Below, piece by piece: positions 1 to 64,000 of a stretch of 64,000 bases of DNA. The stretch is from NCBI RefSeq assembly GCF_004025585.1, contig NZ_QTZO01000004.1, positions 124,001-188,000 of the forward strand. Reading direction: 5' to 3'. Both the position numbers and the translations under genes were made by a program. Each line of letters begins with the position of its first letter. The first letter of the stretch is position 1. The stretch is from Pseudodesulfovibrio sp. S3 (GTDB lineage: Bacteria > Desulfobacterota > Desulfovibrionia > Desulfovibrionales > Desulfovibrionaceae). The notes under the pieces were generated by a model that saw nothing but the letters and a program-made list of their open reading frames with translations, had not been told where the DNA came from and made no database searches.

Positions 1-1990
1 TGGTGAATATGATGAGGGCAATGGCCGAAGCTGGGGTGAACAGGGGGTCGGCCACCAGCTTCATCGCCAGGGGTTGGGAATCCTCCGCATCGACTTCTCC
101 CAGAGAATAGGCTGTTCCCAGGGTGGAGACAATGACTTCCTTGGCCGCAACGCCGCCGGTCAGGGCAATGTTCACACGCCAGTTGAATCCGGCCAGTTGG
201 GAGACTGGTTCAAGAGCGGTTCCCACTCGTCCGGCCGCAGTATGGCGGATGGCCTCTTCGGCTTCGGCGTTGTCGATGTCTGTGACCTGCTCCCCGGACT
301 GGGCAGAGGCCCGTTGGGCTTCATAGTAGGCGAGACGGTCCTCGGGCAGTTGCGGGAAGGTCATCATGGCCCAGATGAGAATGGAGATGCCGAGGATGAC
401 GGTACCCGCCTTCTTGGCATATTCCCAGGTACGCTCCCAAGTGTGGATGAGCACGCCCTGCAGGGTGGGCATCCGGTAGGGCGGCAATTCCATGACGAAC
501 GGAGTGGATGCGCCTTTGATGACCGTGGAGCGAAGGACTCGGGCCACTATCAGGGCCATGGCCCAGGCGCTCAACGTGATGACCAGCATGACCGTGGCGG
601 AATGGTTCGGGAAAAAGGCCGCGGCCAGCATCAGGAAGACAGGAACTTTTGCGCCGCAGGTCATGTATGGAGCCACGAACAAGGTGGCCAGCTTTTCCTT
701 GGGGCTGCGCAGGGTGCGGGCAGCCATGACGCCGGGGACGGCGCAGCCTCCGGCAATGCCGCCTGAGACGATGAAGGGCAGCACCGAGGTGCCGTGCAGA
801 CCGAAGATTTTGAACACGCGGTCGAGCATGTAGGCCATTCTGGCGATGTACCCGGAATCTTCAAGGGCGGAAATCATCAGGAACATCAGCATGATCAGCG
901 GTACGAATCCGAGCACCCCGCCTACGCCGTCGATGATGCCGGAAACGATAAGGGACTGCAGGAGTCCTTCCGGCAGGGCGGCCGTTGCTGCATCGCCTAG
1001 CCAACCGAAGAACATTTCCAGCCAGCCCATGGGTATTTCGCCGAGGGAAAAAGTCACCTTGTAGATCAGGTAGACGATGCCGAGCATGATGGCCGGGCCG
1101 AGGAACTGGTGGGTCAGCACCTTGTCCATCTTGTCGGAGCGCGAGATGCGGTCGGCGTCCAGAATCGGATAGGAGACCACGTCCTTGATTATGCTGGCGA
1201 TAAAGCCGTAGCGGTGGTCGGCGATCAATGCGTCGGGTTTGGCGTTGAGGGTTTTTTCCGTGTGTGCCGACACTTCCTTGGCCATGGCCTCTAGCTTGTC
1301 GGACAATCCGGTGTTGGCCATGCGTCCTCGGATAATCACGTCTTCGTCCCGTTCCAGATATTTGATGCCGGTCCAGCGGGACGGGACCTTGTCGGTCAGG
1401 AAGTTCTCGGCTTCGATGAGTTTTTGCATTTGGTCGAGGACCGGGTCCAGGTCAGGGCCGTAGGTGATGTTCAGGGGAGTCCACTCGCCCTGGTTGTTCC
1501 TGGCCAGTTCCAAGGTGGCTTCAAGGAGGTGGGAAGCACCCTGACCGCTGCGGGCCACGGTTTCGACCACGGTGCACCCGGAAAGCTTGGCCAGTCGTTC
1601 GCTGTCGATCTGTTTTCCCGATGTGTGCACCTCGTCCATCATGTTCAGGCCGAGGACTAGCGGGACTCCAAGCTCCATTATCTGGACGGCCAGATAAAGG
1701 TTCCGTTCCAGGGCGTTGGCGTTCATGACGTCGATGACGGCAGCAGGCCGTTCCTCCACCAGGAAATTGCGGGCCACCAGTTCTTCCTGTGTATAGGCGG
1801 TCAGGGAATAGGTGCCGGGGAGGTCCACCAGTTCAATGGAATCGATTCCGGTTTTGATGTGGCCGACTTTTTTCTCGACGGTTACCCCCGGCCAGTTGGC
1901 AACATGTTGCCGTGCGCCGGTAAGGGCGTTGAACATGGTGGTCTTGCCGCAGTTTGGATTGCCCGCGATGCCGATGATATATTTACCCAT
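1..1990 (-). CDS. feoB: Ferrous iron transport protein B (partial, C-terminus beyond left edge)
   Basis: FeoB is the GTP-gated inner-membrane permease for Fe(II). The first 663 residues are present. The N-terminus has a G1/P-loop (GNPNCGKTT, residues 10-18) and a G3 motif (DLPGTY), followed by a helical GDI-like spacer and then hydrophobic segments with the Gate/core signature, including a GGCAVPG stretch. The start is ATG at 1990, supported by GGAGG about 9 nt upstream. feoA ends 3 nt before it, so the two are co-transcribed leftward. The reading frame stays open to position 1 and the gene is cut only by the window edge. Family assignment is firm. Confidence 0.96.
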   Translation of the reverse strand, partial: MGKYIIGIAGNPNCGKTTMFNALTGARQHVANWPGVTVEKKVGHIKTGIDSIELVDLPGTYSLTAYTQEELVARNFLVEERPAAVIDVMNANALERNLYLAVQIMELGVPLVLGLNMMDEVHTSGKQIDSERLAKLSGCTVVETVARSGQGASHLLEATLELARNNQGEWTPLNITYGPDLDPVLDQMQKLIEAENFLTDKVPSRWTGIKYLERDEDVIIRGRMANTGLSDKLEAMAKEVSAHTEKTLNAKPDALIADHRYGFIASIIKDVVSYPILDADRISRSDKMDKVLTHQFLGPAIMLGIVYLIYKVTFSLGEIPMGWLEMFFGWLGDAATAALPEGLLQSLIVSGIIDGVGGVLGFVPLIMLMFLMISALEDSGYIARMAYMLDRVFKIFGLHGTSVLPFIVSGGIAGGCAVPGVMAARTLRSPKEKLATLFVAPYMTCGAKVPVFLMLAAAFFPNHSATVMLVITLSAWAMALIVARVLRSTVIKGASTPFVMELPPYRMPTLQGVLIHTWERTWEYAKKAGTVILGISILIWAMMTFPQLPEDRLAYYEAQRASAQSGEQVTDIDNAEAEEAIRHTAAGRVGTALEPVSQLAGFNWRVNIALTGGVAAKEVIVSTLGTAYSLGEVDAEDSQPLAMKLVADPLFTPASAIALIIFT

Positions 1991-1993
1991 GCG

Positions 1994-2236
1994 TTAATCC
2001 TCCAGCGGGGTGACAGTGATGTGGTCGGCCTCGCTGTTGCGCAAGGTCAGGGTGAAATCCCTCAGCCGCAGGGCCACGGGGTCGCGCAGGGGGGCCTTGC
2101 CTATGACGCGGAATTCGGTTCCGGGGATCAGTCCCAGGTCGCGGATACGGCGACCGAGTTCGCCGTCGGCGGATACGGTCTTGATCTTGAGTTTCTGATT
2201 GACCTTGGCTTTTCGTAAGCACATGTCTTGAGCCAT
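1994..2236 (-). CDS. feoA: Ferrous iron transport protein A
   Basis: An 80-residue SH3-like FeoA protein, the cytosolic partner thought to support FeoB. The FeoA pattern is visible: a LGRRIRDLGLIPGT segment followed by PLRDPVALRLRDFTLTLRNSEADHI. The frame is open further upstream to 2347. ATG at 2236 is preferred because GAGG lies about 9 nt before it and because the homologous region begins just after. It sits 56 nt after the Cys-rich membrane gene and 3 nt before feoB, forming one operon. Confidence 0.92.
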   Translation of the reverse strand: MAQDMCLRKAKVNQKLKIKTVSADGELGRRIRDLGLIPGTEFRVIGKAPLRDPVALRLRDFTLTLRNSEADHITVTPLED

Positions 2237-2292
2237 TGAATGTACCTCAAATTTGTTTTGTTGATAGTTCATATCAACTTTAAGTCTAAAAA

Positions 2293-2475
2293 TTACTTTT
2301 TCCCGCTGCAACCGGGCGTGTTCGGGTTGCCCTGGATGGTGGAGCACGATCCGGACTGCCCGCAGCCGCTACAGCCGCATGAGGCATTCTTGGATATGAA
2401 GGGCTTCAAAAGCCTTCTGGCTACGAATACGGCAGCTATGATCACTATAGCTGCCACTATGATGGTGTCGAGCAT
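2293..2475 (-). CDS. FeoB-associated Cys-rich membrane protein
   Basis: A 60-residue protein with one N-terminal transmembrane helix (LDTIIVAAIVIIAAVFVA), a short basic linker and a Cys-rich tail (CGCSGCGQSGSC...PGC). This matches the small Cys-rich membrane protein often encoded beside feoB and suspected to be an accessory of Fe(II) uptake; its precise role is not established. ATG at 2475 has GAGG about 10 nt upstream and is preferred to an upstream start at 2553, which would lie inside the promoter. It is the first gene of the operon here, before feoA, whereas it commonly follows feoB. Confidence 0.8.
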   Translation of the reverse strand: MLDTIIVAAIVIIAAVFVARRLLKPFISKNASCGCSGCGQSGSCSTIQGNPNTPGCSGKK

Positions 2476-2524
2476 GATTTCACTTCCCTCAAAGTTTTGC
2501 CCGGAATATTTGCCGGACAGAAAG

Positions 2525-2553
2525 GTAATAATGACGTTGAGAATCAATGTCAA
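2525..2553 (-). promoter_or_regulatory. Promoter of the feo operon with embedded inverted repeat
   Basis: Read leftward, TTGACA (2553-2548) and TATTAC (2530-2525) are separated by 17 nt, a good sigma-70 promoter 50 nt before the Cys-rich gene. An inverted repeat, TGACGTTGA-N3-TCAATGTCA (2532-2552, one mismatch between arms), spans the -35 and spacer, where a repressor would block polymerase. An iron-responsive regulator such as Fur is the obvious candidate from context, but the repeat is not a textbook Fur box. Confidence 0.6.
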
Positions 2554-2717
2554 GTAGAAGGCGGTACTATTTTGATTAGCAGTTGAAAAGGTGAAAAGCT
2601 TGGTATTACTTGTCTTCAGGTGTGTTTTATGATGATATGCCGCTGTCGAGTCGATGCAATGGCAAGATAAGATTCCGTCTTGTCGCTTTTTTTCATAAGC
2701 CTATCATGGAGTGAACC

Positions 2718-2921
2718 ATGGATGATGATTCCAGAGATTTTATGCGTTGGATCGACGCCCTGGCAAAGGGGATCATCGCAGGTGCAGCCGCCGGTTACCT
2801 CTTCAGCTTCACGGGCATGATGGCCCCGGGCAAGGCCGTGGTGCTCGGCGGCCTGGCTGGTTGTCTCGCCTCAATCACCTTCAAGAACCGTCAGGACGAC
2901 AAGAAGAACCAGGACAAGTAG
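2718..2921 (+). CDS. Small membrane protein of unknown function
   Basis: A 67-residue protein with an acidic N-terminus (MDDDSRDF), a Gly/Ala-rich hydrophobic stretch (residues about 16-52, probably two short helices separated by a turn at APGK) and a charged Lys/Asp C-terminus. ATG at 2718 follows GGAG at 9 nt. It stands alone, divergent from the feo operon and convergent with the 2924-4267 gene, with a 2-nt gap. No family was recognised. Confidence 0.6.
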   Translation: MDDDSRDFMRWIDALAKGIIAGAAAGYLFSFTGMMAPGKAVVLGGLAGCLASITFKNRQDDKKNQDK

Positions 2922-2923
2922 GG

Positions 2924-4267
2924 CTAGCTGTCGAGCGGCTTTATCAGGAAGGTGTTCAGGCAGAGTTGTTGCACTGAAACCTCGGGCAGGGTCGGTTCTG
3001 CCTCCCTGAGTCCCTTGAGCCTGCGTTCTACCTCTGTCTTGTGCAATCTGGAAAACTTATTCAATGCGTACTGAACCTTGCGACCGTTGCGCCCAGGCTG
3101 TTTAGCACGAAGCAGCTTGCTCAAGTATTTTCGCCAGCATTTCACATTGCCCCAGAGGCCGAGCGGTTCGGGCAGCCATGTGGTGGTGTCCGCATGAGTT
3201 GCGGCCATGTCCGCAATGGTGGCTGCTGCATTGGCGTTGATGTTCTGCAGGTAGGGAGCGAGTTTGTCCCGGAGTGCCTGGCCAGTTTTTTCCGGCATGG
3301 TTCCCTGCTCGATATGAGCGATCGCTTCGATCGGTGAGGTGACCCTCTGTCCTATGCCGGTCATCAGAGTGGCCGACCCTTCTGTTCCTTCATACGGTTC
3401 GTACTGCAGGACGAGTTTGCCCATGAGCATGGCTTCCATGCCGGTGGTGCAATCATGGTGGACTACCGCTGCAGCAGAGGCAATCCACTCCCGAGCCGAG
3501 CCGTCTTTGGTTACGATAATGTTCGGACTTCCCACGCGATCTAGATAAAACTGCTTTCCTTCGCCGGGGTGGGGCCGGATGATGATGTGCCGATCCGGGA
3601 ATTGTTTGGACAGTGTTTTGGCCAGATCAATGAACGCTAGAGCGGTTCTTTCCTGGTGGGCCCGACGAATCTCCAGATAGGCCAGGTGGTCCGAGGAACC
3701 GTAAATCTTCCACTCGTCCATTTTGCTAAGCATTTTGACGTAGTAGTCGAAACCCATCTGGTGATTGAACATGGCGAAGCTGGTGTTGATCAGGATGTAG
3801 TCTTCGCCGTGTTCATCCTTGATGGCAGGATTTTCGAAATAGGGGGTGAACTTGGGAGCCACAAGATCAAAGGCGGGGTGACCTGTGACGGCAATACGAT
3901 CTTGTTTTTCAATAGGAACGATGCCGCGCAGGGTGTTCGCTTGTTTATCGCCCCAGACGCAGAGAGTGGTTACGTAGTCGATAACCTTAGCGAAATTTCG
4001 TTGCATCTCTGCAGGTTGATCCACAAAGCCCTGGCCTTCGGCGTTGATGTTCAGAACCACGCCGCCTTTAGCCAGGATGCGCTCATTTGTTTTTTTGTGC
4101 TGATCCTTGTCGAACCAGATGACCGGATTGTTGTGACCAAGTACATATCTGCTGACCATCCTGTCTCCCACGAGCATGGGCAGTCCTTTGGCTGCAAGAT
4201 GCAGTGCAAAGTACAGGATGCCGTCCAGTTCCCGGTTGATGGTCTCTATTTGGTATGCGCAGAGCAT
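2924..4267 (-). CDS. Surface carbohydrate biosynthesis protein
   Basis: A 447-residue protein of the family annotated as surface carbohydrate biosynthesis protein in bacterial polysaccharide loci; its biochemical role is not settled (GT-B-like, CDP-glycerol transferase-like fold suspected). Features seen: the N-terminal QIETINRELDG stretch, KGGVVLNINAEG, RPHPGE, and HHDCTTGMEAMLMGK, which resembles the sugar-phosphate-binding end of GT-B transferases. The start is taken at ATG 4267. A GTG at 4273 is possible, and the frame is also open to 4327 through the preceding gene. It follows ptmA by 10 nt, so it is the last gene of the nonulosonate operon and may be its glycosyltransferase. Confidence 0.72.
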   Translation of the reverse strand: MLCAYQIETINRELDGILYFALHLAAKGLPMLVGDRMVSRYVLGHNNPVIWFDKDQHKKTNERILAKGGVVLNINAEGQGFVDQPAEMQRNFAKVIDYVTTLCVWGDKQANTLRGIVPIEKQDRIAVTGHPAFDLVAPKFTPYFENPAIKDEHGEDYILINTSFAMFNHQMGFDYYVKMLSKMDEWKIYGSSDHLAYLEIRRAHQERTALAFIDLAKTLSKQFPDRHIIIRPHPGEGKQFYLDRVGSPNIIVTKDGSAREWIASAAAVVHHDCTTGMEAMLMGKLVLQYEPYEGTEGSATLMTGIGQRVTSPIEAIAHIEQGTMPEKTGQALRDKLAPYLQNINANAAATIADMAATHADTTTWLPEPLGLWGNVKCWRKYLSKLLRAKQPGRNGRKVQYALNKFSRLHKTEVERRLKGLREAEPTLPEVSVQQLCLNTFLIKPLDS

Positions 4268-4277
4268 AGGCACTAGT

Positions 4278-5081
4278 TTACCAGGCTGTCCAGCCGCCAT
4301 CCACCAGGATGTTTTGGCCTGTGACATAGGAAGACAAATCGCTGGCGAGATAGAGCAGCGTGCCCTTCATGTCTTCTTCGGTGCCCATGCGTTTCATGGG
4401 GGTGCGGGCTATGTAGCGTTTGGTGAATTTTTCGTCCTGGCCGCGGGCGATGCCGCCGGGGCTGATGCAGTTGACCCGGATGTGGGGAGCCAGGGTGGTG
4501 GCCAGCCAGCGGGTGAGCTGGGTCAGGCCGCCCTTGGAGGCGGCATAGGCCGCAGGGTTGCCCATTGCGGTGCCTTCGTACAGGGACATGTCCGGGCCGA
4601 CCACGCCGTAGGTGGAGCCTATGTTGATGATCGATCCATGGCCTGAGGTGCGTAAGAACTGGGTGGCCGCCTGGATCAGGGCAAAGGCGGCTGTCAGATT
4701 GGTTTCCAGGGCCGCACGCCATGTGGCGACAGACTGATTTTCGAAATCCGTGACCCATCCGGAGAGGTTGGAAGTGCCCACAAAGGCTGCGCAGTTGACC
4801 AGGATGTCCAGCCCGCCCAACTTTTCGACGACCTGTTTGGGGGCCTTGACCACGGCGGACTCGTCAGCCAGATTCACTGTCAGGCTCATGGTCTTGACCT
4901 GGAAAGTCTGTGCCAGTTCGGTTGCGGTCGTTTGGACGCGGTCCGTGTCCATGTCCAGGACGGCTACATTGGCCCCGGCCTCGGCCAGGGTGTCGCAAAA
5001 GGCGCGGCCGATGTGTCCTGCTCCGCCGGTGATCAGGGCCGTGCGGCCGGAAAGATTCATCAGTTCTCGGATGCTCTTCAT
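4278..5081 (-). CDS. ptmA: SDR-family oxidoreductase, PtmA-like
   Basis: A 267-residue classical short-chain dehydrogenase: NAD(P)-binding GGAGHIG at residues 19-25, NAA-equivalent NCAAF, and a YAASK catalytic pair. Its length is usual for the family. The ATG overlaps the legF stop (ATGA) and follows GGAG. PtmA is an SDR tied to the Campylobacter flagellin legionaminic acid pathway, where it is associated with supplying the GDP-glucosamine precursor. The assignment here rests on similar neighbours (legF, ptmE, legI) as well as on the fold. Confidence 0.78.
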   Translation of the reverse strand: MKSIRELMNLSGRTALITGGAGHIGRAFCDTLAEAGANVAVLDMDTDRVQTTATELAQTFQVKTMSLTVNLADESAVVKAPKQVVEKLGGLDILVNCAAFVGTSNLSGWVTDFENQSVATWRAALETNLTAAFALIQAATQFLRTSGHGSIINIGSTYGVVGPDMSLYEGTAMGNPAAYAASKGGLTQLTRWLATTLAPHIRVNCISPGGIARGQDEKFTKRYIARTPMKRMGTEEDMKGTLLYLASDLSSYVTGQNILVDGGWTAW

Positions 5082-5758
5082 TTGTTTCGCTCCATCATGA
5101 ATTCGGCAAAGGCGAAATCCAGTTCGGTGTCGATGTCCAGTGCGCGCTCGGCGGGGATGATTGCGGCCTTGACCCGGCCCTGAAATACACCGCTGTGTCG
5201 GCGGATGAACTCAGGGGTGGTGACGTAGCACACGGTGGTCAGATCGAACACGGCGGGTGCGTCCTGGCGGCGTGAGATGTGTTTTTGGGGAGGCATGGCA
5301 ATGGCAGCAAACCCGTTTTCATCAAGGGTGACCATATTGAAGGACGGGTGGCGTTCCGCTTCCCTGGCCGTGACCACCACGTCGCAGTCTCCCAGCTCGA
5401 AAAGCTCGATACAGTTTTTCACGTCCTCCCCGATTCGCATGGGCGAGGTGCAGGGCAGGGAGACAAAGGTGTCGAAGACGTCCATCTGATCCACGGCGTG
5501 TTGCCAGGCCAGCCATTCCGGGCTCGTGTCCTGGGCCAGTTCCTCTGGGCGCTTGAACGGGGCCTCTGCCCCCAGATCCCTGGCAATCCGCGCGATTTGG
5601 GTATCGTCGGTGGATACGATGATCCGGTCGAGCATACCCGATTCCTGGCCCGCCCTGATGGCATGGCCGATGAGCGGCAAGCCGCCCAGCGGTTTTATGT
5701 TCTTGCCGGGTACGCCCTTGGAGCCGCCCCGCGCAAAGATGAATCCGTAACGTTTCAT
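5078..5758 (-). CDS. legF: CMP-nonulosonate cytidylyltransferase (LegF/PtmB/NeuA type)
   Basis: A 226-residue enzyme that would activate a nonulosonic acid with CTP to the CMP-sugar used by glycosyltransferases. The N-terminal signature FARGGSKGVPGKNIKPLGG (residues about 7-25) is the NeuA nucleotide-binding motif, and ISTDD-like VSTDD and LPCTSP are also present. The start at 5758 overlaps the previous gene's stop as ATGA, so the open frame up to 5773 is not used. In this operon the substrate is most likely a legionaminic-type acid, since legB, legC, legI and legG are adjacent. Confidence 0.88.
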   Translation of the reverse strand: MKRYGFIFARGGSKGVPGKNIKPLGGLPLIGHAIRAGQESGMLDRIIVSTDDTQIARIARDLGAEAPFKRPEELAQDTSPEWLAWQHAVDQMDVFDTFVSLPCTSPMRIGEDVKNCIELFELGDCDVVVTAREAERHPSFNMVTLDENGFAAIAMPPQKHISRRQDAPAVFDLTTVCYVTTPEFIRRHSGVFQGRVKAAIIPAERALDIDTELDFAFAEFMMERNK

Positions 5759-6666
5759 GGTGTGGAGACCCATATTCCTTTATCCGCGCTTTCCTCGATG
5801 GCTTCGATCAGGGCGACCACGGCAAGACCCTGTTCATAGGAGCAGGGGGTCGGGTCGTCGTTGACCAGGGCTTCGAGCTGGCGTTCATACGTGGTGTTCC
5901 GGTGGGTGGGGTAGTCCTCGACAACACCGTTGACCATCAGGGTCCCGGCAATGAGGTCCGCGCGCAGGCTGAGCCCGGCACAGGTGATGTCAAAACCCCG
6001 GCGGGCAGTGTGGCTCAGATAGTCCATGTGCAGGGATACGGCCGGGCAGTGTCGGGTCTGCATGAGCACGGAAAACTGGTCGTCCGAGTCGATGGCGAGT
6101 TCGCTGAAATTTCCGCCGATGGCGGTGGCCCTTTGCCAGCCGCCGAGCAGGAACTGGGCCAGATCGAGTTCATGGGAAAGGTCTCGCAGGACGCCCCCGC
6201 CCTTGGCGCGGCTGGCCGAGTAGCTGGCCGAATAGTCGGTGCCGGGCCGCCAGTCGGGCAGGTATTGGCCGACGTGGAATTGGGCATTGAGAATGGTCAG
6301 GCCCGCGAGCAGCTCCCGTGTGCGGGTGACAATGGGATGAAAGCGGAGATTGTAGGCCACGAACACGTTGTCGCCGGGAGTGGGCTTGGGGTCGTGGATG
6401 GTCTCGAACAGGGGCTTCTCGATCAGGATGCGGCCTGAGAAGTCTGCGTCGAGCAGGGCTTGCAGGTTTGCGGCGTGTTCAACCGTGGCGGTGGAGACGA
6501 TCGCCAGCCAGGGGGTGTTTTCTTCAAGGGCCGCATCAATGGAGGCGAAGACGGGAAAAGGGCAATCGGTATTCCGGGTCACGCACATGACCTTGTGTCC
6601 CATGCTGTCGAGCAGGTGGGCATGACGAGCGCCTATGGAGCCGTAACCGATGATCAGGGCGTGCAT
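5755..6666 (-). CDS. Gfo/Idh/MocA-family oxidoreductase
   Basis: A 303-residue NAD(P)-dependent sugar dehydrogenase-like protein. The Rossmann motif GYGSIGARH is at residues 8-16, the EKPLF motif (catalytic Lys of the family) is at about residue 88, and a C-terminal substrate domain includes GGGVLRDLSHELD. It lies between ptmE and legF with ATGA overlap to legF. The legionaminate pathway as described in Campylobacter needs no such enzyme, so it may modify the sugar precursor or the nonulosonate. Substrate unknown. Confidence 0.82.
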   Translation of the reverse strand: MHALIIGYGSIGARHAHLLDSMGHKVMCVTRNTDCPFPVFASIDAALEENTPWLAIVSTATVEHAANLQALLDADFSGRILIEKPLFETIHDPKPTPGDNVFVAYNLRFHPIVTRTRELLAGLTILNAQFHVGQYLPDWRPGTDYSASYSASRAKGGGVLRDLSHELDLAQFLLGGWQRATAIGGNFSELAIDSDDQFSVLMQTRHCPAVSLHMDYLSHTARRGFDITCAGLSLRADLIAGTLMVNGVVEDYPTHRNTTYERQLEALVNDDPTPCSYEQGLAVVALIEAIEESADKGIWVSTP

Positions 6667-6668
6667 GG

Positions 6669-7733
6669 CTACCCGTTTTCCTTCATGAGAAAGTGCATGT
6701 CGTAGTCGCAGTTCGCCTGGTCGAAGTCCTGTTTGCGGCCGATGTCCATCCAGTACTCGTGAATGGGGAAGGCCGCCGTGGTTTCGTCCCGGTCCATGAG
6801 CTGGGAGAACAGGGTGGGCATGTCAAGATACTGGTCCGTGGGAATGGCGGCGGCCACGTCCGGGTCCAGAACGTAGATGCCTGCGTTGACGAAGAATTTG
6901 TGTGTGGGTTTTTCCTCAAGCCTGGTGATGCGGTGATTTTCCACGCTGACCACGCCGTAGGGAACCTGGATGTCGAAGCTGCGCACAGCCATTGTGGCTT
7001 TGGCTTTCTGCTCCCTGTGAAAGGCCAGCATTCCGGGGAAATCCACTCTGGTCAGCAGGTCGCCGTTCATGACGAAAACCGGGGCGTCCGGTTTTTCGGG
7101 CATGAGGCCCACGGCTCCGGCCGTGCCCAGCTGGTCCTTTTCCCGCAGGTAGCGGATATCAACGCCGAACTTGGAACCGTCGCCGAAATAGTCTTCGACC
7201 ATTTCTGCCCGGTAATTGACAGAGATATAGAATTTTTCGAAACCGTATTCCGCGAATTGGTCGAGGATGGTCTTGAGCAGCGGTTTGTTGCCCACGGTCA
7301 GCAGCGGTTTGGGGCAGTCTTCCGTCAGGGGGCGGAGCCGCTGGCCCAGGCCGCCGGCCATGAGCACCACCCAGTTGTCCCGTTTGATCGGGGTGACCAG
7401 GTCCATGAGGGTACGCAGCCCGACAAGGCAGCCTTGGTCGTCCAGGAGCGGAACCTGCCGGAATTCCATTTTGCGCATGGTGGCCAGCAATGTCGCCTGG
7501 TCTTCGTTTTCACTGGCCGAGAAAAAGCTGGTCTGCATGATGTCGCCGGCCGGAGCGTCCAGTCCTTTCCCGGCCAGGAGGCCACGCCGGATGTCGCCGT
7601 CGGTGATGACGCCCTTGAGAAAACCGTTTTCCTCGGCCACCAGGACGATCTGCAACGAGGCTCGGTTCAGGGTCTCGGCTGCGTCCCGGACCGTGGCGGT
7701 GGGGGATAGTACAGCTTTTCTCCAATCTTTCAT
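6669..7733 (-). CDS. ptmE: CBS-domain sugar nucleotidyltransferase, PtmE-like
   Basis: A 354-residue protein with two CBS modules (residues about 1-115) followed by a nucleotidyltransferase domain whose signature VVLMAGGLGQRLRPLT and KPLL follow at about residue 120 on. This architecture is that of PtmE, the glucosamine-1-phosphate guanylyltransferase that starts the GDP-linked legionaminic acid pathway in Campylobacter. A GDP-linked rather than UDP-linked precursor is therefore inferred. AAGGA lies about 9 nt before the ATG; legG ends 5 nt upstream. Confidence 0.85.
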   Translation of the reverse strand: MKDWRKAVLSPTATVRDAAETLNRASLQIVLVAEENGFLKGVITDGDIRRGLLAGKGLDAPAGDIMQTSFFSASENEDQATLLATMRKMEFRQVPLLDDQGCLVGLRTLMDLVTPIKRDNWVVLMAGGLGQRLRPLTEDCPKPLLTVGNKPLLKTILDQFAEYGFEKFYISVNYRAEMVEDYFGDGSKFGVDIRYLREKDQLGTAGAVGLMPEKPDAPVFVMNGDLLTRVDFPGMLAFHREQKAKATMAVRSFDIQVPYGVVSVENHRITRLEEKPTHKFFVNAGIYVLDPDVAAAIPTDQYLDMPTLFSQLMDRDETTAAFPIHEYWMDIGRKQDFDQANCDYDMHFLMKENG

Positions 7734-7738
7734 GGGCT

Positions 7739-8920
7739 CTATTCCTTGTCCTTTGGCAGACTGTATTCAATGTCGAAAAAGGTTTTCGCCGTGGATGGAA
7801 CTCGTTGCTTTATTTCTTCGAGGATGCGTTTGCTCGTTCCCTCTTTTTCATAGGGGTTAACCACGTCTTTGACAACTCGGGTTGTGGCGGCTTCGATGGC
7901 GCGTTTGATCCGTTTGACGATGGTGTCGGCTTCAGCAGGACAGTTGAAGATGGACCCGGCCTGTTCGCGCCCTTTTTGCCTATTGCCGACGTTGACCGTG
8001 GGCACTCGAAGGCTCGGGGCTTCCAGAATGCCGGACGAGGAGTTGCCGACCACGGCCACGCAATGTTTCATGGCGGAAAGATAGCGGATCATGCCGAGGG
8101 AAGGTGTGACCATGGTCCTTTTGGGGAAGGCCTCGGCAAGCCTGGCGGCGCGGGCGTCAATGGCGGACCCGCCCCGGTCGGCGTTGGCGCCGGTGATCAG
8201 GGCGGTGATGGTGTCATTTTCCGCGAGCAGGGTTTCCAGGGCTGAAAAGAATTCTTCCAGTTGTGCTTTCTGGCCGAGTTCGAGCGTGGCCGGATGGTAG
8301 GTCACCAGCAGACAGGCGTCCCCCATGACGAATCCGAGGTCCGCTTCCAGTTCGGCCTTGTCCATGAGCTGGACGTTCTTGATGTTTTCCACTCCCAGCG
8401 CACCGACGTTGAAGACGGTGTCCGGCTGTTCACCCAGTTGGATGACGCGGTGCCGGTATTTTTCGCAGGATGTGAAGTGGAGGTGGGACATCTTGGTGAT
8501 GGCGTGCCGGTAAAAATCGTCAACGGCCCCTTCGGTGAGTTCCCCACCGTGGATGTGGGCAATGGGGATCCGCAGCAGTGAGGCGGCTGCGGCGCAGGCA
8601 ATGCATTCGTAACGGTCGCCCAGGAGCAGGAGCAGATCCGGCTTGAGTCTTCCGAGGGCTTCGGTGCATCCGGTAAGGGCTTCGGCCATGGCCGTGGCAA
8701 TGCCCTGAGCCGTATCATCCTCCAGGGCGAGGGGAACGCGGGCGTGCACAGTGAAGCCGTCGGCCAGGATGGCGTTGACGGTGTTTCCATGGCGTTGGGA
8801 CAGGTGCGAGCCGGAGACCAGAACGAGCAGTTCGGTGTCTGCATCCGCTTCCATGCGGCGCATGAGCGGGGACAGCAGGCCATAGTCGGCACGGGTGCCG
8901 GTGAATACACAAATCTTCAT
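7739..8920 (-). CDS. legG: Hydrolysing sugar-nucleotide 2-epimerase (LegG/NeuC)
   Basis: A 393-residue GT-B-fold hydrolysing 2-epimerase that releases the nucleotide and inverts C2 to give the free mannosamine-type sugar used by the nonulosonate synthase. Typical family stretches: FTGTRADYGLLSPLMR at the N-terminus, HIHGGELTEGAVDD, LGDRYE and VGNSSSGILEAP. Length fits NeuC/LegG (about 380-390). The ATG overlaps the legI stop. Within this operon the substrate is probably a diamino-trideoxy (bacillosamine-like) sugar, but the sequence alone does not distinguish it from UDP-GlcNAc. Confidence 0.9.
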   Translation of the reverse strand: MKICVFTGTRADYGLLSPLMRRMEADADTELLVLVSGSHLSQRHGNTVNAILADGFTVHARVPLALEDDTAQGIATAMAEALTGCTEALGRLKPDLLLLLGDRYECIACAAAASLLRIPIAHIHGGELTEGAVDDFYRHAITKMSHLHFTSCEKYRHRVIQLGEQPDTVFNVGALGVENIKNVQLMDKAELEADLGFVMGDACLLVTYHPATLELGQKAQLEEFFSALETLLAENDTITALITGANADRGGSAIDARAARLAEAFPKRTMVTPSLGMIRYLSAMKHCVAVVGNSSSGILEAPSLRVPTVNVGNRQKGREQAGSIFNCPAEADTIVKRIKRAIEAATTRVVKDVVNPYEKEGTSKRILEEIKQRVPSTAKTFFDIEYSLPKDKE

Positions 8921-9933
8921 AGTTCAATAACCTCACCGGGTTGGAAGGCGCGGGGAGCGGTCTTGTTCATGATCTCGTCCCAGCGCATGGGGGAGATGCC
9001 CCCCTGTCCGGTTCGTTTGGGGGTCACGTTGGTTTCGGAAAATGGTTCGCCTTGGGCAATGGGGACGGCGGCCACAAGGAACCGCCGGGCGATATTGATG
9101 TTTTCCCTCTCACTGGCGCTCGGCTCTTTGGTGCCGCTGCCCAGTCCCGTTTCAATGTCGCGGATGCCCGCCACCATGGCCTTGAGTTCTTTTGGGTCCA
9201 GAGACGCCGCATGGTCCGGGCCTTCCATGGACTTATCCAGGGTGAAATGCTTTTCGATCACGCGTGCGCCCATGGCCGCAGCCGCAATGGGACAAACGAT
9301 TCCGAGGGTGTGGTCGGAGTATCCCACCTTGCAGTTGGGGAACGCTTTGGCCAGGGTGTTCATGGCCCGCAGGTTCGCATCCTCGATGGGGGTGGGATAC
9401 TGGGTGTTGCAGTGGAGCAGGGTGATCAGCCGCTCCTGCATTCCGGCTTTGGTCAGAATCTCGACAGCAGCATCGACTTCTTCCAACGTGGTCATGCCCG
9501 TGGACAGGATGATCGGCTTGCCTTTGGCTCCGACCTTGCGCAGGTACGGCAGGTTGGTGATCTCGCCGGAGGGAACCTTGACGGTCGAGATGCCGAGTTC
9601 AAGCAGCATGTCCAGGCTGTCGCCATCAAAAGGAGTGGAGAGAAATTCGATGCCCTGCTTCCGGCAGTGGGCGATCAGCATCTCATGGGCCTCTGTGTCC
9701 AGTTCCAGCTTTTTGAGCATGGCGAGTTGGGATTCGTCCGCGTCTGAGGTGCTCTTCTGGTAGCTGGCCTTTGTGGCCGAGTCAGTGACGATTTCCTTGG
9801 CCTTGAAGGTCTGGAATTTGACTGCGTCCGCACCGGCTTGGGCGGCTGCGTCGACCAGGCGGCGGGCCAGTTCCATGTCGCCGCTGTGGTTTACGCCCGC
9901 CTCGGCAATGATGAAGATCGGTGCCTGGTTCAT
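8917..9933 (-). CDS. legI: Nonulosonic (legionaminic) acid synthase
   Basis: A 338-residue NeuB-family enzyme that condenses phosphoenolpyruvate with a six-carbon amino sugar. The NeuB TIM barrel covers residues 1-270 (IIAEAGVNHSGD; VKFQTFKA; VPSGEITNLPYL; HCNTQYPTP; GYSDHT; EKHFTLD) and a C-terminal SAF antifreeze-like domain occupies about 280-338. Preceded 2 nt away by legC and overlapping legG. LegI rather than NeuB or PseI is preferred from the legB/legC/ptmE neighbours. Confidence 0.92.
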   Translation of the reverse strand: MNQAPIFIIAEAGVNHSGDMELARRLVDAAAQAGADAVKFQTFKAKEIVTDSATKASYQKSTSDADESQLAMLKKLELDTEAHEMLIAHCRKQGIEFLSTPFDGDSLDMLLELGISTVKVPSGEITNLPYLRKVGAKGKPIILSTGMTTLEEVDAAVEILTKAGMQERLITLLHCNTQYPTPIEDANLRAMNTLAKAFPNCKVGYSDHTLGIVCPIAAAAMGARVIEKHFTLDKSMEGPDHAASLDPKELKAMVAGIRDIETGLGSGTKEPSASERENINIARRFLVAAVPIAQGEPFSETNVTPKRTGQGGISPMRWDEIMNKTAPRAFQPGEVIEL

Positions 9934-9935
9934 GC

Positions 9936-11060
9936 TTACACCCCTATTCTCGGTCCACTGGGCAGGTTGACGGCGCGATCGCTCAGGAAGCGGGCGTTGG
10001 GCAGGCCGTCAGCGGCATGGCGGGCGTACATGGGCAGGTCTGGCATGAGTGTCCACAGGGGGCGGGTCATGACGTCCCGGTCATTGGAAAGGGCCAGGAA
10101 GGCGTCCCGCTGCTGCTTGTCGTCGAAAAGGACCGTGTTCAGCCAGAAGTTCGAATCGCATCCTTCGGGGGCGTCCACAAAGGTCATACCCGGCTTGTCC
10201 GCGAAAAAGTCGCGATAGGCGGCGGCAATGCGTTTCTTGTCGGCCAGGAGGATATCCAGCCGTTCCATCTGGGCGCAGCCGATTGCGGCATTGATGTTGG
10301 GCATACGGTAGTTCCAGCCGATTTCGTCGTGCCGGAATTCCCAGCGGTGCGGGGTCTTGGCAGTGGTGGTCAGGTGTTTGGCCCTGATGCCCATGTCTTC
10401 GTCATTGGCCAGGATCATGCCGCCGCCGCCGGTGGTGATGGTCTTGTTGCCGTTGTAGCTGAGTACGCCGAGTTTGCCGAAGGTGCCGAGGTGCTGTCCG
10501 TCGAGGTAACTGCCCAAGCCTTCGGCTGCGTCTTCCACCACCGGGATGGCGTGCTGTTCGCAGATGGCGCAGATTTCTCGAATGCGGCAGGCATGGCCCA
10601 CGATGTGGACCGGCACGCAGGCGCTGATGCGTCCTTTGGCCGGGTCGTGGTTTGCCAGGAAGGTGCGCAGGGCGTCCGGGCTCATGCCCAGGGTGTCGCG
10701 GTCGGAGTCGAGAAAGATCGGTTTTGCCCCGGCGTGGGTGATGGCGTTGGCCGTGGCGATGAAGGTCAGTCCCTGGGTCAGGACCAGGTCGCCGGGCAGG
10801 ACATCCACCATGCGCAGGGCCGCGGTCAGGCCGCAGGTTCCGTTGACCACGGCCACGGCCCTTTTGGCGCCGGTGAAGTCCCTGGTCATATCTTCGAACC
10901 GGGTCACGTATTGCCCCACGCTGGACACGAATGTGGTGTCTATGCAGTCTGCGAGGTATTCCTTTTCGCGTCCGGCAAAGACAGGGGCGTGCAGCGGTAT
11001 GAACGCTTCAGGCTCGTTGTAGAGTTGTCTGATGAATGCAATGGTGTCTTCCACGGTCAT
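9936..11060 (-). CDS. legC: PLP-dependent aminotransferase, LegC
   Basis: A 374-residue DegT/DnrJ/EryC1-type aminotransferase, expected to aminate the 4-keto sugar made by LegB. The start at 11060 matches the LegC-type N-terminus (FIRQLYN...IPLHAPVF), followed by TFVSSVGQYVTRFE. Cofactor motifs seen: NGTCGL, VVEDAAEGLGS and SYNGNKTITTGGGG, with the Schiff-base lysine in NGNK. The frame is open to 11180 but that would overlap legB by over 100 nt. Only 2 nt separate it from legB. Confidence 0.9.
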   Translation of the reverse strand: MTVEDTIAFIRQLYNEPEAFIPLHAPVFAGREKEYLADCIDTTFVSSVGQYVTRFEDMTRDFTGAKRAVAVVNGTCGLTAALRMVDVLPGDLVLTQGLTFIATANAITHAGAKPIFLDSDRDTLGMSPDALRTFLANHDPAKGRISACVPVHIVGHACRIREICAICEQHAIPVVEDAAEGLGSYLDGQHLGTFGKLGVLSYNGNKTITTGGGGMILANDEDMGIRAKHLTTTAKTPHRWEFRHDEIGWNYRMPNINAAIGCAQMERLDILLADKKRIAAAYRDFFADKPGMTFVDAPEGCDSNFWLNTVLFDDKQQRDAFLALSNDRDVMTRPLWTLMPDLPMYARHAADGLPNARFLSDRAVNLPSGPRIGV

Positions 11061-11062
11061 TC

Positions 11063-12073
11063 CTAGATGTTGTAGATATCGGCTTTGTAGCGTCTGAGAT
11101 TTTCGGGATCGGCGAACCATTGGGCCGTCAGTTCGAGGCCGCGCTTGAAACCGTCCAGGCCGCCGAATTCCGGCTCCCATCCGCAGAGTTTGCGGACCTT
11201 TTCATTGCCTGCGAACAACCTTTCGACCTCGCTCTTTTCCGGTCGGACGCGCCCCTGGTCGCAGACGATCTCGATGTCGGCGTTCATGACTTCGGCAATG
11301 GCCTTGGCCGTGTTACCGATGGAGACTTCGAACCCGCTGCCAACGTTGACCACTTCGCCCACGCATGCGTCGGAGGCGGCCACGGCCTCGAAGCCGCGCA
11401 CGGTGTCGTCCACATAGTTGAAATCGCGGGTGGGGGTGAGAGCGCCGAGCTTGATCTGTTTAGCGCCGTTGGCAATCTGGGTGATGACCGTGGGAATGAC
11501 GGCGCGGGCGGATTGCCGGGGGCCGTAGGTGTTGAACGGGCGGATGATGGAGATCGGGGTTTCAAAGGCGTTGTAAAAACTCATGGCGATCTGGTCCGCG
11601 CCGATCTTGGTGGCCGAGTAGGGGGATTGACCTTGCAATGGATGGTCCTCGGTGATGGGCACGAACCGCGCCGTGCCGTAGACCTCGCTGGTGGAGGTGA
11701 CCACGACGCGTTCCACGCCGAGATCTCTGGCCGCCTGGACAATATTCAGGGTACCCTTGACGTTGGTGTCCACGTAGGTGTCGGGGGAGTGGTAGGAATA
11801 GGGTATGGCGATGAGCGCGGCCAGGTGCATGACCACATCGCACCCCTTCATGGCCTCGCGTACGCCGTTGGGGTCGCGAATATCTCCGGCGAAGATTTCC
11901 AGGTTGTCCCGGATTTCCTTGGGCGATTCGTCGAGCCAGCCCCAGGAATTGAACGAGTTGTACAGGACAAAGGCACGCACCGAGTGGCCTTGGCGGACAA
12001 GGTGTTCGACAAGATGTGATCCGATGAAACCGTCCGAGCCGGTGACCAGTATTTTCTTTTTGTTGAGATTCAT
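11063..12073 (-). CDS. legB: Nucleotide-sugar 4,6-dehydratase, LegB
   Basis: A 336-residue extended SDR. The glycine motif GSDGFIG is at residues 12-18, and TSTSEVYG and YSATK give the catalytic Ser/Thr and Tyr-Lys pair; RPFNTYGPRQSARAVIPTVI is typical of the LegB branch. It would convert a GDP- or UDP-N-acetylglucosamine to the 4-keto-6-deoxy sugar, the first committed step. GGAG precedes the ATG at 7 nt, and a strong promoter lies 50 nt upstream, so this is the first gene of the operon running to 2924. Confidence 0.93.
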   Translation of the reverse strand: MNLNKKKILVTGSDGFIGSHLVEHLVRQGHSVRAFVLYNSFNSWGWLDESPKEIRDNLEIFAGDIRDPNGVREAMKGCDVVMHLAALIAIPYSYHSPDTYVDTNVKGTLNIVQAARDLGVERVVVTSTSEVYGTARFVPITEDHPLQGQSPYSATKIGADQIAMSFYNAFETPISIIRPFNTYGPRQSARAVIPTVITQIANGAKQIKLGALTPTRDFNYVDDTVRGFEAVAASDACVGEVVNVGSGFEVSIGNTAKAIAEVMNADIEIVCDQGRVRPEKSEVERLFAGNEKVRKLCGWEPEFGGLDGFKRGLELTAQWFADPENLRRYKADIYNI

Positions 12074-12122
12074 GTTGCTCCAGCGGTGTTGACCGGGAAA
12101 ATGGCGAATGATGATGCTCTGC

Positions 12123-12151
12123 TATATATATCCAGTCCGGGGCTATGGCAA
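12123..12151 (-). promoter_or_regulatory. Promoter of the leg operon
   Basis: Reading leftward, TTGCCA (12151-12146) and TATATA (12128-12123) are separated by exactly 17 nt. This is a near-consensus sigma-70 promoter 50 nt before legB, in the 117-nt gap after the GT9 gene. It would drive the whole nine-gene operon. Predicted by eye. Confidence 0.65.
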
Positions 12152-12190
12152 GGCAGGGAGAGGGGGAAGCCGGGATGAGCTGTTCGGGAA

Positions 12191-13222
12191 TCATTCCATC
12201 TTGAAGGCAAGCAGGCGCAGGGCTTCGTCCAGACACTCTTCAGGCAGGAAGGTCTCCAGGCATTCAATGGTTTCGCAGGTGTTCTTGTTGCAGGACCGGC
12301 AGGGAAGCCCCTTGTCCACGCTCGAATGTTTTTCGGTTTTGGGGCACCAGCCGAAACCAGTGGCGCCGTGAATGGACAGTGACGGGGTATCCACGGCCAC
12401 GGCAAAGTGCCGGGGGGCCGAGCAGTTGCCCACGTGCAGGGCTGCCTTGGCCTGGACAGCCGCCATTTGGCGCAAGGTGAGCATCTCCCTTGAGACGATT
12501 GCGCCGTCGCCGGCAATTTCGGCTACCTTTTGGGCCACTTCCAATTCACCTGGACCATAGAGAATGAAGAACTTGAGGACCGGGTGCTTTTCGCGCAGGA
12601 GCTTGATCAGTCCGGCAAAGTGTCTCTCGGGCCACTTGCGGGTGATACGGCGGTGGCTGGGGTCAATGGTGACGAACCGGTGCGGCTCCATGCCCTGGGC
12701 CTTGATAAAGGCGTCGGCCCACTGCTTCTCTTCGTCCGTGAGGTATATCTTGGGCAACTGGCCGTCCCAGTGTATGCCGAGCGGGCGCATGATGCTCGCC
12801 TTCAGCATGGCCGCATAGCCGTAGATGACGTCGCTGAAATGCGTGTATAAAAATCTGTTGTACCAGGCCGTTTCCTGGGTAAGCTTGACCTCGGCGTTGG
12901 AAAACATGAGTACGTACCGACACCTGGGCAGTCGCTGGAAATCCACGATGAGATCATAACCTGATCTGCCCACTTGGGCATACCATTTGAATGCTGCCAA
13001 AGGGTTCTTGAGTGCCTTCTTGTCAATGGCCCAGACATGGGAAAGATGCGGGTTGTTCTCCACCACAGGCAGACATTTTTTTTCCGTGAGAAGGTGAATC
13101 TCCGCTTGAGGAAACCGTTCCTTCAAGAGCTGGATGGACGGCGTCGCAAGCAGGACGTCGCCGATCTGCCTGAGTTGGCAGACGAGTATCTTTTTGGGGT
13201 GAAGGTTTGAGATGTCTTTCAT
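12191..13222 (-). CDS. Glycosyltransferase family 9 (heptosyltransferase-like)
   Basis: A 343-residue ADP-heptose:LPS heptosyltransferase-like protein. Features: KKILVCQLRQIGDVLLATPSIQLLK at the N-terminus, DLIVDFQ, ITRKWPERHFAGLI, and HVGNCSAPRHFAVAVDTPSLSIHGAT in the nucleotide-binding half. It would transfer a sugar, often heptose, from a nucleotide donor to lipid-linked glycan on the cytoplasmic side. A Cys-rich tail (CRSCNKNTC) resembles that seen in several GT9 proteins. It follows the GT-C gene by 12 nt. A heptose-nucleotide pathway encoded at 18.6-21.7 kb makes a heptose donor plausible. Confidence 0.85.
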   Translation of the reverse strand: MKDISNLHPKKILVCQLRQIGDVLLATPSIQLLKERFPQAEIHLLTEKKCLPVVENNPHLSHVWAIDKKALKNPLAAFKWYAQVGRSGYDLIVDFQRLPRCRYVLMFSNAEVKLTQETAWYNRFLYTHFSDVIYGYAAMLKASIMRPLGIHWDGQLPKIYLTDEEKQWADAFIKAQGMEPHRFVTIDPSHRRITRKWPERHFAGLIKLLREKHPVLKFFILYGPGELEVAQKVAEIAGDGAIVSREMLTLRQMAAVQAKAALHVGNCSAPRHFAVAVDTPSLSIHGATGFGWCPKTEKHSSVDKGLPCRSCNKNTCETIECLETFLPEECLDEALRLLAFKME

Positions 13223-13234
13223 TAATTATATTGG

Positions 13235-14719
13235 TTATCGAGTGATGGGATATGCTGCGTGGTTTCTTGTTCCGAAAACACTCTCTGCAGCGGGTTGCTC
13301 TGCATTCCCGTTTGTGGATGGAAGTATGTATACATACTTGTCCACGCGGACAAGCGGTCTGTCATGGTATTCCTTGAATCTGTTGACATCACTCAGGAAC
13401 AGGGAGGCTATTCGCTGTTGGTTGCGCCTCATGTCAAGATTGATTTCTTTGTCCTTACGATTTCTTCTTTTCTTTTCCCCGGTAAACACTTCGATAAGTA
13501 CTTTTTCGATGAAATTGGGTTGCCATGGTTCATAGACCATGCGGATAGGCTGATCCGCATCCAGGGTCGGTTTCAGTATGGCATAATCGCGCGATACTTG
13601 AATCAGAGTGTTGGTCGGGGGGATTTTCATGATACTGAAAATGGTGAATGCTGCAAAGAGGATGCTGATCAAGGCAACGCCGATACGGGGGCGACGGTCT
13701 TTGAGTTTGAGGAGAAACCACATGAGTAGCAGGATTCCGTATGGGGAGTAGATCGGCCATTTGCGGGAGCCGAAGGGCATGGCCAGTTTTATGGGCAATA
13801 TGCTCGACACCATGTAGAGCATCAGGAATACGCCAATGAAATACAGCGCGGCGATTCCCCAGAGTCGTTTGTCCTTTTCCCTGAAGGCGAATAATCCAGC
13901 CCCGAATGTCAGGATTGCTACAGGGAGTAATCCTTTTATCTTGATGAGATCGCTGAACTGCATCAGGTATTTCTTCAAGGGAATAAAGAGGTCGTTCTGG
14001 TTGCCGTATGAAGAGGCGAAAAGCAGGCCGAGACGTCCCTTGGGGTTGCCTGAATCCCACCAGAACCAGCCCCATTCCGCAAAGCACAGGCCAGCGGCAA
14101 CAGCTGTGAAAATCAGAACTGCGCGGAAGTTTCTTGTTGGCAGCCAGATGAGCATAACGGCTCCGGGGTAACTGTAAATCATGGTCACCCGCGCTCCCCA
14201 GCCAAGGAAGAAAACAATACCGGCGAGCACGAGGGTCGATGTTGAACGGGTCTCAATCCAGCAGAGGATGAGCCAGACCATGATCGCTATATAGGCCATT
14301 TCGAAGACACCGGGCCAGAGTTGGCTGCCCGAGCGTGCCATGAGAGGGAGTAGCACTGTCAGGAGGGCGCTACTGAGGCCGAGCCTGGGACCTTGGAGAC
14401 GTTCCCCTATCAGGTAGATAAATACCGCGCCGATTGAAGAGAAAAGGATTGGCAGGATCGCAGAGACGGCCGGGTGCGGGCCGAATAGTTTTATCAGACC
14501 GGCAAGTGGCAGAACAATGACCCAACGCATGGAGTGATTGTACCAATGCGTGACTCCAAGCCCTTCTGCTATGCGGTGTGCCTGCATCCATCGTTCGGCA
14601 TTGTCACCGCCCAGGTCAAGGTACTCGAGCGTCATGATTCGAACTACGACGCTGAAGAGGAAGAGGAGCATGAGCGCCAGAGAGCGGTTATTTTCAACCC
14701 AGTCCATGAATCTAGTCAT
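13235..14719 (-). CDS. Multi-spanning membrane glycosyltransferase (GT-C, GT39/ArnT-like)
   Basis: A 494-residue integral membrane protein with about ten hydrophobic segments in the first 360 residues and a soluble tail. The conserved acidic pair of GT-C enzymes may be in YLDLGGDNAERWM in the first periplasmic loop. Such proteins use polyprenyl-phosphate sugars to decorate lipids or proteins. The frame is open to 14755, but ATG 14719 has a strong GGAGG with 6-nt spacing, so it is the better start. Base composition is somewhat lower in GC than the leg operon. Assignment is to the superfamily only. Confidence 0.65.
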   Translation of the reverse strand: MTRFMDWVENNRSLALMLLFLFSVVVRIMTLEYLDLGGDNAERWMQAHRIAEGLGVTHWYNHSMRWVIVLPLAGLIKLFGPHPAVSAILPILFSSIGAVFIYLIGERLQGPRLGLSSALLTVLLPLMARSGSQLWPGVFEMAYIAIMVWLILCWIETRSTSTLVLAGIVFFLGWGARVTMIYSYPGAVMLIWLPTRNFRAVLIFTAVAAGLCFAEWGWFWWDSGNPKGRLGLLFASSYGNQNDLFIPLKKYLMQFSDLIKIKGLLPVAILTFGAGLFAFREKDKRLWGIAALYFIGVFLMLYMVSSILPIKLAMPFGSRKWPIYSPYGILLLMWFLLKLKDRRPRIGVALISILFAAFTIFSIMKIPPTNTLIQVSRDYAILKPTLDADQPIRMVYEPWQPNFIEKVLIEVFTGEKKRRNRKDKEINLDMRRNQQRIASLFLSDVNRFKEYHDRPLVRVDKYVYILPSTNGNAEQPAAESVFGTRNHAAYPITR

Positions 14720-14782
14720 TTTTTCCTCCGGCTGTATCTGCTTCGATTGCGACATGCAGATGGATCGGCTAGGTGCGGTATT

Positions 14783-15547
14783 TTATTTCTCGGCAACAAT
14801 GAGGAGCGATCCGGAAAACTGGCGCAGAACAGGTGTGTGTTCTATGCATTTACCTAGGCTTGATACGAAACCGATCAGTGATTCTGGTGTCGCGGGGTGG
14901 AGCCAGTCAAAAGGGGTTATATCGATTTTGTTGAAGCCGACCCCCTGGAGCGTTTTTTTCAGGGATGAATGGACAAAGGCGGTTTCATTTTCCGAAATAT
15001 GGGAAAACAGGTGCCGGAACCTTCGTTCTATAAAAATTTGGGGGTTGAGCATGTTCGGTTCAGCAAAAGCGATCTTGCCACCAGGCTTGAGCAACTCATG
15101 AATTTTCGGGAAAGCCTGTTCTATTTCAAGATGGTGGAGAATTGATGAGCCGATGATGGCGTCAAATGCTCCATCCGTGCCGCATTCCTCGAAAGGAGAG
15201 CAGATAAAACAGACTTCTGCCTTTCCGAAATCGCGTTTTTTAGCTTTTTCCAGCAGATGAGGCGACAGGTCGCATGCAAGAATATCTGCACCGTATTTGG
15301 CGAATTTTTCAGTGAAGTTGCCTGTGCCGCAGCCGATTTCAAGTACTCTCATGCCTTTGGCCAAGCCGGCACCTTCTGCAATGAGCTGCGCACGTCTTTC
15401 AGCACGTATTTTTCCGGCCAGGCTTCCCCATCCCCAAATGGCTTCACTTTCGCCTTGGGCTATTTTTTCCCCATGCGCGATTTCGTTCTTCTTCCGAACC
15501 TCGAAATCGGTTTTGCTTGATGTTCGAGACTGTGTGTTTTTATTCAT
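14783..15547 (-). CDS. Class I SAM-dependent methyltransferase
   Basis: A 254-residue methyltransferase with motif I VLEIGCGTGNF, acidic post-I DLS, DAIIGSSILHHL and an LLKPGGKIAFAEPN motif. The N-terminal 50 residues are polar and charged. Found between a GT-C enzyme and a methyltransferase-GT2 fusion, it probably methylates a sugar or a lipid intermediate of the surface glycan; acceptor unknown. Confidence 0.82.
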   Translation of the reverse strand: MNKNTQSRTSSKTDFEVRKKNEIAHGEKIAQGESEAIWGWGSLAGKIRAERRAQLIAEGAGLAKGMRVLEIGCGTGNFTEKFAKYGADILACDLSPHLLEKAKKRDFGKAEVCFICSPFEECGTDGAFDAIIGSSILHHLEIEQAFPKIHELLKPGGKIAFAEPNMLNPQIFIERRFRHLFSHISENETAFVHSSLKKTLQGVGFNKIDITPFDWLHPATPESLIGFVSSLGKCIEHTPVLRQFSGSLLIVAEK

Positions 15548-15610
15548 CGGGGAAAACCTGTCTGCAATCGCTTGTTGATGGCTTGCATCGGTTGATACGG
15601 ATTTGGGAAT

Positions 15611-17056
15611 CTATTTGAATTTTCTGAATGCCGCCATACACATGCGCAGCATGACCAGGGCGTTTTTCAGCCTGCCGGTCATCTTGGTTTCGCCGTGGAC
15701 GCGCTCCATGTATCGCACGGGCAGGTCCTGGTGCTTGAGTCCGAGCCGGGCCGCACCGAAGATGAGCTCGTAATCGCCCCATCGGTCGTTGATGCCCCAA
15801 CTGCCGAGCAGGTTCCTCAGCCGCAGCCAGTCTTTGCGCCACAGCACTTTGGTGCCGCACAGCGTGTCGGTGACGGATTGGCTCAGGATGTACGAGAAGA
15901 GCATGCTGAACGCCTTGTTGCCGAAGATATTGGCGAGGCGCATGGCCTCGTCGCGCATGGGATAGATCGAGCGGGTGCCGTTGATGAATTCGCCCTTGTT
16001 GGTTGCCATGGCATTGTAGAATTTGGGCAGGTCTTCGGGCGGTACGGTCAGGTCGCCGTCCAGAATCATGACGATGTCCTGTGTGGCCGCGTTGAAGCCG
16101 GTCCAGACGTTTTCAGCCTTGCATATGCCAGGGCCGTTCACGAGCTTGATGTCCTTGTCCGGATGTTCTTTCTGCATACGTCTGACCACGTCCGGGGTGC
16201 CGTCGGTGGAGTTGTCGTCGCAGAAGATCAGTTCGGTGTGCTTGCCCATCTTCGGCGTGCGCAGGACAGCGGCTTCAATGTTGTCTGCCTCGTCCTTGCA
16301 CGGAACGATCACGGAAACGCCGAAGTCCTCCACGCTTTTGGCCGGGAGCGGACGGGCCACCATGATATTCATGAGGCAAAGATGGTTGATGAGCGGCAGC
16401 CCTGCAACGTATTTGTTGATCAGTTCTGAAACGACCGGGACCTTGTAGGGGAGAAGAATTTTGCGGGTGTGCTGGGTTGCCTCGAAACCGGCCAGGGTGA
16501 CGAGTTGCTCGATGTGTGCCTTGGACAGCCAGTTCTGCGGCGTGCTCGGCCGCTTCATGTTCCATTTCTCGGCGGCCTTGAGCAGCGGTTTCCAGATGAA
16601 ATTATACCAGGTGATGATGATGCGTGTCTCGGCATGGCAGGCCGGATGAAGCTTCTCCATGGCGGTCTGCACGTCGAACATGTTGTTCACTGCATCCACA
16701 ATGAGGATGTAGTCAAACTGCTCTTCCGCTTCGAATGCTTCGGGTACGCACTCATGGAATGTATACTCCGGGCGGGCCTTGCGGGCCACGTCCACGAGTT
16801 GCGGTGCGGATTCAATGCCCACACCGTATGCGGGTTCGGTCCAAGTCAGATACTGTCCGGCATCGGCGTTCACCGCCAGCACGCGCTTGCCGGGTTCGAC
16901 ATAAAACGCGACGAGTTGGCGGAGCTTTTCATAGAAATAGCCTTTGCGCCCGGACAAGTCGTTGACGCGCTCTTTGGCACGGGCGTCGTAAACGTCGATG
17001 TATTCCTGTCTGTGGTCGGTCCTGCATTGCTCGTACAAGTCGAATATACTGGTCAT
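15611..17056 (-). CDS. Methyltransferase-like / glycosyltransferase family 2 fusion
   Basis: A 481-residue two-domain protein. The N-terminal half (about residues 1-230) has a divergent Rossmann methyltransferase-like layout (GKRVLAVNADAGQYLTW; FDYILIVDAVNNM). The C-terminal half (about 245-480) is a GT2 enzyme: VSVIVPCKDEADNIEAAV, CDDNSTDGT and LDGDLTVPPEDL holding the DxD metal motif. ATG at 17056 has AAGGA 9 nt upstream and is preferred to the open frame up to 17176, which would overlap the epimerase gene. The methyltransferase motif I is degenerate (VNADAGQY), so that half may be non-catalytic. Confidence 0.78.
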   Translation of the reverse strand: MTSIFDLYEQCRTDHRQEYIDVYDARAKERVNDLSGRKGYFYEKLRQLVAFYVEPGKRVLAVNADAGQYLTWTEPAYGVGIESAPQLVDVARKARPEYTFHECVPEAFEAEEQFDYILIVDAVNNMFDVQTAMEKLHPACHAETRIIITWYNFIWKPLLKAAEKWNMKRPSTPQNWLSKAHIEQLVTLAGFEATQHTRKILLPYKVPVVSELINKYVAGLPLINHLCLMNIMVARPLPAKSVEDFGVSVIVPCKDEADNIEAAVLRTPKMGKHTELIFCDDNSTDGTPDVVRRMQKEHPDKDIKLVNGPGICKAENVWTGFNAATQDIVMILDGDLTVPPEDLPKFYNAMATNKGEFINGTRSIYPMRDEAMRLANIFGNKAFSMLFSYILSQSVTDTLCGTKVLWRKDWLRLRNLLGSWGINDRWGDYELIFGAARLGLKHQDLPVRYMERVHGETKMTGRLKNALVMLRMCMAAFRKFK

Positions 17057-17066
17057 GCCGGTGTCC

Positions 17067-18134
<1,068 letters not shown>

Positions 18135-18571
18135 GAATGGTTTCTCCTCGTATTTGTTCTCTTCCGCAAAACCAGTATCTCGTTTGAAGGGGGGGCCATG
18201 CCGTCATTATGGTTTTCGAGTAGCGAAGCAGACCGGCCGTGAAAGGATGGAATAAAATTATCCTTTGTTGAGATATGGCAGGGGGCTAATGATAAATTGT
18301 AGTATTCCAAAAGGTTGTTATTTTTCGTAGGCTCATGTTTCATGTCGCCCAAAGTTGCAACAAAATTTATTCACCCATTATAAGCAAGTTGGTCAAGGGA
18401 AAAAAGGGAACGGATGGATAGGTTCGTTTGGGTTCATTGTTTCCTTTTTTCTGTTGGACCGAGTTGGCGTTTTGATTTGAGCGAGGAGGGTTCTTCATGT
18501 GGTGTCGGCTCGGCCTCTTCTTTTTAACGGTCGGAGTTGACGTGTTATTCATGAGCATATAATTGGTTCCT
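18135..18571. other. Divergent intergenic region
   Basis: This 437-nt AT-richer gap separates the leftward epimerase gene from the rightward HldE-like gene. It should hold promoters for both directions; one is proposed for the rightward operon at 18355-18383. A G7 run is present at about 18189-18195. Short open frames here lack ribosome sites and family resemblance, and no RNA gene was recognised. Confidence 0.6.
18355..18383 (+). promoter_or_regulatory. Putative promoter of the heptose-type operon
   Basis: TTGCAA (18355-18360) and TTATAA (18378-18383) with a 17-nt spacer. Transcription would begin near 18390 and leave about 180 nt of untranslated leader before the HldE-like gene. Confidence 0.45.
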
Positions 18572-20098
18572 ATGGTTATCAAAAATAAAATCACATCTAT
18601 TTCCAAACTTATTGATATCGTTTCCGAACTCAAGGCCGAAGGCAAGAAGGTTGTGCACTGTCACGGCGTTTTTGATCTCTTGCACATCGGACATATCCGG
18701 TATTTCCGCCAAGCCGCTGAATGGGGTGATGTACTTGTCGTGACCGTCTCTCCCGACAGGTTTGTGGACAAGGGACCGCATCGCCCCGCGTTCGGCGAAG
18801 TACTTCGGGCCGAGGGAGTGGCCTCCCAGGACGTCGTTGACTTCGTGGCTGTCAATGAGTGGCCCACCGCCGAGGAGTTGCTGCGGAAACTGCGGCCTGA
18901 CGTCTACGTCAAGGGGTCGGATTTCAAGTCCATTGACTCTGATCCGACCGGCAAGCTGCGGCTTGAAGCGGATGTCTGTGCGGAGATTGGGGCCGAGTTG
19001 AAGCTGACGCAGGATATCGTGTTCAGTTCCACCAACCTGATCAATAGGTTCATGTCTTCCTTCTCGGATGACGTGCAGGAATACCTCGACATGTTTCGGT
19101 CGCGTTATACCATCCATGATTTGGAAAGTGTGCTGGATCGGATTTCCAAGCTCAAGGTGACCGTGATCGGTGATACCATCCTGGACGACTATCAGTACTG
19201 TTCTCCGCTTGGTGCATCCTCCAAGGAGCCCGTCATGGCCTTCAGTCATACCGGTGGTGATGTGTTTGCCGGTGGCGTTCTGGCTATCGCCAACCACCTA
19301 TCGAATCTGGTGGAGCGAGTGGAGATGTTTACGGTGCTCGGCGAGACTGATACTCAGGAAGAGTTCATTCGGGAAAAGCTTAATCCCAATGTCGAGCCGC
19401 ATTTCGCTTATCAGGAAGATGCTCCCACATTGCGGAAGCGTCGGTATATCGAAGGCTATAGCATGGTAAAGCTCTTTGAGATTTACCATATGAACGATTC
19501 CGGCCTGGATCAGGACAGGGACGAGATAATGCGAAGCAGTCTTATGAAGGTTGCCGAGGGAAGCGATCTTGTCGTAGCCGCCGACTTTGGGCATGGGGCG
19601 ATCAGCCTCAAGACACGCGAGGCTTTGACCAAGGCCAAGTATCTGGCGGTCAACACTCAGGCCAATGCGGGCAATAGGGGATATCATACCATTTCGGCCT
19701 ATGGACGATGCGATTTTATCAGTTTGGCTGAGCCGGAGCTTCGCTTGGACGCCCGCGACAGGGTGACTGGAGTCATTCCTTTGACTAGTGATGTCAGAGC
19801 GCAACTTGGCGCATCCATGATAGCCGTTACACGAGGCAAAAAAGGGTCATACGTTCAGACGAGTGAAGGGGTGGGGGTTCTGGTTCCCGCCTTCGCCAAC
19901 AAAGTGGTGGATAAAATCGGTTCCGGGGACGCCTTCTTTTCTGTGGCCTCCCTGGCTGCAAGTCTGGGCGATGTCTCGCCGGAAATCGTTGCCTTCCTCG
20001 GCAACGTGGCCGGAGCCATTGCCGTGGGCATTGTCGGTAATGAAAAGTCTGTGACCAAACAGGCCATAATGAAACATGTGACCTCGCTTTTGAAATAA
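18572..20098 (+). CDS. HldE-like bifunctional protein, domains in reversed order (nucleotidyltransferase then PfkB kinase)
   Basis: A 508-residue protein. Residues about 10-150 are a cytidylyltransferase-like domain (CHGVFDLLHIGHIRYF, with the HxGH motif). From about residue 185 a PfkB/ribokinase domain follows, with GDTILDDYQYC and the C-terminal DKIGSGDAFFSVAS anion-hole motif. E. coli HldE has the kinase first, so the order here is reversed. With GmhA nearby it would phosphorylate heptose-7-phosphate at C1 and attach a nucleotide. A TTG at 18563 is an alternative start; neither has a clear ribosome site. Confidence 0.8.
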   Translation: MVIKNKITSISKLIDIVSELKAEGKKVVHCHGVFDLLHIGHIRYFRQAAEWGDVLVVTVSPDRFVDKGPHRPAFGEVLRAEGVASQDVVDFVAVNEWPTAEELLRKLRPDVYVKGSDFKSIDSDPTGKLRLEADVCAEIGAELKLTQDIVFSSTNLINRFMSSFSDDVQEYLDMFRSRYTIHDLESVLDRISKLKVTVIGDTILDDYQYCSPLGASSKEPVMAFSHTGGDVFAGGVLAIANHLSNLVERVEMFTVLGETDTQEEFIREKLNPNVEPHFAYQEDAPTLRKRRYIEGYSMVKLFEIYHMNDSGLDQDRDEIMRSSLMKVAEGSDLVVAADFGHGAISLKTREALTKAKYLAVNTQANAGNRGYHTISAYGRCDFISLAEPELRLDARDRVTGVIPLTSDVRAQLGASMIAVTRGKKGSYVQTSEGVGVLVPAFANKVVDKIGSGDAFFSVASLAASLGDVSPEIVAFLGNVAGAIAVGIVGNEKSVTKQAIMKHVTSLLK

Positions 20099-20099
20099 A

Positions 20100-21056
20100 A
20101 TGACGTTTAATAGATTCGATACATCCCGGCTGAAGGTGTTGCCCCTGGCGCAACGTCAGCATGACCTGCACATTGACGTTGTCAGGGCCCTTGAGCCGGT
20201 GGACGGCAAGCATCCGCAGCTTGCCGCTGTGGCCGCGCGCATCCGTGCGGCCAAGGAGAGTGGCGCATCGGTCATTCTGATGATGGGAGCCCATGTCATT
20301 CGAGCAGGAGTGCAGCGGTTCATCATCGACCTCATGGAGCGGGGGTATATATCCTGTCTGGCCGGCAATGGGGCATGTGTCATTCATGATTACGAGTTTG
20401 CGCTTATTGGTCAGACCACGGAGAGCGTGGCCCGATACATCCGGGATGGACAGTTCGGCCTGTGGCAGGAGACCGGGCGGATAAACGACGTAATCAACCA
20501 GGGAATCAAAGAAGACATGGGCGTTGGCGAGGCCATTGGAAAGGCGATCGCTGAGGGTGATTTTCCGCATAAGTCCACAAGTCTGTTTGCCGCAGCCCAT
20601 CGGCTCGGCATCCCTTTTACGGTGCATGTCGGTATCGGTTCTGACATCGTTCACGAGCATCCCAACTGTGACGGTGCGGCGTGGGGGCAGGCCTCCTATA
20701 CGGATTTTCTTTACTACACCTCTGTGCTTGAGAATATCGAGGGCGGTGTGGTCATGAACTTCGGCAGTGCCATCATGGCCCCGGAGGTCTACCTCAAGGC
20801 CCTGGCCATGGTCCGCAACGTGGCGGCCCAGGAAGGGCGGGAGATCAGGCGGTTCACCTCACTTGTATGCGATCTGCGTCAATTGCCCGCAGATATCTCT
20901 GCCGAAGCCCCCAAGGGCAGCCCGGATTATTACTTCCGACCGTGGAAAACCATGCTGATTCGTACGGTTGACGATGGTGGTGAAAGCTTCTATGTACGCG
21001 ACGGGCATAGTCAGACCGTGCCGGAATTGTGGAGCTCTGTGCTAGCCAGCACCTGA
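20100..21056 (+). CDS. Deoxyhypusine-synthase-like protein of unknown function
   Basis: A 318-residue protein with a Rossmann-like core reminiscent of the deoxyhypusine synthase superfamily: MMGAHVIRAGVQRFIIDLMERG, CLAGNGACVIHDYEFALIG, and HVGIGSDIVHEHPNCDG. True deoxyhypusine synthase modifies archaeal and eukaryotic initiation factor 5A, which bacteria lack, so the reaction must differ. It begins 1 nt after the HldE-like stop and precedes gmhA by 51 nt, which points to a step in sugar synthesis or lipid modification. Superfamily assignment is from memory of sequence patterns and is tentative. Confidence 0.5.
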   Translation: MTFNRFDTSRLKVLPLAQRQHDLHIDVVRALEPVDGKHPQLAAVAARIRAAKESGASVILMMGAHVIRAGVQRFIIDLMERGYISCLAGNGACVIHDYEFALIGQTTESVARYIRDGQFGLWQETGRINDVINQGIKEDMGVGEAIGKAIAEGDFPHKSTSLFAAAHRLGIPFTVHVGIGSDIVHEHPNCDGAAWGQASYTDFLYYTSVLENIEGGVVMNFGSAIMAPEVYLKALAMVRNVAAQEGREIRRFTSLVCDLRQLPADISAEAPKGSPDYYFRPWKTMLIRTVDDGGESFYVRDGHSQTVPELWSSVLAST

Positions 21057-21107
21057 AGTGCCGATGTTTGCTCATGGGGTTGTAATCACCTTATCTAGCA
21101 GGTAGTT

Positions 21108-21668
21108 ATGAAAAATTGGACCGGATATGTGGACGAACTTGCAGCGGTGTTGAATGCTCTTGTGGTTACGGACAGCGCAGGTGTCGAGATCGATACGAAT
21201 GAAGGCTTTGTTCGTCTCAAGCGGATGGTGGAAGCGTGCGGCAAGGACCGTCGGCGTGTCTATTTCGTAGGTAATGGGGCAAGCGCCTCCATGGCCAGCC
21301 ATTTTTCCACTGATCTTGCCAAGATGTCCGGCGTTCCTACCGAGGTCTTTACTGACCCAGCCTTGATCACGGCCACTGGGAACGACATGGGGTACGCTGA
21401 AAGTTTTGCCTTTCCGCTCAAGCAGCGTATGGTCGAAGGTGAAGTCTTGATCGGCATCAGCAGTTCCGGCAATTCGCCCAACGTGGTCGAGGCGGGCAAG
21501 GTTGCTCGACAGCTTTCCGGTTATTTTGCGACGTTTTCCGCCATGTCGCCCGACAATGCCATTCGGGGTATGGGTGATCTGAATTTTTATATTCCCGCCA
21601 AGACTTACGGGATGGCCGAATCGGGTCATGCAGCCATGCTGCATCGTCTTGTCGATCTGTTCAAATGA
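21108..21668 (+). CDS. gmhA: Phosphoheptose isomerase (SIS domain)
   Basis: A 186-residue SIS-domain protein of GmhA length. It shows VYFVGNGASASMASHFSTDLAK, GISSSGNSPNVVEA and a C-terminal HRLVDLF. GmhA converts sedoheptulose-7-phosphate to D-glycero-D-manno-heptose-7-phosphate in the cytoplasm. Placement after the HldE-like gene supports a heptose-nucleotide route. In GmhA the usual catalytic His sits near the C-terminus; HAAMLHRLVDLF may provide it. Confidence 0.85.
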   Translation: MKNWTGYVDELAAVLNALVVTDSAGVEIDTNEGFVRLKRMVEACGKDRRRVYFVGNGASASMASHFSTDLAKMSGVPTEVFTDPALITATGNDMGYAESFAFPLKQRMVEGEVLIGISSSGNSPNVVEAGKVARQLSGYFATFSAMSPDNAIRGMGDLNFYIPAKTYGMAESGHAAMLHRLVDLFK

Positions 21669-21703
21669 TGGACCGTTTTGCCTCTGAACTTGTTGTCTTT
21701 TTT

Positions 21704-21736
21704 CAACAAAAAATCAGAAAAATTGTTTTTTTGTTG
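21704..21736 (+). repeat. AT-rich inverted repeat after gmhA
   Basis: CAACAAAAAA (21704-21713) and TTTTTTGTTG (21727-21736) form a perfect 10-bp stem with a 13-nt loop, 36 nt after gmhA. It may be a weak terminator separating the gmhA group from the 21.9 kb operon. A TATAAA at 21749-21754 could then be the -10 of a new promoter, but no good -35 is seen. Confidence 0.35.
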
Positions 21737-21890
21737 TGTTATCCTTTGTATAAATTTTGTGCCAGTCGGGGTCAGGCTTGTCCGGATTTTACTTGGACTG
21801 TACAACTGTGCTAAAGGTCGCCCCCAGCGCATTTCAACTTTGGAATTAGTGCTGCTTAGAGGCAGCGAATACTAAATACGGAGATTATTC

Positions 21891-22889
21891 ATGTCTGATA
21901 TCAAAACCATTTTTGTTACCGGTGCCGGCGGCTACGTTGGTTCGTTGTTGGTGCCTGCTCTTCTCAATGAAGGATACGCCGTCAAGGCTCATGACATTTA
22001 TTGGTACGGAGATGACGTTTTCGACGGCATCAGCGACAAGTCAAAGCTTACCGTGATCAAAGGCGATTTGCGCAATGCAGATTTGCTGAAAGAGACCATT
22101 CCCGGTGCTGATGCGGTCATTCATCTTGCTTGTATTTCCAACGATCCTTCCTATGAGCTTGACCCGGATTTGGCCAAGTCCATCAACTACGACGCCTTCC
22201 TCCCCCTGGTGGATATCGCCAAGGAATCTGGCGTGCAGCGGTTTATCTATGCCTCCAGTTCTTCCGTGTACGGCATTAAGGAAGATGCGGAAGTGACCGA
22301 AGATTTGCCGCTCGAGCCGCTGACCGATTACTCCAAGTATAAGGCAATGTGCGAGGAGTACCTGAACGCAGCCGCCTCCGACGCGTTCATCGCGACCACC
22401 ATTAGACCTTCCACGGTTTGTGGTTACGCTCCGCGCTTGCGCTTGGATTTGACCGTGAACATCCTGACCAACCATGCCATCAATAACGGCAAGATCACGG
22501 TCTTTGGCGGACAGCAAAAGCGCCCCAACCTGCATATTCAGGACATGGTGGACGTCTACCTGTTCATGCTCAAGCAGGACGCGGCCAAGATCCAGAAGAA
22601 AATCTACAATGTTGGTTACGAGAACTTCAAGGTCATGGAGATCGCCGAAAAGGTGAAAGCCACACTGGGCACGGATGTGGATATCGTGGTCACTCCCACG
22701 GACGACAACCGTTCCTACCATGTCAACTCCGACAAAATCAAAAACGAGCTTGGTTTCGTACCTCAGCACACCATTGAGGATGCTATCGTCGAGTTGAAGG
22801 AAGCTTTTGAAAAGGGGCTTATTCCCAACTCCATGACGGACGACAAGTACTTCAATATCAAGCGGATGCAGAACCTGAACACCAAATAG
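21891..22889 (+). CDS. NAD-dependent epimerase/dehydratase
   Basis: A 332-residue extended SDR: TGAGGYVGS at residues about 10-18, the ASSSSVYG serine element and YSKYK catalytic pair, then TIRPSTVCGYAPRLRLDL. The latter resembles the branch acting on GDP- or UDP-hexoses and heptoses in capsule loci. ATG has GGAG 9 nt upstream. First gene of a tightly packed rightward set ending at 32722. Probable nucleotide-sugar substrate, identity unknown. Confidence 0.82.
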   Translation: MSDIKTIFVTGAGGYVGSLLVPALLNEGYAVKAHDIYWYGDDVFDGISDKSKLTVIKGDLRNADLLKETIPGADAVIHLACISNDPSYELDPDLAKSINYDAFLPLVDIAKESGVQRFIYASSSSVYGIKEDAEVTEDLPLEPLTDYSKYKAMCEEYLNAAASDAFIATTIRPSTVCGYAPRLRLDLTVNILTNHAINNGKITVFGGQQKRPNLHIQDMVDVYLFMLKQDAAKIQKKIYNVGYENFKVMEIAEKVKATLGTDVDIVVTPTDDNRSYHVNSDKIKNELGFVPQHTIEDAIVELKEAFEKGLIPNSMTDDKYFNIKRMQNLNTK

Positions 22890-22898
22890 GGACTTTAC

Positions 22899-23747
22899 GT
22901 GAAAGATTCCATCCGGATTATTCATGAAGCCTCCATGGCCGCGCCTCTTGATGCGCGGTCCATGGAGTTGCGGCGCACGGTCGTGAACATGCTAGAGTGT
23001 GCCCAGCGTGGCCATATCGGCTCCACCATGTCGCTTATCGAGATCATGCGCGTGCTGTATGACGATATCCTGCGTTTTGACCCAGCCAACCCTGGCTGGA
23101 TGGACCGTGATCGCTGCATCCTGAGCAAAGGACACGGCTGTCTGGCACAGTATGTCATACTGGCGGACAAGGGGTACTTCCCCAGGGAACGGCTGAACGA
23201 GTTCTGTGCCTGTGACGGTTTGCTCGGTGGACACCCCAGCGCCAACAAGATTCCCGGCATTGAGGTTTCCACCGGTGCGCTCGGCCACGGCTTGCCCGTA
23301 GGGCTGGGTATGGCCGTTGACGCCAAGGTCCGTGGACGCGACAATCGTGTTTTCGTGATCATGGGCGACGGCGAATGCAACGAGGGTTCTGTATGGGAAG
23401 CCGCCTTGAGCGCCGGGAAGCGCGGGTTGGATAATCTTGTTGCGATGGTGGACTACAATAAATACCAGTCCTACGGCGAGACAAGTGAAGTCCAGGAATT
23501 GGAGCCGTTTGCTGCCAAATGGGAAGCCTTCGGTTTTCATTGTATCGAAGTCAACGGACATGATGTGAATGCCCTCAGAAAAGCGTTCAGTCGTGATGTT
23601 GTTGTTCCTGGAAAACCCACTGCAATCATTTGCCATACGGTCAAAGGCAAGGGTGTCGACTTCGCCGAAAACAATCTGGCCTGGCATCACAAAAGCAAGC
23701 TCCCTGCAGACGACATCACTGCCATGCGGCAGTGCCTCGAAGGATAA
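22899..23747 (+). CDS. Transketolase, N-terminal (ThDP-binding) subunit
   Basis: A 282-residue split transketolase half. ThDP pyrophosphate-binding motif GDGECNEGSVWEAAL ... DYNKYQSYG (GDG to N) lies at about residues 157-190, with SKGHGCLAQY and GALGHGLPVGLGMA earlier. Starts with GTG at 22899. Its partner begins 3 nt downstream, so the two make a heterodimeric enzyme that moves a two-carbon ketol unit. A dedicated pair in a glycan cluster suggests supply of sedoheptulose-7-phosphate for GmhA or two-carbon branching of a sugar. Confidence 0.87.
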   Translation: MKDSIRIIHEASMAAPLDARSMELRRTVVNMLECAQRGHIGSTMSLIEIMRVLYDDILRFDPANPGWMDRDRCILSKGHGCLAQYVILADKGYFPRERLNEFCACDGLLGGHPSANKIPGIEVSTGALGHGLPVGLGMAVDAKVRGRDNRVFVIMGDGECNEGSVWEAALSAGKRGLDNLVAMVDYNKYQSYGETSEVQELEPFAAKWEAFGFHCIEVNGHDVNALRKAFSRDVVVPGKPTAIICHTVKGKGVDFAENNLAWHHKSKLPADDITAMRQCLEG

Positions 23748-23750
23748 TCC

Positions 23751-24677
23751 ATGCGCAAGAAATGTCTTGAAATGGTCCATGAACTCGCTCGCAAGGATGA
23801 GCGTGTCGTTTTCATAGGTTCTGATCTCGGGTTCAAAACCTTGGACGATTTCCGTGATGAATTGCCCGACCAGTTCTTTGTGGAGGGCATCAGCGAGCAG
23901 AGCGTGGTTGGCATGGCCGCAGGCATGGCCCTGGAAGGACGCATCCCCTACGTCAATACCATTGCAACCTTCATAGTCCGTCGTGCCCTGGAACAGGTGG
24001 CCATGGATCTCTGTTTGCACGATCTGCCGGTACGCCTCATCGGCAACGGCGGCGGATTGGTTTACGCGCCACTTGGTTCCACCCATCTGGCCGTGGAAGA
24101 TATAGCTCTTATGCGAGCGTTGCCGAACATGACCATTGTCTGCCCGGCCGATGCCGAAGAGATGGAGCGGTTCATGGATGTGTCCGTGGATTGGCCGCAT
24201 CCGATTTATATTAGGCTGGCCAAGGGATACGACCCTGTCGTTACTGATCCAGATGTGCCGTTTGTTATCGGCAAGGGGCAGATTTACGCCGAAGGTGCCG
24301 ATGCGCTTCTGGTTACAACGGGCATCGGCCTTAGGATCTGTCGGGAAGCCGCAGCCTTGCTCCAGGAGAAAGGTGTCAACGCCACGGTCCTGCATCTCCC
24401 CACACTCAAGCCGTTGGATACCGAGATGCTTCTGGACTGCATTTCCAAAGTTAAGGTAGTGGTGTCCGTGGAGGAGCACACCGTCATAGGCGGACTGGGC
24501 AGCGCCGTGGGTGAAACCATGCTTGAAGCCGGATTCTGTCGTCCGTTCAAACGCGTGGGGGTGCCTGACGTGTTCCCGGATCATTACGGTACGCAGAATC
24601 AGATCATGGAACGATACGGCATCTGGCCTGAACCGCTTGTTGAAACCGTTACCGGGCTGCTCAAGGTCCAGGGATAA
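23751..24677 (+). CDS. Transketolase, C-terminal subunit
   Basis: A 308-residue partner of the upstream subunit: the pyrimidine-binding domain (EGISEQSVVGMAAGMALEGRIPYVNTIATF, with the conserved Glu that activates ThDP) and the C-terminal transketolase domain (VSVEEHTVIGGLGSAVGE). It is close in layout to DXS/transketolase C-terminal halves. Tight spacing on both sides (3 nt) implies translational coupling. Confidence 0.87.
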   Translation: MRKKCLEMVHELARKDERVVFIGSDLGFKTLDDFRDELPDQFFVEGISEQSVVGMAAGMALEGRIPYVNTIATFIVRRALEQVAMDLCLHDLPVRLIGNGGGLVYAPLGSTHLAVEDIALMRALPNMTIVCPADAEEMERFMDVSVDWPHPIYIRLAKGYDPVVTDPDVPFVIGKGQIYAEGADALLVTTGIGLRICREAAALLQEKGVNATVLHLPTLKPLDTEMLLDCISKVKVVVSVEEHTVIGGLGSAVGETMLEAGFCRPFKRVGVPDVFPDHYGTQNQIMERYGIWPEPLVETVTGLLKVQG

Positions 24678-24680
24678 GCT

Positions 24681-26315
24681 ATGCGCATCGGGGTGGACCT
24701 CGATAACACCATCATATCCTATGACGCCCTCTTTCGTCTTTTGGCGGATGAGGGCGGCTTTCTTGCAGACGATGGCATACGGAGCAAGAAAGAGGTCCGC
24801 GACACCATGTGGATTCAGGAGAATGGTCATCAAAATTGGACTGATATCCAGGCCTTGGCCTATGGCCCACGTATTGGTCAGGCAGAAGCTTTCCCCGGTG
24901 CGCTTGCCTTCTTCGAGTTCTGCCAACGGCAGGGTATTGATACCTGCATCGTGAGCCACAAGACAGAGTTTGCGGCCAGCGACCCGGACAGGACCTGCAA
25001 TCTGTGTACTGCGGCCATGAGTTGGCTCGAAAAAAACAGCTTTTTTTCGGCGGCAAGTTCCCTGACTGAAGACAAGGTGTATTTCGCCTCCACTCGGCAG
25101 AAGAAGGTGGATATCATAAAGGAACTTGGCTGTGATATGTTCATCGACGATCTGATCGAGGTCTTCGTGGAACCGGGATACCCCGGGCAGACTGAACAAA
25201 TCCTGTTTTTTCCTAAGGGGGTCAGGCCGGAAGCATTTACCGGCACGTTGTGTACCCACTGGGATCAGATGATCGCCAGACTTGACAGCAATGTGCTTGA
25301 TCCTGCTCTTAAGCCGCTGGTTGAAGCTGCGTTGGATGTTGAAATAACCGGGGCATCGGCCATCGGTGGTGGTCGAAACAGCCGTGTATTTCGTATTGAA
25401 ACGGAGCATGGTCCCTTTGCTCTCAAGCACTACCATGACCAGCATCGGTTGGATGCTGAATTTGCAGCTTTTGCCTTTTTGCAGGGACAGGGTGTGACCC
25501 TGGTGCCTGAGCCTGTAGCCTTGGACAGGGATAATCGGTTTGCTGTGTACAGTTTCCTGCAAGGGGGGGGGGTTTCAGAGGTCACAGACCAGGATATCCA
25601 TGATTGCATTGCTTTCATCAAAACTCTCCGGGAATTATCCGGGGGTGTAGGCGCTGGCGGTTTTGGTCCCGCTGCGGAGGCTTTTTTCAGGCTGATTGAT
25701 ATTGAAAAGAATATTCGAGACCGGGTGGCGCGGTTGGCTGGTCGGGCGCGTATCTCCGAGATGGAAAGCAGGCTGGAGGCATTTCTGCAGCAAAGATTCT
25801 TGCCTGCAGTGGAAGAAATGACCGCTCGTGCGCGGGCCGTGTATGCTGATATGGGCCTGGCCGTTGATTTTGAGATTCCTGCTTCGAACTGGATTCTCAG
25901 TCCATCGGATTTCGGATTTCACAACGCCATTCGTACTGAGTCAGGCCTGGCATTCCTTGATTTCGAATACTTCGGGTGGGATGATCCGGCCAAGCTCATC
26001 TCGGATTTTCTGCTTCATCCGGGCATGGACGTATCACTTGATTTGCGTGAGTCCTTTGGCCGTGGGGTACTCGCAATCATGGATGATCCGGCCCTGGAGC
26101 GCAGGCTCGGTGTTCTGTTGCCTCTTTTCGGCCTCAAGTGGTGCATGATCCTGCTTAACGAATTTCTCAAGACTGACTTTGACCGGCGTCGGTTTGCCGG
26201 TGCTACTGATGCTCGTTCCGAAGTACTTGAAGCGCAACTTGCAAAGGCGGAGCGTATGCTCAGACGAGCTAGAGCATACGCGCAAAGTGAAATCATTTTG
26301 ATCAGAAAAGGATAG
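24681..26315 (+). CDS. HAD phosphatase - APH-like kinase fusion with a G10 tract
   Basis: A 544-residue two-domain protein. The N-terminal HAD-like domain (about 1-200) has motif I VDLDNT (Asp6, Asp8). The C-terminal half (about 215-500) is an aminoglycoside-phosphotransferase/choline-kinase-like domain: FALKHYHD with the ATP-site Lys, a SPSDFGFHN catalytic-loop variant and LDFEYFG metal motif. A run of ten G (25563-25572, codons 295-298) lies in the kinase domain, and slippage there would frameshift the gene. One half could act as a GmhB-type heptose bisphosphatase and the other as a sugar kinase; this is inference. Confidence 0.72.
   Translation: MRIGVDLDNTIISYDALFRLLADEGGFLADDGIRSKKEVRDTMWIQENGHQNWTDIQALAYGPRIGQAEAFPGALAFFEFCQRQGIDTCIVSHKTEFAASDPDRTCNLCTAAMSWLEKNSFFSAASSLTEDKVYFASTRQKKVDIIKELGCDMFIDDLIEVFVEPGYPGQTEQILFFPKGVRPEAFTGTLCTHWDQMIARLDSNVLDPALKPLVEAALDVEITGASAIGGGRNSRVFRIETEHGPFALKHYHDQHRLDAEFAAFAFLQGQGVTLVPEPVALDRDNRFAVYSFLQGGGVSEVTDQDIHDCIAFIKTLRELSGGVGAGGFGPAAEAFFRLIDIEKNIRDRVARLAGRARISEMESRLEAFLQQRFLPAVEEMTARARAVYADMGLAVDFEIPASNWILSPSDFGFHNAIRTESGLAFLDFEYFGWDDPAKLISDFLLHPGMDVSLDLRESFGRGVLAIMDDPALERRLGVLLPLFGLKWCMILLNEFLKTDFDRRRFAGATDARSEVLEAQLAKAERMLRRARAYAQSEIILIRKG
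25563..25572 (+). repeat. Homopolymeric G10 tract in coding sequence
   Basis: Ten consecutive G residues encode three Gly and the first base of Val in the HAD-kinase gene. It is the longest G or C run I see in the window; others reach 7. Poly-G tracts of 8 or more switch surface-glycan genes in Campylobacter and similar bacteria by slipped-strand mispairing. Confidence 0.85.
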
Positions 26316-26320
26316 TGATC

Positions 26321-26980
26321 ATGGGTAAATGGCAAAATTTCATCACGCCGCTGCATACCAGCACTTCCAGAAAGTATCTTGACCGTATGGTGGACGAAAA
26401 GGTCCACTGCATGCTCAAGGCCAAGGAATACGAGGCCGATTACTGGGACGGTGATCGTCGTTACGGCTACGGTGGGTATCGGTACAAGGCTGGCCACTGG
26501 AAGCCGGTGGCCGAGGCCATGATCAAGGCTTACGACCTCAAGCCGGGTGCGCGAATTCTCGACGTGGGGTGTGGTAAGGCCTATCTTCTTTATGAATTGT
26601 TTCTCCTCGGCATGGAGGTGCACGGTTTTGATATCTCCAAGCACGGCCTGGCCGATTCCATGGAAGAAATTCGGGACAATCTGTTCATCCATCGTGCCCA
26701 GGCTCCCTATCCTTTTGATGACAACGAGTTTGATCTGGTTATCTCGATCACCACTTTGCACAACCTGGAGATTTTCGATTTGGAGAAAGCCCTTGGGGAA
26801 ATCGAGCGGGTGGGCAAAAACCACTATATCTGTGTGGAGAGCTATCGCAACGAACTGGAACAGTTCAATCTCCAGTGCTGGGCGTTGACCTGTGAATCCT
26901 TCTTCAGTAAGCCCGAGTGGGAATGGGTTTTCAATCATTTCGGGTATACGGGCGACTACGAATTCATCTACTTCGAATAG
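26321..26980 (+). CDS. Class I SAM-dependent methyltransferase
   Basis: A 219-residue methyltransferase with motif I ARILDVGCGKAYLL, the acidic residue in HGFDIS, and a DLVISITTLHNLEIFDLEKALGEI segment. ATG at 26321 has AAAGGA 8 nt upstream and is preferred to GTG at 26315, which overlaps the previous stop. Next gene is a radical SAM 9 nt away. Acceptor unknown, probably a sugar intermediate or carrier. Confidence 0.82.
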   Translation: MGKWQNFITPLHTSTSRKYLDRMVDEKVHCMLKAKEYEADYWDGDRRYGYGGYRYKAGHWKPVAEAMIKAYDLKPGARILDVGCGKAYLLYELFLLGMEVHGFDISKHGLADSMEEIRDNLFIHRAQAPYPFDDNEFDLVISITTLHNLEIFDLEKALGEIERVGKNHYICVESYRNELEQFNLQCWALTCESFFSKPEWEWVFNHFGYTGDYEFIYFE

Positions 26981-26989
26981 GAGGCAATC

Positions 26990-28060
26990 GTGGGCAATAT
27001 TTACACCCCGATGAAGATATTTCATTTCAAGGACAAGGTGGATTCCTTGCCGCAGGATAAGGATAGCATCCTTGCCCCCTTGCATATCAGGATCAAGCCC
27101 ATCAATGGCTGCAATCACAAGTGTCGCTATTGCGCCTATCGCGCTGATGCTTTGCAACTGGGCAAAGACATGCGTATCTCGGATTCCATTCCCAAAGACA
27201 AGATGATGGAGATTATTGAAGATGTCATTGAAATGGGTGTCAAGGGTGTGACTTTCAGCGGCGGCGGGGAGCCTTTGTTCTATCCCCATCTGGTGGATGT
27301 CCTGCGTCGTCTGGTGGATTCACCGGTCAAGTTTGCCACACTGACCAACGGTGGGCTGCTCAAGGGCGAGGTGGCCGAGCTGTTCGCCATGCACGGCTCC
27401 TGGGTTCGTGTGTCCATGGACGGTTGGGACAACGAGAGCTATACCCGTTATCGAGGCGTGGCAGACGGCGAGTACGACACCATTCTGGCCAATATCGAAG
27501 CTTTCAAGCGGTATGATGGCCCGTGCCGTCTCGGCGTCAGTTACATCGTGGACGAAGACAATGTGAATCATATATTTGATGCTGCCAAGCGTGTCCGTGA
27601 TTTCGGCGGAGACTCCGTCAAGATTTCTCCTTGTATCCTCGAGAACGAAGGCGCAAAGAATAATGCCTACCACGAGAAAATATGGGATACGGCCCGTGAA
27701 CAGATCGACCGGGTCATGAGTGAACTGGCCGGTCCAGATTTTGAGGTATTTGACGCATATCATAAGCTGGATGAACGGTTCGACAAGGAATACACTTGGT
27801 GCCCATATATTCAGGTCCTGCCGGTCATCGGTGCGGACTGCAATATATACTCCTGTCAGGATAAGGCTTACAATCTGGACGAGGGACTTATTGGTTCCAT
27901 CAGTGACGTGAGCTTCAAGGAATTCTGGATGAATGATAAAGCTAAGTTCTTCAAGGTCGACCCGTCCAAGGTCTGCGGCCACCATTGTGTAGCCAACTCC
28001 AAGAACAAATTGCTGCTCGATTACCTGGATGCCGACGAAGAGCATCTGGGATTCGTCTAG
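26990..28060 (+). CDS. Radical SAM protein with SPASM-like C-terminus
   Basis: A 356-residue radical SAM enzyme. The [4Fe-4S] cluster motif CNHKCRYC is at residues 41-48 (Cys41, 45, 48), followed by FSGGGEPLFYPHL (GGE motif) and SMDGWD. The C-terminal quarter has several Cys (WCPY, DCNIYSCQDKAYN, CGHHC) like an auxiliary-cluster SPASM/twitch domain. GTG start at 26990 with GGAGG 6 nt upstream. SPASM proteins often modify peptides, but this one sits among sugar enzymes; substrate unknown. Confidence 0.85.
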   Translation: MGNIYTPMKIFHFKDKVDSLPQDKDSILAPLHIRIKPINGCNHKCRYCAYRADALQLGKDMRISDSIPKDKMMEIIEDVIEMGVKGVTFSGGGEPLFYPHLVDVLRRLVDSPVKFATLTNGGLLKGEVAELFAMHGSWVRVSMDGWDNESYTRYRGVADGEYDTILANIEAFKRYDGPCRLGVSYIVDEDNVNHIFDAAKRVRDFGGDSVKISPCILENEGAKNNAYHEKIWDTAREQIDRVMSELAGPDFEVFDAYHKLDERFDKEYTWCPYIQVLPVIGADCNIYSCQDKAYNLDEGLIGSISDVSFKEFWMNDKAKFFKVDPSKVCGHHCVANSKNKLLLDYLDADEEHLGFV

Positions 28061-28081
28061 CCCGACTTTACGGAGAGATTT

Positions 28082-29299
28082 GTGAATACCTGCTGCCTGT
28101 GCAATTCTACTCGCTTGGAAACCTTGGTTCATGTATACAGCCAGCCTCTGGGCAATCGCTTTCTGCAATCACCGGATGAGGATGAGTATACCCATCCCAA
28201 GCAGTTGGCATGCTGCTTGGAATGTGGGCTGGTCCAGCTCGTGTCTCCAATTCCCGCTGAAGACATGATGCCCATATATAACTGGATTACCTACAACGAA
28301 CCGGAACCTCATTTGGATAAGACCGCGGAGATTCTGTCTGCTCTGGACGGTATTGGCCCGGATTCCGTTGTTGGCGGCATCAGTTTCAAAGATGACACTA
28401 CGTTGGCGCGAATGCAAAACCTCGGCATTTCAAATGTATGGCGAATCGATCCGGAACGCCATCTGGGTGTGAACCGTCCAGGTGTCGGGGTGGAAACCGT
28501 GCAAGATCGTTTGCCCAAGTTTTTGGATTCCGGTTTAGCTGAATTCAAAGAGAGCGCGGATATTCTCGTTTCCCGTCATATCGTGGAGCATTGCCATGAT
28601 TTGCAGGGGTATCTGCGTGGTCTCAAGGCACTCATCAAGCCCGGTGGATATCTTTTTCTTGAAGCGCCTTGCTGTGATGAACAGTTTGAACTTCTGGATT
28701 ACGCCCCCTTGTGGGAGGAGCATCTTCAGTACTACACCCCGGCTCTTTTCAAGGGGCTTTTTGATGCCTTCGGTTTTGAGCTGGTTCATTACGAACGGGT
28801 AGAGTATCCCATGGAGGACTCACTTGTCGGCGTAGGCCGTTTGATTGGCGAAGAGCATCCTTTTGCAACATCGGCTGATATCCTGGAAAAGGAAATTGCT
28901 TCGGCCCGAAAGTATGGTCGGGAGTTTGAGCAACGCAAACAGGCTTGGCAGCAGTTTCTGGCATCCTATACCGCAGAGGGAGGCAAAGTTGCCGTTTTTG
29001 GTGCGGGGCACTTGGGCTGCACGTTTACCAATCTATTCGAGTTGGGCGAGTACATCGATTTCTTCGTGGACGACAATCGGGACAAAGCGGGCCTTTACAT
29101 GCCTGGCTCCCGTTTGCCTATCAAGCCCTCGCCATCGTTGACTGAAGAAGCTGTTACCCTTTCGCTGATGTGCTTTAATCCGTCTGTGGAGCAGAAGGTT
29201 ATTGCCAATAATGCTGTCTTTACCAATGCCGGGGGGCGTTTTGCCTCTATTTTCCCCAAGAGCGATATAGCACTTGATCCCGAAAAGGGGTTTGCATGA
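28082..29299 (+). CDS. Zn-motif C-methyltransferase-like protein with degenerate SAM motif
   Basis: A 405-residue protein with the layout of sugar C-methyltransferases: N-terminal zinc-binding site (CCLCNSTR ... CLECGLVQL), a central methyltransferase-like domain and a C-terminal Rossmann domain (VAVFGAGHLGCTF). Motif I reads VVGGISFKDDTTLARM instead of a glycine-rich GxGxG, although RHIVEHCHDLQGYLRGLKALIKPGGYLFLEAP is intact. GTG start with GGAG upstream. It may have lost or altered cofactor use. Confidence 0.74.
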   Translation: MNTCCLCNSTRLETLVHVYSQPLGNRFLQSPDEDEYTHPKQLACCLECGLVQLVSPIPAEDMMPIYNWITYNEPEPHLDKTAEILSALDGIGPDSVVGGISFKDDTTLARMQNLGISNVWRIDPERHLGVNRPGVGVETVQDRLPKFLDSGLAEFKESADILVSRHIVEHCHDLQGYLRGLKALIKPGGYLFLEAPCCDEQFELLDYAPLWEEHLQYYTPALFKGLFDAFGFELVHYERVEYPMEDSLVGVGRLIGEEHPFATSADILEKEIASARKYGREFEQRKQAWQQFLASYTAEGGKVAVFGAGHLGCTFTNLFELGEYIDFFVDDNRDKAGLYMPGSRLPIKPSPSLTEEAVTLSLMCFNPSVEQKVIANNAVFTNAGGRFASIFPKSDIALDPEKGFA

Positions 29300-29823
29300 A
29301 ATACAAAGTACTGAGTGAAGAAGTCCTCTATTCGGAAGATAGGTATCCTTACGTGACTGGTGCGGATCTGGACACCCTTGTGGAATTGGCTGCAGAAACC
29401 AAACGTAAACGGATTCGTCTGTGTACGCATTCGGATGGAGATTCCAAGCTTCAGGAAATGTTTATTGTACATGAAAAGAGTGCCTATGTTCGACCGCATA
29501 AACACACGGATAAGGACGAGTGCCTGCACGTTCATCGAGGTCGTGCGGATATGATCTTTTTTGATGGGGAGGGAGCTGTGACGGATGTCATAGCCCTTGG
29601 CGAAATAAGTGGGCCGGATGCGTTTTCCTGCCGTGTTCCTGCGGGGGCCTATCATATGCTGATCATTCGGTCTGACGTTCTCGTTTTCTCTGAAGCCACC
29701 ACTGGACCTTTTGATCGGGATAACATGATCTTTGCAGATTGGGCACCGGAAGCAGAAATGCCGGAATCATGGGAATATGTGGCCGAAATCAGTGCTCGGA
29801 TTGATAAGGGGGAAACCCAGTGA
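29296..29823 (+). CDS. wbuC: WbuC-family cupin metalloprotein
   Basis: A 175-residue cupin: VRPHKHTDKDECLHVHRGRADMIFFDGEG supplies the His/His/Glu/His metal site and is typical of WbuC proteins of O-antigen loci. The start codon overlaps the previous stop (ATGA). Catalytic role of the family is not established; its presence supports a surface-glycan locus. Confidence 0.82.
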   Translation: MKYKVLSEEVLYSEDRYPYVTGADLDTLVELAAETKRKRIRLCTHSDGDSKLQEMFIVHEKSAYVRPHKHTDKDECLHVHRGRADMIFFDGEGAVTDVIALGEISGPDAFSCRVPAGAYHMLIIRSDVLVFSEATTGPFDRDNMIFADWAPEAEMPESWEYVAEISARIDKGETQ

Positions 29824-30596
29824 GCACACATGCATTTGTCGTTGGCGGAACCCATGGGGCAGGGCGTGCCCTGGTTCGACAGCTTTCCGAACAAGGCGAT
29901 ATGGTTTCGGTCATAGGTCGGAGTGCGCCGCCTTTGAAGGATGCCGGAATGCCTGGTGTGAACTTCTATCAGGCCGACGTTTGTGACCTTGAACGTATGG
30001 CGGAAGTGATCGATCAGGCCGCTCAACTCGCCCTTATTCAAAAGTTGGTTTTTTTCCAACGCTTTCGGGGTGATGGTGACGACTGGGAAAAAGAGATCGC
30101 AGTCAGCCTGACGGCCACCAAGGATATCATCGATCTGATTGTGCCGCATATGCCTGAGGATGGGGACAAGTCCATCGTGGCGGTCAGTTCCATCGCCAGT
30201 CGGTTCATTGCCTCGGAGCAGCCGCTGAGCTATCATCTGGGCAAGGCAGGCATGGACCAAATTGTCCGCTATTACGCCGTGGTTCTCGGTCCTAAGGGGG
30301 TCCGGGTTAACAGCGTTTGTCCCAGCACCATGATCAAGGAAGAGTCCCAACATTTTTATGAAGCCAATAAGCCACTCACGGATTTGTATGAAAAGCTCAC
30401 GCCACTGGGGCGCGTGGGCACTGCTGAGGAGTGTGCCAATGTGGTGGAATTCCTCCTTTCGCCAAAAGCTTCATTTGTTACAGGGCAGCACATGATGCTT
30501 GATGGAGGCCTATCCCTGCAATGGCCCGAGGGATTGTGCCGCGAGATTGCCGGAATCAATGTCAACGTAACCCGTAAGCCGGATATCAAAAAATAA
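29820..30596 (+). CDS. Short-chain dehydrogenase/reductase
   Basis: A 258-residue classical SDR with VVGGTHGAGRALV as the cofactor motif, VSSIAS for the catalytic Ser, YHLGK for the Tyr-Lys pair, and an NSVCPSTMIKEES stretch. GTG start overlapping the previous stop (GTGA). The active-site set is complete. It probably reduces a keto intermediate of the sugar pathway; identity unknown. Confidence 0.83.
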   Translation: MSTHAFVVGGTHGAGRALVRQLSEQGDMVSVIGRSAPPLKDAGMPGVNFYQADVCDLERMAEVIDQAAQLALIQKLVFFQRFRGDGDDWEKEIAVSLTATKDIIDLIVPHMPEDGDKSIVAVSSIASRFIASEQPLSYHLGKAGMDQIVRYYAVVLGPKGVRVNSVCPSTMIKEESQHFYEANKPLTDLYEKLTPLGRVGTAEECANVVEFLLSPKASFVTGQHMMLDGGLSLQWPEGLCREIAGINVNVTRKPDIKK

Positions 30597-31849
30597 TGAA
30601 AGATTTTTACACACGTACGGATTGTCGACTCTGCCGTTCTGAAAGCCTGGAAACAGTGCTTGAAATTGGGTCCACCCCGGTGGGCGATGACTTTGTGACT
30701 GCTGAAAACAGCATCAGGCATCAGCCAACATTCCCCTTGGAATTGTCTGTCTGTCGCAATTGTGGCTTGTTGCAGCTTCCCGGTGTTATTAACCCGGAGC
30801 TTATCTATTCCGACTATCTCTATGAGACTTCCGCGTCGCTTGGATTGGAAGAGCATTTTATTAACTATGCCAAACGGATGGTGGACAAGGTTCAGCCCAA
30901 AGCTGATGCTCTTGTCGTGGACATCGGTTCCAATGTGGGGTGTTTGCTCCATGGTGTGAAGAGCCTTGGTTATTCCGTCCTTGGCATTGAGCCCGCATCT
31001 GCTCTGGCAAAGAAGGCCACGGATTCTGGTGTGGAAACCTGGCCCATGTTCTTCAACCGTGAAACCGCATGTATGATCAAGCGGGAGAAAGAACCTGCCG
31101 GAATCATCACTGCCAACAATGTTTTCGCCAATATTGACGACCTCACCGATATGATGGAGGGGATTGCCGAGTTGTTGGACCATGACGGTGTATTTGTTTT
31201 CGAGACAGGCTACATGCTCGACACGGTCCAGAATACGGTCATAGACAATGTCTACCATGAACATCTCTGCTATTTTTCGGTGTTGCCTCTTATTCCCTTC
31301 TTCTACAGCCATGGTCTGGAACTTGTGGATGTGGAACGCATTCCCACCAAGGGCGGCTCGATTCGTGGCATGGTTCAGCGTAAAGGTGGTCCGCGCGTGG
31401 TGGCTGAAAGTGTGACCGGATTGGCCAACTTGGAGCGCGAACTCGGTTTTGAGGGTATGGCACCCTTCAGTAATTTCGTGAAACGTGTAGAAGAAATGAA
31501 ACGTGAACTCCTTGCTCTCATCGACGACCTCAGGGCACAGGGCAAGACCGTGGCGGGCTATGGCGCGTCCGTTGGGGTGACCACCATGCTCTACTATCTC
31601 GATCTGAAAGATCGCCTGGATTGTCTGTACGATGATAATCCTGTCAAATTTGGAACTTTTAGTCCGGGTCTTCATATACCGGTGCATGACTCATCCAAGA
31701 TTTACGAACATAGGCCCGACTACATTCTAAACATAGCATGGCGTTACGCCAATCCGATCATGAACCGTCATGAAGCTTATCTGGAGAACGGCGGTCAGTT
31801 CATTTCCATGCTGCCGGTCGTGTCCATTATCAACAGGGAAGACAGGTAA
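30596..31849 (+). CDS. Sugar C-methyltransferase (Zn-motif type)
   Basis: A 417-residue protein with the same three-part plan as the 28082 gene: Zn site (CRLC ... CRNCGLLQLP), a SAM domain with an intact motif I VVDIGSNVGCLLHGVKSLG, HEHLCYFSVLPLIPFF, and a C-terminal Rossmann-like domain (VAGYGASVGVTTMLYYL). This is the layout of NDP-hexose 3-C-methyltransferases such as TylC3/NovU. It shares its A with the previous stop (TAATG). Confidence 0.86.
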   Translation: MKDFYTRTDCRLCRSESLETVLEIGSTPVGDDFVTAENSIRHQPTFPLELSVCRNCGLLQLPGVINPELIYSDYLYETSASLGLEEHFINYAKRMVDKVQPKADALVVDIGSNVGCLLHGVKSLGYSVLGIEPASALAKKATDSGVETWPMFFNRETACMIKREKEPAGIITANNVFANIDDLTDMMEGIAELLDHDGVFVFETGYMLDTVQNTVIDNVYHEHLCYFSVLPLIPFFYSHGLELVDVERIPTKGGSIRGMVQRKGGPRVVAESVTGLANLERELGFEGMAPFSNFVKRVEEMKRELLALIDDLRAQGKTVAGYGASVGVTTMLYYLDLKDRLDCLYDDNPVKFGTFSPGLHIPVHDSSKIYEHRPDYILNIAWRYANPIMNRHEAYLENGGQFISMLPVVSIINREDR

Positions 31850-31852
31850 GTC

Positions 31853-32722
31853 GTGTCTATTCGCAAGATTCTGGTCCTTGGTCATTCCGGTTTTATTGGT
31901 CAGTCTCTGGTCGCGAACCTCAGGAAACAGAATCCAGAGGTGGAAACCGTGGGGTATTCCGCCCCGGATATTGATTATGAAAAGAAAGAGGATTGGGAAA
32001 AGATTGCCACGCAGTTTGGCAGTGATGTGGCCGTAATATTTTTAGCCGCAGTGAAACGACAGGAAGGCGACAATCTGGCATCTTTCCAGCGGAATATGTC
32101 CATGATTCATAACCTGGCTGAGGCCGTGGAGACCACCCCTGTTGGCAAGCTCATCTATTTTAGCTCCGGCGCGGTGTATGGTGAGGATGTGCAGCATCCG
32201 ATCATGACCGAAGACACCCCGGTGCAACCGACTTCCTTCTATGGCATTTGCAAGTTCACAGCCGAGCGAATTCTGCGCAAGGTCTGCCCGGAAGGGACGC
32301 TGGTCTGTTTCCGTCCGCCCACAGCCTATGGAGGAGGGGATCTGCCCCAATACGGCCCGTCCGGGTTTGTCTACAAGGCCATTCGCAATGAAGCCATCAC
32401 CTTGTGGGGCGATGGCACAGAGAAACGGGAATTCATCTACATCGATGATCTGGTGGAGTTGACCCGTCGTGCGGTTTTCGATGCATTCAGTGGCGTACTG
32501 AATATTTGCGCTGGGATCAGTTACACTTTCCAGAACGTGCTTAAGGAAGTGGAGCAACTACCTTCCGGCCTGCCGGAAATTGATCAGCGAGAGCGTACCA
32601 AAGACAAAGTGGATAATGACTACGACAACAGCCTACTGCGCCGGGTGTTCCCAGACTTCAGGTTCACCCCCCTGTCCGAAGGCATCAAATTGACATACGA
32701 AGTCATGCGCAAACGCATTTAA
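31853..32722 (+). CDS. NAD-dependent epimerase/dehydratase
   Basis: A 289-residue extended SDR: ILVLGHSGFIGQSL, FSSGAVYGE and YGICK (catalytic Tyr-Lys), plus REFIYIDDLVELTRRAV. GTG start 3 nt after the methyltransferase stop. Last gene of the rightward operon; the next gene converges from 32726. Confidence 0.82.
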   Translation: MSIRKILVLGHSGFIGQSLVANLRKQNPEVETVGYSAPDIDYEKKEDWEKIATQFGSDVAVIFLAAVKRQEGDNLASFQRNMSMIHNLAEAVETTPVGKLIYFSSGAVYGEDVQHPIMTEDTPVQPTSFYGICKFTAERILRKVCPEGTLVCFRPPTAYGGGDLPQYGPSGFVYKAIRNEAITLWGDGTEKREFIYIDDLVELTRRAVFDAFSGVLNICAGISYTFQNVLKEVEQLPSGLPEIDQRERTKDKVDNDYDNSLLRRVFPDFRFTPLSEGIKLTYEVMRKRI

Positions 32723-32725
32723 AGA

Positions 32726-33859
32726 TTATTTTCTGATAAAGCAGAGATATTGCTGTCCCCGGCCAAAGAACGGGGCAAATTTCGACAGGGTTGGGAATGT
32801 ACCGCTTGCAAGATATTCCCCGACTCCAGCATTGAAGTCTGCCAGACTGGCCGCTGTTTCCATGGAGAAAGCGGCCACTTCTTTTTCAAGCTTTGTCAGC
32901 TGTGCGCGAATGGTCTCCAGCAGGCTTGCTTTCTTGGTTTTCTCAAACGCTAATTCTGTTTTGGTAATCTCTTCGACCAGCTCTACAATCCGCATGTTGT
33001 CGGCTTCATTTCTGGCTGGGAACAGGTATCGGTAGTCCATAAAGTTGTGGATGTTTTCCCTGAACGACCGGATGCCCATTTGATTGTTGGAAAGCGAGCG
33101 GATGGGGACTTCCTTGTACCACGTCCAATCAAGCAGGAAACGGGGCGAGGATCCGTGGACATCGAATTCGTCATCCAAAGTCTTGATGGCGGTTTCGATA
33201 GAGAAAAAGTCGCCGATGAACGGCTGGAGAACTTGGTCAAGAATCCAGTCTTCATGGGGACGGGACATGCCTGCCAAGGACTCAAGGTCTTTCTTGAACA
33301 CGGGCAGGAGCTGAGAGACCTGTTCCTTGATGTGTAATTTCTGATCTACAATAATGTTGGCTTGAAGTCTTCGAAGGGATTCGGCTAGGGCAGAGACTTC
33401 ATCAATGCAAGTAATGATCAGGATGCCACCTGGCGCCACGAACCGGGCCACTTGCCTGAGGATACCTGCCGGATCGATTTGCCAAGGGATGGCCCCCTCG
33501 CACATAACCATGTCAAAACGCATATCCGTATCAAAATTCTCGATCAGGTCTTCTCGTACTACAATTTTTCCTGCGCATCCAGACAAGCGTTCCTGCGTTT
33601 GAGCCAAGCCGGTGGGATTGGCGTCCACCAGCATATACAACTTTGGGTCTAAACTTGCTGTATAAAGCGCATTGTGGCCGCTGCCCGGTCCAAACTCCAG
33701 GACACTCTTTCCTTTAACAAAGCTTGGAATAAGGCCCATATGGCGATACAAGGCTTCGCGGCGTGCGTAATGAGCCTGCATGTCAGTCAGGTCTTGAGAC
33801 ACCGGAGATATGTTGTGTTCTCCGTAGAAATCGAGAAATGCTCTTTTGGGGTCAGACAT
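32726..33859 (-). CDS. SAM-dependent methyltransferase with C-terminal extension
   Basis: A 377-residue protein. Residues about 45-160 are a methyltransferase domain (KSVLEFGPGSGHNALY; MLVDANPTGL; FVAPGGILIITCID). The C-terminal part is helical (EEITKTELAFEKTKKASLLETIRAQLTKLEKEV) and may form a coiled coil. It lies 3 nt from the convergent operon end. The start at 33859 has no clear ribosome site. Acceptor unknown. Confidence 0.75.
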   Translation of the reverse strand: MSDPKRAFLDFYGEHNISPVSQDLTDMQAHYARREALYRHMGLIPSFVKGKSVLEFGPGSGHNALYTASLDPKLYMLVDANPTGLAQTQERLSGCAGKIVVREDLIENFDTDMRFDMVMCEGAIPWQIDPAGILRQVARFVAPGGILIITCIDEVSALAESLRRLQANIIVDQKLHIKEQVSQLLPVFKKDLESLAGMSRPHEDWILDQVLQPFIGDFFSIETAIKTLDDEFDVHGSSPRFLLDWTWYKEVPIRSLSNNQMGIRSFRENIHNFMDYRYLFPARNEADNMRIVELVEEITKTELAFEKTKKASLLETIRAQLTKLEKEVAAFSMETAASLADFNAGVGEYLASGTFPTLSKFAPFFGRGQQYLCFIRK

Positions 33860-33879
33860 ATTTGTAGTATAATCTCGGC

Positions 33880-35070
33880 TTATTCAAGCCAGTTGGGATG
33901 TTGTTTTAGGAAGTCTGTGCCGATGCGTCCAAGATAAGGAAGTCTACCTGTTTTTTCAAAGGTGGACCAAAACTGTTTCTGCATTTTTTCATCTTCAGCC
34001 GTATCGGTCCATGAGCCGTCGAGTCTGGCAACCATTTCCCTGGTGGCGTCCAGGATTTCGTCATGGGTATTGTCATGAATGACAATACCGAGGGGCGTCA
34101 GTTCTCTTGGAGTGCACATAAAGCCGATTTGATCAAGTAATTCGCTCATCTTCAGATAGCGTTCCTCTTTTACGTGCCAGTACTTTTTGGGAATAAAAAG
34201 TGAACCTGGCTTGAAAAGGGGGACAGCGCTTACCGGGAGGAAATTGACATACAGAACAGGGAGTCTGAAGCAACAAGAGGCGATGGAGTCAAGACCTGTT
34301 CCCGTGCTGAAAAAGAAACTGCATTTTGCAGATAGGTATATATCAAGTAATTCGGATCGCTTACCTGACAAACTGTAATCCAGTATTTGGGGGTGCTTTG
34401 TTTTCAACTTTTGGCTGACAACGCTGCCCATGCGGATCACTTTGTAGCTGCTCGCAAGGTATTCCATGGCTGGAATGAAGGTGTCGATGTCAACATTTCG
34501 GTAATTGTCCATATCAGTAGGTTCATTGATATGAACTAAATAAGAGTTGTCACGGGCAAGGACAGGAACAAAAGGTTTGTTTGTATCTATCCCCAGTTCT
34601 TTGCACTGGCATTCTGCTTCATCGATTTCATCCTGGGTGAAGAAAAGGTGCTGCTTAGTTCGTTGTGTATTTTTTTCAGTGTCATATCCCGTGATCCGGT
34701 GCAATTCCATTGAACTGACACCGAGTCCTCCCAGCTTGTGGCAAATATCAAATAGGGGGAGAAACCAGTTGTTGATGGGGAGAACCCGTTTTTGCATCTC
34801 CAAAAGGACGCTGTTGCTCGGGTGATCACGATGAATAAAGACTCTAAATTCTTTAGGGTATAAACCGAGATCTATGGCGCAACAGATTTCTTCTTGGTTT
34901 CCGGCCATTTGTCCGACACGTTCTACTCGTAGCGCATATATTTTGAAAGGGATTGGAGAGATCTTGTTGTAAAGCGCAAGCAGTAGGGCGACCGGCAGCA
35001 GGAATGGCCAGAAAAGTATCCTATAGGGCCGAAGATCGATACGGTAATCAGGTTGAGGCTGTGAAGCCAT
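33880..35070 (-). CDS. TIGR04372-type glycosyltransferase
   Basis: A 396-residue protein resembling the TIGR04372 glycosyltransferase family, often in surface polysaccharide loci. Seen: a hydrophobic segment at the N-terminus (ILFWPFLLPVALLLALY), VLARDNSYL, the conserved NYRN(VD)IDTF segment, and FFSTGTGLDSIA with VLYVNFLPVS near the nucleotide site. Start at 35070 follows an AGAGAG stretch; the frame is open to 35127. Lower GC than the leg genes. It overlaps no other real gene and follows the radical SAM gene (35109-35927). Confidence 0.65.
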   Translation of the reverse strand: MASQPQPDYRIDLRPYRILFWPFLLPVALLLALYNKISPIPFKIYALRVERVGQMAGNQEEICCAIDLGLYPKEFRVFIHRDHPSNSVLLEMQKRVLPINNWFLPLFDICHKLGGLGVSSMELHRITGYDTEKNTQRTKQHLFFTQDEIDEAECQCKELGIDTNKPFVPVLARDNSYLVHINEPTDMDNYRNVDIDTFIPAMEYLASSYKVIRMGSVVSQKLKTKHPQILDYSLSGKRSELLDIYLSAKCSFFFSTGTGLDSIASCCFRLPVLYVNFLPVSAVPLFKPGSLFIPKKYWHVKEERYLKMSELLDQIGFMCTPRELTPLGIVIHDNTHDEILDATREMVARLDGSWTDTAEDEKMQKQFWSTFEKTGRLPYLGRIGTDFLKQHPNWLE

Positions 35071-35108
35071 TCTGCGTCTCTCTTTGGGAGTATTGATGGA
35101 AAATCTGT

Positions 35109-35927
35109 CTATTTGAATACAGTGCAACCACGGCAGCGATCAATTCTATCTCGCGTTCCTGCTTCATGGTGCATCCGGATATGTTTAAACAATTCTCCGT
35201 TCCAGATTTCGGAAAGAGTCTGATCAGGTACTGTTCCCATAGGGGTTTCTGCATTGTAGTCCACACAGCACATCGGGACGACGCCGTTGTTCAAAACAAC
35301 CATGTTCTTGAACGGATGGATGCATTTGGTTGTGATGACTTTTTTAGCTTCCCCTTCACCCCAGTTATGGCAAGGACAGTAAACGATTTTATCTGTGTCT
35401 AAAAGGTATTGTTCCCAATACGTTTTGTACTCGGAAAAAGTTTGATTGTTGCCAGGAAAATCAAGAAATCGGAGACTGATTTCAAGATTTTTGTTCAGGG
35501 ATTTTCTTTCCTCGATTAATCCATGGATATTGGCGACAACATCTGCATGATTCAAGCCGATACGATTTCCCTCATAGGAGGCAGCATCCATGGAGTCGAG
35601 AGAAATAGCAATCCAATCCATGCCCGCTTTGAGCACATCATATGCGGCCTTGCGTGTGAGCAAAGAACCATTTGAAGAAAAACCTACATGTGGCAATCGC
35701 AACTCTTTGCATTTCGCAATGCGTTCAGCAATTTTTTTGTCGAGAAAAGGTTCACCATCCATGTAAAGCGAGATCACTTCCAGGTTTGGCATAAGATCAA
35801 GAGCCTGCGTGATGATCGTCTCAAATAGAGCATCATCAATGGGGCCCTTTGTTCTTTTCCATTGATCAATGGTGCAGACTGAGCACCGGGCATTGCAACC
35901 ATGATATGTTTCAATTTGTAATTTCAT
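35109..35927 (-). CDS. Radical SAM/SPASM protein
   Basis: A 272-residue radical SAM protein with CNARCSVC at residues 11-18 (Cys11, 15, 18), YMDGEPFLD, SSNGSLL and SLDSMD. The C-terminal part has SPASM cysteines (KCIHPFKNM, CCVDYN, CRGC). First gene of the low-GC leftward group. It is shorter than the 26990 radical SAM and its substrate is unknown. Confidence 0.85.
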   Translation of the reverse strand: MKLQIETYHGCNARCSVCTIDQWKRTKGPIDDALFETIITQALDLMPNLEVISLYMDGEPFLDKKIAERIAKCKELRLPHVGFSSNGSLLTRKAAYDVLKAGMDWIAISLDSMDAASYEGNRIGLNHADVVANIHGLIEERKSLNKNLEISLRFLDFPGNNQTFSEYKTYWEQYLLDTDKIVYCPCHNWGEGEAKKVITTKCIHPFKNMVVLNNGVVPMCCVDYNAETPMGTVPDQTLSEIWNGELFKHIRMHHEAGTRDRIDRCRGCTVFK

Positions 35928-36173
35928 CAGATTATATGGGGGGAGCTTCCGCAGTGATCAAAGAAAATAGTGCGTCAGCTCAAATGCTAAAATGTTGATT
36001 TGTTTTAACAAGAGGACAAATAGATGGTGTCATCTTGTTCTGCGCTTAGCTAGCATAGGGAAACATCATTACGCAAGCCGCTTTGGGAGGCATATCCCAT
36101 GTCCTTTATGCATTCTCTTTTGGGTCGAGTTGCCAAATTAAGAGCATATTCAGTCAAAACGGTTCCGCAGTTA

Positions 36174-37118
36174 TTATTCTGTTGGTTTTGTTAATACGTT
36201 TGCCTTCATGCCTGAGGTTGCAAATACAATCAAGCCCATGAGTGTTGGCGGGATGAAGTTGAAGGCCCTGACGGTCAGGGCTATGGCCAGGGCGTCTGTC
36301 TTGGGGAGGCCGCTCCAGGTCAGGATGGCTACCATTGCTCCCTCGGTCATGCCGATGCCGCCCGGCAGACCGGGGATACTGAGTCCAAGGTAGACGGCGC
36401 CGTAGACGCCCAGTACCTGGGCTGCGGTCAGGTCGAGTTCCATGAGCCAAAGCGGGATGAGGCCGAGGTAGATGAAATTGCAGGCCCACAGGAGCACGGT
36501 TGATCCCAGGGGGGGCAGCATGGCCCGGCCTTGCATGGCCTGATGTATGGCGAGGGAAGTTTTCCTGACGGATTCGCGGAGGGTATCATTCGGGATAAAC
36601 CGCAACTCCAGGCCGTACTCAGGCATGCGTTGGACCATGTATATCAGCAGTCCCCAGCACAACAGGACAACCGCGATCAGGGGGAGACCGTACAGGCCCA
36701 ATCCGAAGACCACGGCTGTGGCCAGGGCGGTGACTGCAAGGACGTTGATGTCGAGGAACCGCTCCAGAAAGATGATGCCCATGGATTGCGAAAAACCCAG
36801 CGGCGATTTGCGCTTGAAGTAGACGGCCTTGGCTATTTCGCCGAGTTTGGCGGGCAGGATGTTGTTGATGGCGATGGCCAGAAGCGTGCCGAGCATGCTG
36901 AGGCCGGTTCCGAGTTTCCCTCTGGAGAGCTGGTTCAGGCGCAGGCCCATGAGCCCATAGATGGGGAACGTGGACCCAAGAACGATGATCATTCTGGGAA
37001 ATGAGCAGTGCGAAAAGGTTTCGGCCAGTTCCTGCCAGTCCACATCCGTGAAAAGATATACCACGCACGCGGCCAGGATGAGCAGCTGCAGGATTGTGAA
37101 GAGGATTTTTGTTTTCAT
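36174..37118 (-). CDS. UPF0104 / LPG-synthase-type membrane protein
   Basis: A 314-residue polytopic protein with about eight hydrophobic segments. It carries ILPAKLGEIAKAVYFKRK and LPGGIGMTEGAMVAILTWSG, features of the lysylphosphatidylglycerol synthase transmembrane region (UPF0104) family, some members of which flip lipids or lipid-linked sugars. It marks the right end of the glycan region. No close neighbour downstream; a 246-nt gap separates it from the radical SAM gene. Confidence 0.78.
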   Translation of the reverse strand: MKTKILFTILQLLILAACVVYLFTDVDWQELAETFSHCSFPRMIIVLGSTFPIYGLMGLRLNQLSRGKLGTGLSMLGTLLAIAINNILPAKLGEIAKAVYFKRKSPLGFSQSMGIIFLERFLDINVLAVTALATAVVFGLGLYGLPLIAVVLLCWGLLIYMVQRMPEYGLELRFIPNDTLRESVRKTSLAIHQAMQGRAMLPPLGSTVLLWACNFIYLGLIPLWLMELDLTAAQVLGVYGAVYLGLSIPGLPGGIGMTEGAMVAILTWSGLPKTDALAIALTVRAFNFIPPTLMGLIVFATSGMKANVLTKPTE

Positions 37119-37192
37119 GGCTGTGTTTCAACTCGGAATTGCAGGCATATATCTATGCTGTTCGGCCTTGTTTTGCAAATGGGAAGGCCATG

Positions 37193-37227
37193 AAAAAGGG
37201 GTTACGGCACCGCCGCAACCCCTTTTT
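37193..37227 (-). terminator. Bidirectional intrinsic terminator
   Basis: AAAAAGGGGTT and its complement AACCCCTTTTT flank an inner CGGC-ACC-GCCG stem, giving a long hairpin with A and T tails on the two sides. It lies just after the amino acid ABC ATPase gene stop (37249) and would end that leftward operon. Confidence 0.85.
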
Positions 37228-37248
37228 GTGAACGGGGATCAGGTCGAG

Positions 37249-37980
37249 CTAGAGGATCTGGCTCAGGAAGAGCTTGGTCCGGTCGTGTTCGGGGTTGGTG
37301 AAGAAGTGCTCGGGCGTGCCAACTTCCACGATCTTCCCTTCATCCATGAAGACCACGTGATCGGCCACCTCGCGGGCAAAGCCCATTTCATGGGTGACCA
37401 CGACCATGGTCATGCCTTCCTTGGCCAGGGTTTTCATGACGTCCAGGACCTCGCCGACCATTTCCGGGTCGAGCGCCGAGGTCGGCTCATCAAAAAGCAT
37501 GACCTTGGGGTTCATGGCCAGGGCGCGGGCAATGGCCACGCGCTGCATCTGGCCGCCGGAGAGCTGGGCGGGATAATTGTCCGCCTTGGCGTGGATGCCG
37601 ACCTTGTTGAGCAGGGTCATGGCCGTTTCCTTGGCTTCCTTCCTGCCGCGCTTGCGGACTGAGGTCTGCCCGATGGTGACGTTTTCCAACACGGTCAGGT
37701 GCGGGAAGAGGTTGAAGGATTGGAAGACCATGCCCACTTCCATGCGGACCTTGTTGATGTTGGTCTTGGGGTCGAGGACGTCCACTCCGTCGATCATGAT
37801 GTGACCGGCGTTGGCGTGTTCCAGACGGTTCAGGCAGCGCAGGAAGGTGGATTTGCCGGAACCGGACGGGCCGATGACGACGACCACCTCGCCCGGATTG
37901 ATGTGGTAGGACACATTGTGCAGGGCCTGGACCTCATGAGGGACGAAGAAGGTCTTGTATACGTTTTTGACATCTATCAT
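37249..37980 (-). CDS. glnQ: Polar amino acid ABC transporter, ATP-binding protein (GlnQ type)
   Basis: A 243-residue ABC ATPase. Walker [10 protein letters not shown], signature [16 protein letters not shown], Walker [15 protein letters not shown] and the switch His in VVVTHE are all intact. The length and [12 protein letters not shown] end match GlnQ/HisP. GGAGG lies upstream, inside the permease end, 3 nt from its stop. It powers uptake with the permease and binding protein upstream; substrate likely a polar amino acid. Confidence 0.94.
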
Positions 37981-37983
37981 TAT

Positions 37984-38994
37984 TTAAGCCTCCGCTGTCC
38001 TTTTTTCGAGGTATTGGACGAACATGGACAGAGAGAATGTGATGACCAGGTACATGATCGCGCAGACGAACCAGAGTTCGTATGGCATGAGGCTCGTGGT
38101 GACAGCCTCGCGGGTGGCTTTGGTCAATTCGGGGATGGCGATGACGCCGAGCAGCGAGGAGTCCTTGATCAGGCTGATGAACTGTCCGGCCAGGGGAGGA
38201 AGGATACGCTTGAAAGCCTGGGGCAGGATGATCTTGCACATGGCGACGGATTTGGTCATGCCCAGCGAGCGAGCCGCTTCCATTTGCCCTCTGTTGATGG
38301 ACTGGATGCCTGCCCTGACGATTTCCGCCACGTAGGCCCCGGCGAAGATGGCCAGGGATGCGATGCCGAACCACAGAGACGGAACCTGCGGCAGGCCGGC
38401 CAGCGCCAGCAGGTTGTTGATGATGGTTCCGAGTACGAAGTACCACATGATGATCTGAACCAGAAGTGGTGTGCCTCGGATCAATTCGATGTAGGTTATG
38501 GCGGACCACTTGAGGAATGGGTTGATCGAGACGCGGGCCAGTCCGGTAAAGAGGCCCAACAGGATGCCGAGGATGATGGATACGAAACTGACCTCGATGG
38601 TGATCAGCAAACCATGCATCAACATGCCCATTTTCCCTTCTTCGAAAACCCCTATGGTGTCACCCATGAAAATGGTGTCGCCTTGGCTGACGCGGATGTC
38701 CGATCCGGGAACGGTGTAGAATTCGGAATCCCCGCCGCCCTGGACGATGACAACCGAGTCGCCACCCTTATGGGTGATGGAAGTGACTTCCCCTTCGATC
38801 TCAGCCTTTACTTTGACGGTGTCAACATAATAGAAATATTGGGGAATCCTGTTCCATCGCCAGATGTAGTTCGTCTGAGTGGTGGCCCAGTAGAAGCCAA
38901 AGCAGACGCAGGTGAGTGCGACGGCGTAGAAGGCTTTCCAAATGATCATCTTGTCGAACCTTTTTCGGGGTACGACCATTTCAGTATCAGTCAT
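37984..38994 (-). CDS. Polar amino acid ABC transporter permease with N-terminal extension
   Basis: A 336-residue permease. The core from about residue 120 has the HisMQ-type pattern: ELIRGTPLLVQIIMWYF, FAGAYVAEIVRAGIQSINRGQMEAARSLGM (EAA loop, contacting the ATPase) and SLIKDSSLLGVIAIPEL. Members are usually about 220 residues. The N-terminal 110 residues hold a hydrophobic helix (residues about 20-38) and a soluble, beta-rich segment before the core. The binding-protein gene upstream is separated by a strong terminator. Confidence 0.9.
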   Translation of the reverse strand: MTDTEMVVPRKRFDKMIIWKAFYAVALTCVCFGFYWATTQTNYIWRWNRIPQYFYYVDTVKVKAEIEGEVTSITHKGGDSVVIVQGGGDSEFYTVPGSDIRVSQGDTIFMGDTIGVFEEGKMGMLMHGLLITIEVSFVSIILGILLGLFTGLARVSINPFLKWSAITYIELIRGTPLLVQIIMWYFVLGTIINNLLALAGLPQVPSLWFGIASLAIFAGAYVAEIVRAGIQSINRGQMEAARSLGMTKSVAMCKIILPQAFKRILPPLAGQFISLIKDSSLLGVIAIPELTKATREAVTTSLMPYELWFVCAIMYLVITFSLSMFVQYLEKRTAEA

Positions 38995-39020
38995 TATTTA
39001 CTCGATGGGATTGGTGCGCG

Positions 39021-39054
39021 AAAAAAAACGGGGGTCGCACCAGGCGACCCCCGT
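39021..39054 (-). terminator. Intrinsic terminator within the ABC transporter operon
   Basis: ACGGGGGTCGC (39028-39038) and GCGACCCCCGT (39044-39054) form a perfect 11-bp stem with a 5-nt loop. Read leftward it is followed by eight T (A8 at 39021-39028). It lies between the binding protein stop (39070) and the permease start (38994), so only readthrough transcripts reach the permease and ATPase. Confidence 0.88.
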
Positions 39055-39069
39055 AAGATCATTCAATGC

Positions 39070-39939
39070 TTATTGGATTTCGTCGTACCAGTCGTTGGAA
39101 CCGAACCACTTGGTGTAGATGCGTTCGTAACGACCGTCGTTCTTGATCTGGACAATGAAGTTGTTCAGCCAGTTCAGGAAGTCCGGGTCACCCTTGTTGA
39201 TGGCCCAACCGAGCGGCTCGTAGGTGAAGGGTTCGTCCAGGAATTTCATGCCGGCTTCCTTGCCGCGTTGGGCAAAGAAGATGGAGGTCATGGGCAGGTC
39301 GTAGACGGTGGCGGTTGCCTTGCCGTTCAGGGCTTCCAGCATGGCCTGGTCTTCCATTTCAAAGGACTTGTAGGTGGCTTTGGGGAAGAGGCGTTTGGCA
39401 GCCTGCTCGCCGGTGGTGCCGAGCTTGGAGGTGATGATGACGCCTTCCTTGTTCAGGTCTTTCCAGGACGTGATAGTGTCAGCATCCTTGGCGGAGATCA
39501 AAGCGGTCTGACCGACGACGATGTAGGGGTTGGCGAAGTTGACCTTCAGGTTGCGTTCCTGGTTGATGGTCATGCCGGAGGCGATGAGGTCGTACTTGTC
39601 GGACAGGAGGCCGGGAATGATGCCGTCCCAGGCGGTGTTGATGATTTCGAGCTTGACGCCCATGGATTTGGCCATTTCCGTAACCATGTCCACGTCGAAA
39701 CCGACCACATTGCCTTTCTTGTCGGTCATTTCAAAGGGCATGTAGCCGGCTTCGAGACCTACGCGCAGGGTGCCGCTTTGGACGATTTTTTCAAGGGTGG
39801 AAGCTTTCTGAAGCTCGAGACGGACATTGATGTCCTCTTTGGGAGCGGTGGCAGCAGCATTTTCAGCAGGCTGTTGGCTGCATGCAAACAAGAAGACCAG
39901 CGTGGTCATCACTGCGATCAGGGTAAAAATCCGTTTCAT
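39070..39939 (-). CDS. Amino acid ABC transporter substrate-binding lipoprotein
   Basis: A 289-residue periplasmic binding protein (SBP_bac_3 type). N-terminal lipoprotein signal ends at LFAC with lipid Cys20. The body has GTLRVGLEAGYMPFEMTDKKGNVVGFDVDMV, NQERNLKVNFANPY and GTTGEQAAKRLFP. GGAGG precedes the ATG. Specificity for a polar amino acid is inferred from the partners. Confidence 0.93.
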   Translation of the reverse strand: MKRIFTLIAVMTTLVFLFACSQQPAENAAATAPKEDINVRLELQKASTLEKIVQSGTLRVGLEAGYMPFEMTDKKGNVVGFDVDMVTEMAKSMGVKLEIINTAWDGIIPGLLSDKYDLIASGMTINQERNLKVNFANPYIVVGQTALISAKDADTITSWKDLNKEGVIITSKLGTTGEQAAKRLFPKATYKSFEMEDQAMLEALNGKATATVYDLPMTSIFFAQRGKEAGMKFLDEPFTYEPLGWAINKGDPDFLNWLNNFIVQIKNDGRYERIYTKWFGSNDWYDEIQ

Positions 39940-40364
39940 CCTTTCCTCCAGGTGAAATAAGGTGGTTGATATTTGTCAGCTTTGAAACGTCGTCCGGGTT
40001 AAAACGACATCCAATCCTTTGGGTTCTAGACAACCGTCTCCCTGATTGCACATTTTTGTTCTCAGAGCGACAGTTCTCTATAGCTGCAACGGGATAAAAA
40101 TTCAAGAAAGTTTTCCGTAGTTGCTGCTTGTATTGAAATGAGAAATGTCAGAGACATGTATTGTGAATTCTTGCCATTCCGATCGAGAGTCTTTTTTTCG
40201 GCGTGAAGTGCAAGCCCTGCTCAAGGAGTCGGAGTCTGGCGAATATTTGCGTTGAACTACTAGGTCATATATTTCGATTCAATTCGAGAGTCTTTTGGTG
40301 TAGGTTGATATTGTTTGAGAAAAGACGTCGTATGCCCCAATTCAGGTGTATAGAGGGAATTCAG
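39940..40364. other. Divergent intergenic region
   Basis: 425 nt between the ABC transporter operon (leftward) and the histidine kinase gene (rightward). It should carry both promoters. No consensus -35/-10 pair, RNA gene or repeat stood out; an open frame through 40203-40364 continues into the kinase gene but lacks a ribosome site. Confidence 0.55.
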
Positions 40365-41936
40365 ATGCCAACGGAAAGAATTTTGCTCGTGGAAGATGAT
40401 GCCGTAGCCCAACTTGATATTCAAGCCGCTTTGGGGCGGGTCGGCTATACCTTGATAGGCATGGCCAGCAGCGGCGAACGGGCTGTCGAGCTTGCGGATT
40501 CACTCAACCCGGACATGGTTTTGATGGATATCCGGCTTGAGGGCGAGATGGACGGCCTGGAAGCGGCAAGCGAAATTTCCCGCCGGTTCGACATTCCGGT
40601 CATCTACCTGACGGTTGCCATCGACGATGAGACCCTGCATTGGGCCAAGGTGAGCGGGCCGTTCGGGTATCTGCTCAAGCCGGTGGACCACCACGAACTT
40701 CGGTCGGCTATCGAGGTGGGGCTGTACAAGCATCAGATGGAACGGGAACTGCGCAAGGCGAAGCGGGCCGCTGAGGCGGCCAGCCGAGCCAAGACCTCTT
40801 TCCTGGCAACGGTGAGCCATGAGTTGCGGACGCCCATGAATGGCGTGCTCGGCATGACCGAACTGCTGCTCATGTCCGATTTGGGCGATCCATATCGCGA
40901 GAGCGTTCAGCTCATCAAGGAATCTTCTTTGGCGTTGCTGTCGGTGCTCAATCAGATCATTGATTATTCGAAGCTTGAGACCAGCGCTCTCAAAATGCGC
41001 ATAATCGATTTCAGGCTGGAGGACATGGTGTCCGGAGTGCTTTCCCAGTACCAGCGTTCCTCCAAGGCCAAGGGCGTAAACCTGAAGTACTCCATTGATC
41101 CGGCCATCCCGGGTTGGGTCCGGGGAGATTCCACCAAGCTGCGTCAGGTGCTCGGCAATCTTGTCAACAATGCCGTCAAGTTCACTGCATCGGGCCAGAT
41201 TCTGGTGGATGTTTCTCCCGCCACCAACGGTGATGTCAGACGGGCCGTCAACAATGACGACGAGTTGGCGGTGCAGATTCTGGTACAGGATAGCGGCATC
41301 GGTATCCCCTCTGATAAACTTGAAGACATTTTCGAGAGTTTCAAGCAGGCCGAAGATCATCTTTTCCATACTTCGGGAGGACTTGGCCTGGGGTTGGCCA
41401 TCGTCAATCGCTTGACCTTGTTCCTGGGAGGCTCTGTCCGTTGTTCCAGTGTGGAGGGCAGGGGGAGTATTTTCTCTGTTGTCATTCCCCTGGAAAGAAG
41501 CCGGTACGAGCTGCATGCCCCTTCGGCAATGGTTCTTGGCGGGGAATCTCCGCTCAAGGGAGCAAACATCCTGGTGGCAGAGGACGATTTGATCAATCAG
41601 CGGTATATCGTCCGGTTGTTGGAGAAGATGGGCTGTGCGGTCGTCCTGGCCGAGGATGGATTGCAGGCAGTGGAGGCGCTCAAGGAACGGCGGTTTGACA
41701 TCGTCTTCATGGATGTGGAGATGCCGAACATGAACGGTATCGAGGCTACCAAGCTCATCCGCAAGGTGGATACCGGATGCCTCAACCCAAAGGTTCCCAT
41801 CATCGCCTTGACGGCCCACGCCATGTGGGGAGACCAGCAACGGTGCATTCATGCGGGGATGGACGACTATGTTTCCAAGCCGGTTGACATTGACACCATC
41901 GCCGCAATCATACAATCAACTCTGGAGAAGGAATAA
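40365..41936 (+). CDS. Hybrid sensor histidine kinase/response regulator (REC-HisKA-HATPase-REC)
   Basis: A 523-residue cytosolic protein without transmembrane segments. An N-terminal receiver (phospho-acceptor Asp55 in VLMDIRL, Lys105) is followed by a coiled linker and a HisKA dimerisation domain with His152 in FLATVSHELRTPMNG. The HATPase has NAVKFT, DSGIGIP and GGLGLGLAI. A C-terminal receiver has MDVEMPNMNG. ATG at 40365 has AGAGGG 8 nt upstream. The signal probably enters through the first receiver by phosphotransfer. No partner sensor is adjacent. Confidence 0.88.
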   Translation: MPTERILLVEDDAVAQLDIQAALGRVGYTLIGMASSGERAVELADSLNPDMVLMDIRLEGEMDGLEAASEISRRFDIPVIYLTVAIDDETLHWAKVSGPFGYLLKPVDHHELRSAIEVGLYKHQMERELRKAKRAAEAASRAKTSFLATVSHELRTPMNGVLGMTELLLMSDLGDPYRESVQLIKESSLALLSVLNQIIDYSKLETSALKMRIIDFRLEDMVSGVLSQYQRSSKAKGVNLKYSIDPAIPGWVRGDSTKLRQVLGNLVNNAVKFTASGQILVDVSPATNGDVRRAVNNDDELAVQILVQDSGIGIPSDKLEDIFESFKQAEDHLFHTSGGLGLGLAIVNRLTLFLGGSVRCSSVEGRGSIFSVVIPLERSRYELHAPSAMVLGGESPLKGANILVAEDDLINQRYIVRLLEKMGCAVVLAEDGLQAVEALKERRFDIVFMDVEMPNMNGIEATKLIRKVDTGCLNPKVPIIALTAHAMWGDQQRCIHAGMDDYVSKPVDIDTIAAIIQSTLEKE

Positions 41937-41977
41937 AAAAAGTTTAGACAGGGTTTCCCCTTGGAGAATAATTACAT

Positions 41978-43090
41978 ATGAGCGATAAAAACGGTACGGT
42001 CCCCCTGCTTGATGGCGGCATCTACAAGGTGTTTTTCATCATCCTTTTCTTGTTTTCCCTGTATCTTGGGTTTGCCCTTATCGAGCCCTTCATGCACACG
42101 CTCATCTTTTCCACCGTGCTTGCCGTGCTGTTTACGCCGGTCTTCACCTGGGCGTTGAATCTGTGCAAGGGGCGACGTACCCTCGCTTCTGCCCTGACCG
42201 TAGGCATCATCGTTTTTGCACTGCTCCTGCCCATGACCTTCCTGATCATGGCCTTGATCAGTCAGGGCGTTGAGTCGTTGGTGGCATTGAACGCCTGGAT
42301 CGTGCAGGGAACCTACAAGACCTTTCTCAGTATTGAAATGATGGACAAGTACATTGCCATGGTCCATGAAGCGCTCCCGTTTCTGCGTATTGACGAAGTT
42401 GATATCCAGGCGGGTGTCCTTCAGTATTCCAGGGAATTTGCCCAGAGCATGTTGGCCTTCGGCACCAGTCTGGCCCGAGACGGCGCAAAGTTGATACTGC
42501 ACTTCCTGCTGATGGTTTTCATCCTGTTCTATTTCATGCGCGACGGAACCAAGATGGTCGCGTATATCAAGCACCTGTCGCCGCTCAGGCCGCGGCAGGA
42601 GGACTATATCATCGAAAGCCTCAAGCGCGTGGCCCGGGGGGTGCTCATGGGCTGCCTTCTGGTGGCTCTGCTTCAGGGATTTGCCGGGGGTATAGGACTG
42701 GCCGTGGTCGGCATTCCCGCCTTTTTCTGGGGCGGCATGATGGCCCTTTCCTCCTTGATTCCGGTCGTGGGGACCGGGTTGGTATGGGTACCATCCGTGC
42801 TGTATCTCTTCTTTGTCGGTGATTGGAAAATGGCTCTGTTTCTGTCTTTGTGGTGCGGCATATTCGTGGTCGGCATCGACACGATTCTGCGGCCGATATT
42901 CATGCGTGAGGCTGCCCGCGTGTCGACCTTCTACATCTTTCTCGCCATCCTTGGCGGCATTTATTCCTTCGGGATGCTGGGTATTTTTTATGGTCCCCTC
43001 ATCCTGAGTTTCGTCATGGTCATGTTGCAGATCTATATTGAGGAGTATGCTGAGGATCTCAAGGATATCGATGACGGAGCCTGCGAATGA
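41978..43090 (+). CDS. AI-2E family transporter
   Basis: A 370-residue membrane protein of the AI-2E/PerM/YdiK family, with seven or eight hydrophobic segments and family stretches FFWGGMMALSSLIPVVGTGLVWVP and FMREAARVSTFYIFLAILGGIYSFGMLGIFYGPLIL. Members have been linked to signal or ion export, so the name is not a substrate call. The stop overlaps the mltA start (ATGA). Confidence 0.85.
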   Translation: MSDKNGTVPLLDGGIYKVFFIILFLFSLYLGFALIEPFMHTLIFSTVLAVLFTPVFTWALNLCKGRRTLASALTVGIIVFALLLPMTFLIMALISQGVESLVALNAWIVQGTYKTFLSIEMMDKYIAMVHEALPFLRIDEVDIQAGVLQYSREFAQSMLAFGTSLARDGAKLILHFLLMVFILFYFMRDGTKMVAYIKHLSPLRPRQEDYIIESLKRVARGVLMGCLLVALLQGFAGGIGLAVVGIPAFFWGGMMALSSLIPVVGTGLVWVPSVLYLFFVGDWKMALFLSLWCGIFVVGIDTILRPIFMREAARVSTFYIFLAILGGIYSFGMLGIFYGPLILSFVMVMLQIYIEEYAEDLKDIDDGACE

Positions 43091-44304
43091 TGACCAGATT
43101 GATCCTTTCCTGTGTCCTTGTTGTCGTGTTGCTGGTGGTCGGAGGCTGTGGCCCTGAAACCCCAAGGCCGCTCCCTGTCTTTGAAAAACCGACTTTTGTG
43201 CCTCTTGATGACGACGCGGCCAAGAATCTGTCGGTGCATCTCTCCACCCGTTTGCAGGGATTCGATTCATGGTCGGCCTTGCGGCCCGGTCTTGAGGACA
43301 ATCTGAGGTATATCCGGTCACGCCCGCAGGACGCGGTTTGCGTTAACCAGCCCGGATTGACGTTGACCTGGGGACAATTGGCCTCGTCCGTGTCGGAGTT
43401 GCTGGATATGCTTGAAGAGGTGGGAAGCGACCCGTCTCTGGTGGCCGAACGATTCCAATGGCTCAAGCTTGAGCCGGGAACGCTGCTCACCGGGTATTAC
43501 GAACCATGGCTGGCAGCCTCACTGACCCCGGATGAACGGTTCAAGTATCCGCTTTACGGTGTGCCTGATGATCTCCTGGTCGTTGACCTGGGACGTTTTC
43601 ATCCTCGCTGGAATGGCCAGAAGCTGGTCTATCGGCAGGGGGAGCATGGCATCGAGCCGTATCATGACCGGGAAGCCATCGACGCGGGCGGCGTCCTGAA
43701 CGGGCAGGAGATAGCCTGGACCGATGATCCCGTGGATGTCTTTTTCCTGCAGATACAAGGGTCGGGCAGACTCGACCTGCCTGACGGCTCCTCCAAGCAT
43801 ATCCTTTATAGTGGCAAGAATGGGCTTCAGTACGTCTCCATAGGGCGTATACTCATCGAAAGAGGGTACATTCCCAAGGAAGAGATGAGTATGCAACGTA
43901 TCCGCAGCTTCCTGAACGACAACCCGGACATTGCCAGGGAGATCCTCTTCACGAATCCGAGCTATGTCTTTTTCCATTTGGCGGACAAGGGGCCTTTCGG
44001 TTCCATCGGGTCGATCCTGACGCCCAGGGTCAGCGTGGCAGTTGATCGGAATATGATTCCCCTTGGCAGTGTGGTGGCGCTCAAGACGGCTTTGATGAAT
44101 TATGAAACTGGTGCGGTTGATCCCTTCCTCTCTTTGATGTTGGCCCAGGACACAGGGGGTGCCATACAGGGGACGCGCATGGATTTGTTCTGCGGCTCCG
44201 GCGAAGAAGCCGAATCCCTGGCCGGTCACCTTCAGGAAGGGTCGGAAGTGTTCATGCTGGTCAGCAAGCGGGTGCTTTCAGCACTCCCCGGCAATGGCAA
44301 TTGA
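43087..44304 (+). CDS. mltA: Membrane-bound lytic murein transglycosylase A
   Basis: A 405-residue lipoprotein: the signal ends at VVGGC (Cys21). The MltA domain (GTLLTGYYEPWL; FFLQIQGSGRLDLPDG) is followed by a 3D domain with the catalytic Asp in AQDTGGAIQGTRMDLFCG. It cleaves peptidoglycan at the outer membrane inner face. Length is close to E. coli MltA (about 365). Overlaps the AI-2E transporter gene by 4 nt. Confidence 0.9.
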   Translation: MMTRLILSCVLVVVLLVVGGCGPETPRPLPVFEKPTFVPLDDDAAKNLSVHLSTRLQGFDSWSALRPGLEDNLRYIRSRPQDAVCVNQPGLTLTWGQLASSVSELLDMLEEVGSDPSLVAERFQWLKLEPGTLLTGYYEPWLAASLTPDERFKYPLYGVPDDLLVVDLGRFHPRWNGQKLVYRQGEHGIEPYHDREAIDAGGVLNGQEIAWTDDPVDVFFLQIQGSGRLDLPDGSSKHILYSGKNGLQYVSIGRILIERGYIPKEEMSMQRIRSFLNDNPDIAREILFTNPSYVFFHLADKGPFGSIGSILTPRVSVAVDRNMIPLGSVVALKTALMNYETGAVDPFLSLMLAQDTGGAIQGTRMDLFCGSGEEAESLAGHLQEGSEVFMLVSKRVLSALPGNGN

Positions 44305-44340
44305 GCTTCATGACACATATTACAAAGGCGGAGGTGGTTG

Positions 44341-44742
44341 ATGCAGTATGTAGCATTTATTGAAGAGGAGAAACGCGGATATTCCGTGACTTTTCCAGAT
44401 ATCCCGGAATGCACGACCTTCGGCGATAATCTTGATGAAGCTGTGGATCACGCGCATGAAGCCCTTGCAATGTTCGTTGAATCTCTTGTTGGGGCGAATG
44501 AACCTCTTCCCCCGCCCTCAAAGAAGAAGGAATTGCTCGCTCAACTTGAAGGTAAGGAGATAAAAGCCATCAATATCTCTGTTGAAGGTGATGGGAGCGA
44601 CTTTGAAGAGTTCGAAATGGTCATGCATGCCCATCTTTTGGGCCGAATTGAGAAGTATTGCCGTCAATATGGCATTTCCCCGGCTGATTTTTTGGCCGCA
44701 GCGGCGAGAGAAGCCATCAAGTCCGACATTTTCTCTGAATAA
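44341..44742 (+). CDS. hicB: HicB-type antitoxin-like protein (orphan)
   Basis: A 133-residue HicB-like protein. The N-terminal half (EEEKRGYSVTFPDIPECTTFGDNLDEAVDHAHEALAMFVE) is the partial-RNase-H fold of HicB. The C-terminal half (GRIEKYCRQYGISPADFLAAAAREAI) looks like a ribbon-helix-helix DNA-binding domain. GGAGG precedes ATG 44341. No hicA toxin gene of usual size is visible on either side, so it may act as a solitary regulator. Confidence 0.75.
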   Translation: MQYVAFIEEEKRGYSVTFPDIPECTTFGDNLDEAVDHAHEALAMFVESLVGANEPLPPPSKKKELLAQLEGKEIKAINISVEGDGSDFEEFEMVMHAHLLGRIEKYCRQYGISPADFLAAAAREAIKSDIFSE

Positions 44743-44784
44743 CACATCTGAAAACGTCTTCTTTTAGTCAAATTTAGGTTTTGT

Positions 44785-44826
44785 CCCCAAGAATCGAAAA
44801 AAGGATTTATCCTGTCTTTCTTGGGG
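44785..44826 (+). terminator. Possible terminator hairpin after hicB
   Basis: CCCCAAGAA (44785-44793) and TTCTTGGGG (44818-44826) form a 9-bp stem, with an inner AGGAT/ATCCT hairpin in the loop. No T run follows directly, so the terminator role is uncertain. Confidence 0.4.
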
Positions 44827-44860
44827 GCTAGCACCCTTTTGTCGTGTCCATAATTATTGA

Positions 44861-44889
44861 TTTACAAAATTGTTAAAAGTTATTAATAT
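44861..44889 (+). promoter_or_regulatory. Putative promoter of the glutamate synthase leader
   Basis: TTTACA (44861-44866) and TAATAT (44884-44889) with a 17-nt spacer, a near-consensus sigma-70 promoter. The transcript would begin near 44896 and meet the terminator at 45058 after about 160 nt. Confidence 0.55.
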
Positions 44890-44895
44890 GTTGTG

Positions 44896-45058
44896 GTTGC
44901 AGCGTTAGTGTTTTTGATCTAGGGTGACCTTTCGGGAGTTGCTTAGCTGAAAATGTACAAGGCGGCAGCAGATAGTTCATTGGAAATTGCATTATTGTCA
45001 AATATTGTGCTTGAGAGCCTGCAGAGATCGAGATCCCACTCAATCCGCAGGCTTTTTT
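44896..45058 (+). ncRNA. Candidate leader RNA or small RNA
   Basis: A transcript of about 160 nt is predicted between the promoter above and the terminator below. It could be an attenuated 5' leader of the glutamate synthase operon or a stand-alone small RNA. No known riboswitch was recognised. Prediction from flanking signals only. Confidence 0.35.
45016..45058 (+). terminator. Intrinsic terminator upstream of glutamate synthase
   Basis: AGCCTGC (45016-45022) pairs with GCAGGCT (45047-45053), followed by a T6 run to 45058. The loop is 24 nt and contains GAGATCGAGATC. It lies in the operon leader, consistent with attenuation or with the end of a small RNA. Confidence 0.65.
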
Positions 45059-45184
45059 ACCCATGCTGCTTGTTCCCGTGGATTTACTGATTCTTTTGAA
45101 AGAGTTGATGTTTTCGTTGGCAGTCCGCGTCCATACTGTCTTGTTTGCGCGGGCAGGGATTTTTAACTGTGGAGTGATCATACC

Positions 45185-46321
45185 ATGTGCCGTTTGTTTG
45201 CGCTCACAAGTCGTGACCCGGTGTCACCCATGCGCGCCATCGAGGCCCTCAATGTTATGAAGGAAGGGCATGATGGTTCAGGTGTAGGGTTGTTTCTCAG
45301 CGGTCTTGGCGGACCGTGGGAAGAAATGAAGGAAGATCCCATCCTGTCCGGTATCTTTACAGAGCCAGGACTTGCCAGGGTTTTCGACTATATGGCCAAG
45401 AAAGGATTCCGGTCCAAGTATTCTGTTATGTTCAAACCGGACAACGAGCCGCCGGTCGGAACTCCCAAACGGGGAACTTACGCCTCCATTTCCTATCAGA
45501 TTCCGAATGAGTGGAGGGGGAGGCCCCAGGAGCAGATCGATTCCGGCCTGGTTCAGATGCGTCTCGACCTTCGGGCCATGGGCGAGGCTGAGGGCGACAT
45601 CATGGTTTTTTCGTTCTGGCCGGACACCATCATGATCAAGGAAGTTGGCGACCCTTTGGCCATAGGCGAATATCTCCAACTCGATCGAAGTCCGTTGCAC
45701 GCCCGCCATATCCTGGCCCAGGGGCGGCAGAACACCAACTACGCGATCAATCTCTATGCCTGTCATCCCTTTTTCATCGAGGGTATTTCCACCATGACCA
45801 ATGGCGAGAATACCGCTTTCGTGCCCATCAAGGAATATCTCATGTCGCGTGGGGTCACCGGGTATCAGGGGTATCAGTCGGATTCAGAGGTTTTTACCCA
45901 TATCGCTCATTATTCCACCAAGAAGCTTGGCCTGGACATCAGTGCATACAAGCATGTGATCACGCCCATGAGCGATGACGAAATGGCCGATCACCCGGAT
46001 AGGGAATTGCTGTCCAATTTGAAGAAGGCATGTCGCAAGCTGATCATCGACGGTCCCAACTGTGTTATCGGCTGTCTGCCCGACGGTTCCATGTTCATGG
46101 TACAGGATCGCAAGAAGCTGCGGCCCGGCGTGGTCGGGGGTAATCCCGATCTCGGTATCTATGGATTCTCGTCCGAGATATGCGGACTGAACGCTGCTAT
46201 CCCCGATCGTGACAGGACCAAGGATTTTCAACCCATGCATCTCGATACGGCGATCGTCAGCCCAGATTGCCTGGAGGTTTCCCAATGCTCTCAGAAAGAC
46301 CCATTACACCTTCAACGTTAA
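45185..46321 (+). CDS. Glutamate synthase, glutamine amidotransferase subunit (archaeal-type)
   Basis: A 378-residue class II glutamine amidotransferase (Ntn hydrolase). The N-terminal nucleophile is Cys2 in MCRLFALTS after Met removal. A GHDGSGVGLFL loop follows. It is the ammonia-releasing part of a split glutamate synthase. The next gene starts 37 nt before this one ends. The operon order (GATase, FMN/Fe-S synthase, GXGXG-FAD fusion) is the same as I recall from Desulfovibrio. Confidence 0.88.
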   Translation: MCRLFALTSRDPVSPMRAIEALNVMKEGHDGSGVGLFLSGLGGPWEEMKEDPILSGIFTEPGLARVFDYMAKKGFRSKYSVMFKPDNEPPVGTPKRGTYASISYQIPNEWRGRPQEQIDSGLVQMRLDLRAMGEAEGDIMVFSFWPDTIMIKEVGDPLAIGEYLQLDRSPLHARHILAQGRQNTNYAINLYACHPFFIEGISTMTNGENTAFVPIKEYLMSRGVTGYQGYQSDSEVFTHIAHYSTKKLGLDISAYKHVITPMSDDEMADHPDRELLSNLKKACRKLIIDGPNCVIGCLPDGSMFMVQDRKKLRPGVVGGNPDLGIYGFSSEICGLNAAIPDRDRTKDFQPMHLDTAIVSPDCLEVSQCSQKDPLHLQR

Positions 46322-47919
46322 GCCGCAAGGACCTGCCCTGGCAGATCAAGTGGGATATCAACACCTGCACCAAGTGCGGGCGGTGTACCTCGGTCTGTCC
46401 GATCAACGCCATTGAACTCGGCGTGTTCCGCAAAAGGGATATCAAGGCCCCCATGGGATTGTCGGCCAAGCCGACCACGGAATTCTCCACCTATTACGGC
46501 ATCCGTCAGCGCACGGATCCGGCCTATGCCTGCATCGGCTGCTCCATGTGCAACATGGTCTGCCCCAACAACGCCATTGAACCGATACGGCAGTATGACT
46601 CCACCACGCTCCAGTTCCAGAACAACCGTGGCGGCCAGTCCCGGACGCGCGGCGGGCGCAGGAACAGTTCCGAGTCGTTGCTCGATCAGATCAAATTCAT
46701 CCGTATTTCCATGCTCACCGACCCGGCTCTGGATGCCGGCCGTCACGAGTTCGAGATGCGGACCCTGCTCGGTCGTGTGCTTTCACCCGAAGCCGAAATC
46801 AAGTGTTTCCGCGAAAACGGCTGGAAACCGCCGGTTCGTGAAATTTATCCGTTGGTTATCGGTGGTATGTCTTTCGGCGCTCTCTCCCCGAATATGTGGG
46901 AGGGCCTTCAGATGGGCGTGGCGTATCTCAATGAGGAAATGAACATGCCGGTGCGCGTTTGCACGGGTGAAGGCGGCTGTCCGCCGCGTCTGTTGCGCTC
47001 CCGCTTCCTCAAGTATGTCATTCTCCAGATCGCGTCCGGTTATTTTGGCTGGGACGAAATCATCCATGCCATCCCTGAGATGAAGGAAGACCCCTGTGCC
47101 ATCGAGATCAAATACGGTCAGGGTGCCAAGCCCGGTGATGGCGGCCTGCTCATGTGGTACAAGGTCAACAAGCTCATTGCCGCTATCCGGGGTGTGCCCA
47201 AAGGTGTGAGCCTGCCGAGCCCTCCCACGCATCAGACCCAGTATTCCATTGAGGAATCCGTTGCCAAGATGATTCAGTCCATGTCCATGGCCTGGGGATT
47301 CCGTGTGCCGGTGTATCCGAAGATCTCTGCATCCTCTACCTCTTTGGCGGTGCTCAACAACCTGGTGCGCAACCCCTATGCAGCCGGTCTGGCCATTGAC
47401 GGCGAAGACGGAGGCACTGGCGCGGCCTACAATGTGTCCATGAATCACATGGGTCATCCCATCGCTTCCAATCTGCGCGATTGTTACAAGGCGCTCTGCG
47501 TTGCCGGTGCTCAGAATGAAATTCCGCTCATCGCGGGCGGCGGTATCGGCAAGAACGGCAATCTGGCGGCCAATGCGGCGGCATTGATCATGCTCGGCGC
47601 TTCCACCGTACAGATCGGCAAATACGTCATGCAGGCCGGTGCAGGTTGTCTCGGTTCCGAAAAGGACCGTTGCAACGTGTGTAACATCGGTGTTTGTCCC
47701 AAGGGTATTACTTCCCAGGACCCAAGAGTGTATCGCCGCCTCGACCCGGAAAAGGTCGCTGAACGCGTGGTGGACTTCTACCTGAGCTTCGACACGGAAC
47801 TGCGGAAGGTGTTCGCACCGCTGGGACGCTCCACGTCCCTTCCCATCGGGATGTCCGACGGACTCGGCATCAGCGACAAGGACGCTGCCGAACGCCTTGA
47901 CATCAAGTACGTGATTTAA
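46285..47919 (+). CDS. Glutamate synthase, FMN/iron-sulfur central domain
   Basis: A 544-residue protein. Two [4Fe-4S] motifs sit at the N-terminus (CTKCGRCTSVCP; CIGCSMCNMVCP). The synthase barrel has IEIKYGQGAKPGDGGLL, GVSLPSPPTHQTQYSIEE, DGEDGGTGAAYNVSMNHMG and the 3Fe-4S motif CNVCNIGVCPKG. ATG at 46285 has GGAGG 8 nt upstream and is preferred to TTG at 46267. It converts 2-oxoglutarate and ammonia to glutamate. Confidence 0.92.
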   Translation: MLSERPITPSTLSRKDLPWQIKWDINTCTKCGRCTSVCPINAIELGVFRKRDIKAPMGLSAKPTTEFSTYYGIRQRTDPAYACIGCSMCNMVCPNNAIEPIRQYDSTTLQFQNNRGGQSRTRGGRRNSSESLLDQIKFIRISMLTDPALDAGRHEFEMRTLLGRVLSPEAEIKCFRENGWKPPVREIYPLVIGGMSFGALSPNMWEGLQMGVAYLNEEMNMPVRVCTGEGGCPPRLLRSRFLKYVILQIASGYFGWDEIIHAIPEMKEDPCAIEIKYGQGAKPGDGGLLMWYKVNKLIAAIRGVPKGVSLPSPPTHQTQYSIEESVAKMIQSMSMAWGFRVPVYPKISASSTSLAVLNNLVRNPYAAGLAIDGEDGGTGAAYNVSMNHMGHPIASNLRDCYKALCVAGAQNEIPLIAGGGIGKNGNLAANAAALIMLGASTVQIGKYVMQAGAGCLGSEKDRCNVCNIGVCPKGITSQDPRVYRRLDPEKVAERVVDFYLSFDTELRKVFAPLGRSTSLPIGMSDGLGISDKDAAERLDIKYVI

Positions 47920-47949
47920 CCGAAGTTTCAGGATATATCGGAGTATACA

Positions 47950-50280
47950 ATGGCTAAGAAAATACAGCGTATAGACGGGCATGACAATGGTGTCCGGATA
48001 GAATCCCGCATCCTGGAAGAGCGTATTCAAACCGCAGTTCGCCAGGGCGGACGCAGGTTTGAGGTTGACGCCATGGGCCAACACGGCATCGGCGGCAGGC
48101 TCTGGATTTCCAAGGAAGAGCCGATCTTTGTGTCAATCACGGGGTCGCCAGGGCAGCGCATAGGTTCCAAGGGGTTCCCCGGAACCACCATAGAGGTGTG
48201 CGGTCCGGCGTCTGATGACGTGGGTTGGCTGAATGCCGGTGCTGAAATCATCGTCCATGGCAACGTGTCCAACGGCGCGTGCAATGCCATGGCGCAGGGC
48301 AAGGTCTTTGTTGCGGGCAACACCGGTTCCCGTTGCATGACCATGACCAAGACCAACCCTCGTTTTGAAGCTCCCGAACTATGGGTGCTCGGTTCCGTGG
48401 GAGACTACTTCGCCGAATTCATGGCCGGTGGTACGGCAGTGATTTGCGGTCACGAGGCCCAGAGTCCCAAGAATGTCCTTGGCTATCGTCCCTGTGTGGG
48501 CATGGTCGGTGGTCGGATCTTTGTGCGCGGTTCCATTGATGGCTATTCCCAGTCAGACGCCGTGATGGAACCCATTGACGACGAGAGCTGGACCTGGTTG
48601 ACGGACAATCTCTCGGAATTCCTAAATAAAATTAAACGAACCCGGCTGCTTAAACGGCTTACCAAGCGCGAGGAATGGCAGTTGATTCGGGCCAAGACCC
48701 CTTTTGAGAAAAAGGGCAGGGTTCGTCGCTCCATGGCCGATTTTCGGGTCAATGTATGGGATTCGGAGTTGGGCCGTGGCGGTATGATAGGTGATTTGAC
48801 CGATCTGGACCGTTCGCCCATTCCGCTCATCGTACACGGTGACCTGCGTCGTCGGGTTCCCGTCTGGGAAAACCGCAAGTACATGGCTCCGTGTCAGTCC
48901 AGTTGCCCTACGGGTATGCCTGTGCAGAAACGGTGGCAGTTGGTTCGCGACGGACTGGTGGACGAGGCCGTTGATCTGGCCCTTGCGTACACACCGTTCC
49001 CGGCTACGGTTTGCGGTTATCTCTGTCCCAATCTGTGCATGGAAGGGTGTACCCGATCCACGCAGCAGGGCATGGCAGCAGTGGACATCACCAAGCTCGG
49101 TCGTGAAGGGCACAAGTCCAAGGAGCCGAAGTTGCCGGCATTGTCGGGCAAGCGGGTGGCTGTCATCGGTGGCGGTCCCGCCGGTATATCCGTGGCGTGG
49201 CAGATCCGCATGAAGGGCCATGAGGCCGTCGTTTTTGATATGGCCAAGACATTGGGAGGCAAGATTGCCTCGGCCATTCCCTACAGCCGTGTGCCCAAGG
49301 AAGTGGTTGAAGCGGAAGTGGCGCGCGCTGCCAAGGTGTTGCCGCATGTGCATCTGCAACAGGAGCTCAAGACCAAGGAATTCGAGGCCTTGAAGTCGGA
49401 ATACGATTACGTGGTCCTGGCGATAGGCGCGCAGAAACCGCGCATGATCCCGGTGCCGGGTCATGAGCGCATCATCCCTGCCCTGACTTTCCTTCAGGAA
49501 GTGAAGAAGGGCACGATGACAGCAGGCAAGCGGGTGGTCATCATCGGCGCCGGAAACGTGGGCTGTGATGTGGCCACGGTGGCCGCAACCGTGGGTGCCG
49601 AGGACATCACTCTCATCGATATCCAGGAACCGGCCTCCTTCGGCAAGGAACGCAAGGAAGCAGAGGCTGCCGGGGCGCGTTTCAAGTGGCCCTGTTTCAC
49701 CAAGGAGATTACGGACGAAGGCGTACTGCTGCAAAGCGGCGAGTTGCTTGAAGCCGATACGGTCATCATGTCCATCGGCGATCAGCCTGACGTGGATTTC
49801 CTGCCGGATGACATTGCCCTGGACCGCGGACATGTGGTGGTCAACGACGACTACCAGACCACGGATTCCAAGGTGTTCGCCATCGGTGACCTTGTCCGTC
49901 CGGGCCTGCTGACACATGCCATCGGTCATGGTCGCCGTGCTGCCGAGGTCATTGACGATCTCTTCAACAACCGACGTCCCCAGAGCGACACCCGTTCGAT
50001 GATCGATTATACCCGCATGACCCTGGAGTACTTTGACCCCCGAGTCATCGAATTCAGCGACATGAACCATTGCGGTTCCGAGTGTTCAAGCTGTGGCTCT
50101 TGCCGTGACTGTTATATCTGCGACACCGTGTGTCCGCAGAATGCCATCATTCGTAATGAGTTGCCTGACGGCGGATTCGAGCGCGTGGTGGACCCGGAAA
50201 AGTGCATTGCCTGCGGGTTTTGCGCCGACTCCTGTCCCTGCGGTATATGGGACATGAAAGACCCGGCTCCCATGGAATAG
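47950..50280 (+). CDS. Glutamate synthase GXGXG domain fused to FAD oxidoreductase and ferredoxin
   Basis: A 776-residue fusion. Residues about 20-230 are the GXGXG beta-helix (SNGACNAMAQGKVFVAGNTGSRC). From about 310 the GltD-like part follows: a Cys-rich Fer4_20 segment (CQSSCPTGMPVQKR ... CGYLCPNLCMEGCTR), an FAD site (VAVIGGGPAGIS) and an NAD(P) site (VVIIGAGNVGCDVA). Two 4Fe-4S motifs end the protein (CYICDTVCPQNA; CIACGFCADSCPCG). It would feed electrons to the synthase subunit. GGAG precedes the ATG. Confidence 0.9.
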   Translation: MAKKIQRIDGHDNGVRIESRILEERIQTAVRQGGRRFEVDAMGQHGIGGRLWISKEEPIFVSITGSPGQRIGSKGFPGTTIEVCGPASDDVGWLNAGAEIIVHGNVSNGACNAMAQGKVFVAGNTGSRCMTMTKTNPRFEAPELWVLGSVGDYFAEFMAGGTAVICGHEAQSPKNVLGYRPCVGMVGGRIFVRGSIDGYSQSDAVMEPIDDESWTWLTDNLSEFLNKIKRTRLLKRLTKREEWQLIRAKTPFEKKGRVRRSMADFRVNVWDSELGRGGMIGDLTDLDRSPIPLIVHGDLRRRVPVWENRKYMAPCQSSCPTGMPVQKRWQLVRDGLVDEAVDLALAYTPFPATVCGYLCPNLCMEGCTRSTQQGMAAVDITKLGREGHKSKEPKLPALSGKRVAVIGGGPAGISVAWQIRMKGHEAVVFDMAKTLGGKIASAIPYSRVPKEVVEAEVARAAKVLPHVHLQQELKTKEFEALKSEYDYVVLAIGAQKPRMIPVPGHERIIPALTFLQEVKKGTMTAGKRVVIIGAGNVGCDVATVAATVGAEDITLIDIQEPASFGKERKEAEAAGARFKWPCFTKEITDEGVLLQSGELLEADTVIMSIGDQPDVDFLPDDIALDRGHVVVNDDYQTTDSKVFAIGDLVRPGLLTHAIGHGRRAAEVIDDLFNNRRPQSDTRSMIDYTRMTLEYFDPRVIEFSDMNHCGSECSSCGSCRDCYICDTVCPQNAIIRNELPDGGFERVVDPEKCIACGFCADSCPCGIWDMKDPAPME

Positions 50281-50301
50281 AGCCTGGCTGCTTAATGAAA
50301 T

Positions 50302-50337
50302 AATAAAGGCGGCGAGATTAATCTCGCCGCCTTTATT
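50302..50337. terminator. Bidirectional terminator (perfect 18-bp palindrome)
   Basis: AATAAAGGCGGCGAGATT (50302-50319) is followed directly by its complement (50320-50337). It lies between the convergent glutamate synthase and DUF922 genes and would end both transcripts. Confidence 0.9.
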
Positions 50338-50357
50338 ATTTGGGTTTTGAACCGTGA

Positions 50358-50927
50358 TCAGGGATATCTGCCCCGGTTGCGTTCCTGCTTGAGGCCGTGT
50401 TCCGTGAGTTTGTCGTAATCCACCTGATCCTGCTTCATTTTATCCATGATGGTTTTGATACGGTTTTTGATCATGCCCTTGTAGTTGATACAGTCGCCTG
50501 CACCCAGAGCTTTGAGCGTGTCGTCAAGTTTATGGGCGGCCTTGGTGGATATCTCGCCGTGAACGAGTTCGTGTTCTTCCAATTGGCCGTAGAATTTCTT
50601 CCACCAGGTGCGTGTCTTGTAATCCACGCTGTGGGCCAGTTTGGGATAAAGGTAGGTCAGGTGCAGGTAGATGATCGCATCCTTGATCTGGCATTGCGAA
50701 CCGCGCTGCTGTACTTTGTATTTGGTCTGAATCTGCGTTCTTGTGTGGGCCTGGTAGGTCTCAGTTCCCTTGTTCAAAGGGGATTGATTCTTCAGATTGT
50801 TATAGATCGTGCTGATATCGGTCCCCTCCACGGTGTAATACTCCGTACTCACGGTCAGGACCACATCGGCCAGGGCCGGGGTGGCGAGAAAGAGAATGAC
50901 TAGGTACGAGAGGAGAAAGCGTTTCAT
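50358..50927 (-). CDS. DUF922-type secreted putative Zn-protease
   Basis: A 189-residue protein with a signal peptide (cleavage after ATPALA, residue 20) and an HELVH metalloprotease-like motif at 119-123, followed by GE. This is the DUF922 layout; the activity of the family is not established. Start 50927 is chosen because the hydrophobic signal begins there. The MsbA-like gene ends 14 nt upstream, so they share an operon. Confidence 0.8.
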   Translation of the reverse strand: MKRFLLSYLVILFLATPALADVVLTVSTEYYTVEGTDISTIYNNLKNQSPLNKGTETYQAHTRTQIQTKYKVQQRGSQCQIKDAIIYLHLTYLYPKLAHSVDYKTRTWWKKFYGQLEEHELVHGEISTKAAHKLDDTLKALGAGDCINYKGMIKNRIKTIMDKMKQDQVDYDKLTEHGLKQERNRGRYP

Positions 50928-50941
50928 GGTTCCGTGTGGGG

Positions 50942-52717
50942 TTAGTCTCCTGAAGAGCACTGGTTGTCGAATTGCATCTGGTAGAGCCTGTCGTACAGCG
51001 GGCAGGTCTCAAGCAGTTCTTCATGTTTGCCGGTGGCGATTATGCGGCCTTTTTCCATGACGACGATAACATCGGCGGACAGAATGGTCGAGAGCCTGTG
51101 AGCGATGACGATGGAAGTACGGCCCTGCATGAGGTTGTCGAGAGCCTTTTGGACCACCCGTTCTGACTCGGTATCCAGGGCGCTGGTGGCCTCATCGAGG
51201 ATGAGGAGCGACGGGTTCTTCATGATGGCGCGTGCAATGGTCAACCGTTGCTTCTGTCCGCCGGATATCTTCACGCCGCCTTCGCCGACCAGGGTGTTGT
51301 AGCCGTTGGGCATGGCCTCAATGAACTCGTGAGCGTAAGCCCCTTCGGCAGCTTTAATCACTGCATCCATTTTGTACTCACCCTGGGCATACGCGATATT
51401 TTCGGTGATGGAGACGTTGAACAGGAATGTGTCCTGCGAGACCAGACCTAGATGGATTCGCAGGCTGTCCAGGGTGTAGTCTTCAAGCGCGGTGCCGTTG
51501 AGGGTGATGGTGCCTTCCTGGGCCTGGTAGAAGCGGGGGAGGAGGTTGACCAGAGTTGTCTTGCCGGAACCGCTGGGGCCGACAACGGCCACGCGCTGTC
51601 CAGCCTTGATGGACAGCGAGACTCCGTTTACGGCAGGGGTCGTGCAATTGGGGTAGGTGAAGCGGACGTCCTTGAAGGATAATTCTTTCAGGTTGCCATC
51701 AAAAGCGGTGCTGCCGCTCTGTTCAGTCTGGATATTCGGTGAGTCGAGGATGTCAAAGACACGTTCGGCCCCGGCCAGGCCGCCCTGGATTTGATTGTTG
51801 GCAGCGTTGAGCTTCTTGATCGGTTCGTAGAGTTGAACCACGCAGAGCGAGAATGCCATCAGGTCTCCGGGAGTCATGACGCCTTCAATGACCTGCATGC
51901 CGCCGACCCACAGGACCGCTGCGCCGGCAAAGGCGGAAATGATGTCCATGACGCGCGAGGAGCCTTCATTATAAAGCATCTGGCGCACGAGGAGTTGAGT
52001 CAGGCTGTTGTTTTCCTTGTTGAATTTGAGGTTTTCAAGGAGTTCGTTGGCAAAGGCCTTGATGACCTTGATGCCTGAAAAGCTTTCTTCGAGGACCACG
52101 TTGACGCCCGAGAGTTCGGCTTGCATCTTGCGGCCGTATTTCCTGATCTTCTGCCCGAAATAGATAAAGGGATAGATGGCGATGGGCATGATCAAAAGGC
52201 TCCAGAAAGCCAGGTACGCATCAAGGTAAATGGTGGTGCCTATCAGGGCAACAAGGGTAAAAACCTGTCGGATGAACATGATTATGCTTGGCAGACAGGT
52301 ACGCACGGCCGTGACGTCGGAGACGATCCTGCTCATGAGCATGCCGATTTCGCTCTCGGCGAAGTAGGGCATGGGGAGGCGGAGGATTTTCTTGAAAAGG
52401 TCACTTCGCAGATCCCGGAGGACCAGGACGCCGGTGGCGTTCATCACATAGACCTGCCCGAGCATCAGGATGCATTTGAGGATATAGAGAGCAACGAATC
52501 CCAAGATGCAGAATTTCAGCATGTCGATGTCTTTTGCTATCAGGACATCATCGGTAACGTATTTTCCAAGCCAAGCCAAAGCCGGGGGGATGGGAGCATA
52601 GAGAAGCATGGCAATGACAGCCAGGACAACGCGTACCTTGTACTTGGCAAAGTAGCCGATGCTGCGTTTGAGCAGGTAGCGATTTGAAAATGAATGTAGT
52701 TTGGTATTGTGGGCCAA
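50942..52717 (-). CDS. MsbA-like ABC exporter (lipid/multidrug)
   Basis: A 591-residue half-transporter with six transmembrane segments (residues about 25-320) and an ABC domain: Walker A GPSGSGKTT, KISGGQKQRLTIARAI signature, Walker B LLILDEATSALD and switch His in VIAHRLST. The start is TTG at 52717, with AGGAG 6 nt upstream. Homodimers of this layout export lipid A or other amphipathic molecules; substrate not readable from sequence. Confidence 0.9.
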   Translation of the reverse strand: MAHNTKLHSFSNRYLLKRSIGYFAKYKVRVVLAVIAMLLYAPIPPALAWLGKYVTDDVLIAKDIDMLKFCILGFVALYILKCILMLGQVYVMNATGVLVLRDLRSDLFKKILRLPMPYFAESEIGMLMSRIVSDVTAVRTCLPSIIMFIRQVFTLVALIGTTIYLDAYLAFWSLLIMPIAIYPFIYFGQKIRKYGRKMQAELSGVNVVLEESFSGIKVIKAFANELLENLKFNKENNSLTQLLVRQMLYNEGSSRVMDIISAFAGAAVLWVGGMQVIEGVMTPGDLMAFSLCVVQLYEPIKKLNAANNQIQGGLAGAERVFDILDSPNIQTEQSGSTAFDGNLKELSFKDVRFTYPNCTTPAVNGVSLSIKAGQRVAVVGPSGSGKTTLVNLLPRFYQAQEGTITLNGTALEDYTLDSLRIHLGLVSQDTFLFNVSITENIAYAQGEYKMDAVIKAAEGAYAHEFIEAMPNGYNTLVGEGGVKISGGQKQRLTIARAIMKNPSLLILDEATSALDTESERVVQKALDNLMQGRTSIVIAHRLSTILSADVIVVMEKGRIIATGKHEELLETCPLYDRLYQMQFDNQCSSGD

Positions 52718-52977
52718 AAGAACTCCTGAATGTCCTGTTTTTCGGAATCAAAGGTTTATCGTGCCTTCCTCAAATAAGGTGTTGGGAGGCCATAGTAAAG
52801 GAAAATACGGACTGAATTGCAGTATTTTAAAAATAATATCAAATATTACAGAATGTTGATGCGTCGCGTTGAAAGGGGGGGCTTAAGCTGAAAGGAATGT
52901 TTCCGCTTCATCTCTTTGTAAGAATCCAAGTCTTATAACCGACATCATGCCGTGATGAGACGCCGGACCAAACTGAA

Positions 52978-53010
52978 AAAGGACTGCCTTCAGGATTTGG
53001 GCAGTCCTTT
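52978..53010 (-). terminator. Intrinsic terminator downstream of the tRNA-Leu fragment
   Basis: AAAGGACTGCC (52978-52988) pairs with GGCAGTCCTTT (53000-53010) over 11 bp with an 11-nt loop; leftward it is followed by TTTTT. It is just downstream (leftward) of the tRNA-Leu remnant, so it looks like the original tRNA terminator. Confidence 0.7.
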
Positions 53011-53016
53011 AATTTA

Positions 53017-53073
53017 TGGTACCTGGGACGAGATTTGAACTCGTACGCCCCGGAGGGCAAGGGATTTTAAGTC
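53017..53073 (-). pseudogene. tRNA-Leu 3' fragment (tRNA remnant, probable att site)
   Basis: Read leftward, the sequence from GACTTAAAATC through CGAGTTCAAATCTCG to CCCAGGTACCA is the anticodon-loop, variable arm, T-arm and CCA of a tRNA-Leu(UAA). There is no 5' half; the upstream side reads AATGA instead of an anticodon-stem partner. Its 3' part differs from the intact tRNA-Leu at 53988-54077, so it is not a simple copy of it. This is the pattern left by element integration at a tRNA. Confidence 0.8.
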
Positions 53074-53333
53074 TCATTGTCAAACAACTTATCCAATTAT
53101 TACAGATATTATCTCATAATTCATGCGTTGCTGAGTGTTGCCCACGTGACAATGTGTGTGACTTGGTGTTCAGGGAAGATTTTTAAATGATTAAATCTAC
53201 TTCGTCATTTTGGCGGTAGTTGTTCTTGTCTTTGATTTAGACTAGTAAATATTCGGTGAGAAGGAAGTTGGGGCAAAATTTTCATTGACAGTGTACCAAA
53301 GATTAGTACATTTGAACTAGACGAGGTTCTGAA
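53074..53333. other. AT-rich gap before the toxin-antitoxin pair
   Basis: 260 nt between the tRNA fragment and the RelE gene. Apart from the promoter and palindrome near 53285-53310 no gene or remnant of an integrase was seen. Confidence 0.5.
53285..53313 (+). promoter_or_regulatory. Promoter with palindromic operator for the toxin-antitoxin pair
   Basis: A consensus TTGACA -35 (53285-53290) is followed at 17 nt by a weak -10 (ACATTT, 53308-53313). Between and over them lies TGTAC-N9-GTACA (53292-53310). A repeat in this place fits autorepression by the Xre antitoxin. Confidence 0.5.
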
Positions 53334-53612
53334 ATGGCTTGGAAAGTTGCCATTCCAAAAAAAACAGTTAAACAAATTGGCCAATTACCGCAACGGGTTC
53401 AAAAAACACTCACATTACTGGTTACCGAAATTGAAAATGGAGGTCCAATAAGAGGGAATTGGCCCAATTATGGCAAGTTGACGAGGTATACCCATCATTG
53501 CCATTTGAAAAAAGGTAATCCGACCTATGTCGCTGTTTGGCGAGAGGTCGAAGGCGAGATTAAATTGGTGGAGGTGACATATGCAGGCACGCACGAGAAA
53601 GCCCCGTACTGA
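53334..53612 (+). CDS. RelE/HigB-like toxin
   Basis: A 92-residue basic protein with the RelE/ParE layout (helical N-terminus; GNWPNYGKLTRYTHHCHLKKGNPTYVAVWR; a short C-terminal strand ending HEKAPY). Such toxins are mRNA-cleaving or gyrase-acting proteins; the catalytic type is not clear here. GAGG precedes the ATG. It overlaps the antitoxin gene by 32 nt, with toxin first as in higBA. Confidence 0.78.
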   Translation: MAWKVAIPKKTVKQIGQLPQRVQKTLTLLVTEIENGGPIRGNWPNYGKLTRYTHHCHLKKGNPTYVAVWREVEGEIKLVEVTYAGTHEKAPY

Positions 53613-53919
53613 CGACACGTTGTTCTACGTTTCTTGTCCCCCTAGTAAGGTTAAGCAGGCAAGAGATTTCCTGAAGCAGATTGGTTGCCAGGTGAATGAT
53701 GATGTCGATGCGAAGGAAGTCTTCCCTGATCGCGCCCCTGGTACTCTTTTGGCTGGCGCTAGGTATCGTGAAGATATTACCCAGGTTCAGTTGTCTGAGG
53801 AGTCCGGCATTCCGAGGCGTCATATTTCCGAGATGGAGAATGGAAAGCGTCCGATTGGCAAGAGTAATGCCAAGAAGCTCGCCGGTGTCCTGAATATTGA
53901 TTACAGGATTCTTCTGTAG
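53581..53919 (+). CDS. Xre-family antitoxin
   Basis: A 112-residue protein whose C-terminal half is an HTH_3/Xre domain (DITQVQLSEESGIPRRHISEMENGKRPIGKSNAKKLAGVLNI). The N-terminal 50 residues are a distinct domain, probably the toxin-binding part. GGAGG is 6 nt upstream of the ATG, within the toxin gene. It probably neutralises the RelE-like protein and represses the shared promoter. Confidence 0.8.
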   Translation: MQARTRKPRTDDTLFYVSCPPSKVKQARDFLKQIGCQVNDDVDAKEVFPDRAPGTLLAGARYREDITQVQLSEESGIPRRHISEMENGKRPIGKSNAKKLAGVLNIDYRILL

Positions 53920-53946
53920 ATTTAGCTTCTTGTGTTAAGAAGACTT

Positions 53947-53981
53947 AACCCGTCCCACCTTGTTGGTAGGACGGGTTTTTT
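53947..53981 (+). terminator. Intrinsic terminator after the toxin-antitoxin pair
   Basis: AACCCGTCC (53947-53955) pairs with GGACGGGTT (53969-53977) and is followed by a T run to 53981. It ends the rightward toxin-antitoxin transcript just before the intact tRNA-Leu. Confidence 0.8.
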
Positions 53982-53987
53982 AGGCGA

Positions 53988-54077
53988 TGGTACCGGGAGC
54001 GGGAATCGAACCCGCACGATCATCAATGATCTCCAGATTTTAAGTCTGGTGTGTCTACCAAGTTCCACCATCCCGGC
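53988..54077 (-). tRNA. tRNA-Leu (anticodon TAA)
   Basis: A 90-nt gene including CCA. Read leftward it begins GCCGGGATGG and ends TCCCGGTACCA, so the acceptor stem pairs over 7 bp with one G-T at the first pair. The anticodon loop CTTAAAA sits on the stem CCAGA/TCTGG, giving TAA. A long variable arm (class II) is present, and the T-loop is TTCGATT. Confidence 0.96.
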
Positions 54078-54128
54078 TTGAGGTGTGTTTCAGTATCCCG
54101 CAAATTGGCGGGGAGTCAATGGTTTTGG

Positions 54129-55811
54129 CTACCTGAACAAATCCAGGTAGTTTCGGTAGAGCCGGGGGCTGACTCGGGAGTATGGATCGAAATCCGAGAT
54201 CAATTCCAGGCCCGGAATGACGGCTCGGGTGACCGGGATATTCAGGTCCTTGCGTGTCAAGTCAACATAGGCCGGTGTGTAGCCGTTGGCCATGAGGGTG
54301 TTTTCCAGGACCATGAGATCGCCGTCAGCACTGCCGGTGGAGTGGTCGGGCAGGTCTTCGAGTCTGCGGGTTTCCAGTCCTTCCGGGGCCGGGCCGCTCT
54401 TGGGGCCGGGGTAGGGATAGGCGGTTTCCGTCATGGCCGAGACCAAGGCTGCCCTGCCGTTCAGATCGCAACCGCCGCCCTTGTTCACGTCTCCGTGTTT
54501 GCCCAGTACCACGGACTTATAGCAGGGCACGCCCAGCTCTGTGGTCATGTCCATGAACCAGACATCTATGCCGTCATTCTTGTAGTCATTCAGGAGTTTG
54601 CCGATTTCCGGGTCGTGGGTTTCGATGCGGAAGCATTGTTTGGGATCAAAGAGCATGGTGGCGTCCGAGTCCCGTTCGATGACTTCTGTCAGTGCGGAAA
54701 CCTTTGCTTCAGCCATGGTATTTCCGGAGGCCAGACCTGTGGAACCGAGGGCGCTGAACAGGCTTTGCTCGTCCAGATTGCAAAACAGAAAAATGAACTG
54801 GGCCGGGATCAGGATGGGGCTGACGCCGCCTTTGCCATCGGGGCAGTGACCTTCCAGCCAATGGAGTTTCTGTCCGGCATACGGTACTTCCAACCGGATA
54901 TCGTGGGGATTGAGGGCATTGATTTCAAGATCTTCGTATGCCGCGTGTGTGAGCGGGTATCTTTGCTTGTAGCCGATGATACCGTCTTTTCCCGCACCGG
55001 CATAAGAGGAAAAGCGTTCCGCCATCTCCATACAGCAGGAGGCGTCCGCCTGGTTGCGGGACAGGCCGCGGCCATAGCTGGTCTGGATGCCTTCAAGGGA
55101 GTTGGACAACCTGCCGCTGACCGAGCGTGTCTTGACCATCCAGTGACGAAGGCTGGCAATGGGCGACAGGGAGGCCTTGTGGGCCATGACCGGGCCGAGA
55201 AATGCATCGGCCTTTTCCAGTACGCCGAAGGCGTAGTCGATGGTTTCTTTCAGCGGACGGCGCGGCTTGGGCTGTGGGAGTTGCCCGTCCAGTTTTTTTC
55301 GAATCTCTTTCGCAGTAACCGGAGTCGGGAAAACAAGCTCGGATTCGGTATACAGTGATTCCGGTGCTGCTTCCGGTGAGGGGAGTGGGGCCAGGGTGAA
55401 AATGTTTTCCCTGAATATTCTGATCCATTGTGCGTGTCTGGGTTGGTCTTCGAGCAGGTTGGAACGGATGTGGATGGCCGGGGTATACTCCAGCAGGGCG
55501 GCCGGATTCAGACCTTGAAACAGGGGCAGGAGTTGGGTCTGGCGTTGATGGCAGAGACATGCCTCATACATGACGGCGGTCAGAACCGGATCGGATTCGC
55601 CGTTATCCCGCATCACTTCCTTGATGAGTTTTTCCAATTTGCGGGTACGAAAATCCTTGAAGCCCTGGAGCACGAATTCGTGCATATAGTCGTCATACGG
55701 TTGCTTTCTGAGATGATCGATCATCTGGTTGAAGCTCAGGTTGCTGTCCGGCAGGGCCGCGAACATGCCCACACCGAAATCCGTATCCATCATCTGCAAT
55801 TTGTAACGCAT
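54129..55811 (-). CDS. YcaO-domain protein
   Basis: A 560-residue protein. The N-terminal 170 residues are helical; the C-terminal YcaO domain has SSYGRGLSRNQADASCCMEMAERFSS, ASGNTMAEAKVSALTEVIERDS (ATP-site Glu residues), and ends VIPGLELIS...YSRVSPRLYRN. YcaO enzymes phosphorylate amide backbones to make azolines or thioamides. No partner (E1-like, TfuA or precursor peptide) is seen. The C-terminal PxPxP found in RiPP YcaOs is absent, so a ribosomal or other protein substrate is as likely. It shares TGATG with the upstream esterase gene. Confidence 0.82.
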   Translation of the reverse strand: MRYKLQMMDTDFGVGMFAALPDSNLSFNQMIDHLRKQPYDDYMHEFVLQGFKDFRTRKLEKLIKEVMRDNGESDPVLTAVMYEACLCHQRQTQLLPLFQGLNPAALLEYTPAIHIRSNLLEDQPRHAQWIRIFRENIFTLAPLPSPEAAPESLYTESELVFPTPVTAKEIRKKLDGQLPQPKPRRPLKETIDYAFGVLEKADAFLGPVMAHKASLSPIASLRHWMVKTRSVSGRLSNSLEGIQTSYGRGLSRNQADASCCMEMAERFSSYAGAGKDGIIGYKQRYPLTHAAYEDLEINALNPHDIRLEVPYAGQKLHWLEGHCPDGKGGVSPILIPAQFIFLFCNLDEQSLFSALGSTGLASGNTMAEAKVSALTEVIERDSDATMLFDPKQCFRIETHDPEIGKLLNDYKNDGIDVWFMDMTTELGVPCYKSVVLGKHGDVNKGGGCDLNGRAALVSAMTETAYPYPGPKSGPAPEGLETRRLEDLPDHSTGSADGDLMVLENTLMANGYTPAYVDLTRKDLNIPVTRAVIPGLELISDFDPYSRVSPRLYRNYLDLFR

Positions 55812-56386
55812 CAATCCCTCGTTTGCGCGGTTAGAATCAGTTCCCTGACCTGGGGCAACAGTTTTTGCGCCACGGCAATCACGCCCTGGGCATTGGGATG
55901 TATTCCGTCCAGCAGGGTCAGCGAGTTGTCGCCGAAATAGCAGGCCAGAATGTCCGGGAAGAGGGGCAGGGAGTATCGATCGGCCAGCTCTTTGAAAAGC
56001 GGGTCGAATTGCCTTTTGTATTCGAGGCCCAGTTCCGGCAGGGCGGTGATGCCCACCAGCAGGATCGGCAGACCTGCTTGGATCAGGGTTTTGATGACGA
56101 GTTCGGCATTGGACCGGATGATGTCTACGGGGTCCTCTTCGAAGCAGTCGTTGGCTCCGAATTCGAGGATGACCGCGTCCGGTTCAGCGGCCAGCACTGC
56201 GTCGATACGGGCCAGTCCGTCTCCGAATGTGTCGCCAGACATGCCGAAGTTGAGGCACCTGACATCAATACCCTCATCGTGCAGCAGACGCTCCAGGGAG
56301 GCGGGCAGGGCCTCGTCGCGAGCCAGCCCATACCCTTGGGTCAGGCTGTCGCCAAAGCAGGCTATGCGCGCCGGGCCATCGGTCAT
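55811..56386 (-). CDS. GDSL-type esterase/lipase (TesA-like)
   Basis: A 191-residue SGNH hydrolase: block I ACFGDSLTQGYG (Ser in GDSL), NFGMSGDTF (block II Gly), GANDCF (block III Asn) and DGIHPN (block V Asp/His). TesA of E. coli is similar in core but secreted; this one has no signal peptide. It would hydrolyse short-chain esters or thioesters in the cytosol. It is overlapped by the YcaO start codon. Confidence 0.85.
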   Translation of the reverse strand: MTDGPARIACFGDSLTQGYGLARDEALPASLERLLHDEGIDVRCLNFGMSGDTFGDGLARIDAVLAAEPDAVILEFGANDCFEEDPVDIIRSNAELVIKTLIQAGLPILLVGITALPELGLEYKRQFDPLFKELADRYSLPLFPDILACYFGDNSLTLLDGIHPNAQGVIAVAQKLLPQVRELILTAQTRD

Positions 56387-56389
56387 GGG

Positions 56390-56911
56390 CTATCCGTTGA
56401 TCCAGAGTTTCACGCTGGCCGCTTCTTCGGCCCACTGTTTGCTCATGCGGAGCTTGAGGAATTCATTGTAGACCACGTCGAACATCTCCAGACACCGTTC
56501 CACGAGAAAGAGCTTTTCCAGGAACTTGGCATCCGGGTCGTCGCCATCATCGTCTTTAGTATTTATTTTTGGGGTCTTGAGACCGGACAGGCCAAAGTCG
56601 GCGGCGTTCACCGTGACCAGCCAGTTGTCCTGGTCCATGGCAAAAAGCAACTGCGCCTTGCTGACCTTCTTGCCGGTACTCAGGCCGGTCTTGGCCTCGG
56701 ACAACTCCCCGGCAGGGCTGGAGACTGTGGCCGTGGCCTTGGTTTCGCCTTCGCCGCCCTGGACCGAAAGCTTTTGTTCCATTTGCAAGGTGAAGGTCCG
56801 TTTGTCCTTAAGGGCAAAAAGAATGGTGTCGCGGTCTGTCTTGTACCAGAGCCAGGTCAGGAAATCCTGCCCAAGCAGGGTGTTTTCGCGTTCGACGAGT
56901 GAAAGATCCAT
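56390..56911 (-). CDS. RdgC-like protein, C-terminal half (split gene)
   Basis: A 173-residue acidic protein. When compared by eye with E. coli RdgC it lines up with the C-terminal half: TATVSSPAGELSEAKTGLSTGKKVSKAQLLF with the RdgC [22 protein letters not shown] region, followed by LKTPKI and an FxxxFL-like end. It follows the N-terminal half gene by 10 nt. RdgC is a DNA-binding ring that limits RecA. The match is from memory and needs a search. Confidence 0.5.
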   Translation of the reverse strand: MDLSLVERENTLLGQDFLTWLWYKTDRDTILFALKDKRTFTLQMEQKLSVQGGEGETKATATVSSPAGELSEAKTGLSTGKKVSKAQLLFAMDQDNWLVTVNAADFGLSGLKTPKINTKDDDGDDPDAKFLEKLFLVERCLEMFDVVYNEFLKLRMSKQWAEEAASVKLWING

Positions 56912-56921
56912 GGCGCGCTCC

Positions 56922-57536
56922 TTAAACGAATATGGTGGGGTCGAGGTTTTCGAGTCTGGGGGCTGCCTCTTCGCCGAGGATGTCCATGGCCATGAAGAAC
57001 GGGGTCAACGGTTCGAGGTGAAGGTCGAAGGTCAGGGTGAACTGGTCTTCGAACAAGGCGCATACCTTGGCGTTGGTTGTGGTCAGGTATATCCGGTTGG
57101 CCGCGGGGTTCCAGATGATGTCGAACACGGCCGGGATGGGCAGAGTGCGGGCACGCAGCCTGAGGGTTACCTGTTCCTTGACCTCGCGCTTGCGGTCGCG
57201 GGATACGAAGTTCTTGCCCTGCTCCTTGTTGTGCTCAAGCTCTTTGTTGAGAGCTATGGTGTTGTGTTTTTTGAGTACGGCAGGGGAGATGCGACGGGTG
57301 TCCAGCCTCAGACCGAAAGCGAAGTAGTCTGCCTTTTCCGGCGGCGACTGGGTCCAGTTCATGTCCAGCATGTCGTCGATATTGGTCCAGCCGAAGGAGC
57401 GTTCGTCAGCGGTGCCGTCAATGTCAACCATGCAGAATTGCTTCAGTTTGTCTGGTACTTTTTGAAGCAGTTCGTTGGATACTTCCTCGATGATGCGGTA
57501 GCGTGTCAGCCCGAGGCTGGCAGAGAGTATACTCAC
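56922..57536 (-). CDS. rdgC: RdgC-like protein, N-terminal half (split gene)
   Basis: A 204-residue protein resembling the N-terminal two-thirds of RdgC: SLGLTRYRI at the N-terminus, GLRLDTRRISPAVLKKHNTIALNKELEHN and SRDRKREVKEQVTLRLRARTLPIPAVFDIIWNPAANRIYLTTTNAKVCALFEDQF. The last stretch resembles the LKDEVLHSLLPRAF...WID...VDCASAKKAE region of E. coli RdgC. GTG start with GAGGAG 9 nt upstream. E. coli RdgC is a single 303-residue chain. Confidence 0.6.
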   Translation of the reverse strand: MSILSASLGLTRYRIIEEVSNELLQKVPDKLKQFCMVDIDGTADERSFGWTNIDDMLDMNWTQSPPEKADYFAFGLRLDTRRISPAVLKKHNTIALNKELEHNKEQGKNFVSRDRKREVKEQVTLRLRARTLPIPAVFDIIWNPAANRIYLTTTNAKVCALFEDQFTLTFDLHLEPLTPFFMAMDILGEEAAPRLENLDPTIFV

Positions 57537-57701
57537 CTTGAATCTCCTCCGAGATGTTCTTTTACAGGGACCCTCTGAGGTAAAATCTATTGAGCCGCAT
57601 GTAAAGCTTAATTGCCTCCTGAGTGGTTGCCCATAGATATGGGGAGTCCCTTGTTATCCTGTTGTTTCATGGTTATGCTCCGAAAAAAACAGGAGAATGA
57701 T

Positions 57702-58073
57702 ATGCCTAATCAAGCTGTGCTCGATCTGATAGAGTATCTCGAAGCCGTTAATGCGAAGGTAAAAGAGATAGAAGCCGAAGGGGAACTTGCCCTGAAAAGC
57801 GACGGCCAGACGGCCTTTCAGGCGAAATTGGAAAAAAAAGCCAAATTGTTGGCAGAGTTGGCCAAGGATGCCTGGGAGTTGACGGAGAAGGTCGACGGCA
57901 CTCTCGGGAACGAGATTGCGAAGCGACTGGAACGGTTTTCCATGAGTGCCAGCGCGGCCCTGCGCATCGGCAGTGTGTTTTTCATGACGGCACTGCTCTA
58001 TCCTGAAGATCACGAACCGGGTGGCCCGAATGATCTTGAGTCGTTTATTACGGAATTGAAGGACAAGGCGTAA
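57702..58073 (+). CDS. Small helical protein of unknown function
   Basis: A 123-residue acidic, mostly helical protein (LEYLEAVNAKVKEIEAEGELALKSDGQ... with heptad-like patterns; residues about 5-60 may form a coiled coil). ATG 57702 follows AGGAG at 7 nt; the longer open frame from 57612 has no ribosome site. No family recognised. Divergent from rdgC and convergent with the PilZ gene. Confidence 0.6.
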   Translation: MPNQAVLDLIEYLEAVNAKVKEIEAEGELALKSDGQTAFQAKLEKKAKLLAELAKDAWELTEKVDGTLGNEIAKRLERFSMSASAALRIGSVFFMTALLYPEDHEPGGPNDLESFITELKDKA

Positions 58074-58097
58074 CTGGTTTCAAGGGGGGCGTAGATT

Positions 58098-58730
58098 TTA
58101 AGTCGGAATCTTGAATTCCGCATCCTTTTTGGCCTTCTTTCGTTCAGCCTGTTGTTTTTGGCCGATCAGAACGATTTTGTGCACCGCATCGTCCTGGGCC
58201 CGGTCCAGTTCCACGAAAGCACAGCCGACATTGCCGCGTTCGTGACGCATGACCTTACATAATACACCTACAGCTTCCTTCTTTCCCTCTAAAACGATGT
58301 CCATCTCCAGTTTGACTCCGCCCTTGATGCGGGGCTTTTCGAATTTGAAGCCCAGCCCAGTGGGACTGATGTCGGACACTTCGAACGATTTCTTGAGCCG
58401 GGGGATAAAGACCTTCAGTCCCTTAACGGAAATGCGCAAGGAGTGGCGTTTTTTGACGTGATCGTCTTTAAGGGAAATGCTGAAACCGAGGGCTGTTTCG
58501 TCAATGGGATCGACTGTGACCTGGTGGGATTTCTTTCGGCCCTTGGGCTTGTCCTTCAAGTCGAGGGGGATGGACTCGGTTACTTTGGGAGATCCCTGCC
58601 TGCTTTTTTTAACGGTCTTTTTTTTGCCATGCTTCAAAGATATGTCACCAGCAGCGGTTTTTTTCCGTTTTGCGGGTTGGCCTTTGCCTGGTTTGAAAAG
58701 AAATTCTTTGAGAGTGTCTATAAGGCCCAT
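58098..58730 (-). CDS. PilZ-domain protein
   Basis: A 210-residue protein with a basic, disordered N-terminal region (about residues 1-70, many Lys) and a C-terminal PilZ domain from about 90. RHSLR (95-99) is the RxxxR motif and DISPTG (120-125) the DxSxxG motif of c-di-GMP binding. It probably links c-di-GMP to motility or surface glycan output. A lysine-rich tail ends the protein. Confidence 0.82.
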   Translation of the reverse strand: MGLIDTLKEFLFKPGKGQPAKRKKTAAGDISLKHGKKKTVKKSRQGSPKVTESIPLDLKDKPKGRKKSHQVTVDPIDETALGFSISLKDDHVKKRHSLRISVKGLKVFIPRLKKSFEVSDISPTGLGFKFEKPRIKGGVKLEMDIVLEGKKEAVGVLCKVMRHERGNVGCAFVELDRAQDDAVHKIVLIGQKQQAERKKAKKDAEFKIPT

Positions 58731-58918
58731 GGTTCACCGCTTGGGATGCAATTCATCGAACTTTGGCGCAACTGTATGGAAAAGAAACGGTTCTGACAAG
58801 GGAGCAGGGGGCCAGGATTGAAAAGAGGCGCTGTAATTTTCGGAATGGGGTTGACAATGAGCCGTTTTGAAAGGCAAGAAGATACATCTTTTCAAGCTTA
58901 AAAGGGTGGAGGAATAAC

Positions 58919-59062
58919 ATGATTGGCGAACTGCTTTCCGGAATGGCTCACAGCTCTGGCCCCGGCTTTGTCGGTGTATCCCTGATTTTCATCTATCTTG
59001 CATGGATTGTCACCATCGGTATCATCCGTGTTCGTGAGGCCATGCATTCGGATCATCACTAG
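58919..59062 (+). CDS. Small single-pass membrane peptide (47 aa)
   Basis: ATG at 58919 with GGAGGA 6 nt upstream, stop TAG at 59060-59062. The peptide has a polar start, one hydrophobic helix (about residues 17-36) and a short charged end with DHH. It is followed at once by a terminator-like hairpin. No family recognised, but the ribosome site and the clear helix support a real small gene. Confidence 0.6.
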   Translation: MIGELLSGMAHSSGPGFVGVSLIFIYLAWIVTIGIIRVREAMHSDHH

Positions 59063-59067
59063 TCATT

Positions 59068-59096
59068 AAAAAAAACGCGACCATCCGGTCGCGTTT
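59068..59096 (-). terminator. Intrinsic terminator for rfbA (bidirectional hairpin)
   Basis: AAACGCGACC (59073-59082) pairs with GGTCGCGTTT (59087-59096) over 10 bp, with a 4-nt loop; leftward it is followed by eight T. A second 12-bp hairpin lies at 59113-59139 (ACCGCTTCCACC/GGTGGAGGCGGT). Both fall after the rfbA stop. Confidence 0.8.
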
Positions 59097-59153
59097 CCAT
59101 GTTTCGTGAATAACCGCTTCCACCATTGGTGGAGGCGGTATTCTATTGTTCGG

Positions 59154-60038
59154 TTATGCGGACATCCCCGGTTCTTCCTCGGCCACTTCCAGAAGGTACT
59201 TGCCGTAGTCGTTGTTGCTCATGGCAGCGGCGAGCATGGTCAGTTGCGAGTGGTCGATGAACCCCATGCGGTAGGCGATCTCTTCGGGACTGGAGATGAC
59301 GTATCCCTGCCGGGCCTGTACCGCCCGTACAAAACTGGCTGCGCCGTGCAGGGACTCATGGGTACCCATGTCGAGCCAGGCATAGCCCCGGCCCAGTGTC
59401 TGGACCTCCAGGGTGCCTTTTTCGAGATACAGCTTGTTGATATCGGTTATCTCCAGTTCTCCTCGGGCAGACGGCTTGAGGGATCTGGCCATTTCAATGA
59501 CATCGTTGTCGTAGAAATAGAGGCCGGTGACAGCATATTTTGATTTGGGTTTCACCGGTTTTTCTTCGATGGACAGCGCCTTGAAATTCTTGTCGAACTC
59601 AACCACGCCGTAGCGCTCCGGGTCCTTGACCAGGTAGGCGAAGACGATGCCGCCCTTTTGCAGCCTGCCAGCCGTTTTGAGGATGGAGCCGAGTCCGTGA
59701 CCGTAATAGATGTTGTCGCCCAGAACCAGGCAGACATTGTCATTGCCGATGAAGTCTTCGCCGATGAGGAAAGCCTGCGCCAATCCTTCGGGGTTCGGTT
59801 GTTCTCGGTAGGAGAGATTGAGACCGAGTTGGGAGCCGTCGCCGAGCAGCTTTTGAAAATTGGGCAGGTCGTGCGGCGTGGAAATGATCAGGATGTCCCT
59901 GATGTCGGCCAGCATGAGCGTGGACAGCGGGTAGTAGATCATCGGCTTGTCATAAACGGGCAGCAGTTGCTTGCTGACAACGCGGGTCAGGGGGTGGAGG
60001 CGGGTGCCGGAACCGCCAGCGAGGATGATGCCTTTCAT
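59154..60038 (-). CDS. rfbA: Glucose-1-phosphate thymidylyltransferase
   Basis: A 294-residue enzyme that makes dTDP-glucose, the first step of dTDP-L-rhamnose and related sugars. N-terminal [36 protein letters not shown] signature, [11 protein letters not shown] and [12 protein letters not shown] are typical; length equals E. coli RmlA. GAGG is 8 nt before the ATG. rfbB, rfbC and rfbD are not in the window. Confidence 0.93.
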
Positions 60039-60177
60039 GGATGCCTCATGGGTGCTGTGATTTACTTCGATATCAAGTTAGGATACATCCCAACTGCATG
60101 GCCAATCCCTTACTATAGGGCCGGGATAAAAGCAAAAGCAACAGACCTGCAACAGTCTGGAACAAAGGTGAATATAT

Positions 60178-60918
60178 ATGTATCCCTATTTTCAATATTC
60201 AGGCGGATTCCTTCCGGTGCTGCTGTTTCTGTTCATGCTCGTTTTTCTCTTTATCCTATTCATATTCTTGCCGATATCCATTGTTGCAGAGGCGTTCTCC
60301 AAGCTCGGGCTGACTCCGGTTCAGGGCGTTTTAATGTTTGCGGCCATCTTGGTGGGGCGGTTGGTGAACATTCCGGTGTTTACCAGTGAGCGGTTGGTCG
60401 TGGTATCAAAGCCGCGCACGGTGAGCTATGGCATGGACGAGGCGGGACGGCCCGTTCAGATAGAGCAAGAGAGCGCCAACGAACTGAAGAAACAGGTTTT
60501 CGCCGTCAACGTGGGTGGATTCATCTTGCCTTTTCTGCTCAGCCTGACGTTTATCCTCCGGCAGCATATGATCTTTCAGGCTGACGGAGTCTACCCCTGG
60601 ATAGTCTTTGTCATGGTCATGGTGGCCGGGGGATGTTATGTCCTGGCCAAGCCCGACCCCTACACCGGGGTGCGCATTCCTCTGGCCTTGCCTGCCCTGA
60701 TCACGTTTGTTTGTGTCTATTTTTTTGTTCCCGAGCAGTTTAGGCCTGTGGCTGCCTATGTAGCCGGTACCATGGGGGCTGTGCTCGGCGGCAACATCAT
60801 TCCGCTTTTGGTGCCGCGCTTCAGGAATCGCGTGGGAACCCAGCAGGTTTCCATCGGCGGACCGGGAGTCTTTGGCGGCGTGTTCGTGGCGGGAATACTG
60901 TCGGTCCTTTTGGCCTGA
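60178..60918 (+). CDS. DUF1614 membrane protein
   Basis: A 246-residue polytopic protein with about six hydrophobic segments. It has a Phe/Leu-rich start, RLVNIPVFTSER, VFAVNVGGFILPFLLS and AAYVAGTMGAVLGGNIIPLL, the pattern of DUF1614 proteins. Function unknown. The MogA-like gene follows 19 nt downstream. Confidence 0.75.
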   Translation: MYPYFQYSGGFLPVLLFLFMLVFLFILFIFLPISIVAEAFSKLGLTPVQGVLMFAAILVGRLVNIPVFTSERLVVVSKPRTVSYGMDEAGRPVQIEQESANELKKQVFAVNVGGFILPFLLSLTFILRQHMIFQADGVYPWIVFVMVMVAGGCYVLAKPDPYTGVRIPLALPALITFVCVYFFVPEQFRPVAAYVAGTMGAVLGGNIIPLLVPRFRNRVGTQQVSIGGPGVFGGVFVAGILSVLLA

Positions 60919-60937
60919 TCAAGCATTTGGAGGATAT

Positions 60938-61729
60938 ATGTCCGATATCACGGTACGTTATCAACTGACGGCTGCCGTCAACAAGGGAGATCGTCTCTCC
61001 CTGTGCGCCTCATCTGACGATCTTCCGGTTGGGAGCATACTGACGGCCGATGTCAGGCCGGGGTTGCGCGTTGGAGAGCGGCTTTCGTGTGAAAGCGGGG
61101 CCTTTCTGGTCCAGTCGGCCGGATGGTGGCCCGGCGGCGCAGGAGCCGCTTCACGCCCGGTCTACCTGGTCGAGGCCCTTCAGGACATGAAGCCGGGCTC
61201 CGGGGTTTTCACGATTTCGCGTACCGGGGCTACTTTGGCATGGATCACATTGAGCGACAAGGGGTCGCAGGGAAAGCGCGTGGACGAGTCCGGCCCGTTG
61301 GTGGGTGAGCTTGTCGGCAAGACGCTGGATTTGGCCTTTGTCCAGGGGTTTGTCATCCCTGACGAGACGGACCGTCTCAAGGGACTTTTGGTCGATCTCG
61401 CTCTGAACCAGGGATTCGACCTCATTCTGACCACGGGCGGCACAGGCGTCGCACCACGCGATATCACCCCCGAGGCCACCCTGGCGGTCATTGAAAAAAG
61501 GCTGCCCGGTTTCGAACGGGCCATGACTGCGGCCAGCCTTTCCAAGACTCCGCATGGAGCCATATCCCGAGCCGTGGCGGGAACTCTGGCCCATACGTTG
61601 ATCGTCAACATGCCCGGCAGCCCCAAGGCCGTGGCCGAGTGTCTGGAACCGTTGTTGCCGACATTGCGCCATACGTTGGAAAAATTGCAGGGCGATCCGT
61701 CGGACTGCGCTGCTCTGCGAAATGAGTGA
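60938..61729 (+). CDS. MogA/MoaB-family molybdopterin protein with N-terminal extension
   Basis: A 263-residue protein. The C-terminal MoCF domain (from about residue 99) has TLSDKGSQGKRVDESGPLV, ILTTGGTGVAPRDITPEA and NMPGSPKAVAECL, typical of MogA, which adenylylates molybdopterin. MogA is usually about 195 residues; the extra N-terminal 95 residues look like a beta-rich domain similar to MOSC-type proteins, but this is uncertain. GGAGG is 6 nt before ATG 60938. Molybdenum or tungsten enzymes (formate dehydrogenases) are common in sulfate reducers. Confidence 0.82.
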   Translation: MSDITVRYQLTAAVNKGDRLSLCASSDDLPVGSILTADVRPGLRVGERLSCESGAFLVQSAGWWPGGAGAASRPVYLVEALQDMKPGSGVFTISRTGATLAWITLSDKGSQGKRVDESGPLVGELVGKTLDLAFVQGFVIPDETDRLKGLLVDLALNQGFDLILTTGGTGVAPRDITPEATLAVIEKRLPGFERAMTAASLSKTPHGAISRAVAGTLAHTLIVNMPGSPKAVAECLEPLLPTLRHTLEKLQGDPSDCAALRNE

Positions 61730-61830
61730 TTTCATTTTGGCTTGCAGCGTCGGAAAAGAGTTGGTAGTGAAGTAGGTTATTAATTGTTGTTGATTCAACT
61801 GGACTCAGAATACACAAGCAGGAATTCACT

Positions 61831-63198
61831 ATGAACCGTAAACGGTTTTCTTTGTTGGTATTGATTGTAGTAAGCCTTTTGGCCACTGCCGGACTTGCCT
61901 ATGCTCAGGATGCTGATCCTGCCATGAATGCCGGAGATGATGCGACGCCCTCCATTTCCGGTCCCTTTGATCTTGAACGGAGCGTGCAGCGGGCGTTGGA
62001 GTTTAATCCGAGCATGACTGCCATCCGTGCCCAATTGAAAGGGGCGGGGTATGGTACCCGTTCGGCCTTGGGCAGCTTTGGTCCGGCTCTTGGCGGCAGC
62101 TATGGTTATACGTATTATGACCGTGAATACACATACAGCGGCAAAGAGAATGATTGGGTCGGATCGGTCAATCTCACCCAGCCGGTGTTCAAGGGATTCA
62201 ATCTTCTGGCCACTTGGCAGAAGGCCTCGTTGAACGAGGAGTCCACCGAGGCTTCTCTGACGAATGTGGAACTTTCCCTGGTCGAAAGTGTCCAATCCAA
62301 TTTTCTGTCCCTGCTCAAGGCTCGGATGGACGTGAAGAGCGCCGAGGATTCCGTGGCGCGTCTCGAATCCCAGCTCAAGGTAACCAGTGCGTTTTATGAA
62401 GTCGGCCTGCGGCCCAAGTCCGAGGTTCTGGATGCCGAGGTTGATCTGGCCACTTCCAAGCAGGATCTCCTCAAGGCTCAAAACAACGTTTCCACTCAGG
62501 AGGCGCAGCTCAATACCCTGTTGAATATCCCCATCGAAACTCCTGTGGAGTACATCGGTGAGTTGAAGTATGTTCCGTTCTCCCTGGGACTCAAAGATTG
62601 TCTGACCCGTGCATACGCCCACCGTCCCGACCTGCTCATCGGTCAGAAGAGCGTGGAAATTTCCCAGAAAGATGTCACCATTGCTCAAAGCAGTTTCTAT
62701 CCTTCGGTCGACGCTACATGGGACTATGTCAATAGAGGTGATGATCCCGGCCTGGGCGGTGGCGGTTCATACTCTCATAGACAAAGCGAATACTGGACTG
62801 CCGGCGTCAGTGCTTCCATGACCCTTTTTGAATGGGGTCACGATTACTACGATACCAAGCAGTATGAAGAGACGGTGAAGCAGTTGGAAGCGGAGTTGGA
62901 AAATACCCGGCTCAATGCGGGTTTTGAAGTGAAGCGTTCGCTCTTGAATATCCAGGAAGCCGCTGACCGTATCACCGTGGCAGACAAGTCCGTGGCTGCA
63001 GCCGAAGAGGCATACCGCATGGCTGTTGCGCGGTATCAGGCCCAGGTCGGCACGAACACCGACGTTCTCAACGCACAGGAGCGGTTGACCGCCAGCGAGG
63101 CGCAGCTGTCTCAGGCCATGGCCGACTACGGCACTGCTGTTTCAGCATTGTATGTTGCCATGGGTGAGAAGAATCTCGGGTTGAAAGAAGCCAAGTAG
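61831..63198 (+). CDS. TolC-family outer membrane efflux protein
   Basis: A 455-residue outer membrane channel protein. The signal peptide ends at GLAYA (residue 25). Two outer-membrane-efflux repeats follow, each with heptad-rich helices (e.g. LEARMDVKSAEDSVARLESQLKV-like and YRMAVARYQAQVGTNTDVLNAQERL). AGGAAT is the ribosome site. No RND or MFP partner gene is adjacent in the window. Confidence 0.86.
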   Translation: MNRKRFSLLVLIVVSLLATAGLAYAQDADPAMNAGDDATPSISGPFDLERSVQRALEFNPSMTAIRAQLKGAGYGTRSALGSFGPALGGSYGYTYYDREYTYSGKENDWVGSVNLTQPVFKGFNLLATWQKASLNEESTEASLTNVELSLVESVQSNFLSLLKARMDVKSAEDSVARLESQLKVTSAFYEVGLRPKSEVLDAEVDLATSKQDLLKAQNNVSTQEAQLNTLLNIPIETPVEYIGELKYVPFSLGLKDCLTRAYAHRPDLLIGQKSVEISQKDVTIAQSSFYPSVDATWDYVNRGDDPGLGGGGSYSHRQSEYWTAGVSASMTLFEWGHDYYDTKQYEETVKQLEAELENTRLNAGFEVKRSLLNIQEAADRITVADKSVAAAEEAYRMAVARYQAQVGTNTDVLNAQERLTASEAQLSQAMADYGTAVSALYVAMGEKNLGLKEAK

Positions 63199-63202
63199 AA
63201 TC

Positions 63203-63409
63203 ATGTTCTCCCACCGTAAGCGTTCTTGGCAAGCCCGGGGCATGGAATGTGCCCAGTGCGGGCTGGATTTGACTGCACACCGGGGATGTCGGGAAGTGGT
63301 TCTCCGATGTCCGTCCTGCGGGGCAGCTTATGATCTCAGGGAGTACTCGGCCGAAATGGACGATGACTTCGAGGAGGAAATGGGTTTTGTTCCCATGGAC
63401 CGAATTTGA
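63203..63409 (+). CDS. Zinc-ribbon protein
   Basis: A 68-residue protein with two CxxC pairs (CAQCG and CPSCG) separated by about 20 residues, a zinc-ribbon pattern, and an acidic C-terminus (EMDDDFEEEMGF). A start at the internal ATG 63242 is possible. Between TolC and the transglycosylase with small gaps. Function not recognised. Confidence 0.6.
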   Translation: MFSHRKRSWQARGMECAQCGLDLTAHRGCREVVLRCPSCGAAYDLREYSAEMDDDFEEEMGFVPMDRI

Positions 63410-63428
63410 CGCACTCTCAATCAGGCGC

Positions 63429-64000
63429 ATGATACGCGCGGCCATCGTTACTTCGTTGGCCGCCGTTTTTGTATGCACCGCATTGCTTGGTTCTCCTGGT
63501 TGTGCCGATACCTTGTGGCAGCCTCTGGTTGACCAGCTTGTGAAAGACGGGTTTGATCGTCGGAGGGTAGCCTACCTATTTTCCAGTCCCGATCTGGAGT
63601 TCGCTCCGACCATCATGGCCCGAAAGATGAATGTGTTGCTCAACACGAAACTGTCCACTCGTGAGCCCGGTCCGTCAGCGGAACCTGAAGTCATGGATCA
63701 ATATCTCAATCCGCTTCTCATTGCCGGAGCCTATGCGTTTTATCGTGAGCATCGTGCGGATATGACCTTGATCCACGAGCAGTATGGTGTGCCGGGCGAG
63801 GTGTTGACTGCGTTGATGCTGCTTGAGACCCGTCTCGGAATGAGCGTCGGCAGTAATAACGGATTCACCATTTTGGCTTCCATGGCCTTGTCTCGTGATT
63901 TTGCACTTATCAAACCATACATCGAACGTTCCGACATCTCTGATGAGGATATGCAATGGTTGATCAAGCGTACGGAGCAGAAGGGAAATTGGGCTTATGA
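63429..64000 (+). CDS. Lytic murein transglycosylase, MltB-type (partial, cut at right edge)
   Basis: The first 190 residues of a secreted lytic transglycosylase. A signal peptide (VTSLAAVFVCTALLGSPGCA) is followed by YGVPGEVLTALMLLETRLGMSVGSNNGFTILASMAL, the GH103-like pattern with the catalytic Glu in LLETRLG. ATG at 63429 begins the frame and it stays open to the end of the window. The Cys in the signal does not sit in a standard lipobox. Confidence 0.82.
   Translation, partial: MIRAAIVTSLAAVFVCTALLGSPGCADTLWQPLVDQLVKDGFDRRRVAYLFSSPDLEFAPTIMARKMNVLLNTKLSTREPGPSAEPEVMDQYLNPLLIAGAYAFYREHRADMTLIHEQYGVPGEVLTALMLLETRLGMSVGSNNGFTILASMALSRDFALIKPYIERSDISDEDMQWLIKRTEQKGNWAY

Follow-up and report, generated by a model that had tools for sequence, protein, structure and literature searches.

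In Campylobacter, poly-G/C tracts, taken at a cut-off of 7 or more, have lengths that peak at 9 and 10, and in C. jejuni tracts of length 10 lie within the varying range, according to the available portion of PMC6321876. In the available text of Orsi et al. 2010 (PMC2831843), poly-A and poly-T tracts are described as over-represented and near gene starts, and poly-G/C tracts as generally under-represented. Among the papers listed in our searches of the literature, mostly outside subscription journals, none has a title or opening of an abstract that describes a poly-G or phase-variable switch for the Desulfovibrio group. The paper richest in mentions of Desulfovibrio (PMC12579266) uses a phase-variation term, in its available text, once with reference to DNA methylation and once in the reference list.

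Here we analysed a run of ten G (G10) inside a HAD–kinase fusion gene, probably for a surface-sugar enzyme, of the sulfate reducer Pseudodesulfovibrio sp. S3, located in a window of 64,000 nucleotides (the whole stretch of DNA that was analysed; Table 1). This run is probably a passive mutational hotspot, recent and lineage-specific and lying in a fast-diverging gene, with an evolved contingency switch being the less likely reading. The tract reads GGG GGG GGG G(TT) in the frame of ORF 24681-26315 (codons 295–298), at 54% of the gene length and inside the Pfam APH match, and such an in-frame G10 has the length expected of a homopolymer that switches a phase-variable gene. No homopolymer of any base exceeds it in the 64-kb window, where A/T runs reach 8 at most and the runner-up G or C runs are of 7 (three G, one C). 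Counting of the sequence and a homopolymer scan of the window thus confirmed the original prediction in its position and length of the run (25563-25572) and in its next longest G or C runs of 7. In the genome as a whole, counted on both strands, four runs have a length of exactly 10, so that G10 is tied for the longest G run. The same gene also contains two more homopolymers of 7, in an A7-CAGC-T7 hairpin at 25030–25047 with an unremarkable fold z-score of −1.13.

Table 1 Features of the window and further long runs placed in Pfam-supported genes of the same genome (L labels)
Feature	Location	Strand	Remarks
Transketolase N-half gene	22899..23747	+	PF00456; conserved neighbour of HAD–kinase genes
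Transketolase C-half gene	23751..24677	+	PF02779, PF02780; directly upstream of HAD–kinase gene
HAD–APH fusion gene, 544 aa	24681..26315	+	HAD-like N-terminal part and APH-fold kinase part; open as assembled with ten G
G10 homopolymer	25563..25572	+	Codons 295–297 (Gly-Gly-Gly) and first base of codon 298 (Val)
Methyltransferase ORF	26315..26980	+	From ORF list; Pfam methyltransferase families; listed start overlaps HAD–kinase stop codon
Long antisense ORF	22992-25562	antisense	From ORF list
In-gene run	L017		Metallophosphoesterase; Pfam-supported
In-gene run, G9	L018 5001-5009		WbmS-like polysaccharide deacetylase; Pfam-supported
In-gene run	L022		Chemoreceptor; Pfam-supported; run at codon 9, predicted gene start uncertain
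In-gene run	L024		CotH kinase; Pfam-supported
In-gene run, C9 on coding strand	L025 5001-5009		GT9 family gene; Pfam-supported
In-gene run	L027		UvrA-like; Pfam-supported
In-gene run	L029		M20 peptidase, G-sense; Pfam-supported
In-gene run	L030		Cys/Met PLP enzyme; Pfam-supported

The kinase part of the protein matches Pfam PF01636 (APH) over residues 226–437 with an E value of 6.3e-12 and a score of 46.2 bits, above the curated cut-off of 23.2. At a threshold of 0.001, the 544-aa protein matched none of the Pfam HAD families and none of the NCBIfam models. Its N-terminal part resembles HAD-only proteins in the protein search and carries a DxDNT motif, which we take to be a HAD-like signature; among the matches listed, related proteins with HAD Pfam matches are P0049 (PF00702) and a few with PF12710. 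Corramycin phosphotransferase (8agy) matches the family profile weakly (E 0.00067); in this match the run aligns with the G of a G-E-x motif, and the G10 site is presumably in the putative hinge region of the kinase. The 90% database cluster of the protein (P0001) comprises 2 member sequences on 2 contigs. Genome G049 encodes a fused HAD–kinase relative that is 66% identical (65.5%), and in six of the eight genus genomes having a match, HAD and kinase are two separate matches.

Homopolymers in general slip more often than other sites. In the computed frames, a tract of nine G leads to a stop after residue 322 and a tract of eleven G to a stop after residue 307, so that a one-base slip causes a frameshift inside the kinase domain, as originally predicted. 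Both forms keep the HAD part and lose the conserved SDFGFHN (409–415) and DFE (427–429) motifs; on these frames, a one-base indel would be expected to switch the kinase part off. Since the next ORF overlaps with the stop codon of the HAD–kinase gene, polarity would be possible. A downstream effect of losing the kinase gene is plausible from this gene layout, and any polar effect would reach the methyltransferase ORF first.

Truncation in both slip frames, together with a tract length in the switching range and a sugar-type gene cluster, is what would be seen at a true contingency locus, in which, in the manner of Campylobacter poly-G genes, slippage at G10 during replication reversibly toggles a full-length and a kinase-less HAD–kinase, changing the surface glycan and perhaps lowering the expression of downstream genes. 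We consider this unlikely, and one point against it comes from the protein database. Among the 120 matches listed of 367 in a protein search at N-terminal length, no high-identity truncated form was found: all but the own protein were at most 65% identical, and the best eight others were HAD-only proteins of 205–209 aa with up to 65% identity. The lack of length variants is judged here from one assembly and clustered proteins.

Slippage could also act during transcription or translation, for which an in-frame homopolymer is a general substrate. The gene would then give a fixed mix of full-length and truncated protein with the DNA unchanged. The separate HAD and kinase matches in six of eight matched genus genomes fit this explanation, since they suggest that a HAD-only product could be useful; against it, RNA folding predicted for the surroundings of the run gave nothing unusual (z 0.29) and the run is unshared by relatives (see below), and we regard it as very improbable.

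To compare the homologous site, we aligned 20 proteins: 18 relatives picked from the 120 matches listed, plus the protein of the window and the copy of it in the database (P0001). Gly295 is invariant in all 20 (one being the own database copy), and none of the 18 chosen relatives has Gly at residue 296 or 297. Proteins P0002–P0008, which are 63–68% identical, show no alignment gap at this site; the number of codons is therefore unchanged, and their residues at 296–297 rule out GGG codons (DNA viewed for the copy of G049, P0005). In G049 the site reads GAA GGG GAA CCG GTT, versus CAA GGG GGG GGG GTT in the window. A DNA comparison of the site comprised 94 other rows, six of them repeating the place of another row and none above 66% identity, and the run was not kept in these: over the aligned stretch, their G runs reach 5 at most.

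Owing to this absence from relatives, the run would have arisen in this lineage, by substitution. We infer from the relatives that two non-Gly residues after the invariant Gly were replaced by GGG-coded Gly-Gly through substitutions. The resulting G10 probably lies in a weakly conserved loop within the kinase part. Slippage there to G9 or G11 would cut the protein short of its kinase catalytic loop, with the HAD part remaining. That two non-conserved residues both turned into GGG-coded Gly also speaks for a contingency locus, against which stands the run being common to none of the 94 other rows.

The alignment also bears on the accuracy of the tract. A sequencing or assembly error, with a true run shorter or longer than ten, would be conceivable in a draft assembly of 43 contigs, and some genus genomes contain very long or flank-repeated G-runs that look like artefacts. 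Such an error is nevertheless very improbable here: with ten G, the conserved C-terminal half is read in frame, and an error other than a multiple of three would break that frame; the ungapped alignment to P0002–P0008 speaks against a multiple of three; and inspection by eye revealed no repeated flanks around G10.

Comparison with G049 (L182) revealed synteny from an HldE-like gene through a radical SAM gene, the two differing farther downstream. The HldE-like, GSU2086, SDR, methyltransferase and radical SAM proteins and both transketolase halves are 83–90% identical, the exceptions being the SIS protein (21108-21668) and the HAD–kinase (24681-26315), each at 65%. The HAD–kinase gene has a pN of 0.226, versus 0.06–0.09 for the seven conserved neighbours, and a dN/dS of about 0.13 on near-saturated dS. 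As judged from these values, the protein is constrained, but more loosely than the seven conserved neighbours. Looser constraint would make a chance run easier.

We then placed the tract among the G/C runs of its genome (3,678,351 bases, 43 contigs; draft assembly), counted on both strands. Overlapping windows of 7, 8, 9 and 10 G number 286, 102, 27 and 4, from which 109, 52, 19 and 4 runs of exactly these lengths, and none of 11, were derived; 23 runs are of at least 9. The ratio of runs of at least k+1 to runs of at least k declines from 0.41 to 0.31 and 0.17, which speaks against a separate class of long runs. A peak at 9–10 was looked for in the own-genome run lengths and is absent, with a monotone fall over 7–10, and this weighs against a contingency locus. 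At the density of the own genome, a G10 is expected in ~7% of 64-kb windows by arithmetic. Selection for switching would thus not be needed, and G10 would fit the ordinary tail of the G-runs of the genome.

Markov models were fitted to 259,468 bases (the window and 20 stretches, with selected runs masked). Order 1 gave an expectation of 25 runs of at least 10 and 86 of at least 9. Orders 2–5 gave 1.7–2.7 runs of at least 10, versus 4 seen, with a Poisson tail of about 0.09–0.28 (hand arithmetic); the 4 seen are compatible with chance and not clearly above these higher-order nulls. For runs of at least 9, orders 2–5 gave 8–12, versus 23 seen. This ~twofold excess indicates that something beyond short-range composition favours such runs, and it counts somewhat towards a contingency locus. 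Shuffling of synonymous codons in the 14 cluster genes produced a G run of at least 10 in 85 of 4,000 trials, and in 35 of 4,000 in the HAD–kinase gene, which suggests that a chance G10 would be uncommon per cluster and unremarkable genome-wide.

The 23 runs of at least 9 were placed with a greedy longest-ORF rule plus Pfam, rather than a gene finder. Nine lie in Pfam-supported genes, with G on the coding strand in six and C in three, and one lies in an ORF without a Pfam match (L021). The remaining 13 lie outside longer genes, elsewhere or in ORFs that are short or were placed without Pfam, the last applying to the ORFs at L013, L015, L020, L023, L026 and the second L028 run. Two placements in ORFs lacking Pfam matches were rejected: the opposite strand at the G10 of L028 holds Pfam-supported genes, so that this run falls between genes, and the C9 of L029 is carried as G-sense by the Pfam-supported M20 peptidase on the opposite strand. 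Near a contig end in L016, a C10 (5001–5010) and a C9 (6964–6972) are each followed by the same 15 bases and are perhaps a repeated element; an IS200-like transposase lies ~0.6 kb before the C10.

This distribution bears on the contingency locus in two directions. Only one of the four G10 runs, that of the HAD–kinase gene, was placed inside a Pfam-supported gene, and two more glycan-type genes contain 9-base runs (G9 in L018, C9 in L025). Sugar-type genes thus account for three of the nine in-gene runs, a hint for the switch reading from numbers too few to test. Against it, the L018 run is likewise missing from its 62% relative, and from four more distant relatives.

The original expectation that poly-G tracts of this length would be unusual in a Desulfovibrio-like genome was not supported: 34 of the 36 genus genomes, own included, contain at least one run of at least 10, some of them very long and artefact-like. 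Runs of at least 11 were searched in eight of the 36, chosen by counts. We fetched 20 stretches with 21 runs from G041, G002, G010 and G015, a set that leaves out places in G016, G024, G043 and G050 and one in G015. In the one-contig genome G041, runs of 12–24 (L158, L159 and L161) are flanked on either side by repeats of similar sequence (by eye; nine stretches viewed) and look like assembly joins. In G015, runs of 16 and 18 lie nine bases apart (L175 4001–4043) inside a called glycosyltransferase ORF, past its Pfam domain and with C on the coding strand, in surroundings that appear terminator-like by eye. Pfam matches were obtained for three of ten ORFs in the fetched genus stretches, and no contingency gene was established among these long-run stretches. 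Five genomes (G003, G007, G018, G047 and G051) have 10-G window counts of 78 to 433, suggesting very long G-runs, and G003 has runs of 83 and 34; these very high counts are probably sequencing artefacts.

The neighbourhood of the gene was compared across the 80 best of 290 HAD–kinase loci (L031–L110), found in genome contigs with this protein as query. Within the fetched flanks, the transketolase N half is present at 79 of the 80 and the C half at 75 of the 80, and in 77 of 79 loci fewer than 300 bases separate the end of the HAD–kinase gene from the N half that follows it. The reversed layout, with the HAD–kinase gene after the C half, occurs in this window and in UBA4079 (L031). By record title, the 80 best loci come from Desulfovibrio, Chlorobiaceae, Woesearchaeota, Planctomycetes and others. 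This recurrent adjacency points to a conserved sugar-building cassette of HAD–kinase and two-gene transketolase, with no description of it among the papers listed. We speculate, on the basis of branched-sugar pathways, that the cassette may add a two-carbon unit. Transketolases are proposed for two-carbon transfer in miharamycin and amipurimycin in the available portion of a review (PMC12247030).

A more specific form of switching would have poly-G slippage in a free-living, Pseudodesulfovibrio-type sulfate reducer toggle only the kinase half of this conserved transketolase-linked sugar cassette, with the HAD half always made. The surface glycan would thereby vary, perhaps allowing phage escape; we put this forward tentatively and hold it to be distinctly unlikely.

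Taken together, the mid-gene position, the unshared run and the missing 9–10 peak lower the switch reading, which still draws some support from tract length, coding strand, the setting among sugar genes and the modest excess of runs of at least 9. Support for an evolved switch is weak. The phase-variation switch of the original prediction was therefore not supported, given the lack of a 9–10 peak, of the run in 94 other rows and of a high-identity truncated form among the 120 matches listed of 367. A hotspot and a switch both predict length variants, and differ in the frequency of these, in their persistence across strains and in phenotype. If switching is true, an environmental sulfate reducer would carry a contingency locus of the poly-G kind. 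If there is no switching, the locus serves as a warning: at such base composition, a sugar gene will occasionally contain ten G in a row, and run-length statistics and relatives should be checked before contingency loci are called.

Compared with the phasome genes of Campylobacter, as described in the available portion of PMC6321876, this locus is similar in having a coding-strand G10 in a sugar-type gene that single slips would truncate. It differs in that its genome has no 9–10 peak and under half of its long runs are placed in genes; unlike in the phase-variable genes of Campylobacter, the run is unshared by relatives, and no length variation was seen in one assembly and clustered proteins. 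The kinase part resembles APH-fold small-molecule kinases in matching PF01636, the match of 8agy being weak, and differs from them (8agy) in its fusion to a HAD-like part and its sugar-type cluster, in which nothing suggesting drug resistance was seen. Unlike the tracts in the available text of Orsi et al. (PMC2831843), the homopolymer here is poly-G and lies at 54% of the gene; like them, it is a homopolymer within a coding gene that would be able to inactivate it.
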